Made by a program: the position numbers and the translations under genes | Shown: positions 1 through 64,000 of the stretch, in pieces | Layout: every line of letters begins with the position of its first letter | Numbering within the stretch: position 1 is the stretch's first letter | Origin: Anaerolineales bacterium | Lineage (GTDB): Bacteria; Chloroflexota; Anaerolineae; Anaerolineales; Villigracilaceae | Reading direction: 5' to 3' | Assembly: GCA_030834895.1 (NCBI GenBank) | Contig: JAUQXA010000032.1 | Coordinates: 124,001 to 188,000 of the forward strand | Length of the DNA: 64,000 nt | Notes under the pieces: model-generated | What the model saw: the letters and a program-made list of their open reading frames with translations, nothing else | The model's database searches: none | What the model was told of the DNA's origin: nothing

Positions 1-439
1 TGGCGTCGTTGTGTTCGCGGCTATTGACAGCAGTAGCATGGTCGTAGCACATGGCTGCCCGCACGCCGGGGACCTTGTTGGCGGTCATGCAGCTACCGAT
101 TCCCGCACCGTCCACAACGATACCCCGCCACGCATACCCCTTGCTGACCTTCTCGGCAACGGCAAAGGCGAAATCGGGATAGTCAACGGCTTCCGTGCTG
201 TTCGTGCCGCAATCGATGACCTGGTAACCCTTCCCGACCAGATGTGATGCCAGCATCTCTTTCATCTTGAAACCGCCGTGGTCCGCGCCCAGGGCGACAA
301 TCTTTGATGAATCAGCCTTTGGGGCTGTTTGGACGCTTGCTTTGGGTGCCTCAACAGGCTGCAGTCCCTGTCCATGCAGGGTGCGTTCCACCACTTTTTC
401 GACAATGGCTTTCAGTTCAACATCTGACACTGTGCTCAT
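1..439 (-). CDS. rpiB: RpiB/LacA/LacB-family sugar-phosphate isomerase with N-terminal extension (partial, runs off left edge)
   Basis: Minus-strand translation from ATG at 439: MSTVSDVELKAIVEKVVERTLHGQGLQPVEAPKASVQTAPKADSSKIVALGADHGGFKMKEML...GIVVDGAGIGSCMTANKVPGVRAAMCYDHATAVNSREHNDA. GADHGG and GxGIGS..ANK..GVRAA are RpiB hallmarks. Not in ORF track because it is open at the edge. Confidence 0.9.
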   Translation of the reverse strand, partial: MSTVSDVELKAIVEKVVERTLHGQGLQPVEAPKASVQTAPKADSSKIVALGADHGGFKMKEMLASHLVGKGYQVIDCGTNSTEAVDYPDFAFAVAEKVSKGYAWRGIVVDGAGIGSCMTANKVPGVRAAMCYDHATAVNSREHNDA

Positions 440-663
440 CGCAAGTTATCCTGATTAATAGAAAAGGATATCAATCCATACCAACAAGTGCTTTCCAACT
501 ATAGCATTTCTACCATGCCCAGTCAAGCAGGCGAGTCGTTGTCACTTCAAAAGCTTGTATAAACGATTACAATTTGCCCTACATGATTGGATGGGCTGTA
601 AGTGCAAACCCAAAGTGTAGACAAAGCCTCTCAAAACAGAACAAACCTCAAAAAAGATATTCC

Positions 664-1980
664 ATGAAACCCAAAACAATCCTTGTCATTCTCGTATTTC
701 TCCTCACCTCTTGCGGAGTTGGGACTCCTGCCCCTGTGACTCGCACTCCTACCATGACACAACCGCCAGCGGACATCCCGACTCAAACCGCATTACCTAC
801 ATTTACTCCGTTACCTACATTTACGCCATGGGCTGAAAGCGCAATTACGCCTACACCTAGAACACCTGCTGGAGAAATCAAACCTCCTACACCCCGCATT
901 TTTGAAGAAGATGGCAACTTATACTTTCAGGGCAACTCTGGAAAGCCAATACAATTATATAATAGCGGAAAAGCTTACGGCGCCATTCTTTCGGATGATG
1001 GGCAAAAGGTTGTTTTTTATCTCCAAGATAACCCAACCAAATTGCATTCAATCAATTCAAATGGAAGTAACAAGCAGGTAATAATAACAAACAAGGCGAT
1101 TCCTTCTCTTCAGCAAGGGGGGAAAATTAAAGCATTGACATTTATGCCAAGAACGCATTATTTGCTTTTCAATATCTATCTATGTGACCCAATCACGCCG
1201 ACGGTTTCGTACAAGGCACTTGATTGCACAGTTGACATTTACAAAATTGATACGGATTCAAAAAGACTTTCATCAATTGTTATGGGGCTACATGGAAACT
1301 CGGCACATGAGCGCAATTTTGAGGTTTCGCCTAATGGAAAATATATTTCTGTCGCTGCCGCAGGGCGTATAAACATTTATACAGATAGCGATATTACATA
1401 CCAGAATGTATTTACTTACGATATCACAAGTCCCAATGAATATTTACCGAAACAATATTGGTTTCCTGATTCCAGCGGCTTGATATTTATTGTGGCAGTT
1501 CCTCCATCAACAGGCACATTTCCTTCGCAATATGTCGCCTATCGCTATAAACTCGGCGAAGAAGCAAAATTGGTTCCGTTTGACAAATTTATTTTAATTA
1601 AGGATTTTAGAGATGACGAGTGGTGTGTTTCCCCAGACAGGAATTGGATATTATTTCCAAGGCATGAGGAAGGCAAACCCTTTTATCCAGGCTCTCATGA
1701 TGTGGGGAATCTGAATAACGGTCAGACACGGGCATACGAAACATCAGGGATACATTCGCTATCATATTCCTGCCTATGGAGTCCAGATAGCAAACACTTT
1801 ATTGATTCCTGGCATCAGATGATAAAATCCGTAGATGGAAGTAAATCCATTCCAGTTGATGGATATATAGGATATTTTTTAGCATGGATTGATAACACTC
1901 ATTATTACTATTTAGCAGATGACATCCCGAATACACCAAGCACGCGCCAAACATACATCGGGGAAATTCCCAATCAATAA
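664..1980 (+). CDS. Lipoprotein with TolB/WD40-like beta-propeller segments
   Basis: MKPKTILVILVFLLTSCGVG lipobox, T/P-rich linker, repeated 'SPNGKYISV', 'FPDSSGLIF', 'SPDRNWILF', 'SPDSKHF' propeller motifs. Confidence 0.75.
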   Translation: MKPKTILVILVFLLTSCGVGTPAPVTRTPTMTQPPADIPTQTALPTFTPLPTFTPWAESAITPTPRTPAGEIKPPTPRIFEEDGNLYFQGNSGKPIQLYNSGKAYGAILSDDGQKVVFYLQDNPTKLHSINSNGSNKQVIITNKAIPSLQQGGKIKALTFMPRTHYLLFNIYLCDPITPTVSYKALDCTVDIYKIDTDSKRLSSIVMGLHGNSAHERNFEVSPNGKYISVAAAGRINIYTDSDITYQNVFTYDITSPNEYLPKQYWFPDSSGLIFIVAVPPSTGTFPSQYVAYRYKLGEEAKLVPFDKFILIKDFRDDEWCVSPDRNWILFPRHEEGKPFYPGSHDVGNLNNGQTRAYETSGIHSLSYSCLWSPDSKHFIDSWHQMIKSVDGSKSIPVDGYIGYFLAWIDNTHYYYLADDIPNTPSTRQTYIGEIPNQ

Positions 1981-2133
1981 ATGCCCTTTGCATGAATGAT
2001 AAAATCTACTGAAAGCAATTACTCGACCAACAAGGAATCCAGTGTCCAAACGTATTTTCATCTCCGCCGACCACGGCAATCGCAGGGATAAATCCCCAGC
2101 TCAGTGCTTGGAAGCCCTACGGGCTGATAAAAC

Positions 2134-2169
2134 GAGTCCGCTTCAGCGGACTTTCACGAACTGAGGCGG
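2134..2169 (+). repeat. REP-like palindrome, left of transposase
   Basis: gagtccgcttcagcggactttcacgaactgaggcgg, palindrome GTCCGCT-TC-AGCGGAC; near-identical copy at 2696-2731. Confidence 0.7.
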
Positions 2170-2230
2170 AGATTTTCTCCCGCCGAAGCCCAACGAGCAA
2201 GATATTTTTCAAGCGCGGAGAAAATATTCC

Positions 2231-2641
2231 ATGACTTATTGGCGACTCCACTATCATCTTATCTGGGCGACATTTGAACGCCAGCCAACACTCACACCTG
2301 AACGCGAGAAAATGTTTTATGGAGTCATCTATCAAAAAGCAAAAGAGTTGGGCTTGAAAATTCACGCCGCAGGAAATGTGGACGACCATGTTCATATTGT
2401 GATTTCCATTCCGCCCAAACTTTCTGTTGCGGATTGTGTCCGCCACTTCAAAGGTGCAAGCACGTATGCCATCAATCACATGGATGGAAGTGATGGTCAA
2501 TTCAAATGGCAGGAAGGATATGGCGCGCTGTCCATCGGCGAGCGTTCATTGTAAAGCGTGATGGCGTATGCCAATGATCAAAAAGAGCATCACAAAGACC
2601 GCGCGGCTTTGAACGTTTATGAGAAAATCGAGGAAGAGTAA
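2231..2641 (+). pseudogene. IS200/REP-associated (RAYT/TnpA_REP) Y1 transposase interrupted by an in-frame TAA
   Basis: YWRLHYHLIWAT...VDDHVHIVISIPPKLSVADCVRHFKG...WQEGYGALSIGERSL*SVMAYANDQKEHHKDRAALNVYEKIEEE*; HUH motif (HVH) present; frame continues after TAA at 2552-2554 to 2641. Confidence 0.8.
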
Positions 2642-2695
2642 TTTGCTTGCATGGCAATCGGCGGGATTGAAATCCCTTTGGACTAATTGCGTAGT

Positions 2696-2731
2696 GAGTC
2701 CGCTCCAGCGGACTTTCACGAACTGAGGCGG
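2696..2731 (+). repeat. REP-like palindrome, right of transposase
   Basis: gagtccgctccagcggactttcacgaactgaggcgg; one mismatch to 2134-2169. Confidence 0.7.
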
Positions 2732-2828
2732 GAATTCATTCCCCGCCGGAAAAAACGATGAGCAAAACAACCACCTAGCACAATCCCGAAACGAGTAAAA
2801 TCCTATTGAAACAGAGACGAATCAATTA

Positions 2829-4286
2829 ATGTCCAAACGCATCTTCATCTCCGCCGACCACGGCATGGCAATCATCTACTTCCTGCAAAGCGACGTTGTT
2901 TCGACGTTGCTCGATGCGGGCGTTGAAGTCGTCGTCCTTACCGACGATGAAACCAAAGACAAAATCGCCCAACGTTTCGCGCGTCTCGGCCTCACATTCG
3001 AAGGCTTGCGCTTGAAACAAGCCAACGACTACGCCAAAAAAGTCAATCCGCGCTTGCAATCGCTGCTCATCTATCTGCGCCGTGTTGGCGGGTCGCGCCG
3101 CATCAACACCGAAGCGATGGACAGTCACGTTTGGGAGGTTTGGGGCGAAAACAACTGGAAGTTCCGGCTGGGGATTTGGATTCCGTCCGCGCTGGCAATC
3201 CTCCTCCTGCGGAATTTTTCGTGGGCGCGCAAACTGCTGGTGCGGATTCAAAACCGCTTCACCCCCGACATCTACTCCGACCTCTTCGACAAGTACCGGC
3301 CCGACCTGGTCATCGCCTCCACTCCCGGCTGGCGCATGGACCGCTACCTGCTGCGTGAATCCGCCCGACGCAGAATCCCCAACATGACCGTCATCGTCGG
3401 CTGGGACAACTCATCGAGTTACAATGTCCCCGGCGCAGACGTCCAGTGGGCGACGTGTTGGTCGCAACTACAAAAAGAGGAACTCGTCAAAGGCTCGGAT
3501 TGGAACCCCGAGCATGTGCATGTGGGCGGCATCCCATCGTATGACGGATATTTCCGCAAGCAATGGCTCATGCCTCGCGAGGAGTATTTCAAACTGCACG
3601 GGCTTGACCCAAACCGCAAGTTGATCTCATACGCCAGCAGCTTTGTCCACTTCGCGCCAAACTTCCCGAACATCGAAGCGCTGGCAAAGCTGGTTTCCTC
3701 AGATTCTCTGGCAGGGCCCTCGCAATTGTTGATCCGCCTGCATCCCAGTCACTTTCAGGACAAACCGAAGATTTTCGCCGAGGAACGTCAGCGCGTGTTC
3801 GATTTGGAGAAGAAATATCCGCACGTGCATGTCGTCCAGCCAGTGGCGTTGGGCGGGTCACTCGGCTACTACGGCGGCGAAGACATGGACGAGAAGTCCT
3901 CGATGATGGCATACTCGGATGTAGTGGTGACGGTCTACTCGACGATGCTGGTCGAGACCGCCGTCCACGACACGCCGATGATCGCCGCGACAATTGACGT
4001 CCCCGGCGGCTGGAACAAAAAAGGAAAGTTCTCGCTCTCGCTGAAAGAGATCGGTGACTGGCCCACGCATAAGAGGTTTAGAGAAGCAAAAGCGGGACGA
4101 GTAACGAGTAACGAGGCTGAGTTGCGCGATGCGTTGAATATGTACCTGAAAGACCGAACCATCGACTCTGCCGAACGCCGCAAGTTCGTCGAAGACGAAA
4201 TCACTTTTACCGACGCCACCTCCGGAAAACGCACAGCAGAATTTATTTTGAAGGTGCTTGAAAAAACAAACCACAAAGACCGCTAA
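2829..4286 (+). CDS. Hypothetical protein, GT-B/surface-carbohydrate-biosynthesis-like
   Basis: 485 aa; MSKRIFISADHGMAIIYFLQ...DLFDKYRPDLVIASTPGWRMDRYLLR...LLIRLHPSHFQDK...YSDVVVTVYSTMLVETAVHDTPMIA, resembling epimerase/CDP-glycerol-transferase-like C-terminal fold. Confidence 0.6.
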   Translation: MSKRIFISADHGMAIIYFLQSDVVSTLLDAGVEVVVLTDDETKDKIAQRFARLGLTFEGLRLKQANDYAKKVNPRLQSLLIYLRRVGGSRRINTEAMDSHVWEVWGENNWKFRLGIWIPSALAILLLRNFSWARKLLVRIQNRFTPDIYSDLFDKYRPDLVIASTPGWRMDRYLLRESARRRIPNMTVIVGWDNSSSYNVPGADVQWATCWSQLQKEELVKGSDWNPEHVHVGGIPSYDGYFRKQWLMPREEYFKLHGLDPNRKLISYASSFVHFAPNFPNIEALAKLVSSDSLAGPSQLLIRLHPSHFQDKPKIFAEERQRVFDLEKKYPHVHVVQPVALGGSLGYYGGEDMDEKSSMMAYSDVVVTVYSTMLVETAVHDTPMIAATIDVPGGWNKKGKFSLSLKEIGDWPTHKRFREAKAGRVTSNEAELRDALNMYLKDRTIDSAERRKFVEDEITFTDATSGKRTAEFILKVLEKTNHKDR

Positions 4287-4301
4287 GCTCGCAAAGCTTA
4301 G
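4283..4301 (+). repeat. Short intergenic palindrome (ctaagct...agcttag)
   Basis: Stem ctaagct / agcttag between two same-strand genes. Confidence 0.35.
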
Positions 4302-4344
4302 GGTTTCTTGGTGCTCTTCGCGCACTTTGCGGTAAGAAATTCTC

Positions 4345-4797
4345 ATGACAAAAATGAAAAAATCCATGTTCCTCTTCTACTTCTCCATCACCCTCGCCAT
4401 CTGTTCCAGCGCGCTCTATCATTTCGTCGCCAAAAGCACGCCGTCGAATGTGAACTTCACCGTATCCCTGCTGGTGACGTATGCCGTCGCCTTCGTCGTG
4501 GTGCTGTTCACCTTCTTTTTCTTCCCCATCAAAAACGGAATCGCCGCCGAGCTCAAGCAACTCAATTGGGCAAGCATCGGACTTGCCATCGCCATCGTCG
4601 GCATCGAATTCGGATTCCTGCTTGTCTATCGTTCAGGCTGGCATCTCGGCATAGCCGCAGTTTTGACCAACGTGGTGGCTTCACTGATTTTGCTCCCCGT
4701 GGCGATCTTTTTCTTCAAGGACAAAATCTCGTGGGTGAATATCGCGGGGATTTTTATCTGCCTCGTTGGATTGATTATGTTGAACTGGAAGAGATAA
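4345..4797 (+). CDS. Small EamA/DMT-like membrane protein
   Basis: 150 aa, four predicted TM segments, '...WVNIAGIFICLVGLIMLNWKR' typical of DMT C-terminus. Confidence 0.6.
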   Translation: MTKMKKSMFLFYFSITLAICSSALYHFVAKSTPSNVNFTVSLLVTYAVAFVVVLFTFFFFPIKNGIAAELKQLNWASIGLAIAIVGIEFGFLLVYRSGWHLGIAAVLTNVVASLILLPVAIFFFKDKISWVNIAGIFICLVGLIMLNWKR

Positions 4798-4807
4798 GTT
4801 GCACGTT

Positions 4808-6388
4808 ATGAAATTCTCTCGCAACACGGCCGGGCTAACTCTACAATTTCTTCTCCTCCTGCTAGTCGTTCTTGTTGTCCTCTCCCCTGTTGCGCCGCTG
4901 TACGAACCCGTCCCGGCACGCGATCAGGGTGTGTATCTCTATATCGGACAGCAAATCCTGGATGGCAAAATTCCATATCGGGACGTGTGGGATCACAAGG
5001 GTCCGCTGGTTTATTACATCAACGCGCTCGGCTTGTGGCTGACCGACTCAGTTTGGGGCGTCTGGCTGCTTGAGATCCTTTTCCTGTTTCTTGCGGCGAT
5101 TTTCAGCCTTCTTGCCATGCGGATGGCTTTCAATCCATCAACGGCACTTTCCAGCACAATTCTTTGGCTGGCGGCCTTTCCTGATGTGGTGGACCATGGC
5201 AACTCCGTCGAGGAATATTCCCTCCTTTTTCAGTTCGCCGCGGTTTATTTTTTCTTGCGCACGCTTTATACAGAAAAAACTTCAAAAGGCTATTGGAACG
5301 AATTTTTGATCGGAGTGACAGCGGCATTGGCCTTTTCGCTGCGACCAAATAATATCGGCGTTCATCTCGCCGTTGGACTTGCCCTCGCCGTTGGTCTTTT
5401 ATCTAAACAGGAACGTGTTCACACCCTCAGACAAATCACTGCTGTAGCGCTTGGCAGCGGAATTATTTTTGCCATCATCGCAATTTATTTTGCACTCCAC
5501 AATTCACTCGCAGATTTATTTGGCCAGGTATTCATCTTCAATTATTATTATTCGAGGCTTCAAGAGATTTCATGGCTGGCAATCGCAAAAGGGTATAGCC
5601 TGCTTCCTGTGCTGGCCATCCTCGGCATGTTAGGTTTGGCTGGGGTAATCGCCTTTCTACTGCAAAACTGGAAACGAGAAGACGCCAACAAACATTTTGC
5701 TTTTCTTTTACTTGTTGCCGTTCCAATCCAACTCTATCTGTCCCTGCTTTCAGGCAGAAAATACATGCACTACTACATCGCCTGGCTGCCGGTACTGGCG
5801 CTCTTGATGGGCTTTATGATTTTTCTGATTCAACATTGGTTTGGAAGAATCGTTCACAACGGAAAATATCGCAAGGCATTCAACCTGATTCTCGCCCTGG
5901 GGCTGATCCTCGCCTTTGGGATCCAGCCTGTGCTGGGCAGAATGCCAAAGATCAACACATTGGTCAACACAATTTGGTCGCAGAAGGCATTTCCGCGGCC
6001 GGATTATTCGTCTGTGGAACAAGGCATATTGGCAGACTACATCTTGACCCACACCCGGCCGGGAGATTACGTCCTCATCTGGGGCAACGCAAGCGTTTAT
6101 AATTTCCTCTCGGAACGGGAATCCCCCTCGCGCTTTGTCTACACTTATGCCTTCGGCGTACCCACCTATGTCTCGCAGGAAATGGTCGACGAATTGCAGC
6201 AGGATATAGTCGAGAAAAAGCCAATGATCATCGATGCCACCGCCGGAGACGGCACCATCAACAGGATCAACTCAAACGCATGGAAGGATCTGCCCACGAC
6301 TCAGCGATTGATCCGCTTCATCGAGGAGAATTACATCCATGCTGACACGGTTGGGCGCTTTCGGGTTTGGATTCCCAAAGGCAAGTAA
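4808..6388 (+). CDS. GT39-like multi-TM glycosyltransferase
   Basis: RDQGVYLYIGQQILDGKIPYRDVWDHKGPLVYYINALG (GT39/PMT N-terminal motif), multi-TM; TTG at 4799 is an alternative start. Confidence 0.75.
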   Translation: MKFSRNTAGLTLQFLLLLLVVLVVLSPVAPLYEPVPARDQGVYLYIGQQILDGKIPYRDVWDHKGPLVYYINALGLWLTDSVWGVWLLEILFLFLAAIFSLLAMRMAFNPSTALSSTILWLAAFPDVVDHGNSVEEYSLLFQFAAVYFFLRTLYTEKTSKGYWNEFLIGVTAALAFSLRPNNIGVHLAVGLALAVGLLSKQERVHTLRQITAVALGSGIIFAIIAIYFALHNSLADLFGQVFIFNYYYSRLQEISWLAIAKGYSLLPVLAILGMLGLAGVIAFLLQNWKREDANKHFAFLLLVAVPIQLYLSLLSGRKYMHYYIAWLPVLALLMGFMIFLIQHWFGRIVHNGKYRKAFNLILALGLILAFGIQPVLGRMPKINTLVNTIWSQKAFPRPDYSSVEQGILADYILTHTRPGDYVLIWGNASVYNFLSERESPSRFVYTYAFGVPTYVSQEMVDELQQDIVEKKPMIIDATAGDGTINRINSNAWKDLPTTQRLIRFIEENYIHADTVGRFRVWIPKGK

Positions 6389-6436
6389 CTGACACCGCTG
6401 CCTCTTTCGCAGCCACATTGATAATGGAGAAAAAAA

Positions 6437-7027
6437 ATGAAAAGAAAATCGATGTTTGCTATTTCTGTTTTGGTCATTGCGGCATTAACCGCTTGCGGAC
6501 CCGAACCAACCCCGACCCTATCGGTTGTGGACGCTCAAAACACTGCCATTGCAGCCGCCTGGGTTGCGCTTACCCAGACCCAAGCAGCGATGCCCACCGC
6601 CACCGCAACACCCATCCCGCCCACACCTACGCTAACATTCACTCCAGCACCCACCTTCACACCCTTCCCCACCGCTGTCCCTGCCACCCTGCCAGATACC
6701 TCCGCCACCGATCCGTGCGATGAACCGCCTCCCCAGGAACCGAAAGGCGCCGTGGTTAAAGTATTGTTCCTCAATAAGTCGGATAGTACTGTAAACCTGT
6801 CTTTTGCCATGGCAAAAGAAAATGACCAAAAGGAATGCGGCACATACTCCTTTACAATCGGCAGATATGAGGAGCCGGAGGTAACGGTCCTGGCAGGGTG
6901 CTATTGGGGATGGGGGTGGGTGCTTGACCCGCCTTCAATCGCCAAAAGCCCTGACGCGCTTTGCGTGACCGATACAGGTAAGACCACTTCAATCTGGATT
7001 ACCAATGAAGTGATCTCATTCCATTAG
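6437..7027 (+). CDS. T/P-rich lipoprotein, hypothetical
   Basis: MKRKSMFAISVLVIAALTACGPEPTPT lipobox and PT-rich linker. Confidence 0.7.
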   Translation: MKRKSMFAISVLVIAALTACGPEPTPTLSVVDAQNTAIAAAWVALTQTQAAMPTATATPIPPTPTLTFTPAPTFTPFPTAVPATLPDTSATDPCDEPPPQEPKGAVVKVLFLNKSDSTVNLSFAMAKENDQKECGTYSFTIGRYEEPEVTVLAGCYWGWGWVLDPPSIAKSPDALCVTDTGKTTSIWITNEVISFH

Positions 7028-7043
7028 CAGGAAGATTTGCTTC

Positions 7044-7090
7044 AATTGAAAACGGACAGCGGATTTTTCGTCTCCTGCCCGTTTTCAATT
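7044..7090. terminator. Bidirectional terminator-like inverted repeat
   Basis: aattgaaaacgg / ccgttttcaatt 12-bp perfect IR between convergent genes. Confidence 0.5.
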
Positions 7091-7101
7091 ATGTTGATGC
7101 C

Positions 7102-7677
7102 CTACGAAGAAGGATTGAGATTCCCCACCAGGTCAAGCTCAGGCGCAATTCGGCGCATGGCAAGGATGACATTCCCGGTGTGCTCCCAAAGCTCAACACC
7201 AAATTCCCTAGCAGCGCGTTCCATTTCTGCACGATCGGTGCCGGCGGCAAAAGCCTTGTCCTTCCACTTTTTCTTGACCGAACTCGCTTCGAGGTCGTAC
7301 AGTGAACGGGAGGGACGCACCAACGCAACAGCCGTGATCAATCCCGTTATTTCGTCACAGGCGGATATGGCCTTTCGGCGCAGGGTATCACGCGGAACGC
7401 CGGTGTGATCTGCATGGCTGAGAATATCCTGAACGATGTCTTCGCTCACGCCGCGCTCGCGCAGGATCGCAGAACCAGCCTGCGGGTGCTGCTCAAGCGT
7501 GGGATGGATCTCCCAGTCAAAGTCATGAAGCAGTCCAAGCAGTCCCCATTGTTCCACATCCTCGCCATATTTTTCGGCGTAGAAACGCATGGCGGCTTCC
7601 ACCGATAACATGTGACGGACAAGTCCTTCGTTCTTTACAAATTCACGCACAAGGGACAGTGCTTCGTCGCGGATCAT
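7102..7677 (-). CDS. HD-domain phosphohydrolase
   Basis: GLLHDFDWEIHPTLEQHPQAG...ILSHADHTGV HD motifs; start MIRDEALSLV at 7677. Confidence 0.8.
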   Translation of the reverse strand: MIRDEALSLVREFVKNEGLVRHMLSVEAAMRFYAEKYGEDVEQWGLLGLLHDFDWEIHPTLEQHPQAGSAILRERGVSEDIVQDILSHADHTGVPRDTLRRKAISACDEITGLITAVALVRPSRSLYDLEASSVKKKWKDKAFAAGTDRAEMERAAREFGVELWEHTGNVILAMRRIAPELDLVGNLNPSS

Positions 7678-7708
7678 AATTTCTCCTTTAGGAAATGATA
7701 AAAATTGC

Positions 7709-8371
7709 TTAGCTTCCAAACTGTGCAATCACTCCGGCAATCAAGGTGATTTGACCGAGGTGATATGCCCCAATATTATAAATACGTCCGTGTTGAATCG
7801 GGGCGACAAACTTATGCCATGCAAGAATGATATCCGAAATATAAAATAGGAATGCTCCCAGGCTGACCAGAACCGCTGCATTCGCATTCCAGTTAATGTC
7901 GGTCAGCTTCATCATCGCGGATAAAAGCATCAACGAGATTACCACGCCATATATGATCACCGGCATCCGCATCCGCGCCTGTCCCTTCGCAGCAAGCGGG
8001 GTGACAATTTGACGAATTACCCGACCTCCACCGAGTCCAATGACGATTGCCAGGAAAACTCCCCATATCGAAATTCCTAGAATTGGAATATTGAACCCAA
8101 CCAGATAGGCCAGGTGCGCCAGCAAAAAAGCCACCAAACCGGCGAGGAATAACCGATCCAGCGAGATCATCAGCAACACATCCCCTGTCAGTGACAGGAG
8201 GATGCCCAAACCAAACCAAAACGCAGCACCTTCCAAATCAACGGATGTCAACAACCAGAGGAACAGGATGATCATCACGGCAGGTTTGGCAAGATATTCC
8301 AAACGTGTCCATTTTTTCCACAAAGCCAGCGACTCAAGCGCGGCAAATATCACTGCAAGAATTGGAAACAT
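7709..8371 (-). CDS. YhhN family membrane protein (lysoplasmalogenase-like)
   Basis: FWFGLGILLSLTGDVLLMISLDRLFLAGLVAFLLAHLAYLVGF and SDIILAWHKFV are YhhN family patterns. Confidence 0.75.
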   Translation of the reverse strand: MFPILAVIFAALESLALWKKWTRLEYLAKPAVMIILFLWLLTSVDLEGAAFWFGLGILLSLTGDVLLMISLDRLFLAGLVAFLLAHLAYLVGFNIPILGISIWGVFLAIVIGLGGGRVIRQIVTPLAAKGQARMRMPVIIYGVVISLMLLSAMMKLTDINWNANAAVLVSLGAFLFYISDIILAWHKFVAPIQHGRIYNIGAYHLGQITLIAGVIAQFGS

Positions 8372-8447
8372 GTTTATTGTTTGCTCCTGCCTCACATCCT
8401 ACCATAAAAATTTTGGATGACTTGGAAAATGATGCTATACTGCGGGC

Positions 8448-8849
8448 ATGGCAACAAAAACCGTACAACTTAACTGGAACCCCGAAGAGGAGTTCAACCT
8501 GCAGGACCATAGCGGATATACCGTCCCCATGAAACCAAAAGGAGTCAGCGCATCTGACCTGTTGCCCATGGCGCTGGCTGGATGTTCCTCCCACGATGTC
8601 GTCAGCATTCTTGGAAAGCAAAAAATGGATTTGCGCGAGTTGAAAGTCTCTGCCACAGCCACGCAGGATGACGATCCGCCCTGGCGTTTCCGAAAAATCC
8701 ATGTTCACTACATAGCTATAGGCAAAGGCATTGATCCCGAAAAACTGAACAAGGCAATTCTATTGAGTCAGGAAAAATATTGCTCGGTCTACGTCACTTT
8801 ACGTGATGCGGTGGAAATCACATATGACTATGAAGTAGTGGAAGCGTAA
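8448..8849 (+). CDS. OsmC family protein
   Basis: KPKGVSASDLLPMALAGCSSHDVVSILGKQKMDLRELKV... KAILLSQEKYCSVYVTLRDAVEI. Confidence 0.85.
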   Translation: MATKTVQLNWNPEEEFNLQDHSGYTVPMKPKGVSASDLLPMALAGCSSHDVVSILGKQKMDLRELKVSATATQDDDPPWRFRKIHVHYIAIGKGIDPEKLNKAILLSQEKYCSVYVTLRDAVEITYDYEVVEA

Positions 8850-8865
8850 TCGTTATTTCACAGGC

Positions 8866-8896
8866 ACAGCCCCTCTTTCGACTGGAGAGGGGCTGT
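8866..8896. terminator. Intrinsic terminator
   Basis: acagcccctct / agaggggctgt 11-bp stem followed by atttttat. Confidence 0.75.
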
Positions 8897-8911
8897 ATTT
8901 TTATATGGAAA

Positions 8912-9451
8912 CTATTTACCGCGCAGGGGACTTCCGCAATAGTCACATTCGGCAGTGACGTTGTCGATCCATTCGATCTCGTCGGGTCTGACCGTCCCAC
9001 CGCAGGATGGACAATGCGCAGGAAGGATGGGATGTTTGACGGGGACCGGTTGAGTTGGGGGCTCCTTTGGCAGGCTCGCTCCCATCAACTGCGCAATTCC
9101 CTGCGCTTCGACATTCAAGCCTCGCGCTGTCAATTCGTCCACTGCTCGCTGACCCAATACCTGCATCCGATGAAGGCGTCCCTGTGAGGCAAGCAGGGTC
9201 AGTCCACGTTTCAGAGAAACAACGCCTGATTTGGAGTCCCCACTCAAAATGGCGGCTCGGCCCGCTTCCATGTACAAAAAGGGCGCGCGCCGCGGAAAGG
9301 GATTCTCCGCACCCTGAGCAAGTTGCTTGAAAGCATCCGCAGCGCCTGCATAATCCCCATCCATCATCATTTGATTGGCATCCTGCAAGGCGGAAGCCGC
9401 TCCCCTTCTGCCAATCCTCCGTAACAAACGTTGTCCTCTGCGTCCAAACAT
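8912..9451 (-). CDS. TPR-like protein with C-terminal zinc ribbon
   Basis: 179 aa; CPSCGG...CDYCGSP at C-terminus. Confidence 0.6.
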   Translation of the reverse strand: MFGRRGQRLLRRIGRRGAASALQDANQMMMDGDYAGAADAFKQLAQGAENPFPRRAPFLYMEAGRAAILSGDSKSGVVSLKRGLTLLASQGRLHRMQVLGQRAVDELTARGLNVEAQGIAQLMGASLPKEPPTQPVPVKHPILPAHCPSCGGTVRPDEIEWIDNVTAECDYCGSPLRGK

Positions 9452-9468
9452 AGATGTATCTCCTTTTA

Positions 9469-9591
9469 CGTCATTGCGAGAAGCGACCCTGAGTACAACG
9501 AAGGAGAGCGGCGAAGCAATCTACTTGGCGCAAGCAAATCCTGTTGAACAGGAGGTTGTTTCGTGGCGCCTTGGCGCCACTCGCAATGACG
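9469..9591. repeat. Dispersed palindromic intergenic element (cgtcattgcgag ... ctcgcaatgacg)
   Basis: 12-bp perfect terminal inverted repeats 9469-9480 and 9580-9591 with internal 'gcgaagcaatct'. Confidence 0.75.
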
Positions 9592-9593
9592 GA

Positions 9594-10424
9594 CTAATCC
9601 TCGATGCTGACTTCGTTCTCCAACTCCACGCCGCGCGGGTCGGTATTGGGTTCAATGCGGCGGGCGAAGATCAAATAACCGGTGTGCGCCACCATGCGGT
9701 CGGCGGGACGGATACGGGCGGGATCGGATTTGAAATGGCGCAACATCAGTTCGCACACTTCCACAAAGGCAAAGTTGTTTTTTTTCAAAGCCACCAGCAT
9801 CTTTTCGACCTGGTTGAAGGTTGGGATGATCGTGCCCAAAAAACCACCGGGCTTGAGCGCGGCGCGCACCTGTCCGATGTATTCGTATGGGAATTGCACA
9901 TCGAGGAAGAAGGCATCCATGTCGATCTCGTCAAAGCCTTCGCGGATGTCACGCAGTTTGAACTCGACTCGTGAGGTAAGCCCGACCCGCTCCACGTTCT
10001 TGCGGGCAAGGCTTTGTGTATCTGACTTTTGCTCGTAGGAGACCACCCGTCCCTCCGCGCCGACAGCGGTCGCCATGGCAATCGTCACCGAGCCGGACCC
10101 TGTGCCTGCCTCCATCACATGCTTGCCGGGCGTGATGCCCATCATCGTCAAAATGTAACCAATGTCCTTGGGATACAAAATCTGCGTGGCGCGCGGCAGG
10201 TCATTGAGGATATCCGCAATGGATGGCTGCAATAAAAAGAACGGCGCCCCCGTATGACTGAACACCTGCGAGCCGTACGGCTTGCCGATCAGGTCATCAT
10301 GCTTGAGGATGCCGCGATGACTTTGAAATTCCGCGCCCGATTTCAAGGCAAAAATAAAATGCTTGTGGGTCAGTCCAACCAGTTGGGCAAGGTCGCCTTC
10401 CCGCGCAGTGGAGGAATAGTTCAT
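9594..10424 (-). CDS. trmI: tRNA (adenine-N1-)-methyltransferase, TrmI family
   Basis: PKDIGYILTMMGITPGKHVMEAGTGSGSVTIAMA...DAFFLDVQFPYEY..ALKPGGFLGTIIPTFNQV. Confidence 0.9.
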   Translation of the reverse strand: MNYSSTAREGDLAQLVGLTHKHFIFALKSGAEFQSHRGILKHDDLIGKPYGSQVFSHTGAPFFLLQPSIADILNDLPRATQILYPKDIGYILTMMGITPGKHVMEAGTGSGSVTIAMATAVGAEGRVVSYEQKSDTQSLARKNVERVGLTSRVEFKLRDIREGFDEIDMDAFFLDVQFPYEYIGQVRAALKPGGFLGTIIPTFNQVEKMLVALKKNNFAFVEVCELMLRHFKSDPARIRPADRMVAHTGYLIFARRIEPNTDPRGVELENEVSIED

Positions 10425-10445
10425 GAAGTTATTGTACTCCCTCGT

Positions 10446-11708
10446 TCATCTAACTCCCTCCGCATCCCCCTCGCTGGAGGCGGCGCCAGAAGCGGCGGAT
10501 GGCAGAACAGGCATGGACGAAATCCTCATCGTTTTATTGGCTATTGGCAGCAACAAGAACATCCCAACTGCAAGCACGAACATACCTCCCGCCGTGGCGG
10601 GCAAGATGTTGACAAGCCATTCAGGTTTGCCGATGACTTCTCCAATCATGGAAAACCCCGCCCCTACGGCGCAGGCATTCCAAACGCCGTGGATGAGAAC
10701 AGCGCTGAAATACGCGGCAAACAAACGCAGGATGCGTCGCTCGCGAAACGCCGAGACAATTCCCCACCCCACCAATCCAGTAGCCATGATATGCAACATG
10801 CTCGTCCCGGCGCGGATGGTGACAATCACCGGCCAGGACTCCGTTCCCGCGCCGCTGGCGTTCAGGCTCTCGACCAGGGCAAACGATGCGCCGCTCAACA
10901 ATCCCATTGCAAATCCCTGGGCAGGGGATTCGATTTTCCGGGCAAAAATCCACACTGCCAGCGGCTTGAACAACTCTTCGATCAATGGCACGAAAACGGC
11001 TATGTACGCAAGCGCTACAGCAATTACAGACGGGCTCGAAAAATACGGCGCAAGCAATTTCAGAATAACCTCCTCATTTGTTTCATTTTCGAGCGCCACC
11101 CTGAGTCTTGCGATTTCCTGAAATAATGCCGGTTCCTGTACCGAAATATAAACCGCTGCAATAATGATAAAGGCCAACAAGAGGACAATTTCCATCACGA
11201 TCATCAACAGCGGGCCGAGGGTCATGCTCAAGCCGAAGACGCTGAAGACTCGCCAACGTTGGCCGAGTTCGATGTCCTTTGAACCGATACCAAATAAGAT
11301 CCAGATGGGCGGCACGATGACTGCAATAGTCAAAATGGGAAGGAAGAGCCATGCAAGCCACGTCACCTGCGTGGATACAACGACCGCGCCAATCGCCACG
11401 GACATGATGACCAGCGCTATAACCGCCGCTATCTGCCAGCCTGCAAATGGGAATTTGATTACAGTCTCCGCTTGTTCGCGCCCCAGAAATTTTTGCAAAA
11501 CAAACCACGAACACAATAACAAGGCCGCGCCTACAAAGCCAAATGCGAAAGCGCTGATCATTTGTCCAGCCGCATCGCCCTCTTCGGTGAAGAGGATAAT
11601 GATCGAGTTCGCACTCATTCCCAAAGCAATCAGCAACGTTACAGACACGCCCAAACCAAGAGCGATCAGGGTCAAGAGTGAAGCCCAGTGAACTTTGTTA
11701 GTTTGCAT
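10446..11708 (-). CDS. PrsW family intramembrane metalloprotease-like protein
   Basis: AVFVPLIEELFKPLAVW...HIMATGLVGWGI...FSAVLIHGVWNA motifs, multi-TM. Confidence 0.8.
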   Translation of the reverse strand: MQTNKVHWASLLTLIALGLGVSVTLLIALGMSANSIIILFTEEGDAAGQMISAFAFGFVGAALLLCSWFVLQKFLGREQAETVIKFPFAGWQIAAVIALVIMSVAIGAVVVSTQVTWLAWLFLPILTIAVIVPPIWILFGIGSKDIELGQRWRVFSVFGLSMTLGPLLMIVMEIVLLLAFIIIAAVYISVQEPALFQEIARLRVALENETNEEVILKLLAPYFSSPSVIAVALAYIAVFVPLIEELFKPLAVWIFARKIESPAQGFAMGLLSGASFALVESLNASGAGTESWPVIVTIRAGTSMLHIMATGLVGWGIVSAFRERRILRLFAAYFSAVLIHGVWNACAVGAGFSMIGEVIGKPEWLVNILPATAGGMFVLAVGMFLLLPIANKTMRISSMPVLPSAASGAASSEGDAEGVR

Positions 11709-12943
11709 TATTTCTCTTCCACTTCCACGCTCAGGATTTTATCGCCGGGACTCAATGCCTGCCCGCTGCCGGGGTCACGCGGCATTAATTTTTCCGCCAC
11801 ATCCAATCCATTGAGCACCTGTCCAAAAATGGTATACCCGCCGTCGAGTTGAGGTGCTGGCGCGAAGGTGATGAAGAACTGACTGCCGTTCGTGTCCAAT
11901 CCATTGTTTGACATGGCTACCATACCAGGTTTATCGAATTTCAAATCGTTGTCCTCATTTTTGAAGAAATATCCGGGGTTGCCTCTGCCTGTTCCGCTGG
12001 GGTCACCTGATTGAGCCAAAAAGCCGGGGACAACACGATGGAAGGTCACACCATTGTACCAACCCTGCTTTGCAAGGAACACGAACGAATTCACCGCCAA
12101 AGGTGCCTTGTCTGGGAACAACTGCATCACAATATCGCCCTTCTCGGTGTGCAACGTAACAATGTATTGACTCTGCGGATTGACATTGAAAGGCGGGCAT
12201 TGAGTAAATTGCTTTCGGCCAAGAGCAAACAAACCCACTGCATCGCTCACGCTTTGGTAATCCAAAAGATAGGATGGCTGGAGGTTACCGTTAATGAGGA
12301 TCAGCGGGACTGCCGGAATGCTCAACTTCTTGGCCGACTCGTACATTTCCTGAAGGCTGGTCGCCGTTTCCTCAGCCTTCATTGCCGTCTTGAGTTTTTC
12401 TTCATCCATTTCCAGGGCGGCGGCTTCCCGCAGGACCCAGGCATCGAATGCCGCAGGTTTCAGAGACTTCCATTCGGCGTGTTTGGCAAAGAGCAAGTCA
12501 TACATCAACCAAAACTGACCCTGTTCATCCGCCGCGAGCGCAGCAAGGACAGCCTGCTCCGATTTATCGAGGACTCCAATCAGCGGCAGTGGGCGAAATA
12601 CAAAGCGCACGTCTTTGTGTTCGGACATTAACTTGCCGATAATGCCCGCCATGTTGAGGCAGCTATCCGACTGAAACTCACAATACTCAACAATAGTCAC
12701 AGGTGCATCAGCGGGGCCGACGGAAAAATCCCCCGCAGTGACAGGTGGAAAGTACGAGTCAAGACTGGGCGCGACAGTCGGTTCGACACTAATCGCGGAG
12801 CAACTGGAGACGGGAGTTGGAGTGTCCATGATTACAGGCTTTACAAGAGCAGGCGTGGGAGTCGGGGTCACATCCGCCCGTGAGGCACAAGCGCTGAGGA
12901 TTAACATAAAAACGATGAGAAACAAAACATGAAGATTTTTCAT
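11708..12943 (-). CDS. Lipoprotein with DsbA/thioredoxin-like domain fused to cyclophilin-type PPIase
   Basis: LSACAS lipobox; VTIVEYCEFQSDSCLNMAGIIGKL (DsbA-like); then TEKGDIVMQLFPDKAPLAVNSFVFLAKQGWYNGVTFHRVVPGFLAQSGDPSGTGRGNPGY... NGSQFFITFAPAPQLDGGYTIFGQV (cyclophilin). Confidence 0.9.
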   Translation of the reverse strand: MKNLHVLFLIVFMLILSACASRADVTPTPTPALVKPVIMDTPTPVSSCSAISVEPTVAPSLDSYFPPVTAGDFSVGPADAPVTIVEYCEFQSDSCLNMAGIIGKLMSEHKDVRFVFRPLPLIGVLDKSEQAVLAALAADEQGQFWLMYDLLFAKHAEWKSLKPAAFDAWVLREAAALEMDEEKLKTAMKAEETATSLQEMYESAKKLSIPAVPLILINGNLQPSYLLDYQSVSDAVGLFALGRKQFTQCPPFNVNPQSQYIVTLHTEKGDIVMQLFPDKAPLAVNSFVFLAKQGWYNGVTFHRVVPGFLAQSGDPSGTGRGNPGYFFKNEDNDLKFDKPGMVAMSNNGLDTNGSQFFITFAPAPQLDGGYTIFGQVLNGLDVAEKLMPRDPGSGQALSPGDKILSVEVEEK

Positions 12944-12972
12944 GAGAAACCTTTACTGATGCATAATCCACA

Positions 12973-14253
12973 TTACGGGCTTACCGCATCCCTCAACTGT
13001 TGGAAATCGGTCATCCACGAAATCGTGTTGACAAAATCCGCCAGCGACTTGCTCCGGGCGCGTAGGGCACGCACGGCCGGGCCGACGGGGTCTTCTCCCG
13101 CCGCCCCGCCGGGAGTATCGGCGTAGGCTCCATAAAAGGCAAAGTAAGCCTGATTGATCTTGCGAAGCAAATAGCCATTTTTCAAAAATACGAGACGACG
13201 CGACTCCATGTAGGCTTCGGCTTCGTCGATTTTCCCTTCGGCAAGTAATGCATCGACTGTGACGCGGGTTTTATGCATTTCGGCGCGGAAATCAAAAGGA
13301 GGGCGCAGAAAATCTCCGGGCTCGGGATGATCCAAAGGAATAGAAATCTCCCTAGGCGTAGTCGAAGGGTTTGAAGCTTGAACCAGCTCAGGATAAAAAC
13401 GATTAAACACAAGCGCGCCAATTTCATCTCCCGCTATCGAGGCGACAGTCTCATTCATGGTGCGCAATTCGGGAGTCTCACCGTACAACATACCCAGCGG
13501 GCGGAGTGTAAGGTAGTTGTGAATCCACTCGTGCGCCACCGTGCTGAGAATCCAGTTCATGTCCGTGCTGCGCATGACCATGGTCGGATACACCCCCACG
13601 CCGCCGATATTAACAACCAACGACGACACACCCAGCCCTTCGTCCACACGGCTTTCGAGGACGGAGATTTGATCAATCGTCAATTCGGTTTCGACGGAGA
13701 TATTTGCGGCCTGTTCGATCCGATCACGCGGTGAGCTAATCAACGCCATGGGCAGCGGCGTGGAGTGATACCATACGTCCGGCACAGGCTGTCCCACTGC
13801 GGTCAAACCAATCTCTGCGAGAATTTGGCTCACTTGTTCCTGCAAGATTGCCTCGGCAAACGGTGCAAGTTCCCTTTGACGGACATACAATCCGTCAAGT
13901 TCGGCACGCAGGGATTCGGATGCAAGTTCCTTATCTATGATCGCGGCGTCGGCATAGATTTTTTCCAACTCGTACTCTTTTTCGAGGATTTGCTGTGTAT
14001 ACCGCCAATTTTCAAAGACAATTCGCTTTTGTGTCGCAGGGTCGAAGTTATACGGCGCGCCAATGGAGGCGGCGCGTAATTTGAGCAGTGCGGCATTTCC
14101 CATCCACGAGACATAGTTGAATTCCATCTCGCGGGTGAAGGCGCGCACCTTTTCCAGTTCATCCGCACTGGATGGAGTACCATACCCCAGAACCAGGGCA
14201 AGGATAAAAAGGATGAAAGTAAGTTCAAGTCCGCGAATGATGCGTTGAAACAT
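12973..14253 (-). CDS. Putative HExxH zinc metalloprotease, hypothetical
   Basis: WILSTVAHEWIHNYL (HEWIH) and downstream NETVASIAGDE; N-terminal TM anchor. Confidence 0.6.
   Translation of the reverse strand: MFQRIIRGLELTFILFILALVLGYGTPSSADELEKVRAFTREMEFNYVSWMGNAALLKLRAASIGAPYNFDPATQKRIVFENWRYTQQILEKEYELEKIYADAAIIDKELASESLRAELDGLYVRQRELAPFAEAILQEQVSQILAEIGLTAVGQPVPDVWYHSTPLPMALISSPRDRIEQAANISVETELTIDQISVLESRVDEGLGVSSLVVNIGGVGVYPTMVMRSTDMNWILSTVAHEWIHNYLTLRPLGMLYGETPELRTMNETVASIAGDEIGALVFNRFYPELVQASNPSTTPREISIPLDHPEPGDFLRPPFDFRAEMHKTRVTVDALLAEGKIDEAEAYMESRRLVFLKNGYLLRKINQAYFAFYGAYADTPGGAAGEDPVGPAVRALRARSKSLADFVNTISWMTDFQQLRDAVSP
13350..13369 (-). repeat. Intragenic REP-like palindrome (cccttcgactacgcctaggg)
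   Basis: Same pattern as 40176-40197; encodes the low-similarity insert NPSTTPRE in the metalloprotease. Confidence 0.55.
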
Positions 14254-14632
14254 GCATTGGATTATAACAAAGCGGAGTCTGTCCAATACCTCGGCACTAG
14301 CCAGGCAACAGGTTACACGAAGCGAAAACGGAAGCAGGCTCATTAGACATTTATTAATTCGCGCACCCAAACACCTTCAATTTCGTATTCTTGAATTAGA
14401 ATAGTGCGTTGGGATGGTAGGGAAATTTACAAAACCTACACATTCTTTACACATTGTTTCGATAGACTAACATCCCAGGGATGTGTTTCAAGCAGGCGGG
14501 GAAGGGTAGCAAGCCAATTTGACCGTCTTATGTGCCAGCAGAACGGTTATTTCAACTGAAACGAAACACGCCCAAATCGCAGCCGCGTCAGTTCGCTCAA
14601 CGCGCACTGACCATACGCTTGGAGAATACTAC

Positions 14633-15898
14633 ATGAAAAAATTCTTCTCGAAATTTTCCCGCAGAACATGGATCATCACAGGGGTTATCCTGGTCGTTTT
14701 GCTCGTTGTCGTCTTCCTTCTCACCAGGGGTGGGGGTGAGAATGCATCCCTCTTCCAGACCGCCGCCGCAGAGCGCGGATCATTGCAGGCAACGGTTGGA
14801 GCCACCGGCAGTGTGCGCGCAAAGCAAAGTGCCACCCTCGTCTGGGAAACGACGGGCATCGTGGAAAAGGTCAACGTTAATGTGGGAGATAAAGTCTCGA
14901 AGGATGAGACCCTTGCCAGCCTTGCCAAGTCTTCTCTTACCCAAAATGTGATCCTTGCCGAAGCCGACCTTGCCAGTGCTCAAAAGGCATTGGAGGATTT
15001 GCTTGGATCAGATACGGCGCGCGCCCAAGCTCTGCGCAACGTGGATAAGGCGGAAGAAGATTACAAAAAGGCATACAATTACCGCCTGGGCTTGAACGGC
15101 AAAATAGATATTACCGAGGTATATCTTGACCGTGGCGTTCCCAAAGTGCGCTATCACAAGGGTTATGCCGACGCTGAAACCATCGCCGATGCGGATGAAA
15201 AACTCGCTTTGGCTGAGGCGCAATTAAACGATGCCCGCCGCAATTATGAACGACTAAAGAATGGGTCCGATACCGCCGACGTTGCCGCCGCCGAAGCGCG
15301 GGTGGCTGCCGCCCAGTCCACGCTGGATATGGCGCGAATCATTGCTCCCTTCGCCGGCACAGTGACACAATCCAGTCCTGCAATCGGCGACCAGGTCTCC
15401 GCAGGCACAGTTGCTTTCCGCGTGGATGATCTTTCACACCTGTTGGTGGATGTGCAGGTCTCGGAAGTGGATATCAACACGGTAACTATTGGTCAGGAAG
15501 CAACCCTGACCTTCGACGCGGTGCTCGGCAGGTCAGATCACTACCACGGCAAGGTGGTGCAGGTCAGTCAGGCGGGCGATACAGTGCAGGGTGTTGTCAG
15601 TTTCACGGTCACGGTTGAATTGACCGATGCGGATGAATCCGTCAAACCCGGCATGACCGCCGCGGTCAACATCATTGTCGAGGAAGTGAAGGATGTGATT
15701 CTGATCCCCAACCGTGCTGTTCGGCTGGTCAACAATGAGCGCGTGGTGTACCTGCTGGTGGATGGGATGCCAAAGGATGTCAAGGTCAAGCTTGGCTCTA
15801 CGGATGGCATCAACAGCGCCCTCGTGGATGGCGACATAAAAGAAGGCGACCCGGTCATTTTGAACCCACCTACGATGGGGGGACCATTTGGAGGTTAG
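14633..15898 (+). CDS. HlyD/MacA-like efflux periplasmic adaptor subunit
   Basis: N-terminal TM, '[38 protein letters not shown]', coiled coil, '[11 protein letters not shown]', beta-barrel and '[27 protein letters not shown]'. Confidence 0.85.
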
Positions 15899-15899
15899 C

Positions 15900-16601
15900 A
15901 TGGATTGGGTGATCGAGGCGCATAACCTCACGAAAACATACAAGATGGGCGAAATCGAAGTACATGCCTTGAATGGGGTTTCGTTTACCATCGAGCGCGG
16001 CGAAGTCGTTGCCATCATGGGTCCATCGGGTTCAGGCAAGTCCACCATGATGAACACGCTTGGCTGTCTGGACAGACCCACCTCCGGCGAATATATTTTG
16101 GACGGCGAGGCGGTCGCCAACATGACAGATGATCAACTTGCCAGCGTCCGCAACCGCAAGGTTGGATTTGTTTTCCAAAGTTTCAACCTGCTCTCGCGCC
16201 TGACTGCTATCGGCAATGTGGAATTACCCCTGCGTTATGCGGGAGTTACTGAAGGACGCCGCGACCAGGCAAAAGCCGCCCTCGAAGCGGTGGGACTGGG
16301 CGACCGTATGACCCACCGTCCGTTTGAACTCTCCGGCGGACAGCAGCAGCGTGTGGCGGTTGCCCGCGCCATTGTCAACGACCCTGCCATCATCATGGCA
16401 GATGAACCGACAGGGAACCTGGATTCGAAAGTCGGAAAAGAGATCATGCACCTTTTGCTGAACCTGAATAAGGAACGAGGAACGACGTTGATCATCGTCA
16501 CGCATGATCCTTTGATCGCTGCGCAGACCCAGCGTGTGATCCGTTTGGTTGATGGTGAAATTGACCTCTCCTACGAAGAAAACGGAGGGAGTAAAACATG
16601 A
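15900..16601 (+). CDS. ABC transporter ATP-binding protein (MacB/LolD type)
   Basis: Walker [10 protein letters not shown], signature [15 protein letters not shown], Walker [13 protein letters not shown]. Confidence 0.95.
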
Positions 16602-17854
16602 CCATCGGACAAGCCCTTCTCGAAGCCCTCGAAAGTTTGAGCGGCAATAAAATGCGCTCCGGGCTGACGGTGCTGGGCATCGTCATCGGTGTCGCGGCAG
16701 TCATCGCCATGCTTGCGGTCGGAAACGGCGCGCAGGCATCCATCACAGGTTCCATCAGCAGTATCGGTACGAATCTGTTATTCGTCTTCCGCGGCGGACC
16801 CGAACAGGGAGGAGGTGGACCCGGAGGCGGCAGGAGCGGCAGAAATGACCGTCCGCTGACACTGGGAGATGCGGAAGCTATTAACGACCCGTTTGCCGCG
16901 CCCTCCGTGGCGGCGGTCGCTCCCTCACTTGAAGGAAATGGAACCATCGCATACGGAGGCGAAACTACCACTTCCAGCATCTCGGGCGTCACTCCTGCTT
17001 ACGCCGGAGTCCGCAACATGGAACTCGCCGAGGGTGAATTCATCAACGAAGAACACATCAATGGGAGAATGTCGGTTGCCATCCTCGGGCCGGAAACGGC
17101 GGACGCCCTCTTCGGTCGTCACGACGGTCTCGTTGGCGAAACTATCCGTATCGAAGGACAACCCTTCCGTGTGGTCGGCATTTTGGTTGCCAAAGGTGGC
17201 GGCGCGTTTGGCAGTGAAGACAACGCTGTCTATATCCCATTCACAACCGCCCAGGCACGCCTGATCAAACGCGGCTCGCTCGACCAGGTGGATATGATCT
17301 TCATACAAGCCACCAGCGCTGAAAGCGTAACTTCGGCATCTGACGAAATCTCGAACATTCTGCGCCAGCGTCATCGCACGCCCGTCGGCGAGGATGATTT
17401 CACCGTTTTCACCCAACAGGACTTTCTGCAGACCTTTGAAACCATCACCGGCGTGCTAACCATTTTCCTAGGCGGCATCGCGGGTATTTCCCTGCTGGTG
17501 GGCGGCATCGGCATCATGAACATTATGCTGGTCTCGGTGACGGAACGTACGCGCGAGATCGGTCTGCGCAAGGCGTTGGGCGCACGTAAAAGGGATATCC
17601 TGCTGCAATTTTTGACCGAGTCCTCGGTACTCAGTCTGGTCGGCGGCATCATCGGAATCCTGTTCGGCTGGCTGATCGCTTTCATCGTAGGCAAGGTTGC
17701 CACTGCGACAGGAACTGACTTCACTCCCATTGTCGGCACAGATGCCATTCTGCTCTCGACCAGTTTCTCGGCAGCCATCGGTCTTTTCTTCGGGATTTAT
17801 CCTGCCAGCCGCGCCGCAAATCTCGAGCCTGTGGAAGCGCTGCGTCACGAATAA
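16598..17854 (+). CDS. ABC transporter permease (MacB/FtsX type)
   Basis: [20 protein letters not shown]...[33 protein letters not shown]...[18 protein letters not shown]. Confidence 0.95.
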
Positions 17855-17863
17855 GGCAAAGAA

Positions 17864-18574
17864 ATGACCAGGTCATCACAGATTACCAGGAACGTCGTTG
17901 TCGCCCTGTTCCTTATATTCTTAGCTCAGGCATGTGTGCAGTTCAAGGCGGATACTCCAACTCCGACCACGAACCCCAAGACTCCTGCTTTGGAAGAGCA
18001 GGTAAGTTTGCCGTCCACCCCAACAGCCACAATTGAGTCAGCCGTCCCGACCAAAACGGAAATTCCGCCCACTGTTACGTCAATTCCCAACGTGACAATT
18101 ACCGTGGTGAAGGGAAACTTGTTCATTCGTCGCGGACCGGATATGGCATTCAATCCCGTCGGCGTGCTTTACAAGGATACGAGTGCAAAGATCGTCGCGC
18201 GTGATGTGCTTTCTGACTGGGTGCAGATTCAACTCCCAAATTCCGATGAAACGGGATGGGTATCCGTTCAAACAGAATATTCGCAAATCGAAGGTGATCT
18301 GAAGAATCTGCCAGAATACACTCCCACCGAATGGCCTGTAGCCGCCTACCTGTTGAATTGCACACATCACAGCATGTATGTCCTGCCGGGCGAGATCGTG
18401 ATTCCCTCTTCATATGAGTACCCGGACAACGAAATCTGGATTTATCCGGGCACTTACACAGTCCATGACATGGATGTCTCTGGCGACCCTGAGGTAATGG
18501 ATTTCAGCATTAAAGAAGGGCAAACCATCGAAATCCGCTGGGATGGAGCGGGCGAAAAACGTAAATGCCCGTAG
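17864..18574 (+). CDS. SH3-domain lipoprotein-like protein
   Basis: VTITVVKGNLFIRRGPDMAFNPVGVLYKDTSAKIVARDVLSDWVQIQLPNSDETGWVS bacterial SH3 pattern. Confidence 0.7.
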   Translation: MTRSSQITRNVVVALFLIFLAQACVQFKADTPTPTTNPKTPALEEQVSLPSTPTATIESAVPTKTEIPPTVTSIPNVTITVVKGNLFIRRGPDMAFNPVGVLYKDTSAKIVARDVLSDWVQIQLPNSDETGWVSVQTEYSQIEGDLKNLPEYTPTEWPVAAYLLNCTHHSMYVLPGEIVIPSSYEYPDNEIWIYPGTYTVHDMDVSGDPEVMDFSIKEGQTIEIRWDGAGEKRKCP

Positions 18575-18584
18575 TTCGAGAATC

Positions 18585-18623
18585 AAGTGGCAGTCACTCA
18601 TAAAACGGAAGTGACTGTCACTT
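18585..18623. terminator. Terminator-like palindrome (AGTGACTGTCACTT family)
   Basis: aagtggcagtcact ... agtgactgtcacttttt; repeated motif at 26265-26302. Confidence 0.6.
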
Positions 18624-18701
18624 TTTCGTTTGCCAATATTTACGATACAATCAATCTGCAGGCAAGAATTTTCCGTCCATCACAATCACTCAGGAGTATT
18701 T

Positions 18702-20198
18702 ATGTCTGAAAAAATCGCACAACTCAAGGAATTACTCGGCGAGGTTGCAGACCTGCGCCAGGTTCAAAACGTATTGGAATGGGATCAGAATGTGAGCATG
18801 CCTCCCGGCGGCAGTGAAGCGCGCGGACAACAGCTTGCAACCATCGGGCGGATCGCCCACGAAAAAGCCACCTCAGACCAGGTTGGTAAACTGCTCGATG
18901 ACCTAAAACAAGAAGGGCTTGATCCCGATACGGATGACGGGGCGTTGGTCCGCGTGGCGGCCCGGGATTACGATAAAGCCACACGTGTACCGGGAGCTTT
19001 CGTCGCCAAGCAAGCCATCGCCATCACCAAGGCCTTTGATGCCTGGGTTGAAGCAAAGGGCAAGTCTGACTTTTCCATCTTCCACCCGCATCTCGAAAAG
19101 GTTGTTGAATTAGCGCAAGAATATATTTCCTTCTTCCCGCCCGCCGCACATCCCTATGATACCCTGCTCAACGACTACGAACCGGGCATGAAGACTGCCG
19201 ACGTGCAGGAAATCTTTGACCACTTGCGCCCGAAGCAGGTGGAATTAATCAAGAAGGTAAATTCTTCCAAACAGGTGAAGGATGATTTTCTCCACAAGAA
19301 ATACAACGAGAAGAAGGTGTGGGATTTCAGCGAAGCCATTATCACCAAGTTCGGTTATGACTGGAGCCGCGGCAGGCAGGACAAAGCTCCGCATCCATTC
19401 CAGACAACCTTCAGCGTGAACGATACGCGCATTACGAACCGCTTCGAGGCGGATAATCCGCTTGCCACACTGTTCAGTGCCATGCACGAATCAGGTCATG
19501 CCATGTATGAACAGGGCGGTAACCCGGCATATGAGCGCACACCGCTGGCAGGTGGGACGTCGCTTGCGGTTCACGAGTCCCAATCTCGCATGTGGGAAAA
19601 CATGGTGGGACGTTCGCTTCCGTTCTGGGAGCATTTCTTTCCAGCTTTGAAAAAGACCTTCCCTTCCCAGTTGGATGGCGTGAGTGTGAAATCCTTCTAT
19701 AAGGCCATCAACAAGGTTGAGTCCTCCTTCATCCGTGTCAATGCCGATGAGGCTACGTACAACATGCATGTTATGCTGCGGCTCGAAATGGAAATCGGCA
19801 TGATCGAAGGGAAATTCGCAGTGAAGGACCTGCCCGAAATCTGGAACGCAAAGATGGACGAGTACCTGGGTATTGTCCCGCCGAATGACGCGAAAGGTGT
19901 CCTGCAGGATGTCCATTGGTCGAGTGGGTTGATGGGGTACTTCTCCACTTACGCGCTTGGCAATCTCGTCTCGGCCCAATTGTGGGAGAAGATCAACAAA
20001 GACATAAAGGATCTCGACGAGCAAATCCGCAAGGGCAAGTTCGACGTATTGCTCAATTGGCTGCGCGAAAAGATCCATATCTATGGACACAAGTATGATC
20101 CACAAGACCTGGTACAAAAGGTCACCGGCTCGAAGATCAACTCCGATGCTTATGTCCGCTATTTGACGAACAAGTACGGCACCATTTACGGACTGTAG
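18702..20198 (+). CDS. M32 family carboxypeptidase
   Basis: ALFSAMHESGHAMYEQG (HExxH), AGGTSLAVHESQSRMWENMVGRS, VHWSSGLMGYFSTYALGNLVSAQLW. Confidence 0.95.
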   Translation: MSEKIAQLKELLGEVADLRQVQNVLEWDQNVSMPPGGSEARGQQLATIGRIAHEKATSDQVGKLLDDLKQEGLDPDTDDGALVRVAARDYDKATRVPGAFVAKQAIAITKAFDAWVEAKGKSDFSIFHPHLEKVVELAQEYISFFPPAAHPYDTLLNDYEPGMKTADVQEIFDHLRPKQVELIKKVNSSKQVKDDFLHKKYNEKKVWDFSEAIITKFGYDWSRGRQDKAPHPFQTTFSVNDTRITNRFEADNPLATLFSAMHESGHAMYEQGGNPAYERTPLAGGTSLAVHESQSRMWENMVGRSLPFWEHFFPALKKTFPSQLDGVSVKSFYKAINKVESSFIRVNADEATYNMHVMLRLEMEIGMIEGKFAVKDLPEIWNAKMDEYLGIVPPNDAKGVLQDVHWSSGLMGYFSTYALGNLVSAQLWEKINKDIKDLDEQIRKGKFDVLLNWLREKIHIYGHKYDPQDLVQKVTGSKINSDAYVRYLTNKYGTIYGL

Positions 20199-20207
20199 AA
20201 AAAACGG

Positions 20208-20245
20208 CATCCCGCAGGGTTCTCAGAAGATGATTCTGCGGGATG
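20208..20245 (+). terminator. Terminator-like hairpin
   Basis: catcccgcag / ctgcgggatg 10-bp stem after the M32 gene; weak T tail. Confidence 0.5.
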
Positions 20246-20261
20246 TTGATTCCATCCCACC

Positions 20262-21185
20262 ATGAACTATAAAATCCTGATCATCGTTCTCCTCCTCGCA
20301 CTCTTGCCTGCCTGCTCACAGTCGGCTGTGCCGGTTGACACCCCTCTGCCTCCCAACTACATCTCAACCGTTGTTGCATTGACCGGGCAGTCTGCTTTTG
20401 CCACGGCCAGTGCGTTGGCTCCCTCGCCGACAGAAACGCCCACGCCAACGGAAACACCCGTCCCGACCACTCCGCTGCCCAGCCCCACCCCGACCTTCGA
20501 GCCGGGCTTTACCGAATTCGCGCAGATCCGCTTTATTTCGCCGGGACCCATGTCCAGCCTAGTTTCACCTATCAACTTGCAAGTGTTGCTGATCTCGGGA
20601 GAAAGTCAACTGGTGCGGATCGATCTCCTCGGCGAAGATGGACGCATCCTGCAACGGTCACTGGAACGTGTGACACGCGACCCGGGCGGCGGCGTTTATC
20701 GCAGCATTGAACTTGATTTCGAGATTCGCGCCGTGTCTGAAAAAGGATACATCCGCATCAGTTCAAAGGATGACCGCAAACGCATTCAGATGCTGAACAC
20801 CATGCCCGTGCTTTTATACTCCATCGGCGAGAATCAGATCACCCCGATTGGAAACATGATGTATGAACGGGTCATGTATGAGGGTTTGGAAGAGGGGGAT
20901 GAGGTCTTTGGCGGGGTCCTCAATCTAAAGGGGCGTTTCTGGCCCTTCAACGATCAACCGGTTTTTCTGGAATTGATCACACCGGATGGAAAGGTCGTTG
21001 CATCGCGTATGCTCGACTTCAAGGGGATCGACACTGAACCTTTCGAGACTACATTACCCTACAAGATCACGGAACCGACATTGGTACGGCTTTCCATCCA
21101 TCAGGACAGTCCCGATCTCCCAAGCGACCCAGAGTTGAAACAATACATTTATGTCCACACCATGGAGTTGATGTTGTATCCGTAG
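20262..21185 (+). CDS. T/P-rich lipoprotein, hypothetical
   Basis: LLLALLPACSQSAVP lipobox and PT-rich linker. Confidence 0.7.
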   Translation: MNYKILIIVLLLALLPACSQSAVPVDTPLPPNYISTVVALTGQSAFATASALAPSPTETPTPTETPVPTTPLPSPTPTFEPGFTEFAQIRFISPGPMSSLVSPINLQVLLISGESQLVRIDLLGEDGRILQRSLERVTRDPGGGVYRSIELDFEIRAVSEKGYIRISSKDDRKRIQMLNTMPVLLYSIGENQITPIGNMMYERVMYEGLEEGDEVFGGVLNLKGRFWPFNDQPVFLELITPDGKVVASRMLDFKGIDTEPFETTLPYKITEPTLVRLSIHQDSPDLPSDPELKQYIYVHTMELMLYP

Positions 21186-21214
21186 TTTGGAGTCCATCAG
21201 CTTGCTGATGAATT
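21186..21214 (-). repeat. Dispersed palindrome with GGACTCCAAA tail
   Basis: tttggagtccatcagcttgctgatgaatt; shares layout with 25177-25209 and 27836-27867. Confidence 0.5.
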
Positions 21215-21228
21215 TTGCCCCCCAACAA

Positions 21229-21259
21229 AAGTCCCGCCATCGAATTGATGACGGGACTT
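21229..21259 (-). terminator. Intrinsic terminator for rplY
   Basis: aagtcccg / cgggactt stem with tttt on the minus strand. Confidence 0.65.
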
Positions 21260-21275
21260 ATTGATCTGAAGAAGG

Positions 21276-21947
21276 CTACTTCTTTTCCGGGGTTTCTTCT
21301 TCCTTCTTGCCGCGTTCAACGCTGAGAGATGGAGCTGCAGCCTCGGCACTAGGAACCACCTCGGCACCTTCAGCCGCAACCGGCTCCTTCTCCTCCTTGG
21401 CAAGTGTGGCGATGATCACGATTTCATCCTCATCATCCAGCACCACGACTTTCTCAGGAAGAGCAATGTCACGCACGCGGACACTGTTACCAATCTCCTT
21501 AATGGAGGAAATGTCAACGCTGATACGTTCGGGCAGGTCAGTGGGGAGACATTCCACTTCGAGCGCCTCCATGCGGTGAACCAGCACAGCGCTGAAATCC
21601 TTCACTGCCGAAGCAACACCCGTGAACGCCAGGTGCACCTTGGTGCGGATCTTCTCGGTCAGGTCAAGGGCAAGCAGGTCGACGTGTGTCAAGTTGCCCT
21701 TGATGTAGTTTCGCTGCCTGTCGCGCACGAGCGCCGCATATTCCTTGCCTTCCACGTCGATCGTCAACAGCGTGGACGAGGTCAGCTTGGATAACACAAG
21801 GTTGGCTGTGTGGGCTTCCAATGAAATGGCAATCGGCTCGACGTGGCGGCCATAGATTACCGCGGGTAATTGTCCCGCGCGGCGCAAAGCCTTGACCTGC
21901 TTGCCGGTCACGTCCCGTTTCGTTGCCTTCAATACGATCTTTTCCAT
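21276..21947 (-). CDS. rplY: 50S ribosomal protein L25 / general stress protein Ctc
   Basis: MEKIVLKATKRDVTGKQVKALRRAGQLPAVIYGRHVEPIAI..., ECLPTDLPERISVDISSIKEIGNSVRVRDI; acidic Ala/Glu tail. Confidence 0.93.
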   Translation of the reverse strand: MEKIVLKATKRDVTGKQVKALRRAGQLPAVIYGRHVEPIAISLEAHTANLVLSKLTSSTLLTIDVEGKEYAALVRDRQRNYIKGNLTHVDLLALDLTEKIRTKVHLAFTGVASAVKDFSAVLVHRMEALEVECLPTDLPERISVDISSIKEIGNSVRVRDIALPEKVVVLDDEDEIVIIATLAKEEKEPVAAEGAEVVPSAEAAAPSLSVERGKKEEETPEKK

Positions 21948-22128
21948 CTTTACTCCTCGGGCGCCTCTCACCGCGTTCTTCGCGGTTACCTTCACCCTAT
22001 GAAATGAATTTCTGCAAAGCGGCCGCGCCGCTCAACATTCAGGGCAGAAAACGTGCCTCCTCGCGGAGGCACAATGTCAATAGCGGACTGCATTTTATAC
22101 TTGGGTGGGTATTTCGTCAAGTGATTTG

Positions 22129-23016
22129 CTACTCTGAGACCAGGAGCCACTTGGCAAATCGCCCATGCAGGTGACCGACGCCCCGCGCAATATTCATGAA
22201 GATCGTCCACAGCAGGAAACCCGCAAAGATCAGGAACGGATACGTCCACACGGGCAAAATATAACGAATACCATTGTTCATCATTATCGCACCCTGATCT
22301 AAAAATTCCTGCAGAAACGGAATCGCGATCAATGAAAGCGAGATACTCAACATCATCACGAGCACCACAAAATAGACGATCCCCAACACAAACTGAACAA
22401 CCATGTAAACCAGCATCAGCCAAGTCGCCTTGTCGGTCAGGAGCGCCTTGAGCCTGTCGAACCATTTCATGCCGTGGTGTGAGAACAGCGGACGGCGCGG
22501 CATCCGCTCGCCAAGCAGTGCCTCCACCAGACGTCCTTCAAGCAGGGCAAGTCCACGCACAGAAAGGAGGAAAAGCAAGGCAAAAGGCAAACCAAAGATA
22601 AAAATGGCAAAGGAGACGGAAAGCGAGAGTCCTGTCACCGCCCAAGTGAAATAGAAAACGCCTGTCACAAAAGCGATCAACATGTAAAGCAATGCGCCCC
22701 ACGCACGAGCATCGGCATAGACGCCGAAAAAGCGGATAATCCACGACTGGGACTTTGAGGTTGGCTTCAACGATGGTGACGTGCGTCTTTCCACTTCCTT
22801 GTAGGCGGATGCGGTCTCCTCGGGTGAACCGTATTCTTCGACAATGGTTTTCAGCGCATCGGATTCTTTCAATTCGGCATTTTGCTCGCGTGCCACAGCC
22901 AGCGCTGTGGATAAATGCTCACGCGCGTCGGCAAGCGCATCCTGAAGAAGAGCCGAATCGCTTCCCCGCATTTCGTTTTTCAAAGCCTCGAGATATTCAT
23001 CCATCGTATTAAACAT
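22129..23016 (-). CDS. HAAS/DUF1700-like membrane protein
   Basis: N-terminal 'MDEYLEALKNEMRGSD...LADAREHLSTA' and 'IVEEYGSPEETASAYKE', then TM segments; adjacent to PadR gene. Confidence 0.65.
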   Translation of the reverse strand: MFNTMDEYLEALKNEMRGSDSALLQDALADAREHLSTALAVAREQNAELKESDALKTIVEEYGSPEETASAYKEVERRTSPSLKPTSKSQSWIIRFFGVYADARAWGALLYMLIAFVTGVFYFTWAVTGLSLSVSFAIFIFGLPFALLFLLSVRGLALLEGRLVEALLGERMPRRPLFSHHGMKWFDRLKALLTDKATWLMLVYMVVQFVLGIVYFVVLVMMLSISLSLIAIPFLQEFLDQGAIMMNNGIRYILPVWTYPFLIFAGFLLWTIFMNIARGVGHLHGRFAKWLLVSE

Positions 23017-23020
23017 AATG

Positions 23021-23377
23021 TCATCCTTTCAATATCGTATCCACGAATTTCTTCGTCTGCTTCCAAACTTCCAACCATTCCTTCAATGCTTCACGCCCCT
23101 CAGCTGTGATGGTGTAATATCTGCGCGGCGGACCCGAAACCGACGGCTCGACCAGGCTGCTCAACAAACCGTTTTCCTCCAACGAGCGCAGCACAGGATA
23201 CAAAGTCCCCTGTTTCATCAGCGGCAAGTCGGGGCTGTTCTCTTCGAGCAACTTGGCGATCTGGTAGCCGTACATCGGTTCGATGCTGCAACTTAGCACA
23301 TTTAACAGCACCAATGAAGATGTACCGGCGTTCATTTCCTTCTGGAACTTCCTTGTGGCAAAAGAAACGTCAGCCAT
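23021..23377 (-). CDS. PadR family transcriptional regulator
   Basis: SLVLLNVLSCSIEPMYGYQIAKLLEE...LMKQGTLYPVLRSLEENGLLSSLV..PRRYYTITAEGREALKEW. Confidence 0.93.
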   Translation of the reverse strand: MADVSFATRKFQKEMNAGTSSLVLLNVLSCSIEPMYGYQIAKLLEENSPDLPLMKQGTLYPVLRSLEENGLLSSLVEPSVSGPPRRYYTITAEGREALKEWLEVWKQTKKFVDTILKG

Positions 23378-23463
23378 ATTGTCTCCTGTATTATCAAATA
23401 ATTACTACTAATAACTTTATAATAGCATTAGATTATTATTATGTCAAGGATGAGAATAGAAAA

Positions 23464-23485
23464 CCTCCACCTTTTCGGGTGGAGG
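23464..23485 (-). terminator. Intrinsic terminator for folD
   Basis: cctccacc / ggtggagg stem, minus-strand T-rich tail (ttttctattc). Confidence 0.6.
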
Positions 23486-23553
23486 GTGCACATCGAATCC
23501 AACGACTCCCATCGTCGGATTCAAGAGTCCGGAGACTTTTGAATGCGCACGTA

Positions 23554-24432
23554 CTACGGGTTTTGAATTTCCGCCGCGCGGAAGGTGTTCTTCATCAGCA
23601 TGGCAATGGTCATGGGACCCACGCCGCCGGGGACGGGGGTGATGAACCCGGCCACTTCCTTCGCTTCGGCAAAGTTCACGTCGCCCACCAGGCGCTGTCC
23701 GCTCTTCTTGGTAGCATCTGGGACAGCGTTGATGCCCACGTCGATGACCGCAGCGCCGGGCTTGACCCAGTCGCCGCGAACCATTTCGGTGCGACCAATC
23801 GCCGCAATGACGATGTCCGCCTGACGGACGGTGCCGGGCAGATCCTTCGTCCGTGAATGACAGACGGTGACGGTGGCATTCTTGCCAATCAACAACAAGG
23901 CGGCGGGCATACCGACGATGTTCGAGCGTCCCAACACAACCGCGTTCGCGCCTTCGATTTTCACGCCCGATTTTTCGAGCAAATAGATACAACCATAGGG
24001 GGTGCAGGGCACAAACAAAGGCTCACGTCCCTTCTGTGCCAAACGACCGATGTTCAGCGGGGAGAATCCGTCCACATCCTTTTCGATGTTGATGAGTGAA
24101 AGCACACGCTCTTCATCGATATGGGATGGCATGGGCAATTGAACCAGAATACCGCTGATGCCTTTGTTGGCGTTCAACTTCCTGACCAATGCCTCGACCT
24201 GTTCCTGTGTGGCATCGGCGGGCAGGTGCTCGCTGACAGAACCCATGCCGAGTTCCTGACAGGCTTTCCCTTTGGACGTCACATACGCCGCCGAATCGGG
24301 GCGGTCGCCAACCAGCACAGTCGCCAGCGTGGGTTTGGTCTTGCCAGCCGCCGTCCGTTTCGCAACCGCCGCCGCAACTTCTTCACGCACTTGTTGGGCA
24401 ATCAATTTTCCGTCAATTAGTTGGGCCGTCAT
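23554..24432 (-). CDS. folD: Bifunctional methylenetetrahydrofolate dehydrogenase/cyclohydrolase
   Basis: TLATVLVGDRPDSAAYVTSKGKAC, GILVQLPMPSHID, VLGRSNIVGMPAALLL, VTVCHSRT, DVGIN, VPGGVGPMTIAMLMKNT. Confidence 0.97.
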   Translation of the reverse strand: MTAQLIDGKLIAQQVREEVAAAVAKRTAAGKTKPTLATVLVGDRPDSAAYVTSKGKACQELGMGSVSEHLPADATQEQVEALVRKLNANKGISGILVQLPMPSHIDEERVLSLINIEKDVDGFSPLNIGRLAQKGREPLFVPCTPYGCIYLLEKSGVKIEGANAVVLGRSNIVGMPAALLLIGKNATVTVCHSRTKDLPGTVRQADIVIAAIGRTEMVRGDWVKPGAAVIDVGINAVPDATKKSGQRLVGDVNFAEAKEVAGFITPVPGGVGPMTIAMLMKNTFRAAEIQNP

Positions 24433-24516
24433 GGCTTGCTCCTTTTATGTGAAATATCGCACAAGATTATACAAGTAATCTGACATTTCAGTACGTGACA
24501 CTTATCCTGCCTGATG

Positions 24517-25176
24517 TCATGGTTTCAAAACCACGAAATTATCGAAGATAATATCCACACCGGGCTGGTCGAAAGTCCCAGCCAGCAGACCCACGTCCCC
24601 CGCCTTGAGCGTGGAATCCTGCACCGAGGCGACGTTGAAGCCGTTGACATAGAACGTCAGCGTATCTCCGATGCAATCCGCCCGCAGATGGTTGACCGCC
24701 ATACCGATTTTGATATTGTCATTCGACTGCATTTCGCTTTGACCAAGTAAAACACCGTTACCACCCGCGAAAACGCCGATACCGTAAAAGCCGTCGCTGG
24801 AGATGAGGAAGAAATAATAAGCGTCCCCGGTCATGCGGCAGAGCAAGCCAATGCGATTCGCGTCGGGACCGCCCAATTTGCCCGCGTCCACTTCCATACG
24901 AACATCGGCAAAGTCTTTATGGGGCGTGGACCAAAAATTTGTATTGAGTGCACTGACCAGGATACGGTATCCCGACGCATTGTAGTCCATTGTGCCTTCG
25001 GATGTGGTGAAACGCCGCCAGCCGGAGGTTGTTTGTGAAAAGTCATCCTGAAACAATGCGCTCCCCGAAGCCTTGCCCTGATCTTGCGGCGCGGAAGTGG
25101 CTGGCGTAATTGCGGAACAGGCATAGAGAAGGGACAGCAAAACCAGTGAGGGAAGAAGACGTTTCATGGGCATCAT
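24517..25176 (-). CDS. Lipoprotein with LamG/DUF1080-like beta-sandwich
   Basis: LLYACSAIT lipobox; FQDDFSQTTSGWRRFTTSEG...VDAGKLGGPDANRIGLLCRMTGDAYYFFLISSDGFYGI. Confidence 0.65.
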   Translation of the reverse strand: MMPMKRLLPSLVLLSLLYACSAITPATSAPQDQGKASGSALFQDDFSQTTSGWRRFTTSEGTMDYNASGYRILVSALNTNFWSTPHKDFADVRMEVDAGKLGGPDANRIGLLCRMTGDAYYFFLISSDGFYGIGVFAGGNGVLLGQSEMQSNDNIKIGMAVNHLRADCIGDTLTFYVNGFNVASVQDSTLKAGDVGLLAGTFDQPGVDIIFDNFVVLKP

Positions 25177-25209
25177 TTTGGAGTCCGACAGATCGCTGTC
25201 GACATGCGA
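25177..25209 (-). repeat. Dispersed palindrome with GGACTCCAAA tail
   Basis: tttggagtccgacagatcgctgtcgacatgcga; stem cgacag/ctgtcg. Confidence 0.5.
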
Positions 25210-25218
25210 AACTTTGAT

Positions 25219-26235
25219 TTATTCTTTCGACTTTGAGGTGGATTTCCTTACCGCGGGTTTTCTTTTTACAGGTTTTGCGGGGATTTCCTCCCCGGCATCT
25301 TCCTCGTCATCCTCTTCCACAGATTCCTCTGCAACCGCCCTGCGGCGGATGCGGGGTTTTTCCTCGACTGGTTTGATGTGATATTCCTCCTCCCAACCTT
25401 CAGCAAACGCGAGTCGCCACTTCCCATAGCGGACCAGCAGGAACAACACGCCGGCAACCGCCATCAAAAACGCAACAAGCATGGAATATGTGATAAAGGA
25501 ATCGCCGATACGGGGCTGATCCGGACGGAAGAATTCGATAAAGACACGCGCCAGTCCCGCCGCAACCAGCCACCCGCCGAAGATCGTGCCGGGTTTGATT
25601 TTCTCCGAATAGCGCAGGGCAATCCAAAGCAGGAGCAAGCCGAGGAGGATATTCAAAATCATCTCATAGGCAAAGGTTGGGTGAAAACGTGTGGTCTCCA
25701 GTGGATACTGAGTCAGGTCACTGTACTGCGGCAAACGACTGGTATAGTTGGTTATCAGAATGCCCCAGGGAAGTTTGGTCGGCGGACCATAAAGTTCCTG
25801 ATTGATGAAGTTTGCCGGGCGTGCCAGTGCCTGGCCAATCAAGGCCGCCGGGGCAATGGAATCAACAAAAAGCCAAAAGTCCATGCCGCTGTTTTTCAAA
25901 AAGAAATACAAGGCAAGCGCACCGAAGAGCAGTCCGCCAAAGAAGTGAAGTCCGCCCTCCCAAACATAGAGCATCTTAATCGGATTATCGAGATAATAGG
26001 AACTGCCGCCAAGAATACTGTTGACCACATACCAAATACGCGCTCCGATTATTCCCGCGGGCAAAACCCAAACCATCGCATCCCAGATCGCCTCGTCGTT
26101 CTCACCACGCCGTTGAATCTCCTTCCCCGCGATCCACGCGCCCACCACCGCGCCAAACATCACCAGCACCCCATACCAGCGCAGGGTGACTGTCCATATA
26201 AACAGTTTGAAGGAAAAAATTACAGGATCTATCAT
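25219..26235 (-). CDS. lgt: Prolipoprotein diacylglyceryl transferase
   Basis: LRWYGVLVMFGAVVGAWIAG, YVWEGGLHFFGGLLFG, IGQALARPANFINQELYGPPT, HPTFAYEMILN, RVFIEFFRPDQ. Confidence 0.95.
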   Translation of the reverse strand: MIDPVIFSFKLFIWTVTLRWYGVLVMFGAVVGAWIAGKEIQRRGENDEAIWDAMVWVLPAGIIGARIWYVVNSILGGSSYYLDNPIKMLYVWEGGLHFFGGLLFGALALYFFLKNSGMDFWLFVDSIAPAALIGQALARPANFINQELYGPPTKLPWGILITNYTSRLPQYSDLTQYPLETTRFHPTFAYEMILNILLGLLLLWIALRYSEKIKPGTIFGGWLVAAGLARVFIEFFRPDQPRIGDSFITYSMLVAFLMAVAGVLFLLVRYGKWRLAFAEGWEEEYHIKPVEEKPRIRRRAVAEESVEEDDEEDAGEEIPAKPVKRKPAVRKSTSKSKE

Positions 26236-26264
26236 CGTTACCTCTTCAATTATGTTGACTTCAC

Positions 26265-26302
26265 AAGTGACAGTCACCTTGCGATGCGGGTGACTGTCAC
26301 TT
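26265..26302. repeat. Perfect palindrome aagtgacagtcacc-N10-ggtgactgtcactt
   Basis: 14-bp perfect inverted repeat; same core at 18585-18623. Confidence 0.75.
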
Positions 26303-26331
26303 TCAGGGATTATATCACTCCAAAAACTCGG

Positions 26332-26360
26332 TTGCATCATCCTGATGAGAGTGCTATAAT
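26332..26360 (+). promoter_or_regulatory. Sigma70-type promoter for rho
   Basis: TTGCAT (26332-26337) - 17 bp - TATAAT (26355-26360). Confidence 0.65.
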
Positions 26361-26486
26361 ACGGGCACTTCCCTAAGTGGTGAGCAATTCATATTTATGG
26401 TCCACACATCATAAACTGCGTGTGTGGAAAGCAACGAAAACCTTGACCGACACCCCTGATTCGAAACAAACATTCTAAGGAAATTT

Positions 26487-26518
26487 ACCAGCCCGCATAA
26501 TGGGGCGCTGGTCTTTTT
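26487..26518 (+). promoter_or_regulatory. Terminator-like hairpin in the rho leader (putative attenuator)
   Basis: accagc-N14-gctggt followed by cttttt, ending 38 nt before rho ATG at 26556. Confidence 0.55.
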
Positions 26519-26555
26519 GCACTTCAATTCCAAATCCCTCAAGAGAAAACACAAC

Positions 26556-27836
26556 ATGAAAATACTCGAACTAGAGAACGAACCTCTATCCAAACTGCGC
26601 GGCATGGCAAAAAGCCTGAATATCCCAAATTTCAACCGCATGAAGAAGGAATCCCTTGCGATGCTGATTCGTGAGGCGGAAGCGCAAAAGGAGGGCATCG
26701 AACTGCGCGGCGGTGTTTTGGAGATCATGAGCGAAGGCATCGGCTTTTTGCGAGCTCCCAATTACCGCATTAGCGACCAGGATGTTTACGTTTCGCAGGC
26801 GCAATTGAGAAAATATGACTTGCGCGCCGGGGACCTGGTCATCGGGCAGGTACGCCCGCCGCGCGAAAGCGAAAGACATTTTGGCTTGCTAAAGGTGGAA
26901 TCGATCAACGGCTTGGAACCGGAAGCGGGGAGCACACGCAGAGTGGTTTTTGAAAACCTCACTCCCATTTTTCCAGAAAAACGGTTCGACCTTGAAATCG
27001 ACCATGACACCCTCGCCCCCCGTCTCATCAACCTGATCGCACCCATCGGACGAGGTCAGCGCGGATTGATCGTTTCCCCACCCAAGGCGGGCAAGACAAC
27101 AATTCTCAAGCAAATCGCAAACTCCATTTCAACAAAATATCCCGATGTGCATCTCATCATTGCATTGATCGGCGAACGTCCCGAAGAAGTAACCGACATG
27201 GACCGCTCGGTGGATGCCGAAGTGGTTGCCTCGACCTTTGACGAACCCGTTACTTCCCACGTCCGCACGGCGGAACTTGCCTTAGAGCGCGCTAAGAGAT
27301 TGGTCGAGATCGGTCGCCACGTGGTAATCTTAATGGACTCGATCACCCGCCTTGCTCGCGCCTATAACCTTGTGGTCAACCCCTCCGGGCGCACCCTTTC
27401 CGGCGGCATGGACCCTTCGGCGTTGTACCCACCCAAGAAGTTCTTCGGCGCAGCCCGCAATGTGGAAGATGGCGGCTCGTTGACCATCATCGCCACCTGT
27501 CTCGTGGACACTGGCTCCCGCCTCGATGACGTAGTGTATGAAGAATTCAAAGGCACCGGCAACATGGAATTGATCCTGTCACGCAAACTTCAGGAACGAC
27601 GAATCTTCCCCGCTGTGGATATTGAACGCTCATCCACCCGCCGCGAAGACCTGCTCCTCGGACCCGACATCCTCCAGCGAGTCTGGCTCATGCGCCGCAT
27701 GTTCATTCAAATGATCTCCCCCCCACCCCAGGGCGCTGGCATGGATTCCGCGGTCGCCACCGAAGCCATCATCACCCGTATGGATCGCGCAAGGAACAAC
27801 ATCGAGTTCCTCGAAAATTTGACCAAGGATGCCTAA
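26556..27836 (+). CDS. rho: Transcription termination factor Rho
   Basis: [100 protein letters not shown]. Confidence 0.98.
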
Positions 27837-27867
27837 ATTCAAACAGCAAGCTGTTTGAGTCCAAATT
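27836..27867 (+). repeat. Dispersed palindrome with GAGTCCAAA tail
   Basis: aattcaaacagcaagctgtttgagtccaaatt; stem tcaaacag/ctgtttga. Confidence 0.5.
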
Positions 27868-27876
27868 GATGACAGA

Positions 27877-29091
27877 ATGAAAAAAGCTTTAGAGAATATT
27901 CGCTCGTTCTTTTCCGCACTCGGCGCAAGGTTCAAACGCAAGCCAAAGGAACAAAAAGCGGTGGCGGCGGTAAATGAGCCAATCACTACACCGCGCGGAC
28001 AGGCTGCGCAATCTGCCCAAGGTACAAAGTCCAAAAAGGTGGATCGGTTTTCGGTCATCAGCTGGGTGGTGACTTTGCTATTGGTGACGACGTTATTGGG
28101 CGGGACGGTCTTTTATAAAAATTCACATCCCACGGCCACCACTCCCATCAAACAGCCGACAAGTATCCCAACGAGTGAACCGTCAGCCGGGACACAAGCA
28201 CAGGTCGGTGCGCCAGTCATGGCGACGAGTGGAGGCGGGTTTTCATCCATCTCGCGTAAATTGCAATTGAAAACAAACATCCCCGAACGCGAACGTTACG
28301 AATCCATCTCGTATCGCGTCACGCGCGGCGACGCCATGCTCAGCATCGCGGAGCAATTCAAACTTAAATCCGAGACGTTGCTTTACGTCAACGCACAACT
28401 TGAAGATAATCCTCACAACCTGAAGCCCGGTATGGAGTTGACCATCCCGCCGGTGGACGGGTTGTACTACACCTGGAAGGATGGTGACACTTTCGACTCT
28501 GTCGCCGAAGAATTCGGCACCACTGCAGACGCGATCATCAATTTCCCCGGCAACAGGGTGGACCTGACTGACCCCAAAATAGAAGCCGGTTCCATCGTAA
28601 TGATCCCCGGGGGCACGCGTGAATTACGCAACTGGGCAGCGGATCTGCAAACAATGGGAAGAGGCGCAAACACCGGCACAGGAGGACCAAATGTCACGAA
28701 TGCCTGCGGCGGCGGTCCGGTTGCTTCAGGTTACGGGTGGCCTGCCGATAATCATGCGCTTTCCGGCAATCCGTATGGACCGGGACATCTTGGCATCGAC
28801 ATTACAGCGCCAGAAGGCTCCAATGTGTACGCCGCCGGCTCGGGCGTTGTAACAATGGCACAGGGCGGCTGGAATTACGGTTACGGCAATGTGGTGCAAA
28901 TCGACCACGGCAATGGCGATGTTACAGTTTATGCCCACTTAAGTTCCTACATTGTCGGCGTGTGCCAGTTTGTTGGGCAGGGCACAGTCATCGGCTATTC
29001 GGGCAATACAGGTAATTCCTTCGGCGCACATCTGCATTTCGAGATTCGCCGGGGCGGTTCGAATATCAACCCGTACGATATTGTTCAATGA
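27877..29091 (+). CDS. Membrane-anchored LysM + M23 peptidoglycan endopeptidase
   Basis: LysM 'YRVTRGDAMLSIAEQFKLKSETLLYVNAQL'; M23 'GHLGIDITAPEGSNVYAAGSGVVTMAQGGWNYGYGNVVQIDHGNGDVTVYAHLS...IGYSGNTGNSFGAHLHFEIRRGG'. Confidence 0.95.
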   Translation: MKKALENIRSFFSALGARFKRKPKEQKAVAAVNEPITTPRGQAAQSAQGTKSKKVDRFSVISWVVTLLLVTTLLGGTVFYKNSHPTATTPIKQPTSIPTSEPSAGTQAQVGAPVMATSGGGFSSISRKLQLKTNIPERERYESISYRVTRGDAMLSIAEQFKLKSETLLYVNAQLEDNPHNLKPGMELTIPPVDGLYYTWKDGDTFDSVAEEFGTTADAIINFPGNRVDLTDPKIEAGSIVMIPGGTRELRNWAADLQTMGRGANTGTGGPNVTNACGGGPVASGYGWPADNHALSGNPYGPGHLGIDITAPEGSNVYAAGSGVVTMAQGGWNYGYGNVVQIDHGNGDVTVYAHLSSYIVGVCQFVGQGTVIGYSGNTGNSFGAHLHFEIRRGGSNINPYDIVQ

Positions 29092-29174
29092 GAATGTAAA
29101 CAGCTAGACAGGTACAGGTACACACGGAACTCCCGAAACTTCCTTGTGTACTTGTTTTCCTGTATACTCATCAC

Positions 29175-29951
29175 ATGAACGAACACTCCCTCAGAAAAAA
29201 ACTCTCCAAACTCGATATTGGCGGACTGCGTTATTTTGATTCCATCGGCTCGACAAACGATGAAGCACTTGCGTGGGCAACGTCAGGTGCTCCTGATTTC
29301 TCGCTGGTGATTGCGGATGAGCAGACTCACGGACGCGGCAGACTTGACCGAAAATGGTTCACCCCAAAAAGAAGCGGACTCGCCGTGAGCCTGATCTTGC
29401 GTCTCCCGGCCTCCCATCTCCCCTATTTTTCCCGCACCGGCGGGTTGGCCGCGCTTTCCATTGCCGAAACCTGCTCCGGGCTGGGACTCGCTCCGCGCAT
29501 CAAATGGCCCAACGATATTTTGATCAACAGTAAAAAGGTTGCGGGAATTCTGATCGAAAACATATGGGCGGGAGATGAAGTGGATTCTTTGGTCATCGGC
29601 ATGGGCGTCAACGTGTACAAGGACTCCGTTCCACCTGCCGAACTTTTACAATTCCCTGCCACCAGTCTCGAAGATGAACTTGGAAAAAACCCTCCTGCAC
29701 GGGAGGAAATCCTGTTCAAAATCCTGAGCGCCTTTACCCACTGGCGTGAACGCATCGGGACAGATGAGTTGATTCAAATCTGGGAAAAATTGCTTGCCTT
29801 TCGCGGCGAACAGGTCCAAGTGTCGGGTGACATTCCCATTACGGGAGAGCTCCTTGGGCTGGAATCCGACGGCAGTTTGCGCCTGCGTGATGCAAGTAGT
29901 AAATCCGTGATAGTTCGCTTTGGGGATGTCAGCCTGAGGCCCGGTGCATGA
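29175..29951 (+). CDS. birA: Biotin--[acetyl-CoA-carboxylase] ligase
   Basis: FDSIGSTNDEALAWA, ADEQTHGRGRLDRKWFTPKRSGLAVSLILR, IKWPNDILINSKKVAGILIE, GMGVNVY. Confidence 0.95.
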   Translation: MNEHSLRKKLSKLDIGGLRYFDSIGSTNDEALAWATSGAPDFSLVIADEQTHGRGRLDRKWFTPKRSGLAVSLILRLPASHLPYFSRTGGLAALSIAETCSGLGLAPRIKWPNDILINSKKVAGILIENIWAGDEVDSLVIGMGVNVYKDSVPPAELLQFPATSLEDELGKNPPAREEILFKILSAFTHWRERIGTDELIQIWEKLLAFRGEQVQVSGDIPITGELLGLESDGSLRLRDASSKSVIVRFGDVSLRPGA

Positions 29952-29977
29952 TATACTTTCGGTGAACAGAGGTGACC

Positions 29978-30211
29978 ATGTTTGATAATCTTCGCCAGGA
30001 TGCCGAATCCAGTCCGTTCTACGAGGAAGAGGGTGCCACAAAATTCCAGCCCGCCTCCAGCACAGAGTCGTTTTTTAGTCCACCGGCCAGTTCGAGGCGT
30101 ATCTTGGGCATGACGGGCGTTCAACGTTTTGTTGTCGTCTTTATGCTTTTTCTTGCAGTGTGTCTTATCGGCGGAATGGCGTTGGTGATTCTGGGAAAGA
30201 TTGGATTCTAA
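29978..30211 (+). CDS. Small single-TM protein, hypothetical
   Basis: MFDNLRQDAESSPFYEEEGATKF...VVVFMLFLAVCLIGGMALVILGKIGF. Confidence 0.5.
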   Translation: MFDNLRQDAESSPFYEEEGATKFQPASSTESFFSPPASSRRILGMTGVQRFVVVFMLFLAVCLIGGMALVILGKIGF

Positions 30212-30215
30212 CAAA

Positions 30216-30255
30216 AGATCCTAAAGGTTTTCCGCGAAGCGAACCTTTAGGATCT
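30216..30255 (+). terminator. Terminator-like hairpin
   Basis: agatcctaaaggtt / aacctttaggatct 14-bp perfect stem after small ORF. Confidence 0.55.
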
Positions 30256-30271
30256 GAAAATCTACCCACAA

Positions 30272-30305
30272 AAAACGGGCGCCGGTGAATTGCCGCGCCC
30301 GTTTT
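30272..30305 (-). terminator. Intrinsic terminator for gyrA
   Basis: aaaacgggcg / cgcccgtttt stem; minus-strand T run. Confidence 0.7.
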
Positions 30306-30308
30306 GGT

Positions 30309-32846
30309 TTAAACCAATTTCGGCTGTACTTCCGGTTCAATCTCGATTGTTTCAGCCCCCACCTTCTTCAAATCCTCCGCTGAGATGCGCGCCACCGAGG
30401 CAACACTGTCACCTTCCTGTGGCTTGATGAGATGCACGCCCTTCGTGGCGCGTCCCGACTGTTTGACTTCTTTTACCTTCAGGCGCAGCGTCACACCGTT
30501 GGAGGTCATAATCGTCAGGTCATCGGCTTTTTGCACCACACGCGCCGCTGCGATCTTACCAATTTCCTTCAAGGCTTTGGGATCAATTGTAAAGTTACCG
30601 CCTGTTGCGCGTCCCTTTGCAGTGTAATTATCGAGCGAGGTTTGCTTGCCAAAGCCTTTGGTAGTCACAACCAGCAAAGCGCCGTCTTTCTCGACCACAT
30701 CCATGCTGGTAACCGCATCATCTTTTTTGAGTTTGATGCCCTGTACGCCCGCCGCCTGACGTCCCATTGAACGGACTTTGGTTTCACTAAAACGCAGCGC
30801 CTGCCCGTTCTCGGTGACAATGATAATCTCGTCCTTGCCAGAAGTCAGGCGCGCCCAACCCAACTGGTCACCCTCCTCCAACGACATGGCGATCAAACCC
30901 GAAGGACGCACAGATTCAAACTCTTCCATCGTCACGCGCTTGATCTTTCCGCGCGCAGTCATCAACATACAATAATTATGTTTGGAGAAGTCGCCCACCG
31001 CCATTGCCGCTGTAACCTTTTCGTTGGGACCAAGCGCCAGTACATTGACCAATGGAATGCCCTTTGCGGCACGGTCAGAATCGGGGATTTGGTACACCTT
31101 TTCGGAATACACCTTGCCCTTGTCCGAGAAGAAGAGCATGGTATTCAAACTGCGTGCGGGGATGAGCATCATGATCTCGTCCTCGTCCTTGGTAGTGTGT
31201 CCCATCACACCGCGTCCGCCGCGACTTTGCGATCTGAAAGCGGAAGCCGCCATGCGCTTGATGTATCCGCGCTCGGTGATACTGATTAACACAGCTTCGT
31301 CTTGAACCAAATCTTCGTCGTGGATATCTTCCTTCGCCTCGGCTGAAATCTGGGTGCGGCGGTCGTCGCCGAATTTCTCGGCAAGCTCGTTCAGGTCAGA
31401 TTGGATGAGTGCGAGAATCTTCTTCGGGTGTGCCAGCAAGTCTTCGAGATAATCAATCGTGGCTTGAACCTGCTTGTGTTCCTCTTCGATCTTCCAGCGT
31501 TCGAGAGCGGCAAGGCGGCGCAACTGCATATCCAAAATTGCCTGCGCCTGTAACTCGCTCAACTTGAAGCGCTTCATCAAGTTGATCTTGGCGACGTCGG
31601 CGTCTTCTGCTTCGCGGATGGTCTTGATGACGGCGTCGATGTTGTTGAGGGCAATCAGCAAACCGTCGAGGATGTGCTGGCGCGCGCGGGCTTTGTCCAA
31701 CTCGAACTTCGAGCGGCGGGTAATGACCGTCTGCCGGTGCTCGATGAAAATCTGCAACATGCGTTTGAGCGTCAGGGTTCGAGGTTCGCTACGTCCAGTT
31801 TCATCGGCGACAAGCGCCAGCATCTGCACACCAAACGTGGACTGCAACGCCGTGAACTTGTAAAGCTGGTTCAACACCTTCTTGGGCTGTGCGCCACGCT
31901 TCAACTCGATGATGATGCTCATGCCGCGTTGATCGGATTCGTCGCGCATATCCGCAATCTGGTCGATCTTGTCCTCGCGCACCAGTTCAGCGATGCGTTC
32001 AATTAATGAGGACTTGTTGACTTGGTACGGTATCTCGGTAATGTTGATTTGATACCGCCCTGATTTGGACTCTTCAATGTGGGCTATGCCGCGCATGACG
32101 ATTCGTCCACGACCCGTGCCGTAGGCGGCGTGAATCCCCTCCGTCCCGACGATCATGCCGCCGGTCGGGAAATCAGGCCCGGGGACAAATTTCATCAGGT
32201 CGTCAACGGTTACCTCTTCGATAGTGTCATAGTTGTCAATCAGGTAGTTGATTGCCCCGACCAGTTCACGCAAATTTTGCGGCGGGATGTTGGTTGCCAT
32301 GCCCACCGCAATGCCCGATGATCCGTTCAACAGAAGATTCGGCAGGCGGGCAGGTAAAACGAGCGGCTCTTGCAACGAGTCATCGAAGTTGGGTCCGAAA
32401 TCCACCGTGTCTTTCTCGAGGTCGGCGAGCAATTCCTCCGCCATTTTTTGCAGGCGGGCTTCGGTATAACGCATCGCGGCGGGCGAGTCGCCATCCACCG
32501 AGCCGAAGTTACCCTGACCATCCACCAACAGGTAGCGCATGGAAAAATCCTGCGCCATACGCGCCATGGATTCGTATACCGCCGAGTCACCGTGCGGATG
32601 ATACTTACCCAGCACCTCACCCACGATACGAGCGGACTTCTTGTAGGAGGAGTTCGAACGGATGCCCAACTCGTGCATGGCGTACAAAATGCGCCTATGG
32701 ACAGGCTTCAAGCCATCGCGGGCGTCGGGCAGGGCGCGCGCCACGATCACGCTCATGGCGTAATCAAGATATGCTTCGCGCATCTGGGTATCGATGTCGA
32801 TGGATTGGACGTTGCCTGTGTTCAAAGTGTCGGTGTCGTCAACCAT
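30309..32846 (-). CDS. gyrA: DNA gyrase subunit A
   Basis: [83 protein letters not shown], GyrA-box-like QSRGGRGV, beta-pinwheel repeats. Confidence 0.97.
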
Positions 32847-32891
32847 AAATAATCCTTGAATGAGAGGGGAATTGTCAGATTGGCATAAAAA

Positions 32892-32920
32892 GACACGAAG
32901 ATGGGCGAAAACTTCGTGTC
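32892..32920 (-). promoter_or_regulatory. Terminator-like hairpin in gyrA leader (putative attenuator)
   Basis: Minus strand: gacacgaag-N11-cttcgtgtc followed by TTTTTATG, about 45 nt before gyrA ATG. Confidence 0.5.
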
Positions 32921-32956
32921 CGCATTAGATGAAGGGAACTTGTTTTTCTAGTGCTG

Positions 32957-32962
32957 ATTATA
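32957..32962 (-). promoter_or_regulatory. -10 element of putative gyrA promoter
   Basis: Minus-strand TATAAT; weak -35 (TTAAAA) 17 bp upstream. Confidence 0.4.
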
Positions 32963-33024
32963 CCACCCCCGGGCTGATTTTTTAAGGAAATGAAAGCACT
33001 TCCAATATATCCCGCACATAAAAA

Positions 33025-33048
33025 ACAGACCCGCGCAATGGGGTCTGT
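33025..33048 (-). terminator. Intrinsic terminator of tRNA-Leu
   Basis: Minus: acagacccc-N-gggtctgt followed by TTTTTT. Confidence 0.75.
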
Positions 33049-33054
33049 CCTCTG

Positions 33055-33138
<84 letters not shown>

Positions 33139-33324
33139 AAGCACTTCTTTTTGTTGTGCGGGGTGTATTTTATCTCAAACGGCTGTTTTGTCAAATGGCA
33201 TAACACAGCATGAATATAACCCGATAAAGTTAACAAATAATGAAAGTGCGGGTACAATACAATTCATCTTATTTCTCCCGTCGTGATGCGGCGGGTACCT
33301 GTAACCAAACTTTGGCTTGCGTAA

Positions 33325-33939
33325 ATGAAAAATCAAGTTTCAACTGCTCGAATGTCATCAAGCCACATTTTCTTGCGAATAATCAAGAAAAATCACCGGC
33401 AACTCCTGAACCTTGATGGAAAATTGAAGAAATTCAAATTGGAACTTGTGAAAACAAGCGGGGATGATCAAATTCCCGAACTTGGGGGAAAAATTCAGAC
33501 AATTGAAGATAAACTGGCTATGTCATCCTTCATCGTCATTGTTTTTTCCACGATGGCGCTTGAAGCATATATCTATGATTATGCCGCGCGCCACCTGACA
33601 GACACATTTGTTAAAGACCACCTAGACGGGCTCGACACATTCAGTAAATGGATTGTCGTGCCCGAATTAATCACGGGAAAGAGGCTTTCCCAACCCTCAA
33701 ACTGGCAGGGAGCGTTAAAGCGGTTGCTCAAGGCAAGAAACTCGGTTATCCATCACAAATCATCCGAACCACCGGCGTCATTCTCGGACATGCGAAAATA
33801 CCTTGAGAAACTGGAGGCGAATTCAGCAAGTATGTTTGAAACTGCCAAGCAATCCATCCAACTTCTTCATCAACTTGCTGATAAAATTACGGAAGCAGAC
33901 CCTGAGGAAGCTCCATGGGTTAATTCATATCTATCCTAA
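33325..33939 (+). CDS. HEPN-like protein, hypothetical
   Basis: 204 aa helical; KRLLKARNSVIHHKS contains an R-x4-H (RNSVIH) HEPN-type motif. Confidence 0.5.
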   Translation: MKNQVSTARMSSSHIFLRIIKKNHRQLLNLDGKLKKFKLELVKTSGDDQIPELGGKIQTIEDKLAMSSFIVIVFSTMALEAYIYDYAARHLTDTFVKDHLDGLDTFSKWIVVPELITGKRLSQPSNWQGALKRLLKARNSVIHHKSSEPPASFSDMRKYLEKLEANSASMFETAKQSIQLLHQLADKITEADPEEAPWVNSYLS

Positions 33940-33965
33940 ACCATACACTTACACCTGGAGGCAAA

Positions 33966-34400
33966 ATGAGCTATCAAAAAATTATCATCGCTGGAAATCT
34001 GGGGCGCGACCCGGAAATGCGCTATATCCCGTCTGGACAGGCAGTTACAAGTTTCTCGGTTGCCGTCAATGAATCATACACCAACGCAAATGGCGAAAAA
34101 GTAAAAAAAACCATTTGGTTCCGTGTGACTGCCTGGGGGAAGCAAGCCGAGATATGCAATCAATATCTCAAAAAAGGGCAGATGGTCCTTGTCGAAGGGC
34201 GCATGAGCGCAGATCCCAACACTGGCGGTCCAAAGGTCTGGACAAAACAGGATGGCACTGTCGGCTCCTCATTTGAAATCACGGCTGCCACCGTACGTTT
34301 TCTTTCCACACGCGGTGAAGCAGGCGAAAGCGGACCTGTTGCTGGCGGGGGTGGCATGGAGATGGCCGAACTTCCTCCCGAAGACGATATTCCGTTCTAA
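33966..34400 (+). CDS. ssb: Single-stranded DNA-binding protein
   Basis: MSYQKIIIAGNLGRDPEMRYIPSGQAVTSFSVAVNE...WFRVTAWGKQAEICNQYLKKGQMVLVEGRM; acidic C-terminal tail ending DDIPF. Confidence 0.97.
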   Translation: MSYQKIIIAGNLGRDPEMRYIPSGQAVTSFSVAVNESYTNANGEKVKKTIWFRVTAWGKQAEICNQYLKKGQMVLVEGRMSADPNTGGPKVWTKQDGTVGSSFEITAATVRFLSTRGEAGESGPVAGGGGMEMAELPPEDDIPF

Positions 34401-34453
34401 TCTTGTAAATTACCGGGCTTCGGAAGTCCTTCAAAAAACTTTCGAAGCCTTAA

Positions 34454-34807
34454 TTGAGGGATAACCCCATGACCACTTCACAAACGCCTCCCAAACCTGC
34501 GGGGCCCGTTCTTGAACTCCCGGCCGACCTTGAGACCATATATGCCAACCTTGCGCGTATTGCCCACTCCCCAGCGGACATTGTGTTGGATTTTGCACAC
34601 CTTCTACCCGGTGAAACAAGGGCAAAAATTGGCGCCCGTGTAGTAATGACTCCGCTCAGCGCAAAATTGTTGGTAAAAGCGCTCACCGAAAACCTGGCTC
34701 GTTATGAGTCCGCCTTTGGCGAGATCAACCTGCCAACCAACAACTCACTCGCTGACAACCTCTTCCGTCCATTCCAACAACCGCCCGAACCACCAAAAGA
34801 ACCGTAG
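34454..34807 (+). CDS. DUF3467-like protein
   Basis: IYANLARIAHSPADIVLDFAHLLPGETRAKIGARVVMTPLSAKLLVKALTENLARYESAFGEI. Confidence 0.75.
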   Translation: MRDNPMTTSQTPPKPAGPVLELPADLETIYANLARIAHSPADIVLDFAHLLPGETRAKIGARVVMTPLSAKLLVKALTENLARYESAFGEINLPTNNSLADNLFRPFQQPPEPPKEP

Positions 34808-34813
34808 GAAATC

Positions 34814-35482
34814 ATGCACAAGCTCGAGCAAATCACTGACCGCATACGAAAGGCGTTCGATGCGCGCACGGCCGCGCGTGACCATGCACTTGCGCTGGCC
34901 CGTCAGTTGACCCGCGCCTGCTCGCTTGCCATTCGCGCCGTGCACCGCGATGAGGCCGATACCATGAATGCCCATTTGCAGGAGGCGCGGCAAATGGCGG
35001 ATACGCTACGCGATTCCCTGGCTTCATACCCTGATCTTTTTTACGCGGGATATACACAGGATGCGCTCAAGGAATATGTGGAAGCGAACGTCACCTGCGC
35101 GTTGATTCGCAACGAGCCACTTCAGACTCCCGAAGAGTTGGTCGTCGAACCCGCGACCTATCTCAACGGGTTGGCTGAGGTTGTCGGTGAATTAAGACGC
35201 CGCAGCCTGGATATCCTCCGTCACGGGTATTCTCCCGAAGTGGAACGCCTGCTGGGCATCATGGATGAAATTTATTCCATCATGGTCACCATGGACTATC
35301 CTGACGCCATCACCAACGGGCTGCGCCGTCAAACCGACCTGGCACGAGGCATCATCGAAAAGACACGCGGTGACATCACCTTTAGTCTGCGCGGCGAACA
35401 CCTCACCCAAGCCATCAGCAGGTTGAGCGCACAGTTGAACAGCAACCCAGATAACAGCGGCGGACAGGAAGGAAAGGGGTAG
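34814..35482 (+). CDS. Translin/TRAX family nucleic-acid-binding protein
   Basis: ALKEYVEANVTCALIRNEPL..PEELVVEPATYLNGLAEVVGELRRRSLDILRHGYSPEVERLLGIMDEIYSIMVTMDYPDAITNGLRRQTDLARGIIEKTRGDITFSLR follows the translin/TRAX pattern. Confidence 0.8.
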   Translation: MHKLEQITDRIRKAFDARTAARDHALALARQLTRACSLAIRAVHRDEADTMNAHLQEARQMADTLRDSLASYPDLFYAGYTQDALKEYVEANVTCALIRNEPLQTPEELVVEPATYLNGLAEVVGELRRRSLDILRHGYSPEVERLLGIMDEIYSIMVTMDYPDAITNGLRRQTDLARGIIEKTRGDITFSLRGEHLTQAISRLSAQLNSNPDNSGGQEGKG

Positions 35483-35485
35483 AAG

Positions 35486-36106
35486 ATGGCAAAAGGCGGC
35501 CGTCGTTATCCACTTGTCGTCTACACGCACATGATCAATCGTTGGTGGCCGGCAATCTTTACGCTGGGACTCGCCTTGCTTGCGTTGGCATGGGCGCTTC
35601 GCACTTGGGGCTTTGAAGAATGGCGCTGGTTTGCAACTGCCGGTGTTGCTGGATTCAATGTATTTGTTGGAATTTTACTGTTGATCCTGCGTAAAAGCGC
35701 ATACGTCCAGCCGTTCAGCGACCACCTGCGGTTGGCGACACCGTTGTTACGCCTGAACATTTCATATCGAAGAATTCGACGGGCTTCGTCGGCAAATATG
35801 GGCGCGTTATTCCCGCGGAATACCGTCTCAAGTTGGCGGGCGGAGATTATCGAGCCGCTGGCAAAAATGACCGCATTGGTGATCGAGTTAAACAGCCACC
35901 CAAAATCCCAGTCTTCATTGCGGTTGTTCCTGTCGCCGTTTTTCTTCAAGGATAAGAGTCCGCACTTCGTGATTTTGGTTGATGACTGGATGAGGTTCAG
36001 CGCCGAGCTTGAAAGCATGCGCACAGGCACGGGTTCCGCACCCGGACAACAGCAAAAACGCAGCACGAATTCGATACTTTCACGTCTGCCAGGCAAAAAC
36101 AAATGA
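35486..36106 (+). CDS. Two-TM membrane protein, hypothetical
   Basis: 206 aa, two N-terminal TM segments; directly downstream of the translin-like gene. Confidence 0.6.
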   Translation: MAKGGRRYPLVVYTHMINRWWPAIFTLGLALLALAWALRTWGFEEWRWFATAGVAGFNVFVGILLLILRKSAYVQPFSDHLRLATPLLRLNISYRRIRRASSANMGALFPRNTVSSWRAEIIEPLAKMTALVIELNSHPKSQSSLRLFLSPFFFKDKSPHFVILVDDWMRFSAELESMRTGTGSAPGQQQKRSTNSILSRLPGKNK

Positions 36107-36284
36107 ACGTGTATTTTGTCTGTTCGATCATCGGCGCGTTTCTTCCTCATGGATAGACGGCAAATGATTGTGAAGGTCATCACAACTATTTTATGACATT
36201 CAGCGGTTTGTAAAATCAGGGAAGTGGTTTATTATGTGGGCGGAGACAAACAGACACCTCCTCCTGTCTCCTCCTTTGGCGAAA

Positions 36285-36314
36285 GTTGCCGCTGAGTTCT
36301 CCCTCAGCGGCAAC
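36285..36314. terminator. Bidirectional terminator-like hairpin
   Basis: gttgccgctgag / ctcagcggcaac 12-bp perfect stem between convergent genes. Confidence 0.6.
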
Positions 36315-36342
36315 ACTTTTAATTTCCCTGTTCGTTACGACT

Positions 36343-37791
36343 CTATTCCTGCGTGGGGAGAAGTACGATGAAAGTGGAGCCCTTCCCAACAGTCGATTCC
36401 ACCCAAACGCGGCCCTGGTGACTGTCCACAATGGATTTGACAATTGCCAGGCCCAACCCGGATCCCTGAGCCCCCCTGGCGGCATTTGAAGCGCGATAAA
36501 ACTTTTCGAATACCCTTCCCTGCTCTTCTGGCGGAATTCCCACCCCTGTATCTTTCACTTTAATGATAATCTGCTCCCCCTCCATCGACATGCTCACATG
36601 AACACTGCCATCCGTCGGCGTGTATTTGATGGCATTCCCCACGAGGTTATCCAGCATCTGACGAATACGAATGGGATTGGCCCGCAATGCTTTCAAGTTT
36701 GGCGCGACATTCACGGAAAGTTTTATGTTTTTTTTCTTCACCTGGTTGTCGAATATATCCAGGGAATATTTCAATACATTATCAAGGTGGACCGTTTCAC
36801 GACGCGTATCAAAACCCGCATCGAGCCGGCCCAGGTCAAGCAGGTCATTGACCAGTGTGGTGATATGCTGGGCGCTGCCTTGCAAGCGGCGCAGAAATTC
36901 CTGTTGATTGTGGGTAAGCGGACCGGTACGCTCGACCAATTCCGTGTAACCCATGATCGCCGTCAGCGGTGAACGCAAATCGTGCGAAATTGTATGGATA
37001 AAATCACTTTTCAGACGGTCCAGTTCCTTGAGGTAGGAGATATCCTGCATGGTAATGGCGCCACCGATATGGGGAATGGGCGTATATTGCGCGTTATAAA
37101 CGCGGCCATCGTTGAAATTGACTTCATGATACTTCAAGGGTCCGTTGGTTGCGCGGGCGAGCAAAGCCTGCAAATCCTCATTGGGGATGGCGTCAATTAC
37201 CGATCTTCCCACAAGATCAAGGTCATCAAGGTCGAAGATATCGCTTACGGCACGGTTGACCAGTATGATGTTCCTGTGCCTGTCCATCACGATCACACCA
37301 TCCTGAATATTTGCAATGATTGCTTCCAGTTTCTGGTGTTCGGCTTCAGATAGGTCGGCTTTCTCGGCAAGCGATGAAGTTGTACGTTTCACTTCGCGCC
37401 GCAACCAATCGCCCAACTTCCTGGCCCGTGCCAGGCTTCTTTGTACTTCATCGGTAATATCGGACATTTTCAACGGCGGACAGAGATAGCCACTCATCCC
37501 CATCTTGAGCACGGACCTAGCAAGCCCGTTTGTATCCTTATCGGCATATAAAATGATCGGCAAAGTGGGAAATCGTTCTAAAATCTCCCGGGAAATGGAA
37601 AAGCCGTCCTCGCCGGAAAACTTCTCGCCAATAATCATCAGGGCCGGAATGGCTTCCTGGATGGATTTCTCCATCCCCAAACGGTCATGAACCACCGCCA
37701 CCCCGAATCCCGCCGCCGTCAAGGTACGCTCCATCAAATCCAAAACCGGGGATGGATCCAGTGTAAGTAAAATCAAATCATTTTTAGCCAT
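36343..37791 (-). CDS. REC-PAS-histidine kinase (hybrid sensor)
   Basis: FIHTISHDLRSPLTAIMGYTEL (H-box), QMLDNLVGNAIKYTP, DTGVGIPPEEQGRVFEKFYR, GSGLGLAIVKSIV; N-terminal receiver-like and PAS. Confidence 0.92.
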   Translation of the reverse strand: MAKNDLILLTLDPSPVLDLMERTLTAAGFGVAVVHDRLGMEKSIQEAIPALMIIGEKFSGEDGFSISREILERFPTLPIILYADKDTNGLARSVLKMGMSGYLCPPLKMSDITDEVQRSLARARKLGDWLRREVKRTTSSLAEKADLSEAEHQKLEAIIANIQDGVIVMDRHRNIILVNRAVSDIFDLDDLDLVGRSVIDAIPNEDLQALLARATNGPLKYHEVNFNDGRVYNAQYTPIPHIGGAITMQDISYLKELDRLKSDFIHTISHDLRSPLTAIMGYTELVERTGPLTHNQQEFLRRLQGSAQHITTLVNDLLDLGRLDAGFDTRRETVHLDNVLKYSLDIFDNQVKKKNIKLSVNVAPNLKALRANPIRIRQMLDNLVGNAIKYTPTDGSVHVSMSMEGEQIIIKVKDTGVGIPPEEQGRVFEKFYRASNAARGAQGSGLGLAIVKSIVDSHQGRVWVESTVGKGSTFIVLLPTQE

Positions 37792-37821
37792 ATGATGGGC
37801 TTTTTTATTTCGTGTGTCTGC

Positions 37822-38973
37822 TTATTGCCCGGGGACAACAGTCTTTTCAGAGGAGCGGGCAAGCCGCAACAAGGCCACTTGCACCGATTCAAGCGCCTGA
37901 CGCTGCTCGGGGGTCAATTTACCGGGCGTCTCCGTCAACACAAAATTCAGGGGATAACTCGCCACCTGCAATTCGTTGCGAATGGCGGCCCGCACCGCCT
38001 CGAGCGTGGCATAACGATAATTTTCTCCGGTACGCGCATTTTCAGCGGTTTTTTCCAAGGCATGGAATAAACGTGCATTGACCAGTGAAATGGAGGAAAA
38101 ATCGGCCATCGCTTCCAGCAGGGTTTGCGTATCGCGGCTGATCTCCCTGTCGGCCTTTCGCACGACGAGCAGCAACCCGATCACTTCGTTCTGAATCTTG
38201 ATGGGAATCACGGCAATGGATTTGCCCAGGGTGGAAACCTTCAACTTTTGCAATGGCACGCCGCTCATGACCAGACTCTCGCCCGAAAGCGCGACGAGGG
38301 AACTGATGCCGTCATCCACCGGCTGGTTCATTTTCTTCGCCCACGAATCAGGCAGGTTGCGCTGGGCGCGCATCAAAAAGGCCTTGCTGCGTTCCTCGCG
38401 CAGCAACAGCCAGCACATGTTGGCATCCGCCAGTTTCATGGCGGCTTCGAGAATCATGTCGAACAGCACGCGCTGGTCCGTGACAGACACAACCGCCTTC
38501 GCCGTGGAAAGGATCGTCGTCAGGTCGCTCAACTTGCGTTGCAACTCTTCGTTCATCACCTTCAACTGACGGTCCAGTTTTTGACGTTCGCGCGTCTCCT
38601 GCGTCTGGCGCAGAGCGCGCTCGACAATGGAAACCACTTCCGCATCCTTGAGGGGCCAGAACATCACATCGGTGGCGCCCAGACGAAAGGCCTGAATGGC
38701 GTCGGTTTCCTGCCCTTTTTCGGCAATCACGATCACAGGCGATTTGACGCCTTGCGCATTGAAAGCCGCCAGCATATCCTTTCCGCTCAAGCCTGGAAAG
38801 TTCAAGTCGGCAAGTATCAAACTCGGCGAGTTTTGAATCGCAAATTTGATCGCAGATCCCACATCACCCAACACAGTCACCTGGTAACCAAGCGGCTGGA
38901 GCGACTGCCGGCCAATCAAATCGGCAATGTCTGGATCATTTTCAACAATGAGAATCTGTTCCCCGGTTGCCAT
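37822..38973 (-). CDS. Response regulator receiver + GAF domain protein
   Basis: QILIVENDPDIADLIGRQ...LILADLNFPGLSGKDMLAAF; GAF-like SVTDQRVLFDMILEAAMKLADANMCWLLLRE. Confidence 0.88.
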   Translation of the reverse strand: MATGEQILIVENDPDIADLIGRQSLQPLGYQVTVLGDVGSAIKFAIQNSPSLILADLNFPGLSGKDMLAAFNAQGVKSPVIVIAEKGQETDAIQAFRLGATDVMFWPLKDAEVVSIVERALRQTQETRERQKLDRQLKVMNEELQRKLSDLTTILSTAKAVVSVTDQRVLFDMILEAAMKLADANMCWLLLREERSKAFLMRAQRNLPDSWAKKMNQPVDDGISSLVALSGESLVMSGVPLQKLKVSTLGKSIAVIPIKIQNEVIGLLLVVRKADREISRDTQTLLEAMADFSSISLVNARLFHALEKTAENARTGENYRYATLEAVRAAIRNELQVASYPLNFVLTETPGKLTPEQRQALESVQVALLRLARSSEKTVVPGQ

Positions 38974-39023
38974 GTTTTTTTCCTTTTTTCGATTCTATCA
39001 CCTTTTCGATTACAATCCCTTTC

Positions 39024-39995
39024 ATGAATTTTACAGAATTTGACATCGCGGCCGTCATCCCGGCTTATGGCGTGGAACACAATATTCAGTCCGTGCTGGG
39101 CGGACTGCCTTCCTACTTGAAGCATATCATCGTTGTGGACGACGCTTCGCCCGACTCCAGCGGAAAGCTGGTTGCAGAAGCAGCAAAACGCGACAAACGC
39201 ATCACTCTTGTCAGGCACATCCAAAATCAGGGCGTGGGCGGCGCAATGGTCAGCGGATTCCGCAAGGCGCTCGAACTCCGCGCTCAGGTCGTGGTCAAAC
39301 TCGATGGCGATGGTCAGATGGACCCTGCGCATATCCCCGCGCTGGTCAAGCCGTTGATTCAGGGAAAAGCAGATTACGTCAAAGGCAACCGATTTCGTGA
39401 TTTTCAGTCGCTGGGGCAGATGCCGCTCGTGCGCCGAATCGGGAATCTCGGCTTGAGTTTTCTAACCAAAGCCGCAACCGGCTACTGGGGCATTTTCGAC
39501 CCCACGAACGGATACTTCGCCATCCGCGCCGGAGTCCTCGCGCAACTGCCGCTGGACAAAATAGACCGCCGCTACTTTTTCGAAACGTCCATGCTTGCCC
39601 AGCTATACCTGCTCGGCGCACTGGTGATGGATGTCCCCATCCCAGCCCGTTATCGAAACGAGACATCGAACCTGTCCATCCGCCGCACTTTGTTCGAGTT
39701 CCCGATCAAACTGCTTGCCACATTTTTTCGGCGCATTCTGCTAAAGTATTATATTTACGACTTTTCGATGATGTCCCTGTACTTGATGGTCGGTATTCCG
39801 CTGTTGTTATTTGGCGGGATATTTGGCGCCGTCAAGTGGATCGACTACGCGAGTCGGAACGTCCCCGCTCCCACCGGTACTGTGATGCTGCCCACCCTTT
39901 GCGTTATTCTCGGGATTCAAATCCTGCTCTCTGCCATCGAAATTGACATGAACTCCGTTCCGCGCAAACCGCTTTCGGAGTCGTTGGAAAGATAA
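39024..39995 (+). CDS. Family 2 glycosyltransferase (DPMS-like) with C-terminal TM
   Basis: AAVIPAYGVEHNIQSVLGGLPSYLKHIIVVDDASPDSSG...VVKLDGDGQMDPAHIPALV...DYVKGNRF. Confidence 0.9.
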   Translation: MNFTEFDIAAVIPAYGVEHNIQSVLGGLPSYLKHIIVVDDASPDSSGKLVAEAAKRDKRITLVRHIQNQGVGGAMVSGFRKALELRAQVVVKLDGDGQMDPAHIPALVKPLIQGKADYVKGNRFRDFQSLGQMPLVRRIGNLGLSFLTKAATGYWGIFDPTNGYFAIRAGVLAQLPLDKIDRRYFFETSMLAQLYLLGALVMDVPIPARYRNETSNLSIRRTLFEFPIKLLATFFRRILLKYYIYDFSMMSLYLMVGIPLLLFGGIFGAVKWIDYASRNVPAPTGTVMLPTLCVILGIQILLSAIEIDMNSVPRKPLSESLER

Positions 39996-40064
39996 CAAGG
40001 CCTGTTATTTTATTTAGAGTCTTTTCATCAACTTTTTTGCCGGGGGATGTATACTTAACCCAAG

Positions 40065-42287
40065 ATGGAATTTCGACCCTACATCCCAGGATTGAAACCC
40101 GCCGACCCGGGTCCGCTCTCACGATTTTTGCCCGCGCTTGAAGAAGGGGTGATTTCCGCATGGTTGGCACAACAGCCCTTCGACATGGCTCAGGGCGGAT
40201 CTTCGAATTGGTTGCTTGACCCATTCGGATTCTCTCCGAGGCTGGTTCTGGAGGCCGCGCGAAGCGGATACCGCGTGCTGGTCACGGCGAACAATCCCGT
40301 CACCCGCTTTCTGCTGGAGATGTCTGCAAACCCGCCCGCGCAAAATGAATTCACCGCCGCGCTGGCGGACTTGGGCGCAGTCAAAAAAGGGGAGGAAAGG
40401 CTGGCAAGTCATCTGCAATCGCTCTACCTGACAACCTGTGGAAAATGCGAGAAGCAAATCCATGCCCAGTCGTTTTTGTGGCGCAAGGGAGAGAATACGC
40501 CGTATGCGAGGATTTATGAATGTCCGCACTGCAGCGACTCAGGCGAGCATCCTGTCACGGAAGAGGATGTGGATCGCGCGAAGAAAATCGCGGAGACCGA
40601 CGCATTGCACCGTTCACGCGCCTTTGAAAAAGTTGTGTCCCTGCACGACGAGGACCGCTTTTACGCCGAGGAAGCCATCAGCCATTACCTGCCGCGCCCG
40701 TTGTATGCGTTGACCACCATCATCAACCGGCTCGATAGTTTGAATTTGCCCCCCGAACGCAAACGCGCATTGACTGCCCTGATTCTTTTGGCTTGCGATG
40801 CGGGCAACACGCTCTGGGCCCATCCTGCCGAACGTCCGCGACCGAAACAGTTGAGCACGCCAAATCAATTCCGCGAGCAAAACGTCTGGATGGCGCTGGA
40901 GCGTGGATTAAGTCTCTGGTCAGAGTCAGGCTCACCCGTCGCATGCGAAGCGTGGCCCGGCAAAATCCCGGAGAGCGGCGGCATCCTCATCTATGAAGGA
41001 CGGTTGAAAGACCTCGCACAAATTGTCAAAAAGGAAATTCCGATTTCAGCTGTCATCGGTTCGGTGCCGCGTCCCAATCAGGCCTTTTGGACTCTCTCCG
41101 CCTTATGGGCGGGTTGGTTGTGGGGCAAGGAGGCAGTGGAGCCATACAAGGTTGCCCTGCGCCGCCGACGTTACGACTGGGCATGGAACGCGACCGCTTT
41201 ACATTCCACATTCAACCGCCTGCGCGAATTGCTCCCCGAAGGCGTGCCGTTTTTTGCCATGCTGCCCGAGCCTGAACCTGCCTACCTTACGTCCGCTTTT
41301 ACGGCGGTGAGCGCGGCCAGGTTTTCCCTGCAAAGCGTGGCGCTGCGGACGGAGCATGATCCCGTGCAAATCATTTGGAAGAATACCGCACCAACAACCA
41401 AACCTAATGCCGAATCAGGCGAGACTCTTCTCCGCACTGCCATTCACGACTTTTTAATCGAACGCGGCGAGCCTGCCAGTTATTTGCATATCCACGCGGC
41501 GGGGTTGATCGCCCTTGCCGAAGCGGACACACTCAAGAGCGCGGATATTGAATTCGATGAAGCTCTGCGAAAGGTCAATGCGCTGTTCGAACTGGCGTTG
41601 AAGGGCGACGGAAGATTTATCCACTACTCCACCGGAGAAAATGTTGATACTGGGATGTGGGGTTTGAGTCTTGGGGCGGGCAAGTCGCTGTCAGATCGTG
41701 TGGAGATGGCAATCGTCAGCTACCTGCAAAAGAATCCGAATGCGCTGTATCTCGAAATCGAAGCGCACTTGAATCCATACTTTCCGGGATTGCTCACGCC
41801 ATCGAAGGGTTTGATCTACGCCGTCTTGAACTCGTACGCGGAAAAGGATGCAGGCAGTTGGAAACTACGTGCTGAAGATGTATCATCTACCCGACGTGAG
41901 GAATTAAAGACAATGCATACACTGATTGAAACGATTGGTAAACGGCTGGGATATGTCACTCGCAGGGAGGACAAGACCCTACACTGGGAGGAGAATGGTA
42001 TTTCGACACGGACGTTTTATGTGCTGGCCTCTGCCCTGTTGACACGGGCATTGCTCAATTCCACGCCGAACACGGTCATCGTCATCCCCGGTGGACGCGC
42101 TGCCCTCGCCGCCTACAAGGAGGAGCGCGACCCGTCACTCGCGGCGCAGATGAAAAAGCACAGGCTGGTCAAATATCGTCTGCTGCGAAGCCTGCTCGAC
42201 TTGCCGATTTTGACCCGCGAGACCTTTGAAGAGCAGATTGCCAGCGACCCGGTGGAAAAGTCCGCCGGGCAAATGATGATGTTTTAG
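40065..42287 (+). CDS. Zn-ribbon, adenine-methyltransferase-like protein (possibly degenerate)
   Basis: LLDPFGFSPRLVLEAARSGYRVLVTANNPVTRFLLEM resembles a DPF-G/NPV motif I region of N6A-MTases; CGKC...CPHC zinc ribbon. Confidence 0.5.
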   Translation: MEFRPYIPGLKPADPGPLSRFLPALEEGVISAWLAQQPFDMAQGGSSNWLLDPFGFSPRLVLEAARSGYRVLVTANNPVTRFLLEMSANPPAQNEFTAALADLGAVKKGEERLASHLQSLYLTTCGKCEKQIHAQSFLWRKGENTPYARIYECPHCSDSGEHPVTEEDVDRAKKIAETDALHRSRAFEKVVSLHDEDRFYAEEAISHYLPRPLYALTTIINRLDSLNLPPERKRALTALILLACDAGNTLWAHPAERPRPKQLSTPNQFREQNVWMALERGLSLWSESGSPVACEAWPGKIPESGGILIYEGRLKDLAQIVKKEIPISAVIGSVPRPNQAFWTLSALWAGWLWGKEAVEPYKVALRRRRYDWAWNATALHSTFNRLRELLPEGVPFFAMLPEPEPAYLTSAFTAVSAARFSLQSVALRTEHDPVQIIWKNTAPTTKPNAESGETLLRTAIHDFLIERGEPASYLHIHAAGLIALAEADTLKSADIEFDEALRKVNALFELALKGDGRFIHYSTGENVDTGMWGLSLGAGKSLSDRVEMAIVSYLQKNPNALYLEIEAHLNPYFPGLLTPSKGLIYAVLNSYAEKDAGSWKLRAEDVSSTRREELKTMHTLIETIGKRLGYVTRREDKTLHWEENGISTRTFYVLASALLTRALLNSTPNTVIVIPGGRAALAAYKEERDPSLAAQMKKHRLVKYRLLRSLLDLPILTRETFEEQIASDPVEKSAGQMMMF
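40176..40197 (+). repeat. Intragenic REP-like palindrome encoding PFDMAQG
   Basis: gcccttcgacatggctcagggc; stem gccct/agggc. Confidence 0.6.
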
Positions 42288-42363
42288 GTTCGTTGAGTAG
42301 TTGAATAGCTTCGTAGTTGGGTAGTTTGAAAACCCAAATACTCATAGATTTCATGGGAGTTGT

Positions 42364-43395
42364 ATGTTCCGAAAAGCATTTCTTTTGTGTGCCTTATTTT
42401 TGACCTCCTGCGTTTCCGTTGACGTGGATTCGCTTGCGGTTACGGCCGGACCAGACTTCGTGACCTCGACCCTGCCGCCGACGAAGCAGGGCTTTGTCCC
42501 CTCGACGCTGACACCTACAGTGGAAGTCACCGTCTCCCCCACAGTTGCTGTTACCGCGCCGCCTAATTGCACGGATGGGGCTGTGCTTTTACGCGACGTG
42601 ACCATTCAGGACAACAGCCAGGTCCGTGCGGGTGAGAAATTCACCAAGACCTGGGAATTTCAAAATACTGGAACCTGCCCGTGGGTCAATTACACGCTGG
42701 CTTTTACTTCCGGTGATCGGATGGATGCGCCGCTTTCCGCGCCCATCCCGACCACACTGAAAGATGAGAAAGTGGAAGTCTCTGTGGACTTGACCGCGCC
42801 CAAGTCAAATGGAACATACACTGGATATTTCTCCCTACATAACACGAAAGATCGGGTTGTTTACATCGGCACGGAGCAGACCTTTTGGGTGAAGGTCGTC
42901 GTGGGCGGACCGAGCATCGCCGCCACTTCGTCGGGAGCGAGTCCCACACAATCTGGAAGCACATCAACTGGCGGTGGAGGGTCAGCCAACTGCAATTACA
43001 CCCAAAATGCGGGATACGTCAACCAGGTGGCGACGGCAATCAATGCCGAACGCGCGAGCGCCGGTTTGCCGGCATTGACCGTCAACTCGCAACTTGCAGC
43101 GCTGGCGCAGTCTCATGCGGCGGACATGGCCTGCAATGACATTATTAGTCACACAGGTTCGGACGGTTCCTCCGCTTATTCGCGGGCGGTGGCTTCGGGG
43201 TATGCGGGCATGTTCTCCGAGGAGATCATCTACGGCGGCGGAGGTCCACAGGCGGCGATGAGTTGGTGGATGAGCGACCAAATCCACCGCGACGCGATTC
43301 TGAAAGCCAAGACCACCGAGATGGGCGTCGGCTATGCTTATTTTTCCAACGGCTCGTATGGGGATTTTATTGTGGTGGAGTTTGGAACGCAATAA
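42364..43395 (+). CDS. Lipoprotein with NBR1-type Ig domain and CAP/SCP domain
   Basis: VTIQDNSQVRAGEKFTKTWEFQNTGTCPWVNYTLAF (NBR1 Ig); INAERASAGLPALTVNSQLAALAQSHAADMACNDIISHTGSDGS...AMSWWMSDQIHRDAILKAKTTEMGVGYAY (CAP). Confidence 0.88.
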   Translation: MFRKAFLLCALFLTSCVSVDVDSLAVTAGPDFVTSTLPPTKQGFVPSTLTPTVEVTVSPTVAVTAPPNCTDGAVLLRDVTIQDNSQVRAGEKFTKTWEFQNTGTCPWVNYTLAFTSGDRMDAPLSAPIPTTLKDEKVEVSVDLTAPKSNGTYTGYFSLHNTKDRVVYIGTEQTFWVKVVVGGPSIAATSSGASPTQSGSTSTGGGGSANCNYTQNAGYVNQVATAINAERASAGLPALTVNSQLAALAQSHAADMACNDIISHTGSDGSSAYSRAVASGYAGMFSEEIIYGGGGPQAAMSWWMSDQIHRDAILKAKTTEMGVGYAYFSNGSYGDFIVVEFGTQ

Positions 43396-43432
43396 AACGG
43401 TAGGGGCAGGGTGACCCCGCCCCAACAATTAT

Positions 43433-45535
43433 TTACACAACCTTCTTCCGCAAAATCCTGTTCCAATCCAGCGTGGTCTTCAAATGCTCCATCGGGACTT
43501 GACCTTCGGGGACGTAGCCGACAAACGAGCGGTTGTATGTATCTTCGGGACCGTCGTCGAGGTGCCAGGAGAGCGGCATCTTGAAGGTGCCGACAGCGGA
43601 GACACCTTTATCGCCTTCGGGTAGGGAGGTTTCGTAGGTGATGACCGTCATCCCGTCGGCGGTTTCGGCAACTTCGGCAACTGTCGCTTCGTGAATCCAG
43701 CGCAGCCACTGCTTCTGGTTGGTCTTTGCCTTCGTCTGCGGGTCGACAATCGTCCGCTCGCGGGTGACGATCTCACCGGCAATATACTTCCACGGCGTGA
43801 TGGTCGGCTTGCCATCATTTTTCTTACCATCCTTGATTTTGCCCACAGTTGGAGTGGGAAGAATCCCCACACCTGATTTGGTTTTCACGTCCTTGGCGAT
43901 CTGCCAGGCGTTGGGCTCCTTGTCCACAAAGCGCAGCCAGAAAATGCTCGCACCTTGCACATAATCCTTCTCGGAAGTTGGCCTGGTATAGAACGCGCCC
44001 GGTAATTTCTTTTCGGTCTCGTGCGTGAAATACCACTTCGGTTTGGGCGTCAGGCCGCCGGGCGGCAAAATGCCGCGGATGTGCTGGCAGTGTTCGGCGG
44101 TCTCGTTGCAAACGGCGCGACTGACGATCAACTCGTGGGTACGTCCATGCTCTTCACGCCAGGCGGATGCGTCGTAGTTTTCCCAAGCATCCATCACCGT
44201 GCGGATGTCCATCGCCGCCTGCGAATAGCGCTCTGCCTCTTCTTCGGGAGTGAGTTTCTCCCAACTCGGGTCGGTGACGTGATTGACGCGCAGCGGCGTG
44301 AGCTTGACGATTTCCTTCCACGCCCATGCGGGGAATTTGGCTTTCATCCCTTCGAGCTTTTTCAATGCCTCTTCAGTGGAAAGGGAAAACTCGTCGTATC
44401 TGGCTTCTTCGACAAGCAGGGTGGTAATGCCGTTGCGGCGGGTCTTGGGTCCGTTGGCTTTGACGCTCAGCATATGCATCGCGGCTTTGTCTTTCCACTC
44501 CTTTTCAGTGGCGCGAGCCAGCTTCGGGACGTTCCCCACTCCCTTTTCGTAGGCGGCGATTTTCTCGGCGCAAAGTTTTTCGATGGCGGCATCGTCCAGA
44601 GCCCTGGCTTTCTTCTCCACGTCCGCCGCGTTGAGCCGCACCAGCAGGTCTTTGGGATCAGCCCACGAGCCGTGCGCGCTCGCGTAGCGCATCCCCGAAA
44701 AATGGACGACCATGTATTGCAGCCAGTAGGGGAAGCGCTTCGGCTCCTTCTTAAAACGCTGATAGATTTCTTCGAGCAGTTGATATTGATTCTTCGCTTC
44801 GAACACCACCTTGTACTCTTCGACCTTCCACCAGACAATGTCGCGGACGGTGACGGGGGCTTCGGGCTTGTACTGGACGAGGAATTCCGCTTCCGACGGC
44901 TGGAAGTTGGGGTCGCCCTTCGACAGTTTGTACCAGGCGAGTTTTCTCTGCTCGATTTTGTCGTAGGTCTTGAGGAAGGCACGCAACTGATCAAGTTCCT
45001 GCTCCGCCATCGGCAGGGTGACGGTTTCCATTGCGGCGAGTTCCTGTGTCTCGACGGCTTTCTTTGGGTGAGTTGGGTCCATGTTCTCTACCCGCCTGCG
45101 CTTCGACTTGACCGCGTCGCGTTGGACGTTGCGGTGATTCGTCCAGAACTGGTTCATACCTTCGACGAAGCTTTTCTCCCCGCGAACGTCCTTCGGGAAG
45201 CTTTCGGTGAACATGGCGTGGAAGTTGTTGATCTCGGTCAGTTCGGCTTCGTTGACCGGCTTGAACTTTGCGTAATATGGGCGGACATCCTTGATGAAGA
45301 AATAATCCCGCAGGGATTTGTAAGTCTTGTAGGCTGTAATGGCCGCCGCTTCCTGCGCTTTTATGTAGGTGTCCACTTCCGCCTTGAGCGAGGAAATATC
45401 CTTGTCCTTGTACTGCTTCCATAAATCCACTTCCATGTAGTAGACGAGGAAGTCGCGCAACTTTGTCTCACGCATGGGATAGATGGTCTTGCACAGGACT
45501 TCGTTTTGCCATTGGAAATATAGCGGTTCAGCCAT
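43433..45535 (-). CDS. Large conserved-looking hypothetical protein (700 aa)
   Basis: Long ORF with ggagcaaatcatg RBS; no recognised domain; charged helical N-half. Confidence 0.65.
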   Translation of the reverse strand: MAEPLYFQWQNEVLCKTIYPMRETKLRDFLVYYMEVDLWKQYKDKDISSLKAEVDTYIKAQEAAAITAYKTYKSLRDYFFIKDVRPYYAKFKPVNEAELTEINNFHAMFTESFPKDVRGEKSFVEGMNQFWTNHRNVQRDAVKSKRRRVENMDPTHPKKAVETQELAAMETVTLPMAEQELDQLRAFLKTYDKIEQRKLAWYKLSKGDPNFQPSEAEFLVQYKPEAPVTVRDIVWWKVEEYKVVFEAKNQYQLLEEIYQRFKKEPKRFPYWLQYMVVHFSGMRYASAHGSWADPKDLLVRLNAADVEKKARALDDAAIEKLCAEKIAAYEKGVGNVPKLARATEKEWKDKAAMHMLSVKANGPKTRRNGITTLLVEEARYDEFSLSTEEALKKLEGMKAKFPAWAWKEIVKLTPLRVNHVTDPSWEKLTPEEEAERYSQAAMDIRTVMDAWENYDASAWREEHGRTHELIVSRAVCNETAEHCQHIRGILPPGGLTPKPKWYFTHETEKKLPGAFYTRPTSEKDYVQGASIFWLRFVDKEPNAWQIAKDVKTKSGVGILPTPTVGKIKDGKKNDGKPTITPWKYIAGEIVTRERTIVDPQTKAKTNQKQWLRWIHEATVAEVAETADGMTVITYETSLPEGDKGVSAVGTFKMPLSWHLDDGPEDTYNRSFVGYVPEGQVPMEHLKTTLDWNRILRKKVV

Positions 45536-45649
45536 GATTTGCTCCTTATAAAAATCAAGTGAATTGGACGGATTTTATCCTCATTTCTATAAATTGGAAT
45601 GAGGAAAAGTCTAACCCACACACAGGTTGAACCAGTACGAAAAAAAAAA

Positions 45650-45674
45650 CGGGGCTGTCTTTTGGACAGCCCCG
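45650..45674 (-). terminator. Strong intrinsic terminator of the giant Ig-sortase gene
   Basis: Minus: cggggctgtc-N5-gacagccccg followed by T10. Confidence 0.85.
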
Positions 45675-45699
45675 CATATTCAATTTGATCGAACCCGGA

Positions 45700-48600
45700 C
45701 TATTGGTCCGTAAGCACACTAATCAACACCCCGCGCACCACACGGCGGGACAGGTAGGATTCGGCCTTCGCCGAGAAGCTCTCGCAGGTGACAAGTGTCA
45801 GCCAGTTATAGTCTTCATGTTTGAACACATCATTAACCTTGTGCGGTTTGACCAGAACGCTTTCTTCGACCTGGTAAACGTAAGTCAAACCATAGGCATG
45901 GAGGAACATCAAATCGCCGGACTTCAAATCCTTGATGTAGGCAAAGGCTCCAGGCGCGTTCTTTTCATCCAACACATGCCCGGTCAGAACGGTGTTCCCA
46001 ACCCAGGTCGGGTACGCCGAGCCTTCCAGATAGCCGGCATTGTTTGCAAGCCAGGTCAAATCCCAACCGTTCTTGGTCATCTTGACGCCAACAATCGGGA
46101 CGTTCAAGCTGAGACTCGGGATCTCGAGGCGCATCTCCGACATATCCTTGTAGGCCAAGTCGGCGGGTTGTTCCGGCAGTTTGGTAACAGTACCGGGAGC
46201 AAAACCGGTGAGCGGGATGAAAGTGCCCGACGCAAGTGTGTTGCCAGTCCTATTTCCGCCACCACCGCGAGTATTACCGTCACCACCGCCTCCTCCGCCG
46301 CCATCGGTAATATTCACGTCAAAAGTGCGGACGAAATCAGTACCTGGCCCGCTGCTGCCTACCAAGGCAAGGTTACGATCAACCGGGTCGACAATGGATG
46401 TGGTTCCACAGATGAACAGGCGATATTTCCCGTTCGAGAGAGCCAGGCTGTTGTTAACCGTGAAGGTGGCAGTATATGTTGTGGCATCGTAATTAATGGT
46501 GCCGATTGTAACCTTCGTATCCGCCGGCGTTACAGCGCCTGCCGAACAACTGACTGTCTGGAAGGCCGCGGTATCGCCCAACTCACGGACGAGGATGAAG
46601 TTATCAGGGTTGGTTACATCGTCCGTGTCGCTGTCGCCGCTGGGATTGAACACGTCCTGGCTGAACTTCACACTGAACTGGTTGAAGCCAAACCTGACTA
46701 TTTCAGCCTCTTTGAGGACGCCGTCGCCTGTGTCGGGAGAGGTGTTAATTGTTACGACAGCCGGACCGCTCGTGTCGAAATACGCCACAGAATTATCGGT
46801 GCTGGTGCTGGCCGTATTGGGGTTACCGCTGGCATCCGTTACCGCACCCGCAGGAATGGATACAACCACTGTACCATCGTTAGCCATGCCCGAAATCGCA
46901 ACGTTGTATGTCAAACCGGACCCAGTGACGGCAGCGGCTGTGGCATTGGCTGAGCCGCCAATAACGATATCCGAATCTGTAAAGCCGGTCACCAGTTTAC
47001 TAAACTCAACGGTGAAGTTGATCGGGGAAACATTGGTCGGGTCAGACTGTGCCGCCGCTTGATTGATCGTCACGGTCGGGTTGGTTGTGCTGTACGTAAC
47101 TTCGTTATCCGTGCTCGTGCTGGCAGTATTCGGGTTGCCGGTGCTATCTGTCGCAACACCACCGCCAATTGTTGCGGTGACAGTGCCATCGGTGATCATG
47201 CCACTCACTGCCACATTGTAGGTTGTCCCGCTGCCAGTGACAGCCGCAGTGGTCGGGCCCGCCGTTCCACCCAGGGTGACATCCGCACCTGTGAAGCCAG
47301 AAACGGCTTCATTGAACTCGACCGTGAAGTTGATAGGCGAGGTGTTCGTTGGGTCAGCCTGCCCAGATGCCTGGTTGATTGTCACGGACGGACCGGATAT
47401 ATCGTAGGTAACAGAATTGTCCGTGCTGGTGCTGGCAATATTGCCGTTCCCAGCCGAATCCTGCGCGCGGTCGGCGGGGATGGTGGCAACTACTGTACCG
47501 GTGCCAGCCATATCGCTGACTTCCACGTTATATGTTGTGCCACTACCGGTGACCACCACGGTTGCCGCTCCAGCCGTCCCGGTGACATTAACATCGGCAA
47601 ATGTGAACCCGGTCACCGGTTTGCTGAAGATCACCGTGAAGTTGATCGGCGAAGTGTTCGTTGGGTCTGCCTGGCCGGATGCCTGATTGATCGTCACGGT
47701 TGGCGCGCCTGTATCGTATCTGACGTTATTATCCGTGCTGGTACTGGCCGCGCTGAGGTTGCCGGCCGCATCCACTGCGGCGGAGTCTGTGATCGTAACA
47801 AACACTGTGCCAGAGATGGACATGCCGCTGACGGCCACGTTGTAATTAGCGCCGCTACCGGTAATGACCATGGTGGTCGCGCCTGCCGTTCCACCCAGAT
47901 TGAGGTCCGCGATTGTAAAGCCAGTCACCGGTTCGCTGAATACCACCGCGAAATTGATCGGGGAAACTCCCGTTGGGTCTAATTGACCAGCCGCCTGTTC
48001 TATCGTGACAGTCGGCCCGGTTGTATCGTATATGACTTCGTTATCCGTGCTGGTGCTGGCAGCATTGGTATTGCCAACCGAATCGACGGCACCGCCAGTC
48101 GGGATCGAGGCAATTACCGTTCCGTCACTAGACATACCGCTGACGGTCACGGTATAAGTCGTGCCACTGCCGCTGACAGCCGCCGTGCTTGCGCCAGCCG
48201 AACCGCTGAGGAGAACGTCTGCATTTGTAAAGCCGGTCACCGCCTTGCTAAACACCACATCGAATGTGATCGGTGAAGCACTGGTCGGGTCGGCTTGGGC
48301 AGCGGTTTGGTTGATGGTTACAGTTGGGACATCGGCATCATAAGCCACATTGTTATCGGTGCTGGTGCTGGTCGCATTACCGTTCCCAGCCGCATCCTGC
48401 GCATTGCCCGCCGGGACGGTTGCAATCACGGTGCCTGAATTGACCATACCGCTGACCGCTACATTGTAGGTAGTGCCACTACCTGTCACAACCGCAGTGG
48501 TCGCACCAGCTGTACCTGACAAGGCGACATCCGCGCCTGTGAAGCCGGTCACCGGTTCGTTAAAGACCACCGTGAAGTTGATTGGTGAAGCATTGGTCGG

Positions 48601-51600
48601 GTCTGCCTGGGCTGCCGCTCGGTTGATTGTAACCGCCGGCGCGGTAACATCGTACAATACACTGTTATCCGTGCTGGTGCTGGCTGCATTCGTGTTGCTG
48701 GATACATCCTGGGCAACACCGGCTGGTATCGTCGCCATCACCGTGCCAGAATTGGACATGCCGCTGACTGTCACAGTGTAGTTGGCGCCGCTGCCAGAAA
48801 CAGTCACGTTCGTCGCGCCAGCCGTTCCGCTGAGAGAAACATCCGCGTTCGTAAAGCCGGTCACCGGTTTGTTAAAGATTACTGTGAAATTGATCGGCGA
48901 AGTGTTCGTTGGGTCGGCCTGACCAGCCGCCTGGTTGATCGTCACTGTGAGAGCGGTGTTATCGAATGTGACAGTATTATCCGTGGTGGTACTGGCCGCG
49001 TTACTATTGCCGGCCGCATCCGTGACCACGCCGGCCGCAATCGAAGCGATCACCGTACCGGAATTGGTCATGCCGCTGACCGCCACATTGTATGTGGGAC
49101 CAGCCCCTGTGATTACCGTCGTAGTCGCGCCGGCTCCACCGGACAAAGTGATATCTGTATCCGTAAAGCCGGTTACTGGCTCACTGAAGACCACCGTAAA
49201 ATCAATTGGTGAAGAGTTGGTCGGGTCTGCCTGACCAACCGCCTGGGTGATCGTCACAGTGGGTGCCGTCACATCGTACGTGACAACATTGTCCGTGCTG
49301 GTGCTGTTCGTATTGCCGTTCGCAGCAGAATCCTGGGCGCTATTCGCCGGGATCGTCGCAATCACCGTGCGGGAAACGGTCAAACCGCTGACTGCAACAT
49401 TGTAGGCGGTGCCGTCATTCGGGGGTATTTGAGTTACTGTAACCGTGAGAGGACCTGCCGGAACTCCGCTCAAAACAACATCTGCGTTCGTGAAGCCGGT
49501 TACCGGCTTGTTGAATATCACTGTGAAGTTGATCGGCCCAGCGTTTGTCGGATCCGCCTGACCAGCTGCCTGGTTGATCGTTACGGAGAGGACGGCGTTG
49601 TCGAACGTGACGGTATTGTCCGTACTAGTGCTGGCCAAATTGGTATTGCCAGCCGCGTCTGTGGCTACCCCAGCCAGGATCGAGGCGATCACGTCGCCAG
49701 AACCAGTCATGCCGCTGACCGCCACATTGTACGTTGTGCCGCCGCCGGTCACAATCGCCGTTGTCGCACCGGCCGCGCCGGAGAGTGTCACATCGCCGGT
49801 TACAAAGCCGCTTACCGGCTCGCTGAAGACCACCGTAAAGTTGATTGGCGACGCGCCGGTTGGATCAACCTGTCCGGCATCCTGGTTGATCGTCACGGTT
49901 GGGCGGGTAACATCGTACAGCACCTCATTATCTGTGCTGGTGCTGGCCGTATTGCCATTACCCGAAGTATCAACCGCCGCAACTGCCGGGATTGTCGCAA
50001 TCACCGTACCGGAACCGGTCATACCGCTGATGGCCACATTGTAGGTGGTACCTCCACCGGTTACAGTGGCAGTCAGCGTACCCGGCGCTGTGCTTCCAGT
50101 GGTGAGCACATCGGCGCTGCTAAAACCGGTCATCGCTTCGCTGAACACCACGGTGAAGTTGATCGGCGAGCCATTGGTCGGATCCGCCTGACTGAGGGAC
50201 TGGTTGACAGTTACAGTCGGTGGAGTGGCATCATAGATGACGATGTTATCCACGCTAGTGCTGGCCGTGTTGCTATTCCCGGCTGTATCCTGCACGCCGC
50301 CAGCCGGAATGGTGGCAATCACCGTGCCGGAGCCGGTCATTCCGCTCACAGCCACATTAAAGGTTGTCCCGCTTCCGGTGATGACGGCCGTCAACGCGCC
50401 AGGCGCAGTACCGCCGGTCAGGTTCACATCAGTGTCAGCAAAGGTCGAACTATTGACCGGTTTGTTGAATATCACCGTGAAGTTGATCGGTGCCGTACCG
50501 GTCGGGTCGGGTTGTCCGGTGTCCTGGTTGATCGTCACCGTCAATGCGACGTTGTCATACGTGACGGTGTTGTCCAGGCTGGTACTGGCAAAGCTGCTGT
50601 TACCGGCGGCATCCTGCGCGGCATTTACGAACACAAAAGGCGTGACCGTACCGCTGCCTGACATACCGCTGACCGCCACAGTGTAGGTGGTACTGTCGAT
50701 GGCAGTAATAACTGCCGTAGTTGCGCCAGCCGTGCCGGTCAGGTTAATATCCGCGCTTGTCAAGCCGGTCACTGGCTCGCTGAAGACCACGGTGAAATTG
50801 ATGGGGGACGCGCTGGTCGGGTCTGCTTGAGTCGCTGCCTGGTTGATCGTCACGCTTGGGCGTGTGGTATCGTAGATGACCGTGTTATCAGTACTGGTAC
50901 TGGCAGTGTTTGAATTTCCGGTTGCATCCTGGGCAATGCCGGCTGGAAGAGACAGGGTAACCGTTCCATCCGCGGCCATACCACTGATTGCCACATTGTA
51001 CGTTGTGCCACTGCCGGTGGTGATCACCGCTGTCGTTGGGGCAGCCGTGCCGCCGAAATTACCGACCAAATCGGCATTGGTGAAACCGGTCACCGGTTCG
51101 CTAAAGACCACTGTGAAGTTAATCGGGCCAGTGTTGGTTGGGTCGGGTTGAGTGGTTTCCTGGTTGACCGTCACTGATGGGGCGACCGTGTCATACAGGA
51201 CGCTGTTGTCCGTACTGGTGGAGGCGACGTTGGCAATGCCGGTCTGATCTATCGCGGCACCTGCCGGAACGCTGGCGGTCAACACACCTTGCGCCATGCC
51301 GGTCACGGCCACATCGTAAGTCGTGCCGCTGCCGGTCACTGTCGCAGTGCCGGAAGAGAGAGTGACATCCGTTCCATCAAAGCCGTTCACCGGTTCGCTG
51401 AAGACCACAGTAAAGTGAATCGGGGAGACGTTCGTTGGGTCGGACTGACCAGACGCCTGGTTGATTGTCACAGTCGGGGCAATCGTGTCATACACTACAA
51501 TATTGTCTACACTGGTGGAGGCAGTGTTGGTGTTTCCAACTGCGTCCACTGCAGCGTCGGCTGGAATACTGGCAGTTAGAGGACCTTGGACCATGCCAGT

Positions 51601-54600
51601 CACCGAGATGTCGTAAGTTGTGCCGCTACCGGTCACAGTGGCGGTGCCGGAAGAGAGGGTGACATCCGTTTCATCAAAGCCGGTTACCGGTTTACTAAAC
51701 TCCACAGTAAAGTGGATCGGCGAGAGGTTCGTCGGATCAGGTTGACCTATGGCCTGCTCCACCGTCACGGTGGGCCGGGTAATATCATAGTAAACCTGAT
51801 TATCCGTGCTGGTGCTGGCGGCGTTGTCATTGCCAGCCGGGTCTGTGACTACGCCCGCCGCAATATCTGCAATGACGGTTCCGCTGCCAGCCATACCACT
51901 GACGGCCACATTGTACGTGGTGCCACTCCCAGTCACTGTTGCGGTGGTGGCGCCGGCTGTGCCGCTGAGCGTCACATTGCCGGCGACAAACCCGGTTACC
52001 GGCTCGCTGAATATAACGGTGAAGTTGATCGGCGAAGTATTTGTTGGATCTGCTTGAGCAGGCGGAGTTGTCTTCTGGTTGACCGTCACGGTTGGAGCAA
52101 CAGTATCGTAGGTAACTACATTATCTGTGCTGGTGGAGGCCGTACTGCTATTTCCAGCAAGGTCAGTAACTGCCCCTGCCGCAATTGTTGCAACAACGTC
52201 TCCACTGCCCGTCATGCCGGCGACTGCCACGTTGTATGTTGTATCGTTATTCGGGGCAATTTCAGTGACCGTGCCTGTAAGAGTGCCGCCAACCGTACTG
52301 CCGGTGAAACTTACATCACCGGCGGCAAATCCAGCCACCGCCTCGTTGAACACCACAGTGAAGTCAATCGGGGAAGCATTGGTCGGGTCGTTCTGGCTGC
52401 CCGCCTGGTTGATGGTTACGTTGGGAGCAGTTCGGTCAAGCGTGACCGTGGGACCCGTGGTTTGTGCATTCCCAACTGCTGCGATATTAATCACGGCGTT
52501 GGCTGCCAGCCTGAGAATCAGTGTCCCTTCGGAACATCCAGAAACCGTCACGGGATAACTGTTGCCAGTAGGCGCACCTACCGCAAACGTACAGCTGGTA
52601 GCTGTACCCACATTGGAGAAGTCGGTATTGGTCAGCCCGGAGACCGCCTCATCAAAGGCGACATTGAAGATGGGGCTGGCAACATTGGTGATGTTGTCCG
52701 TATTGGAAATGCCCGAGTCCGAAGTGATTTGCAGATCGATCGCCACAATCGGTGCAATAGAGTTATAAATCACACTATTGTCAGTGCTCGTGCTGGGGAG
52801 GTTGCCGTTGCCAGCCGCATCTGTAGCGACGTCTGCGGCGAGACTGGCAATTACCGTAAGGCCAGGACCGCTGGTGGTCATGTTACTAACTGCCACGTTG
52901 AAGGTCGTCGGGCCGCCGGTTACATTCGCAACGGTCGGGTTGGCTGTACCACTCAAGCTGACATCCAATCCGGTAAAGTCATACGCGGCTTCGCTAAAGG
53001 CCGCCGTAAAGTTTATTGGGGAAACACCAGTGGGATCCAGCTGGCCAGCCGCCTGGTTGATCGTGACTGTGGGACTGGTCCGGTCAATCGTGACCGTCGG
53101 CCCAGCGGTCTGCACATTCGGGCTTCCCGAAGCATCGGTTACCGCGCCAGCTGCCAGATCAAGGACTAGCGTTCCCTCGGAACACCCGGAAACTGTTATT
53201 GGATAGGTATTTCCGGTGAGCGTACCAACTGCAAACGTACAGCCTGTAGCGGTTCCTGCATTGGAGAAATCCCCGCTGGCAAGCCCGTTGATATCCTCGG
53301 AAAAAGTGACATCAAAGACAGGACTGACTGCATTGGTAAGATCATCCGTATTCGAAATGCCCGAATCCGAAGCATCCTGGAGATCAATTACCGCCGTTGG
53401 AGCCGTGGCATCGTAGGTGACTGTGTTATCGGTGCTGGTGCTGGGGGTGTTGGGTGTGCCATTTACATCGTGGGCTACGCCAGCCGCAATCGAGGCAATC
53501 ACTGTCCCATTGCCAGTCATACCGCTGACCGCCACGTTGTAGGTGGTCCCACTCCCGGTCACAACCGCGGTTGTCGCGCCGGCTGTGCCGGAGAGGGTAA
53601 CGTCACCGGTCGCGAAGTCAGTGACCGGATAGGGGAAAACCACTGTGAAGTTAATAGGTGAAGTGTTCGTTGGGTCTGCCTGACCAACCGCCTGGTTGAT
53701 CGTCACGGGCGGAAGGGTGTAATTCACCTTGACCTGGAGTTGATCCAGGGAGAAATCGCTGAAAAAGCTGCCGCCCCCTCCTCCAGTAATCTGAATCCGG
53801 AAGTTTACGTCGGAAAAACTGGCTGGCGAGAATGGAATTCCCCAATTATCACCAGGGCGATTACCTATTCTCATGGTCTTGTCAGGACTTGCAGGTTCAG
53901 GAGCAAAAGCCGTGTCAATTACATTGGCAAAATTGGCGCCGCCATTTTCAGAGATGGAAATCCCCAGGTTGCGCCCATCGGTATGTCCTTCGAGTCCGAC
54001 CTCGACATAATTGATGGTGGAGCCCGCCGGAATATTGAGATGGAAGTCCCGGTAAACTACAGACTCTCCCGAACCACAGGCGGTAAAACTATTGTTTGAT
54101 GTATAGGCATTTGCACTGCCCGAACAGCTACTGGACGAGACGGCAGTCGGGGCAGACCAACCGCCCTCGAACGCGGCGGCAATCGTACGATTGAAGGTTA
54201 TATTGTTGAGTGTGTAATTGTTAAATGTGCCAACAGAAGCACCATCAACCAGGAGATTGGACAAAATATAAGTTGCGGAGGGCACGCTTTCAAAGGCCTG
54301 GGCCGCGCCGCCAACCACGTTTATCGTGCCATTGGGATTAATCGTTCCGCCCAGATCGGCTGAGGCTGTGATGGTAAAACCCTGGAGAGTGACTGTATTA
54401 TCAGTACTGGTGCTCGGGCCCGTGTTGCCATTATCGGCGTCATCGAAGACACGGCCCGGAGTAGTAATCGCGGCGGTCACTGTGCCCGCAATCGACAAGT
54501 TGCTGACGGCGACATTATAGGTATTGGAGCCGAGGTCGGTAATGTTGATGTTGGCGCCGGTAAATACTCCCGATGCAGTCGTACCAGCCGTACCGGTCAG

Positions 54601-56130
54601 GGTAATATCGGAGCCGGTAAAAAAGTTGATGTGTTCGCTGAACACAACCGTGAAGTTGATCGGTTGGCCGTTGGCCGGGTCAGCCTGCGTTGCAGCCTGG
54701 TTGATCGTAATGGTGGGCGCAATCCCATCGATTTCCAGCCCCTCGTTGGCGCTCAATGAATTCGGCCCTCCCGGAGTTGGCAGAGTCAGGATCGCATTAT
54801 TTCCAGCGGCATCTCTGATGGTGCCGCCATTCAAAACTAGGGAAGTGGTGGCTACATAGTCAAGGTCAGGAGAGACATCGCCCGCCTGGACGGTGTATGT
54901 GAAGTATATGGTGGTTGTCCCGCTCCCGCTCGCATAGTTGATCACTCTGTCCACCGTACCGGTCTCAAGCGTCAGCTGCGGCGTACCGGTTACAGTCACA
55001 TTTTCGTCGAAGATGACCCTGACATCGATGGTGTCGCCTATACCGTATGCACCAGCAGGATCCGGGGAGGAAACATACGATACAGCAGGTGCGGCAGTAT
55101 CAACCGTTATGGTGGCATCCTGATCGTCATTGTAGGTGACCGGCAGCGTAAGTGTCGTGGCATTGGACACATAAGCTGTCAAGGTCTGACCGTTGGTAGG
55201 GGCCGCAACGATATCGTAAGTAATGAGGTATTGAACAGCGGCGGTGGCTACATTTATATTGAGTCCTGTAAATGTCGCCGTTGTGCCACTAAATGTGATG
55301 CCGCTCCCTATTTGGGTATCTATTCCCGAATCGTATTCCTCGTTGTTATTGACATCAGTCCAGATTTTGACGCCATTTGCAGCGACGTTCGCCGTGTTCG
55401 TTCCAGTGACCACCAGTCCAGTAACGGTATCAGTGCCCGAACTTGTGGAAAGCGTAAATGTGGATACGGCCTGGTTGGTCTCCGAGCCATTTACAGCCTT
55501 GTTGGCAGGACTGCTTCCATCGCCAATAATAGTGGAGGGAAGTGTGTATGTAATGGTTACCTGAATGTAATCAACGGACCCCGTTCTATTGTTGTTACTT
55601 TCGTTCTCAACGGATAGTCTCACCCCAAAATTGGCTGCATTAATCTCCGCGGGCGTCCATGTGGTTCCCCACAGATCATTCGTTGCGCCATAAGTGGCCG
55701 TGCCCATGGATGTAGGCCAGTCATTTGAAGATGCATGATCCGTGCCTGCACTCGCTCCGGCTTTGACCAGGTAGAGATCCATATCCTGTACACTGTCATT
55801 GAATTGGTTGGAAGAACTTTGGCGCATGATTGTCACCTGAATCCCGTTAATAGTTGCGTTCGACGGGATGGCGAAACCAAAGTTAGTGCCTTGCAGGTAT
55901 TCAGAAACAGCGGAGTTTCCGAGGTTTGTAGTGGCATAGTTGGTATCGTCGGCAGTAATGAAGCCTTCATTGTTCCAAGCGACATTCCCGGGGCCACCTA
56001 CCTCAGCACCTGCGCCGGCAAAATTCGGTCCGGCAGTTGCCGCGTAAGCCGGCGTCACCGGCATGGCAGCCAGCATCAGGGCGACGATAAAAATCGCAGA
56101 GAAAACCTTGGAAGTCCATTGGTGTTTCAT
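45700..56130 (-). CDS. Giant secreted Ig-like repeat protein with C-terminal sortase domain (3476 aa)
   Basis: Signal peptide MKHQWTSKVFSAIFIVALMLAAMPVTPAYAA; about 23 Ig-like repeats (TVTINQAAGQADPTNTSPINFTVVFSEPVTGF...); C-terminus LEIPSLSLNVPIVGVK...NTVLTGHVLDE...WLTLVTCESFS...SRRVVRGVLI (sortase His/Cys/Arg). Confidence 0.9.
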   Translation of the reverse strand: MKHQWTSKVFSAIFIVALMLAAMPVTPAYAATAGPNFAGAGAEVGGPGNVAWNNEGFITADDTNYATTNLGNSAVSEYLQGTNFGFAIPSNATINGIQVTIMRQSSSNQFNDSVQDMDLYLVKAGASAGTDHASSNDWPTSMGTATYGATNDLWGTTWTPAEINAANFGVRLSVENESNNNRTGSVDYIQVTITYTLPSTIIGDGSSPANKAVNGSETNQAVSTFTLSTSSGTDTVTGLVVTGTNTANVAANGVKIWTDVNNNEEYDSGIDTQIGSGITFSGTTATFTGLNINVATAAVQYLITYDIVAAPTNGQTLTAYVSNATTLTLPVTYNDDQDATITVDTAAPAVSYVSSPDPAGAYGIGDTIDVRVIFDENVTVTGTPQLTLETGTVDRVINYASGSGTTTIYFTYTVQAGDVSPDLDYVATTSLVLNGGTIRDAAGNNAILTLPTPGGPNSLSANEGLEIDGIAPTITINQAATQADPANGQPINFTVVFSEHINFFTGSDITLTGTAGTTASGVFTGANINITDLGSNTYNVAVSNLSIAGTVTAAITTPGRVFDDADNGNTGPSTSTDNTVTLQGFTITASADLGGTINPNGTINVVGGAAQAFESVPSATYILSNLLVDGASVGTFNNYTLNNITFNRTIAAAFEGGWSAPTAVSSSSCSGSANAYTSNNSFTACGSGESVVYRDFHLNIPAGSTINYVEVGLEGHTDGRNLGISISENGGANFANVIDTAFAPEPASPDKTMRIGNRPGDNWGIPFSPASFSDVNFRIQITGGGGGSFFSDFSLDQLQVKVNYTLPPVTINQAVGQADPTNTSPINFTVVFPYPVTDFATGDVTLSGTAGATTAVVTGSGTTYNVAVSGMTGNGTVIASIAAGVAHDVNGTPNTPSTSTDNTVTYDATAPTAVIDLQDASDSGISNTDDLTNAVSPVFDVTFSEDINGLASGDFSNAGTATGCTFAVGTLTGNTYPITVSGCSEGTLVLDLAAGAVTDASGSPNVQTAGPTVTIDRTSPTVTINQAAGQLDPTGVSPINFTAAFSEAAYDFTGLDVSLSGTANPTVANVTGGPTTFNVAVSNMTTSGPGLTVIASLAADVATDAAGNGNLPSTSTDNSVIYNSIAPIVAIDLQITSDSGISNTDNITNVASPIFNVAFDEAVSGLTNTDFSNVGTATSCTFAVGAPTGNSYPVTVSGCSEGTLILRLAANAVINIAAVGNAQTTGPTVTLDRTAPNVTINQAGSQNDPTNASPIDFTVVFNEAVAGFAAGDVSFTGSTVGGTLTGTVTEIAPNNDTTYNVAVAGMTGSGDVVATIAAGAVTDLAGNSSTASTSTDNVVTYDTVAPTVTVNQKTTPPAQADPTNTSPINFTVIFSEPVTGFVAGNVTLSGTAGATTATVTGSGTTYNVAVSGMAGSGTVIADIAAGVVTDPAGNDNAASTSTDNQVYYDITRPTVTVEQAIGQPDPTNLSPIHFTVEFSKPVTGFDETDVTLSSGTATVTGSGTTYDISVTGMVQGPLTASIPADAAVDAVGNTNTASTSVDNIVVYDTIAPTVTINQASGQSDPTNVSPIHFTVVFSEPVNGFDGTDVTLSSGTATVTGSGTTYDVAVTGMAQGVLTASVPAGAAIDQTGIANVASTSTDNSVLYDTVAPSVTVNQETTQPDPTNTGPINFTVVFSEPVTGFTNADLVGNFGGTAAPTTAVITTGSGTTYNVAISGMAADGTVTLSLPAGIAQDATGNSNTASTSTDNTVIYDTTRPSVTINQAATQADPTSASPINFTVVFSEPVTGLTSADINLTGTAGATTAVITAIDSTTYTVAVSGMSGSGTVTPFVFVNAAQDAAGNSSFASTSLDNTVTYDNVALTVTINQDTGQPDPTGTAPINFTVIFNKPVNSSTFADTDVNLTGGTAPGALTAVITGSGTTFNVAVSGMTGSGTVIATIPAGGVQDTAGNSNTASTSVDNIVIYDATPPTVTVNQSLSQADPTNGSPINFTVVFSEAMTGFSSADVLTTGSTAPGTLTATVTGGGTTYNVAISGMTGSGTVIATIPAVAAVDTSGNGNTASTSTDNEVLYDVTRPTVTINQDAGQVDPTGASPINFTVVFSEPVSGFVTGDVTLSGAAGATTAIVTGGGTTYNVAVSGMTGSGDVIASILAGVATDAAGNTNLASTSTDNTVTFDNAVLSVTINQAAGQADPTNAGPINFTVIFNKPVTGFTNADVVLSGVPAGPLTVTVTQIPPNDGTAYNVAVSGLTVSRTVIATIPANSAQDSAANGNTNSTSTDNVVTYDVTAPTVTITQAVGQADPTNSSPIDFTVVFSEPVTGFTDTDITLSGGAGATTTVITGAGPTYNVAVSGMTNSGTVIASIAAGVVTDAAGNSNAASTTTDNTVTFDNTALTVTINQAAGQADPTNTSPINFTVIFNKPVTGFTNADVSLSGTAGATNVTVSGSGANYTVTVSGMSNSGTVMATIPAGVAQDVSSNTNAASTSTDNSVLYDVTAPAVTINRAAAQADPTNASPINFTVVFNEPVTGFTGADVALSGTAGATTAVVTGSGTTYNVAVSGMVNSGTVIATVPAGNAQDAAGNGNATSTSTDNNVAYDADVPTVTINQTAAQADPTSASPITFDVVFSKAVTGFTNADVLLSGSAGASTAAVSGSGTTYTVTVSGMSSDGTVIASIPTGGAVDSVGNTNAASTSTDNEVIYDTTGPTVTIEQAAGQLDPTGVSPINFAVVFSEPVTGFTIADLNLGGTAGATTMVITGSGANYNVAVSGMSISGTVFVTITDSAAVDAAGNLSAASTSTDNNVRYDTGAPTVTINQASGQADPTNTSPINFTVIFSKPVTGFTFADVNVTGTAGAATVVVTGSGTTYNVEVSDMAGTGTVVATIPADRAQDSAGNGNIASTSTDNSVTYDISGPSVTINQASGQADPTNTSPINFTVEFNEAVSGFTGADVTLGGTAGPTTAAVTGSGTTYNVAVSGMITDGTVTATIGGGVATDSTGNPNTASTSTDNEVTYSTTNPTVTINQAAAQSDPTNVSPINFTVEFSKLVTGFTDSDIVIGGSANATAAAVTGSGLTYNVAISGMANDGTVVVSIPAGAVTDASGNPNTASTSTDNSVAYFDTSGPAVVTINTSPDTGDGVLKEAEIVRFGFNQFSVKFSQDVFNPSGDSDTDDVTNPDNFILVRELGDTAAFQTVSCSAGAVTPADTKVTIGTINYDATTYTATFTVNNSLALSNGKYRLFICGTTSIVDPVDRNLALVGSSGPGTDFVRTFDVNITDGGGGGGGDGNTRGGGGNRTGNTLASGTFIPLTGFAPGTVTKLPEQPADLAYKDMSEMRLEIPSLSLNVPIVGVKMTKNGWDLTWLANNAGYLEGSAYPTWVGNTVLTGHVLDEKNAPGAFAYIKDLKSGDLMFLHAYGLTYVYQVEESVLVKPHKVNDVFKHEDYNWLTLVTCESFSAKAESYLSRRVVRGVLISVLTDQ
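46780..54760 (-). repeat. Tandem array of about 23 coding repeats (about 0.3 kb each)
   Basis: Recurring 'gttgggtctgcctg', 'gtgctggtgctggc', 'ttgtaggttgtgcc' blocks; protein-level unit TVTINQ...STSTDNTVTYD. Edges approximate. Confidence 0.85.
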
Positions 56131-56323
56131 AGTCTTTTCCTCGCTTTACACTTGGATGGGAAATAAATAAATCCGCCTTTAATTCAGGCGGACAGAGAGC
56201 CATGTGAATGTTCTGATCGCTGCAGACTTACAACGCCCTGCGAACCCCCCATACATGAAAATAGCGCGTGGTGGAAGAAATCCCCATTGATATAGTCCGT
56301 CGTTGAGTAAAAAATCTTGATCG

Positions 56324-56548
56324 TCATCCTGGAATCAACAACCCTGTTCCGGCCTTTAACACGAAGGCTGCCTTTCGTAAATCACTCAGGTTCACATCAT
56401 TATCCTTGGGATCTGCATAGCTTTCATATTCCCCGCGCCAGATCTTCGTGGCGATTGGCTCGCCACAATCACGCTTGCGTATCCCGCCGACAAACTCATC
56501 GACTGATATGTTGGTTGTTTCCGCCAATTCCTGAACTTTGCCTCTCAT
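56324..56548 (-). CDS. Small XRE/HTH-like protein
   Basis: MRGKVQELAETTNISVDEFVGGIRKRDCGEPIATKIWRGEYESYAD...VNLSDLRKAAFVLK. Confidence 0.45.
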   Translation of the reverse strand: MRGKVQELAETTNISVDEFVGGIRKRDCGEPIATKIWRGEYESYADPKDNDVNLSDLRKAAFVLKAGTGLLIPG

Positions 56549-57031
56549 GGCTGCCGTCCGCTTTGAATATTCTTCAAGTTGAAAATTTCATATCGCTGAC
56601 ACATATATTGGATACAAACAAAATAATAGGTTTCAGATCAAATGCCTTTATTTTTTTAAACATAAAAAATTCACAAAACTCGATTCATGTTTTGATTGCA
56701 ACTAAAGTACGCCCCTTGTTTTGAAACTTATTTGGGTGTTGGGGTAAAAAAAATGAGCTGCATTACAATTACCTTACAACTCCGAGATACCTTACAGTTT
56801 TGAAAGGCGGATTAAGTCTATTTTAATATTTTTTCCCAAAAAGTCAACACCTGGCAAGGTCAATCTTAGTATCTCAGGATAAATAATCAAATTTGGTAAG
56901 AATGGTAAAATTTGAACTTGCTCTTCATTTATCCCCCAAATTTCCTATTCAGATTAATATCTTTTCAGACTTTGAATATTTTTAGCAGCCGGGTTTTTCG
57001 CGGATGAACCAAGATACATGGCAATCCGCAA

Positions 57032-57631
57032 CTATTCCTCCCCCGTCGCCTCATTCGAGAGGAAATAAGTCTGCGCGGGGAGAAGCACATGTTGGCGTTT
57101 ACCCACCGGATACATGGTGGTGCAGGCAGAACGCGGCAGACGTTTGATGAGCGCTGAATCATACAAATGGATAGAACGGTTGGTAATGCTCTCGATCACT
57201 GTCCAGTGGTCGTGATACCCATTCAGTCCAAGGATGATGGCACGCCCCGGTGTACCATCCAAAAAGGCTTGCATGGAATGCCAGAAGCTGGTCAGGTCGG
57301 GGTTGGTCACGCCGCGCCATGGGATTTGCACGTTCGAGATGCGCTTCTTGCCCACCACCTTGTCCAAAATGACAAGCATCTCCTTGTGCATAATGCCCTC
57401 AATCAGAAATTTACTCAACAATCCGCGTCGTGATAGATAATGGATCAAATCATTGAATAATTGCTGTGTCTCCTCGTCCGACGAGCGGTTGATGTATCGC
57501 TCCGCATTGACAATGCTGTACAACCCGCACAGCGAGTCAAGTCCGCCCTGCTGAAAGGGGGGGAATTCTGTCGTAGCTCGGGAATATCCTTTCATGAAAA
57601 AAACACCTCGTAAACATGGCTCGCCCTTCAC
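57032..57631 (-). CDS. Papain-like (C39-like) cysteine peptidase candidate
   Basis: QQGGLDSLCGLYSIVNAERYI (Cys), YHDHWTVIES (His), IHLYDSA (Asp). Confidence 0.55.
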   Translation of the reverse strand: MKGEPCLRGVFFMKGYSRATTEFPPFQQGGLDSLCGLYSIVNAERYINRSSDEETQQLFNDLIHYLSRRGLLSKFLIEGIMHKEMLVILDKVVGKKRISNVQIPWRGVTNPDLTSFWHSMQAFLDGTPGRAIILGLNGYHDHWTVIESITNRSIHLYDSALIKRLPRSACTTMYPVGKRQHVLLPAQTYFLSNEATGEE

Positions 57632-57683
57632 CCTGTTGGGGGCTAAGCCCCCGGCAGAGCAGTACCTACGAGAGTATACCCCC

Positions 57684-58895
57684 TCACTTCACCAGCCGCC
57701 ATAACAAGAGACTTGCCAGCAAAGCCAGAGCCGCGCCGAAGAGAAAGGGAGCCGAAGGTCCAAGTCCTGCCCAGGAACCAACCCCTTGCCAGAGCAAGCC
57801 CGCAATGAAGGAGGCAGGCAGGGCGGTGATTCCGATTGCCGCGTTGAACAATCCATAGGCGGTGCCACGCTGAGCTTCAGGAACAAGGTCCGCGACCAGT
57901 GCCTTGGCAACACCCTCTGTCGCGGCGTAGTAAATCCCGTACAGGCCGAACAGCGTCCAGATCTGCCAGCCGACTTGCGCGAAGGCAAATCCAAGATATA
58001 CCAGTCCATACGCGAGCCAGCCACCGATGATCAACTTGCGTCTGCCGATCTTATCGGACAGCGCCCCAAGCGGACCTGACAGAATCGTGTATATGGCGGT
58101 GAAGGTCATCAGCATGAACATGGTTTGCAGCACCGAAAGTCCACGCTCCTGTGCGCGCAGGATAATGAACGAGTCGGAGGAGTTGCCCAACGTGAAGAGG
58201 ACGACGATGAAGAGGAAGGACTTGAAGCGCGAGTCCACGCCTTTGAGCGACAAGCGCAACCCCGCCCGGCCTTTGCCTGATCCACCCACCTCAGTCGTCC
58301 CCACCGCCAAAACGATGACCGCCAGCACGGCAGGGATGATGCTTGCCAGGACCGCAACGCGAAAGGTATTTACACTCAATAGCGAATCGTTGGATTGGGT
58401 CAACCAGATGATCAGCGCCGCAATGCCGATGCCAACGAATGCGCCTGCCGTATCGCCTGCGCGATGCAATCCAAACGCAAATCCACGATTGGATTCGTCC
58501 GTGCTGGCAGCGACCAGTGCATCACGCGGCGCAGTGCGGATTCCCTTTCCCACCCGGTCTGCAAAGCGAACTCCCAGCACATCTCCCCAACCATTCACAA
58601 AATATAAAAACGGCTTGGCAACGGTGGAGATTCCATAGCCCAACACCGCCAGCCATTTACGCTTGCCAAGTTTATCCGAGAGCGCCCCCGAATAGATTTT
58701 GACCAGGCTGGCGGTTGTTTCCGCCACGCCGTCGATCAAGCCGATGAATGCCATTCGCACGCCCAGCACGTTGGAGAGGAAGAGTGGGATGAGGTAGACA
58801 AGCATCTCCGAGGAAATGTCGGTCAGGAAAGAAGTTGCAGTCACCACCCAAACATTGGGATGCAGGCGGCGCAAAGATTTTTTATTTTCAGTCAT
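57684..58895 (-). CDS. MFS transporter
   Basis: FLTDISSEMLVYLIPLFL, SGALSDKLGKRKWLAVLGY, GVRFADRVGKGIRTAPRDALVA, GPLGALSDKIGRRKLIIGGW. Confidence 0.93.
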   Translation of the reverse strand: MTENKKSLRRLHPNVWVVTATSFLTDISSEMLVYLIPLFLSNVLGVRMAFIGLIDGVAETTASLVKIYSGALSDKLGKRKWLAVLGYGISTVAKPFLYFVNGWGDVLGVRFADRVGKGIRTAPRDALVAASTDESNRGFAFGLHRAGDTAGAFVGIGIAALIIWLTQSNDSLLSVNTFRVAVLASIIPAVLAVIVLAVGTTEVGGSGKGRAGLRLSLKGVDSRFKSFLFIVVLFTLGNSSDSFIILRAQERGLSVLQTMFMLMTFTAIYTILSGPLGALSDKIGRRKLIIGGWLAYGLVYLGFAFAQVGWQIWTLFGLYGIYYAATEGVAKALVADLVPEAQRGTAYGLFNAAIGITALPASFIAGLLWQGVGSWAGLGPSAPFLFGAALALLASLLLWRLVK

Positions 58896-59096
58896 GAATT
58901 TGCCTCCTATTCATCGATGTCGGCAATCAGTTCCAATGCTTTGTCCTTTGCTTCTGCAAGTTCGGCTTTCCCCTTTGCCATGAGCGAATAATACTTAAGG
59001 AATAAGCCTTGCGAAAATTTCATAATATCGAACTTCGTTATCGGTTTTGATAACGTTATCGAACAAAAATCCCCGCCTGTCAAGCGGAGCCCACTA

Positions 59097-59549
59097 CTAA
59101 TCCTCTTTACCGAAATAGCCAAAGGCAATCAACACTGCCGACATCAATGCCGTGGCAATGCCAATGTGCATCAATCCCACGGTATCCTTCACATCAAGCA
59201 ATTTTTCCAAAAACTTCACCGCCATCACCAACACAACCATGCTGCTCAACTTGGTCTTTAATTCATACAGGTCATGTGCCAGCATCCATTCGGGCAGATC
59301 GAGTTTGGCGATAAACAGTTCATATAAGCTGACGGCAAAAATCAACAGAGTAGTTGCGATCAGGAAACTATCCACAATTTCGACGAACTCAACGGTAATG
59401 GACGATGCCACGCCCCTAGAACTGACCACCAGGGAAATGGTGTTTATAGCCTTGAAGGTCCCCCACGCAAAAGCTGCAACTGCTGCGAACAACAAGGCAA
59501 TCACACCAATCAATGAAAGGTATTTCGATTTTTCCAAAATGAATTTCAT
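59097..59549 (-). CDS. YqhA/UPF0114-like membrane protein
   Basis: MKFILEKSKYLSLIGVIALLFAAVAAFAWG...ELKTKLSSMVVLVMAVKFLEKLLD. Confidence 0.7.
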   Translation of the reverse strand: MKFILEKSKYLSLIGVIALLFAAVAAFAWGTFKAINTISLVVSSRGVASSITVEFVEIVDSFLIATTLLIFAVSLYELFIAKLDLPEWMLAHDLYELKTKLSSMVVLVMAVKFLEKLLDVKDTVGLMHIGIATALMSAVLIAFGYFGKED

Positions 59550-59646
59550 GTCAGTTTCTCCAAAATTCTGCCCATCATGCAAAATGTTGCAGCGCAGCCA
59601 GCCTGCAACATTTTCCGTGTTTTATGAGGTGCCTGTAGTCTACTTG

Positions 59647-64000: not shown

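Follow-up and report, generated by a model that had tools for sequence, protein, structure and literature searches.

Crystal structures of archaeal translins have been solved, but we know of no clear cellular role for these proteins. The eukaryotic Translin–TRAX assembly is an endoribonuclease complex and C3PO processes tRNA precursors; in fission yeast lacking RNase H2, genome instability is suppressed by Translin (PMC9246224). In archaea, TRAX genes occur together with SepRS and endonuclease V (PMC5424206, PMC8762117), and bacterial translins have been covered by Gupta, Kale & Kumar (2012, J Mol Evol 75:155), as that work is cited in PMC5424206, PMC3834833 and PMC8762117. Here we describe such a protein in the window, a 64,000-nucleotide stretch of the genome of an Anaerolineales bacterium (Chloroflexota). 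The initial annotation described translin/TRAX as best known from eukaryotes and archaea; the homologue is real, but bacterial translins had already been described, and the gene is not rare, being widespread and part of the core gene set. What is new here, and also the most informative feature, is the operon context in Anaerolineae, which the initial annotation overlooked: translin is the third cistron of an ssb–DUF3467–translin operon with its own SSB clade. We found no report of an ssb–translin operon in the open-access literature.

Identity, predicted fold and distribution

The gene occupies positions 34814-35482 on the forward strand, with a GTAGGA motif standing before its ATG start codon, and encodes a protein of 222 residues in which both strings quoted by the initial annotation, LKEYVEANVTCALI and YLNGLAEVVGELRRRSLDIL, are present. 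This protein is very likely a bacterial TRAX-type translin. A phmmer search of the PDB matched its residues 9-189 to AfTRAX of Archaeoglobus fulgidus (3zc1, E = 4e-23; 3zc0, E = 1e-22; ~32% identity), and further to NEQ131 of Nanoarchaeum equitans (4e-9; ~21% identity), Drosophila TRAX being reached at 0.3 only. When a profile of 20 relatives was used, the matches extended to AfTRAX (3.5e-37), NEQ131 (4e-14), human TRAX (3pja, 8e-6) and Drosophila TRAX (2e-5). The AlphaFold2 model, built with 40 relatives, is all helical (mean pLDDT 95.3) and displays the translin-superfamily fold. Its best Foldseek match in the PDB is AfC3PO (3zc1, TMt 0.91, rmsd 1.7 Å), and the ranking descends from 3zc1/3zc0 through the NeC3PO structures 5jr9, 5jrc and 5jre and the human TRAX chains of 3pja to the translins, including 1key, with a probability of 1.00 for 3zc1, 5jr9, 3pja and 1key. 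As far as prediction allows, the fold is settled as that of a translin, closest to the archaeal TRAX-type proteins, and the translin/TRAX homology first read from the letters is borne out by sequence, profile and predicted fold alike. Together with the NCBIfam matches given below, these results rule out a chance resemblance.

Family models treat this protein unevenly. In a single-sequence Pfam search it scores 22.8 bits against PF01997 (cut-off, 25.9), and this borderline score probably explains why a PF01997 profile search of its own genome returned nothing at E<=0.001. The family matches 31 of 40 relatives at E<=0.001 (best 4.3e-7), and its cut-off misses the branch to which the window translin belongs. 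The PRK14562 models of NCBIfam (NF011156-NF011161) do match, with E values up to 1.5e-78, and carry the name 'haloacid dehalogenase superfamily protein' for members of the translin family; this seems to be an annotation error, one that hides translins in bacterial genomes. That the protein could truly be a haloacid dehalogenase, as its best NCBIfam matches are called, has virtually no chance of being correct: no HAD family came up in the Pfam search, the significant PDB matches are translin-family structures, and the all-helical model lacks the alpha/beta fold of that superfamily, so that this identity was rejected.

Translin matches were found in 168 of 301 genomes across Chloroflexota, almost always as a single copy. 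Among the closer relatives the gene was detected in 139 of 151 genomes, and in 95 of the 100 of good quality; within the order, translin counts among the core genes and is single-copy. The named loci come from Chloroflexota, mainly from Anaerolineae, with Bellilinea and Flexilinea as examples. When 40 bacterial translins were placed in a tree with AfTRAX as the sole archaeon, they grouped class-wise within Chloroflexota: the Anaerolineae stood on one side of a branch (support 96/93), and the Dehalococcoidia-like and Ktedonobacteria-like sets, whose class labels were inferred partly from gene order, each fell on one side of a branch as well. The distribution looks like old vertical inheritance inside the phylum.

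Acidic residues of the predicted active site

The protein carries an acidic quartet, E87, E90, E122 and E126, that is invariant in 130 of 130 bacterial relatives aligned with AfTRAX and NEQ131. E87 and E90 are the Glu pair of the (Q/K)EYVEA motif, which is also Glu in the two archaeal proteins, and E126 sits in the GEL motif; the conservation of the EYVEA and GEL glutamates, as originally proposed for the single protein, extends to every one of these relatives. The third acid of the active site, which we take to be D193 in human TRAX, belongs to the (A/G)Dxx(G)E motif: it is Glu (E122) in all 130 bacterial sequences and Asp in AfTRAX and NEQ131. The statement of the initial annotation that TRAX-type acids are retained is right in that all four positions are acidic, but it overlooked this conservative Asp-to-Glu swap.

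The AfTRAX crystal sequences differ at precisely this residue, 3zc1 reading FADAVGEL and the RNA-bound 3zc0 FAAAVGEL; apparently, the depositors of 3zc0 inactivated the protein there. Since Ala replaces Asp in this structure, the position matters, and the presence of E122 in place of Asp could alter or abolish cutting. Judged from sequence, nuclease activity is plausible for a bacterial translin that keeps the four acids, and the uniform Asp-to-Glu change allows the catalytic model to be tested cleanly. The same change in all 130 sequences might instead mark lost or changed catalysis, in which case the protein would form a cage that binds ssDNA or RNA like the eukaryotic translin homo-octamers and aids SSB2, the product of the neighbouring ssb2 gene, without cutting. 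The operon with an SSB gene, which suggests a role on the DNA side, and the fact that NeC3PO was solved with ssDNA (5jre) would both suit such a cage. We nevertheless judge it rather unlikely, because four acids that remain invariant despite a mean column identity of ~55% in the phylum would be unusual if catalysis had been lost, and because the fold matches TRAX ahead of translin.

Gene order around translin and a separate SSB clade

In the window, four genes follow one another on the forward strand: ssb, DUF3467, translin and a gene for a predicted membrane protein. The first gene, ssb2 (33966-34400; PF00436, 106 bits), encodes the translin-linked SSB, 144 residues long with the C-terminal tail EDDIPF. 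The second (34469-34807; PF11950, 75 bits) encodes a DUF3467 protein of ~112 residues whose likely start is the ATG at 34469, the longest ORF starting from a TTG at 34454. Only 6 nt separate it from translin, and 3 nt separate translin from the last cistron (35486-36106), which encodes a 206-residue predicted membrane protein with two hydrophobic segments seen by eye and no Pfam family above cut-off. After the operon, a pattern scan found an intrinsic-terminator-like 12-bp hairpin (36285-36314, forward strand), weak evidence if taken alone. Between ssb2 and the DUF3467 gene lies a 13-bp RNA hairpin (34415-34450, forward strand), with an MFE of -23.2 kcal/mol and z = -3.97 when the stretch 34401-34470 is folded. 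Strong hairpins of other sequence, as judged against mononucleotide shuffles, occupy the same gap in 29 of the 38 loci in which it measures at least 30 nt, some of them then followed by T runs; a function as attenuator, as processing or stability element, or as a repeat insertion site is possible. Elsewhere in the window, a 3476-residue ORF on the reverse strand (45700-56130) carries 14 Big_12 Ig-like domains and, at its C-terminus, a sortase domain of its own.

This arrangement recurs. An SSB gene stands immediately 5' of translin in 75 of 80 named loci, with DUF3467 between the two in 68 and alone in 7, often 0-30 nt away; the other 5 show DUF3467 but no detected ssb, and 4 of these lie on short contigs. 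Outside Anaerolineae, an adjacent ssb was found in none of 16 translin loci. DUF3467 also adjoins translin in further members of the class (G192, G240 and G144), and one member (G152) has ssb and DUF3467 together with translin absent there. Within the family, almost every locus has the gene for the predicted membrane protein beside translin; further out, it was not found there. Just 3' of translin in a Bellilinea locus (L032:6235-6756, reverse strand), an ORF resembles by eye a Cas4/RecB-type PD-(D/E)XK nuclease and has a conserved Cys near its C-terminus. On the 5' side, a DnaN-like gene immediately precedes ssb–translin in one locus (L034), and RNase HII-like and YraN-like genes precede translin in the Dehalococcoidia-like loci L040-L045; these neighbours, named by inspection, are weak additional pointers to genome maintenance. 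Shared gene order alone is no proof of a physical or functional link.

The same neighbourhoods bear on whether the protein might be a nuclease for tRNA or general RNA processing, in line with the role in tRNA maturation that has been suggested for C3PO, with an incidental linkage to ssb. Archaeal TRAX genes do accompany SepRS and endonuclease V (PMC5424206, PMC8762117), and tRNA precursors are processed by eukaryotic C3PO (PMC9246224), but in the bacterial loci the recurrent neighbour is an SSB gene and no tRNA or tRNA-enzyme neighbour is conserved. A tRNA occurs in 3 of 40 translin loci, never adjacent; the sole tRNA of the window, tRNA-Leu (CAG; 33054-33138, reverse strand), is divergent from the operon and was not seen in relatives. 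We thus regard an RNA-processing role as quite improbable.

Just 5' of ssb2, a gene at 33325-33939 (forward strand) shows a weak resemblance to HEPN (RiboL-PSP, E = 0.005, below cut-off). Such a neighbour could speak for the operon being part of a defence module, anti-phage or mobile, a possibility that we consider very unlikely: this gene is found near translin in only ~5 loci, none of translin, SSB and DUF3467 is covered by a PADLOC model, and translin has the distribution of a core gene. Moreover, no translin relative was found by tblastn in phages and plasmids, where AfTRAX as a query gave chance-level plasmid matches only, nor by a search of viral contigs.

The SSBs encoded next to translin are themselves a distinct type. 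They fell on one side of a branch, apart from the housekeeping SSBs, with a support of 97/99, which became 100/99 after long-branch rows had been dropped and SSBs of the wider phylum added, and the type was seen solely within Anaerolineae. In these proteins the acidic ...IPF C-terminus is retained, the tail through which SSBs usually dock other proteins. The genome of the window has several SSB genes and 7% contamination, and SSB genes were therefore counted in cleaner genomes, those of the class carrying 1-6. In three genomes (G136, G128 and G176), the sole SSB found is of the translin-linked type; G128 has this SSB, yet no translin was detected in it. The pairing of SSB type and translin is strong but not absolute.

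The DUF3467 protein is single-copy in its own genome and has no PDB match by sequence. Its AlphaFold2 model (pLDDT 80) consists of three strands and a helix in the order b-b-b-a. The PDB fold matches of this model are non-significant (best E 0.11), and several of them, MRP1/MRP2, PC4/Sub1 and Pur-alpha, are single-strand- or RNA-binding proteins, only a hint that the predicted fold may be a single-strand-binding one. In the open-access literature, we found a single mention of DUF3467, in a chlorhexidine study.

Proposed function and comparison with C3PO systems

On balance, we lean towards a homo-oligomeric, metal-dependent RNase/ssDNA-binding translin cage that would act with the translin-linked SSB. 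Like AfTRAX, the protein most likely self-assembles into a homo-oligomer that forms a closed cage, and the presence of one translin copy with no paralogue partner fits a homomer. E87, E90, E122 and E126 would hold a divalent metal inside the cage, where short RNA, either single-stranded or nicked, would be cleaved. In Anaerolineae, one transcript probably carries the dedicated SSB paralogue, the small DUF3467 protein and translin; given such a shared transcript, the probable target of translin is single-stranded nucleic acid that lies exposed on the chromosome, for example leftover RNA fragments in R-loops, at primers or in repair gaps. The SSB would either recruit translin or shield the DNA strand. 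Based on the conserved operon, we hypothesize that SSB and translin act jointly in genome maintenance.

A more elaborate proposal, possible if doubtful, is a three-protein module of the Anaerolineae, made up of the dedicated SSB, DUF3467 and a TRAX cage, in which the SSB delivers single-stranded nucleic acid (e.g. R-loop or primer RNA) to the translin nuclease. If true, bacterial translin would have a role in genome maintenance, paralleling that of fission-yeast Translin in cells without RNase H2 (PMC9246224). In any case, the conserved operon with its clade-specific SSB gives leads to the partner and substrate of translin that are direct and open to testing.

The window protein belongs to the eubacterial set of the translin superfamily, as delineated by the NCBIfam models PRK14562.1-x and, to the extent that later papers relate it, by Gupta, Kale & Kumar (2012). 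Eukaryotic C3PO, composed of translin and TRAX (3pja, 3axj), has the same fold and the TRAX acidic motifs, but it uses two paralogues per complex whereas the bacterial system has one gene per genome, a single copy being the rule in almost every genome where a match was found. NEQ131/NeC3PO of Nanoarchaeum equitans (5jr9, 5jrc, 5jre), whose structures include an ssRNA complex (5jrc) and an ssDNA complex (5jre), resembles the window protein in its fold, its EYVEA and GE motifs and its single gene, and differs by an Asp at the third acid and by its low identity (~21%). AfTRAX/AfC3PO of Archaeoglobus fulgidus (3zc0, 3zc1) shares the fold, acids at all four positions and the single-gene organization; it is archaeal and has Asp as its third acid, whereas the window protein is bacterial, has Glu at this position and is encoded in an ssb–DUF3467 operon.
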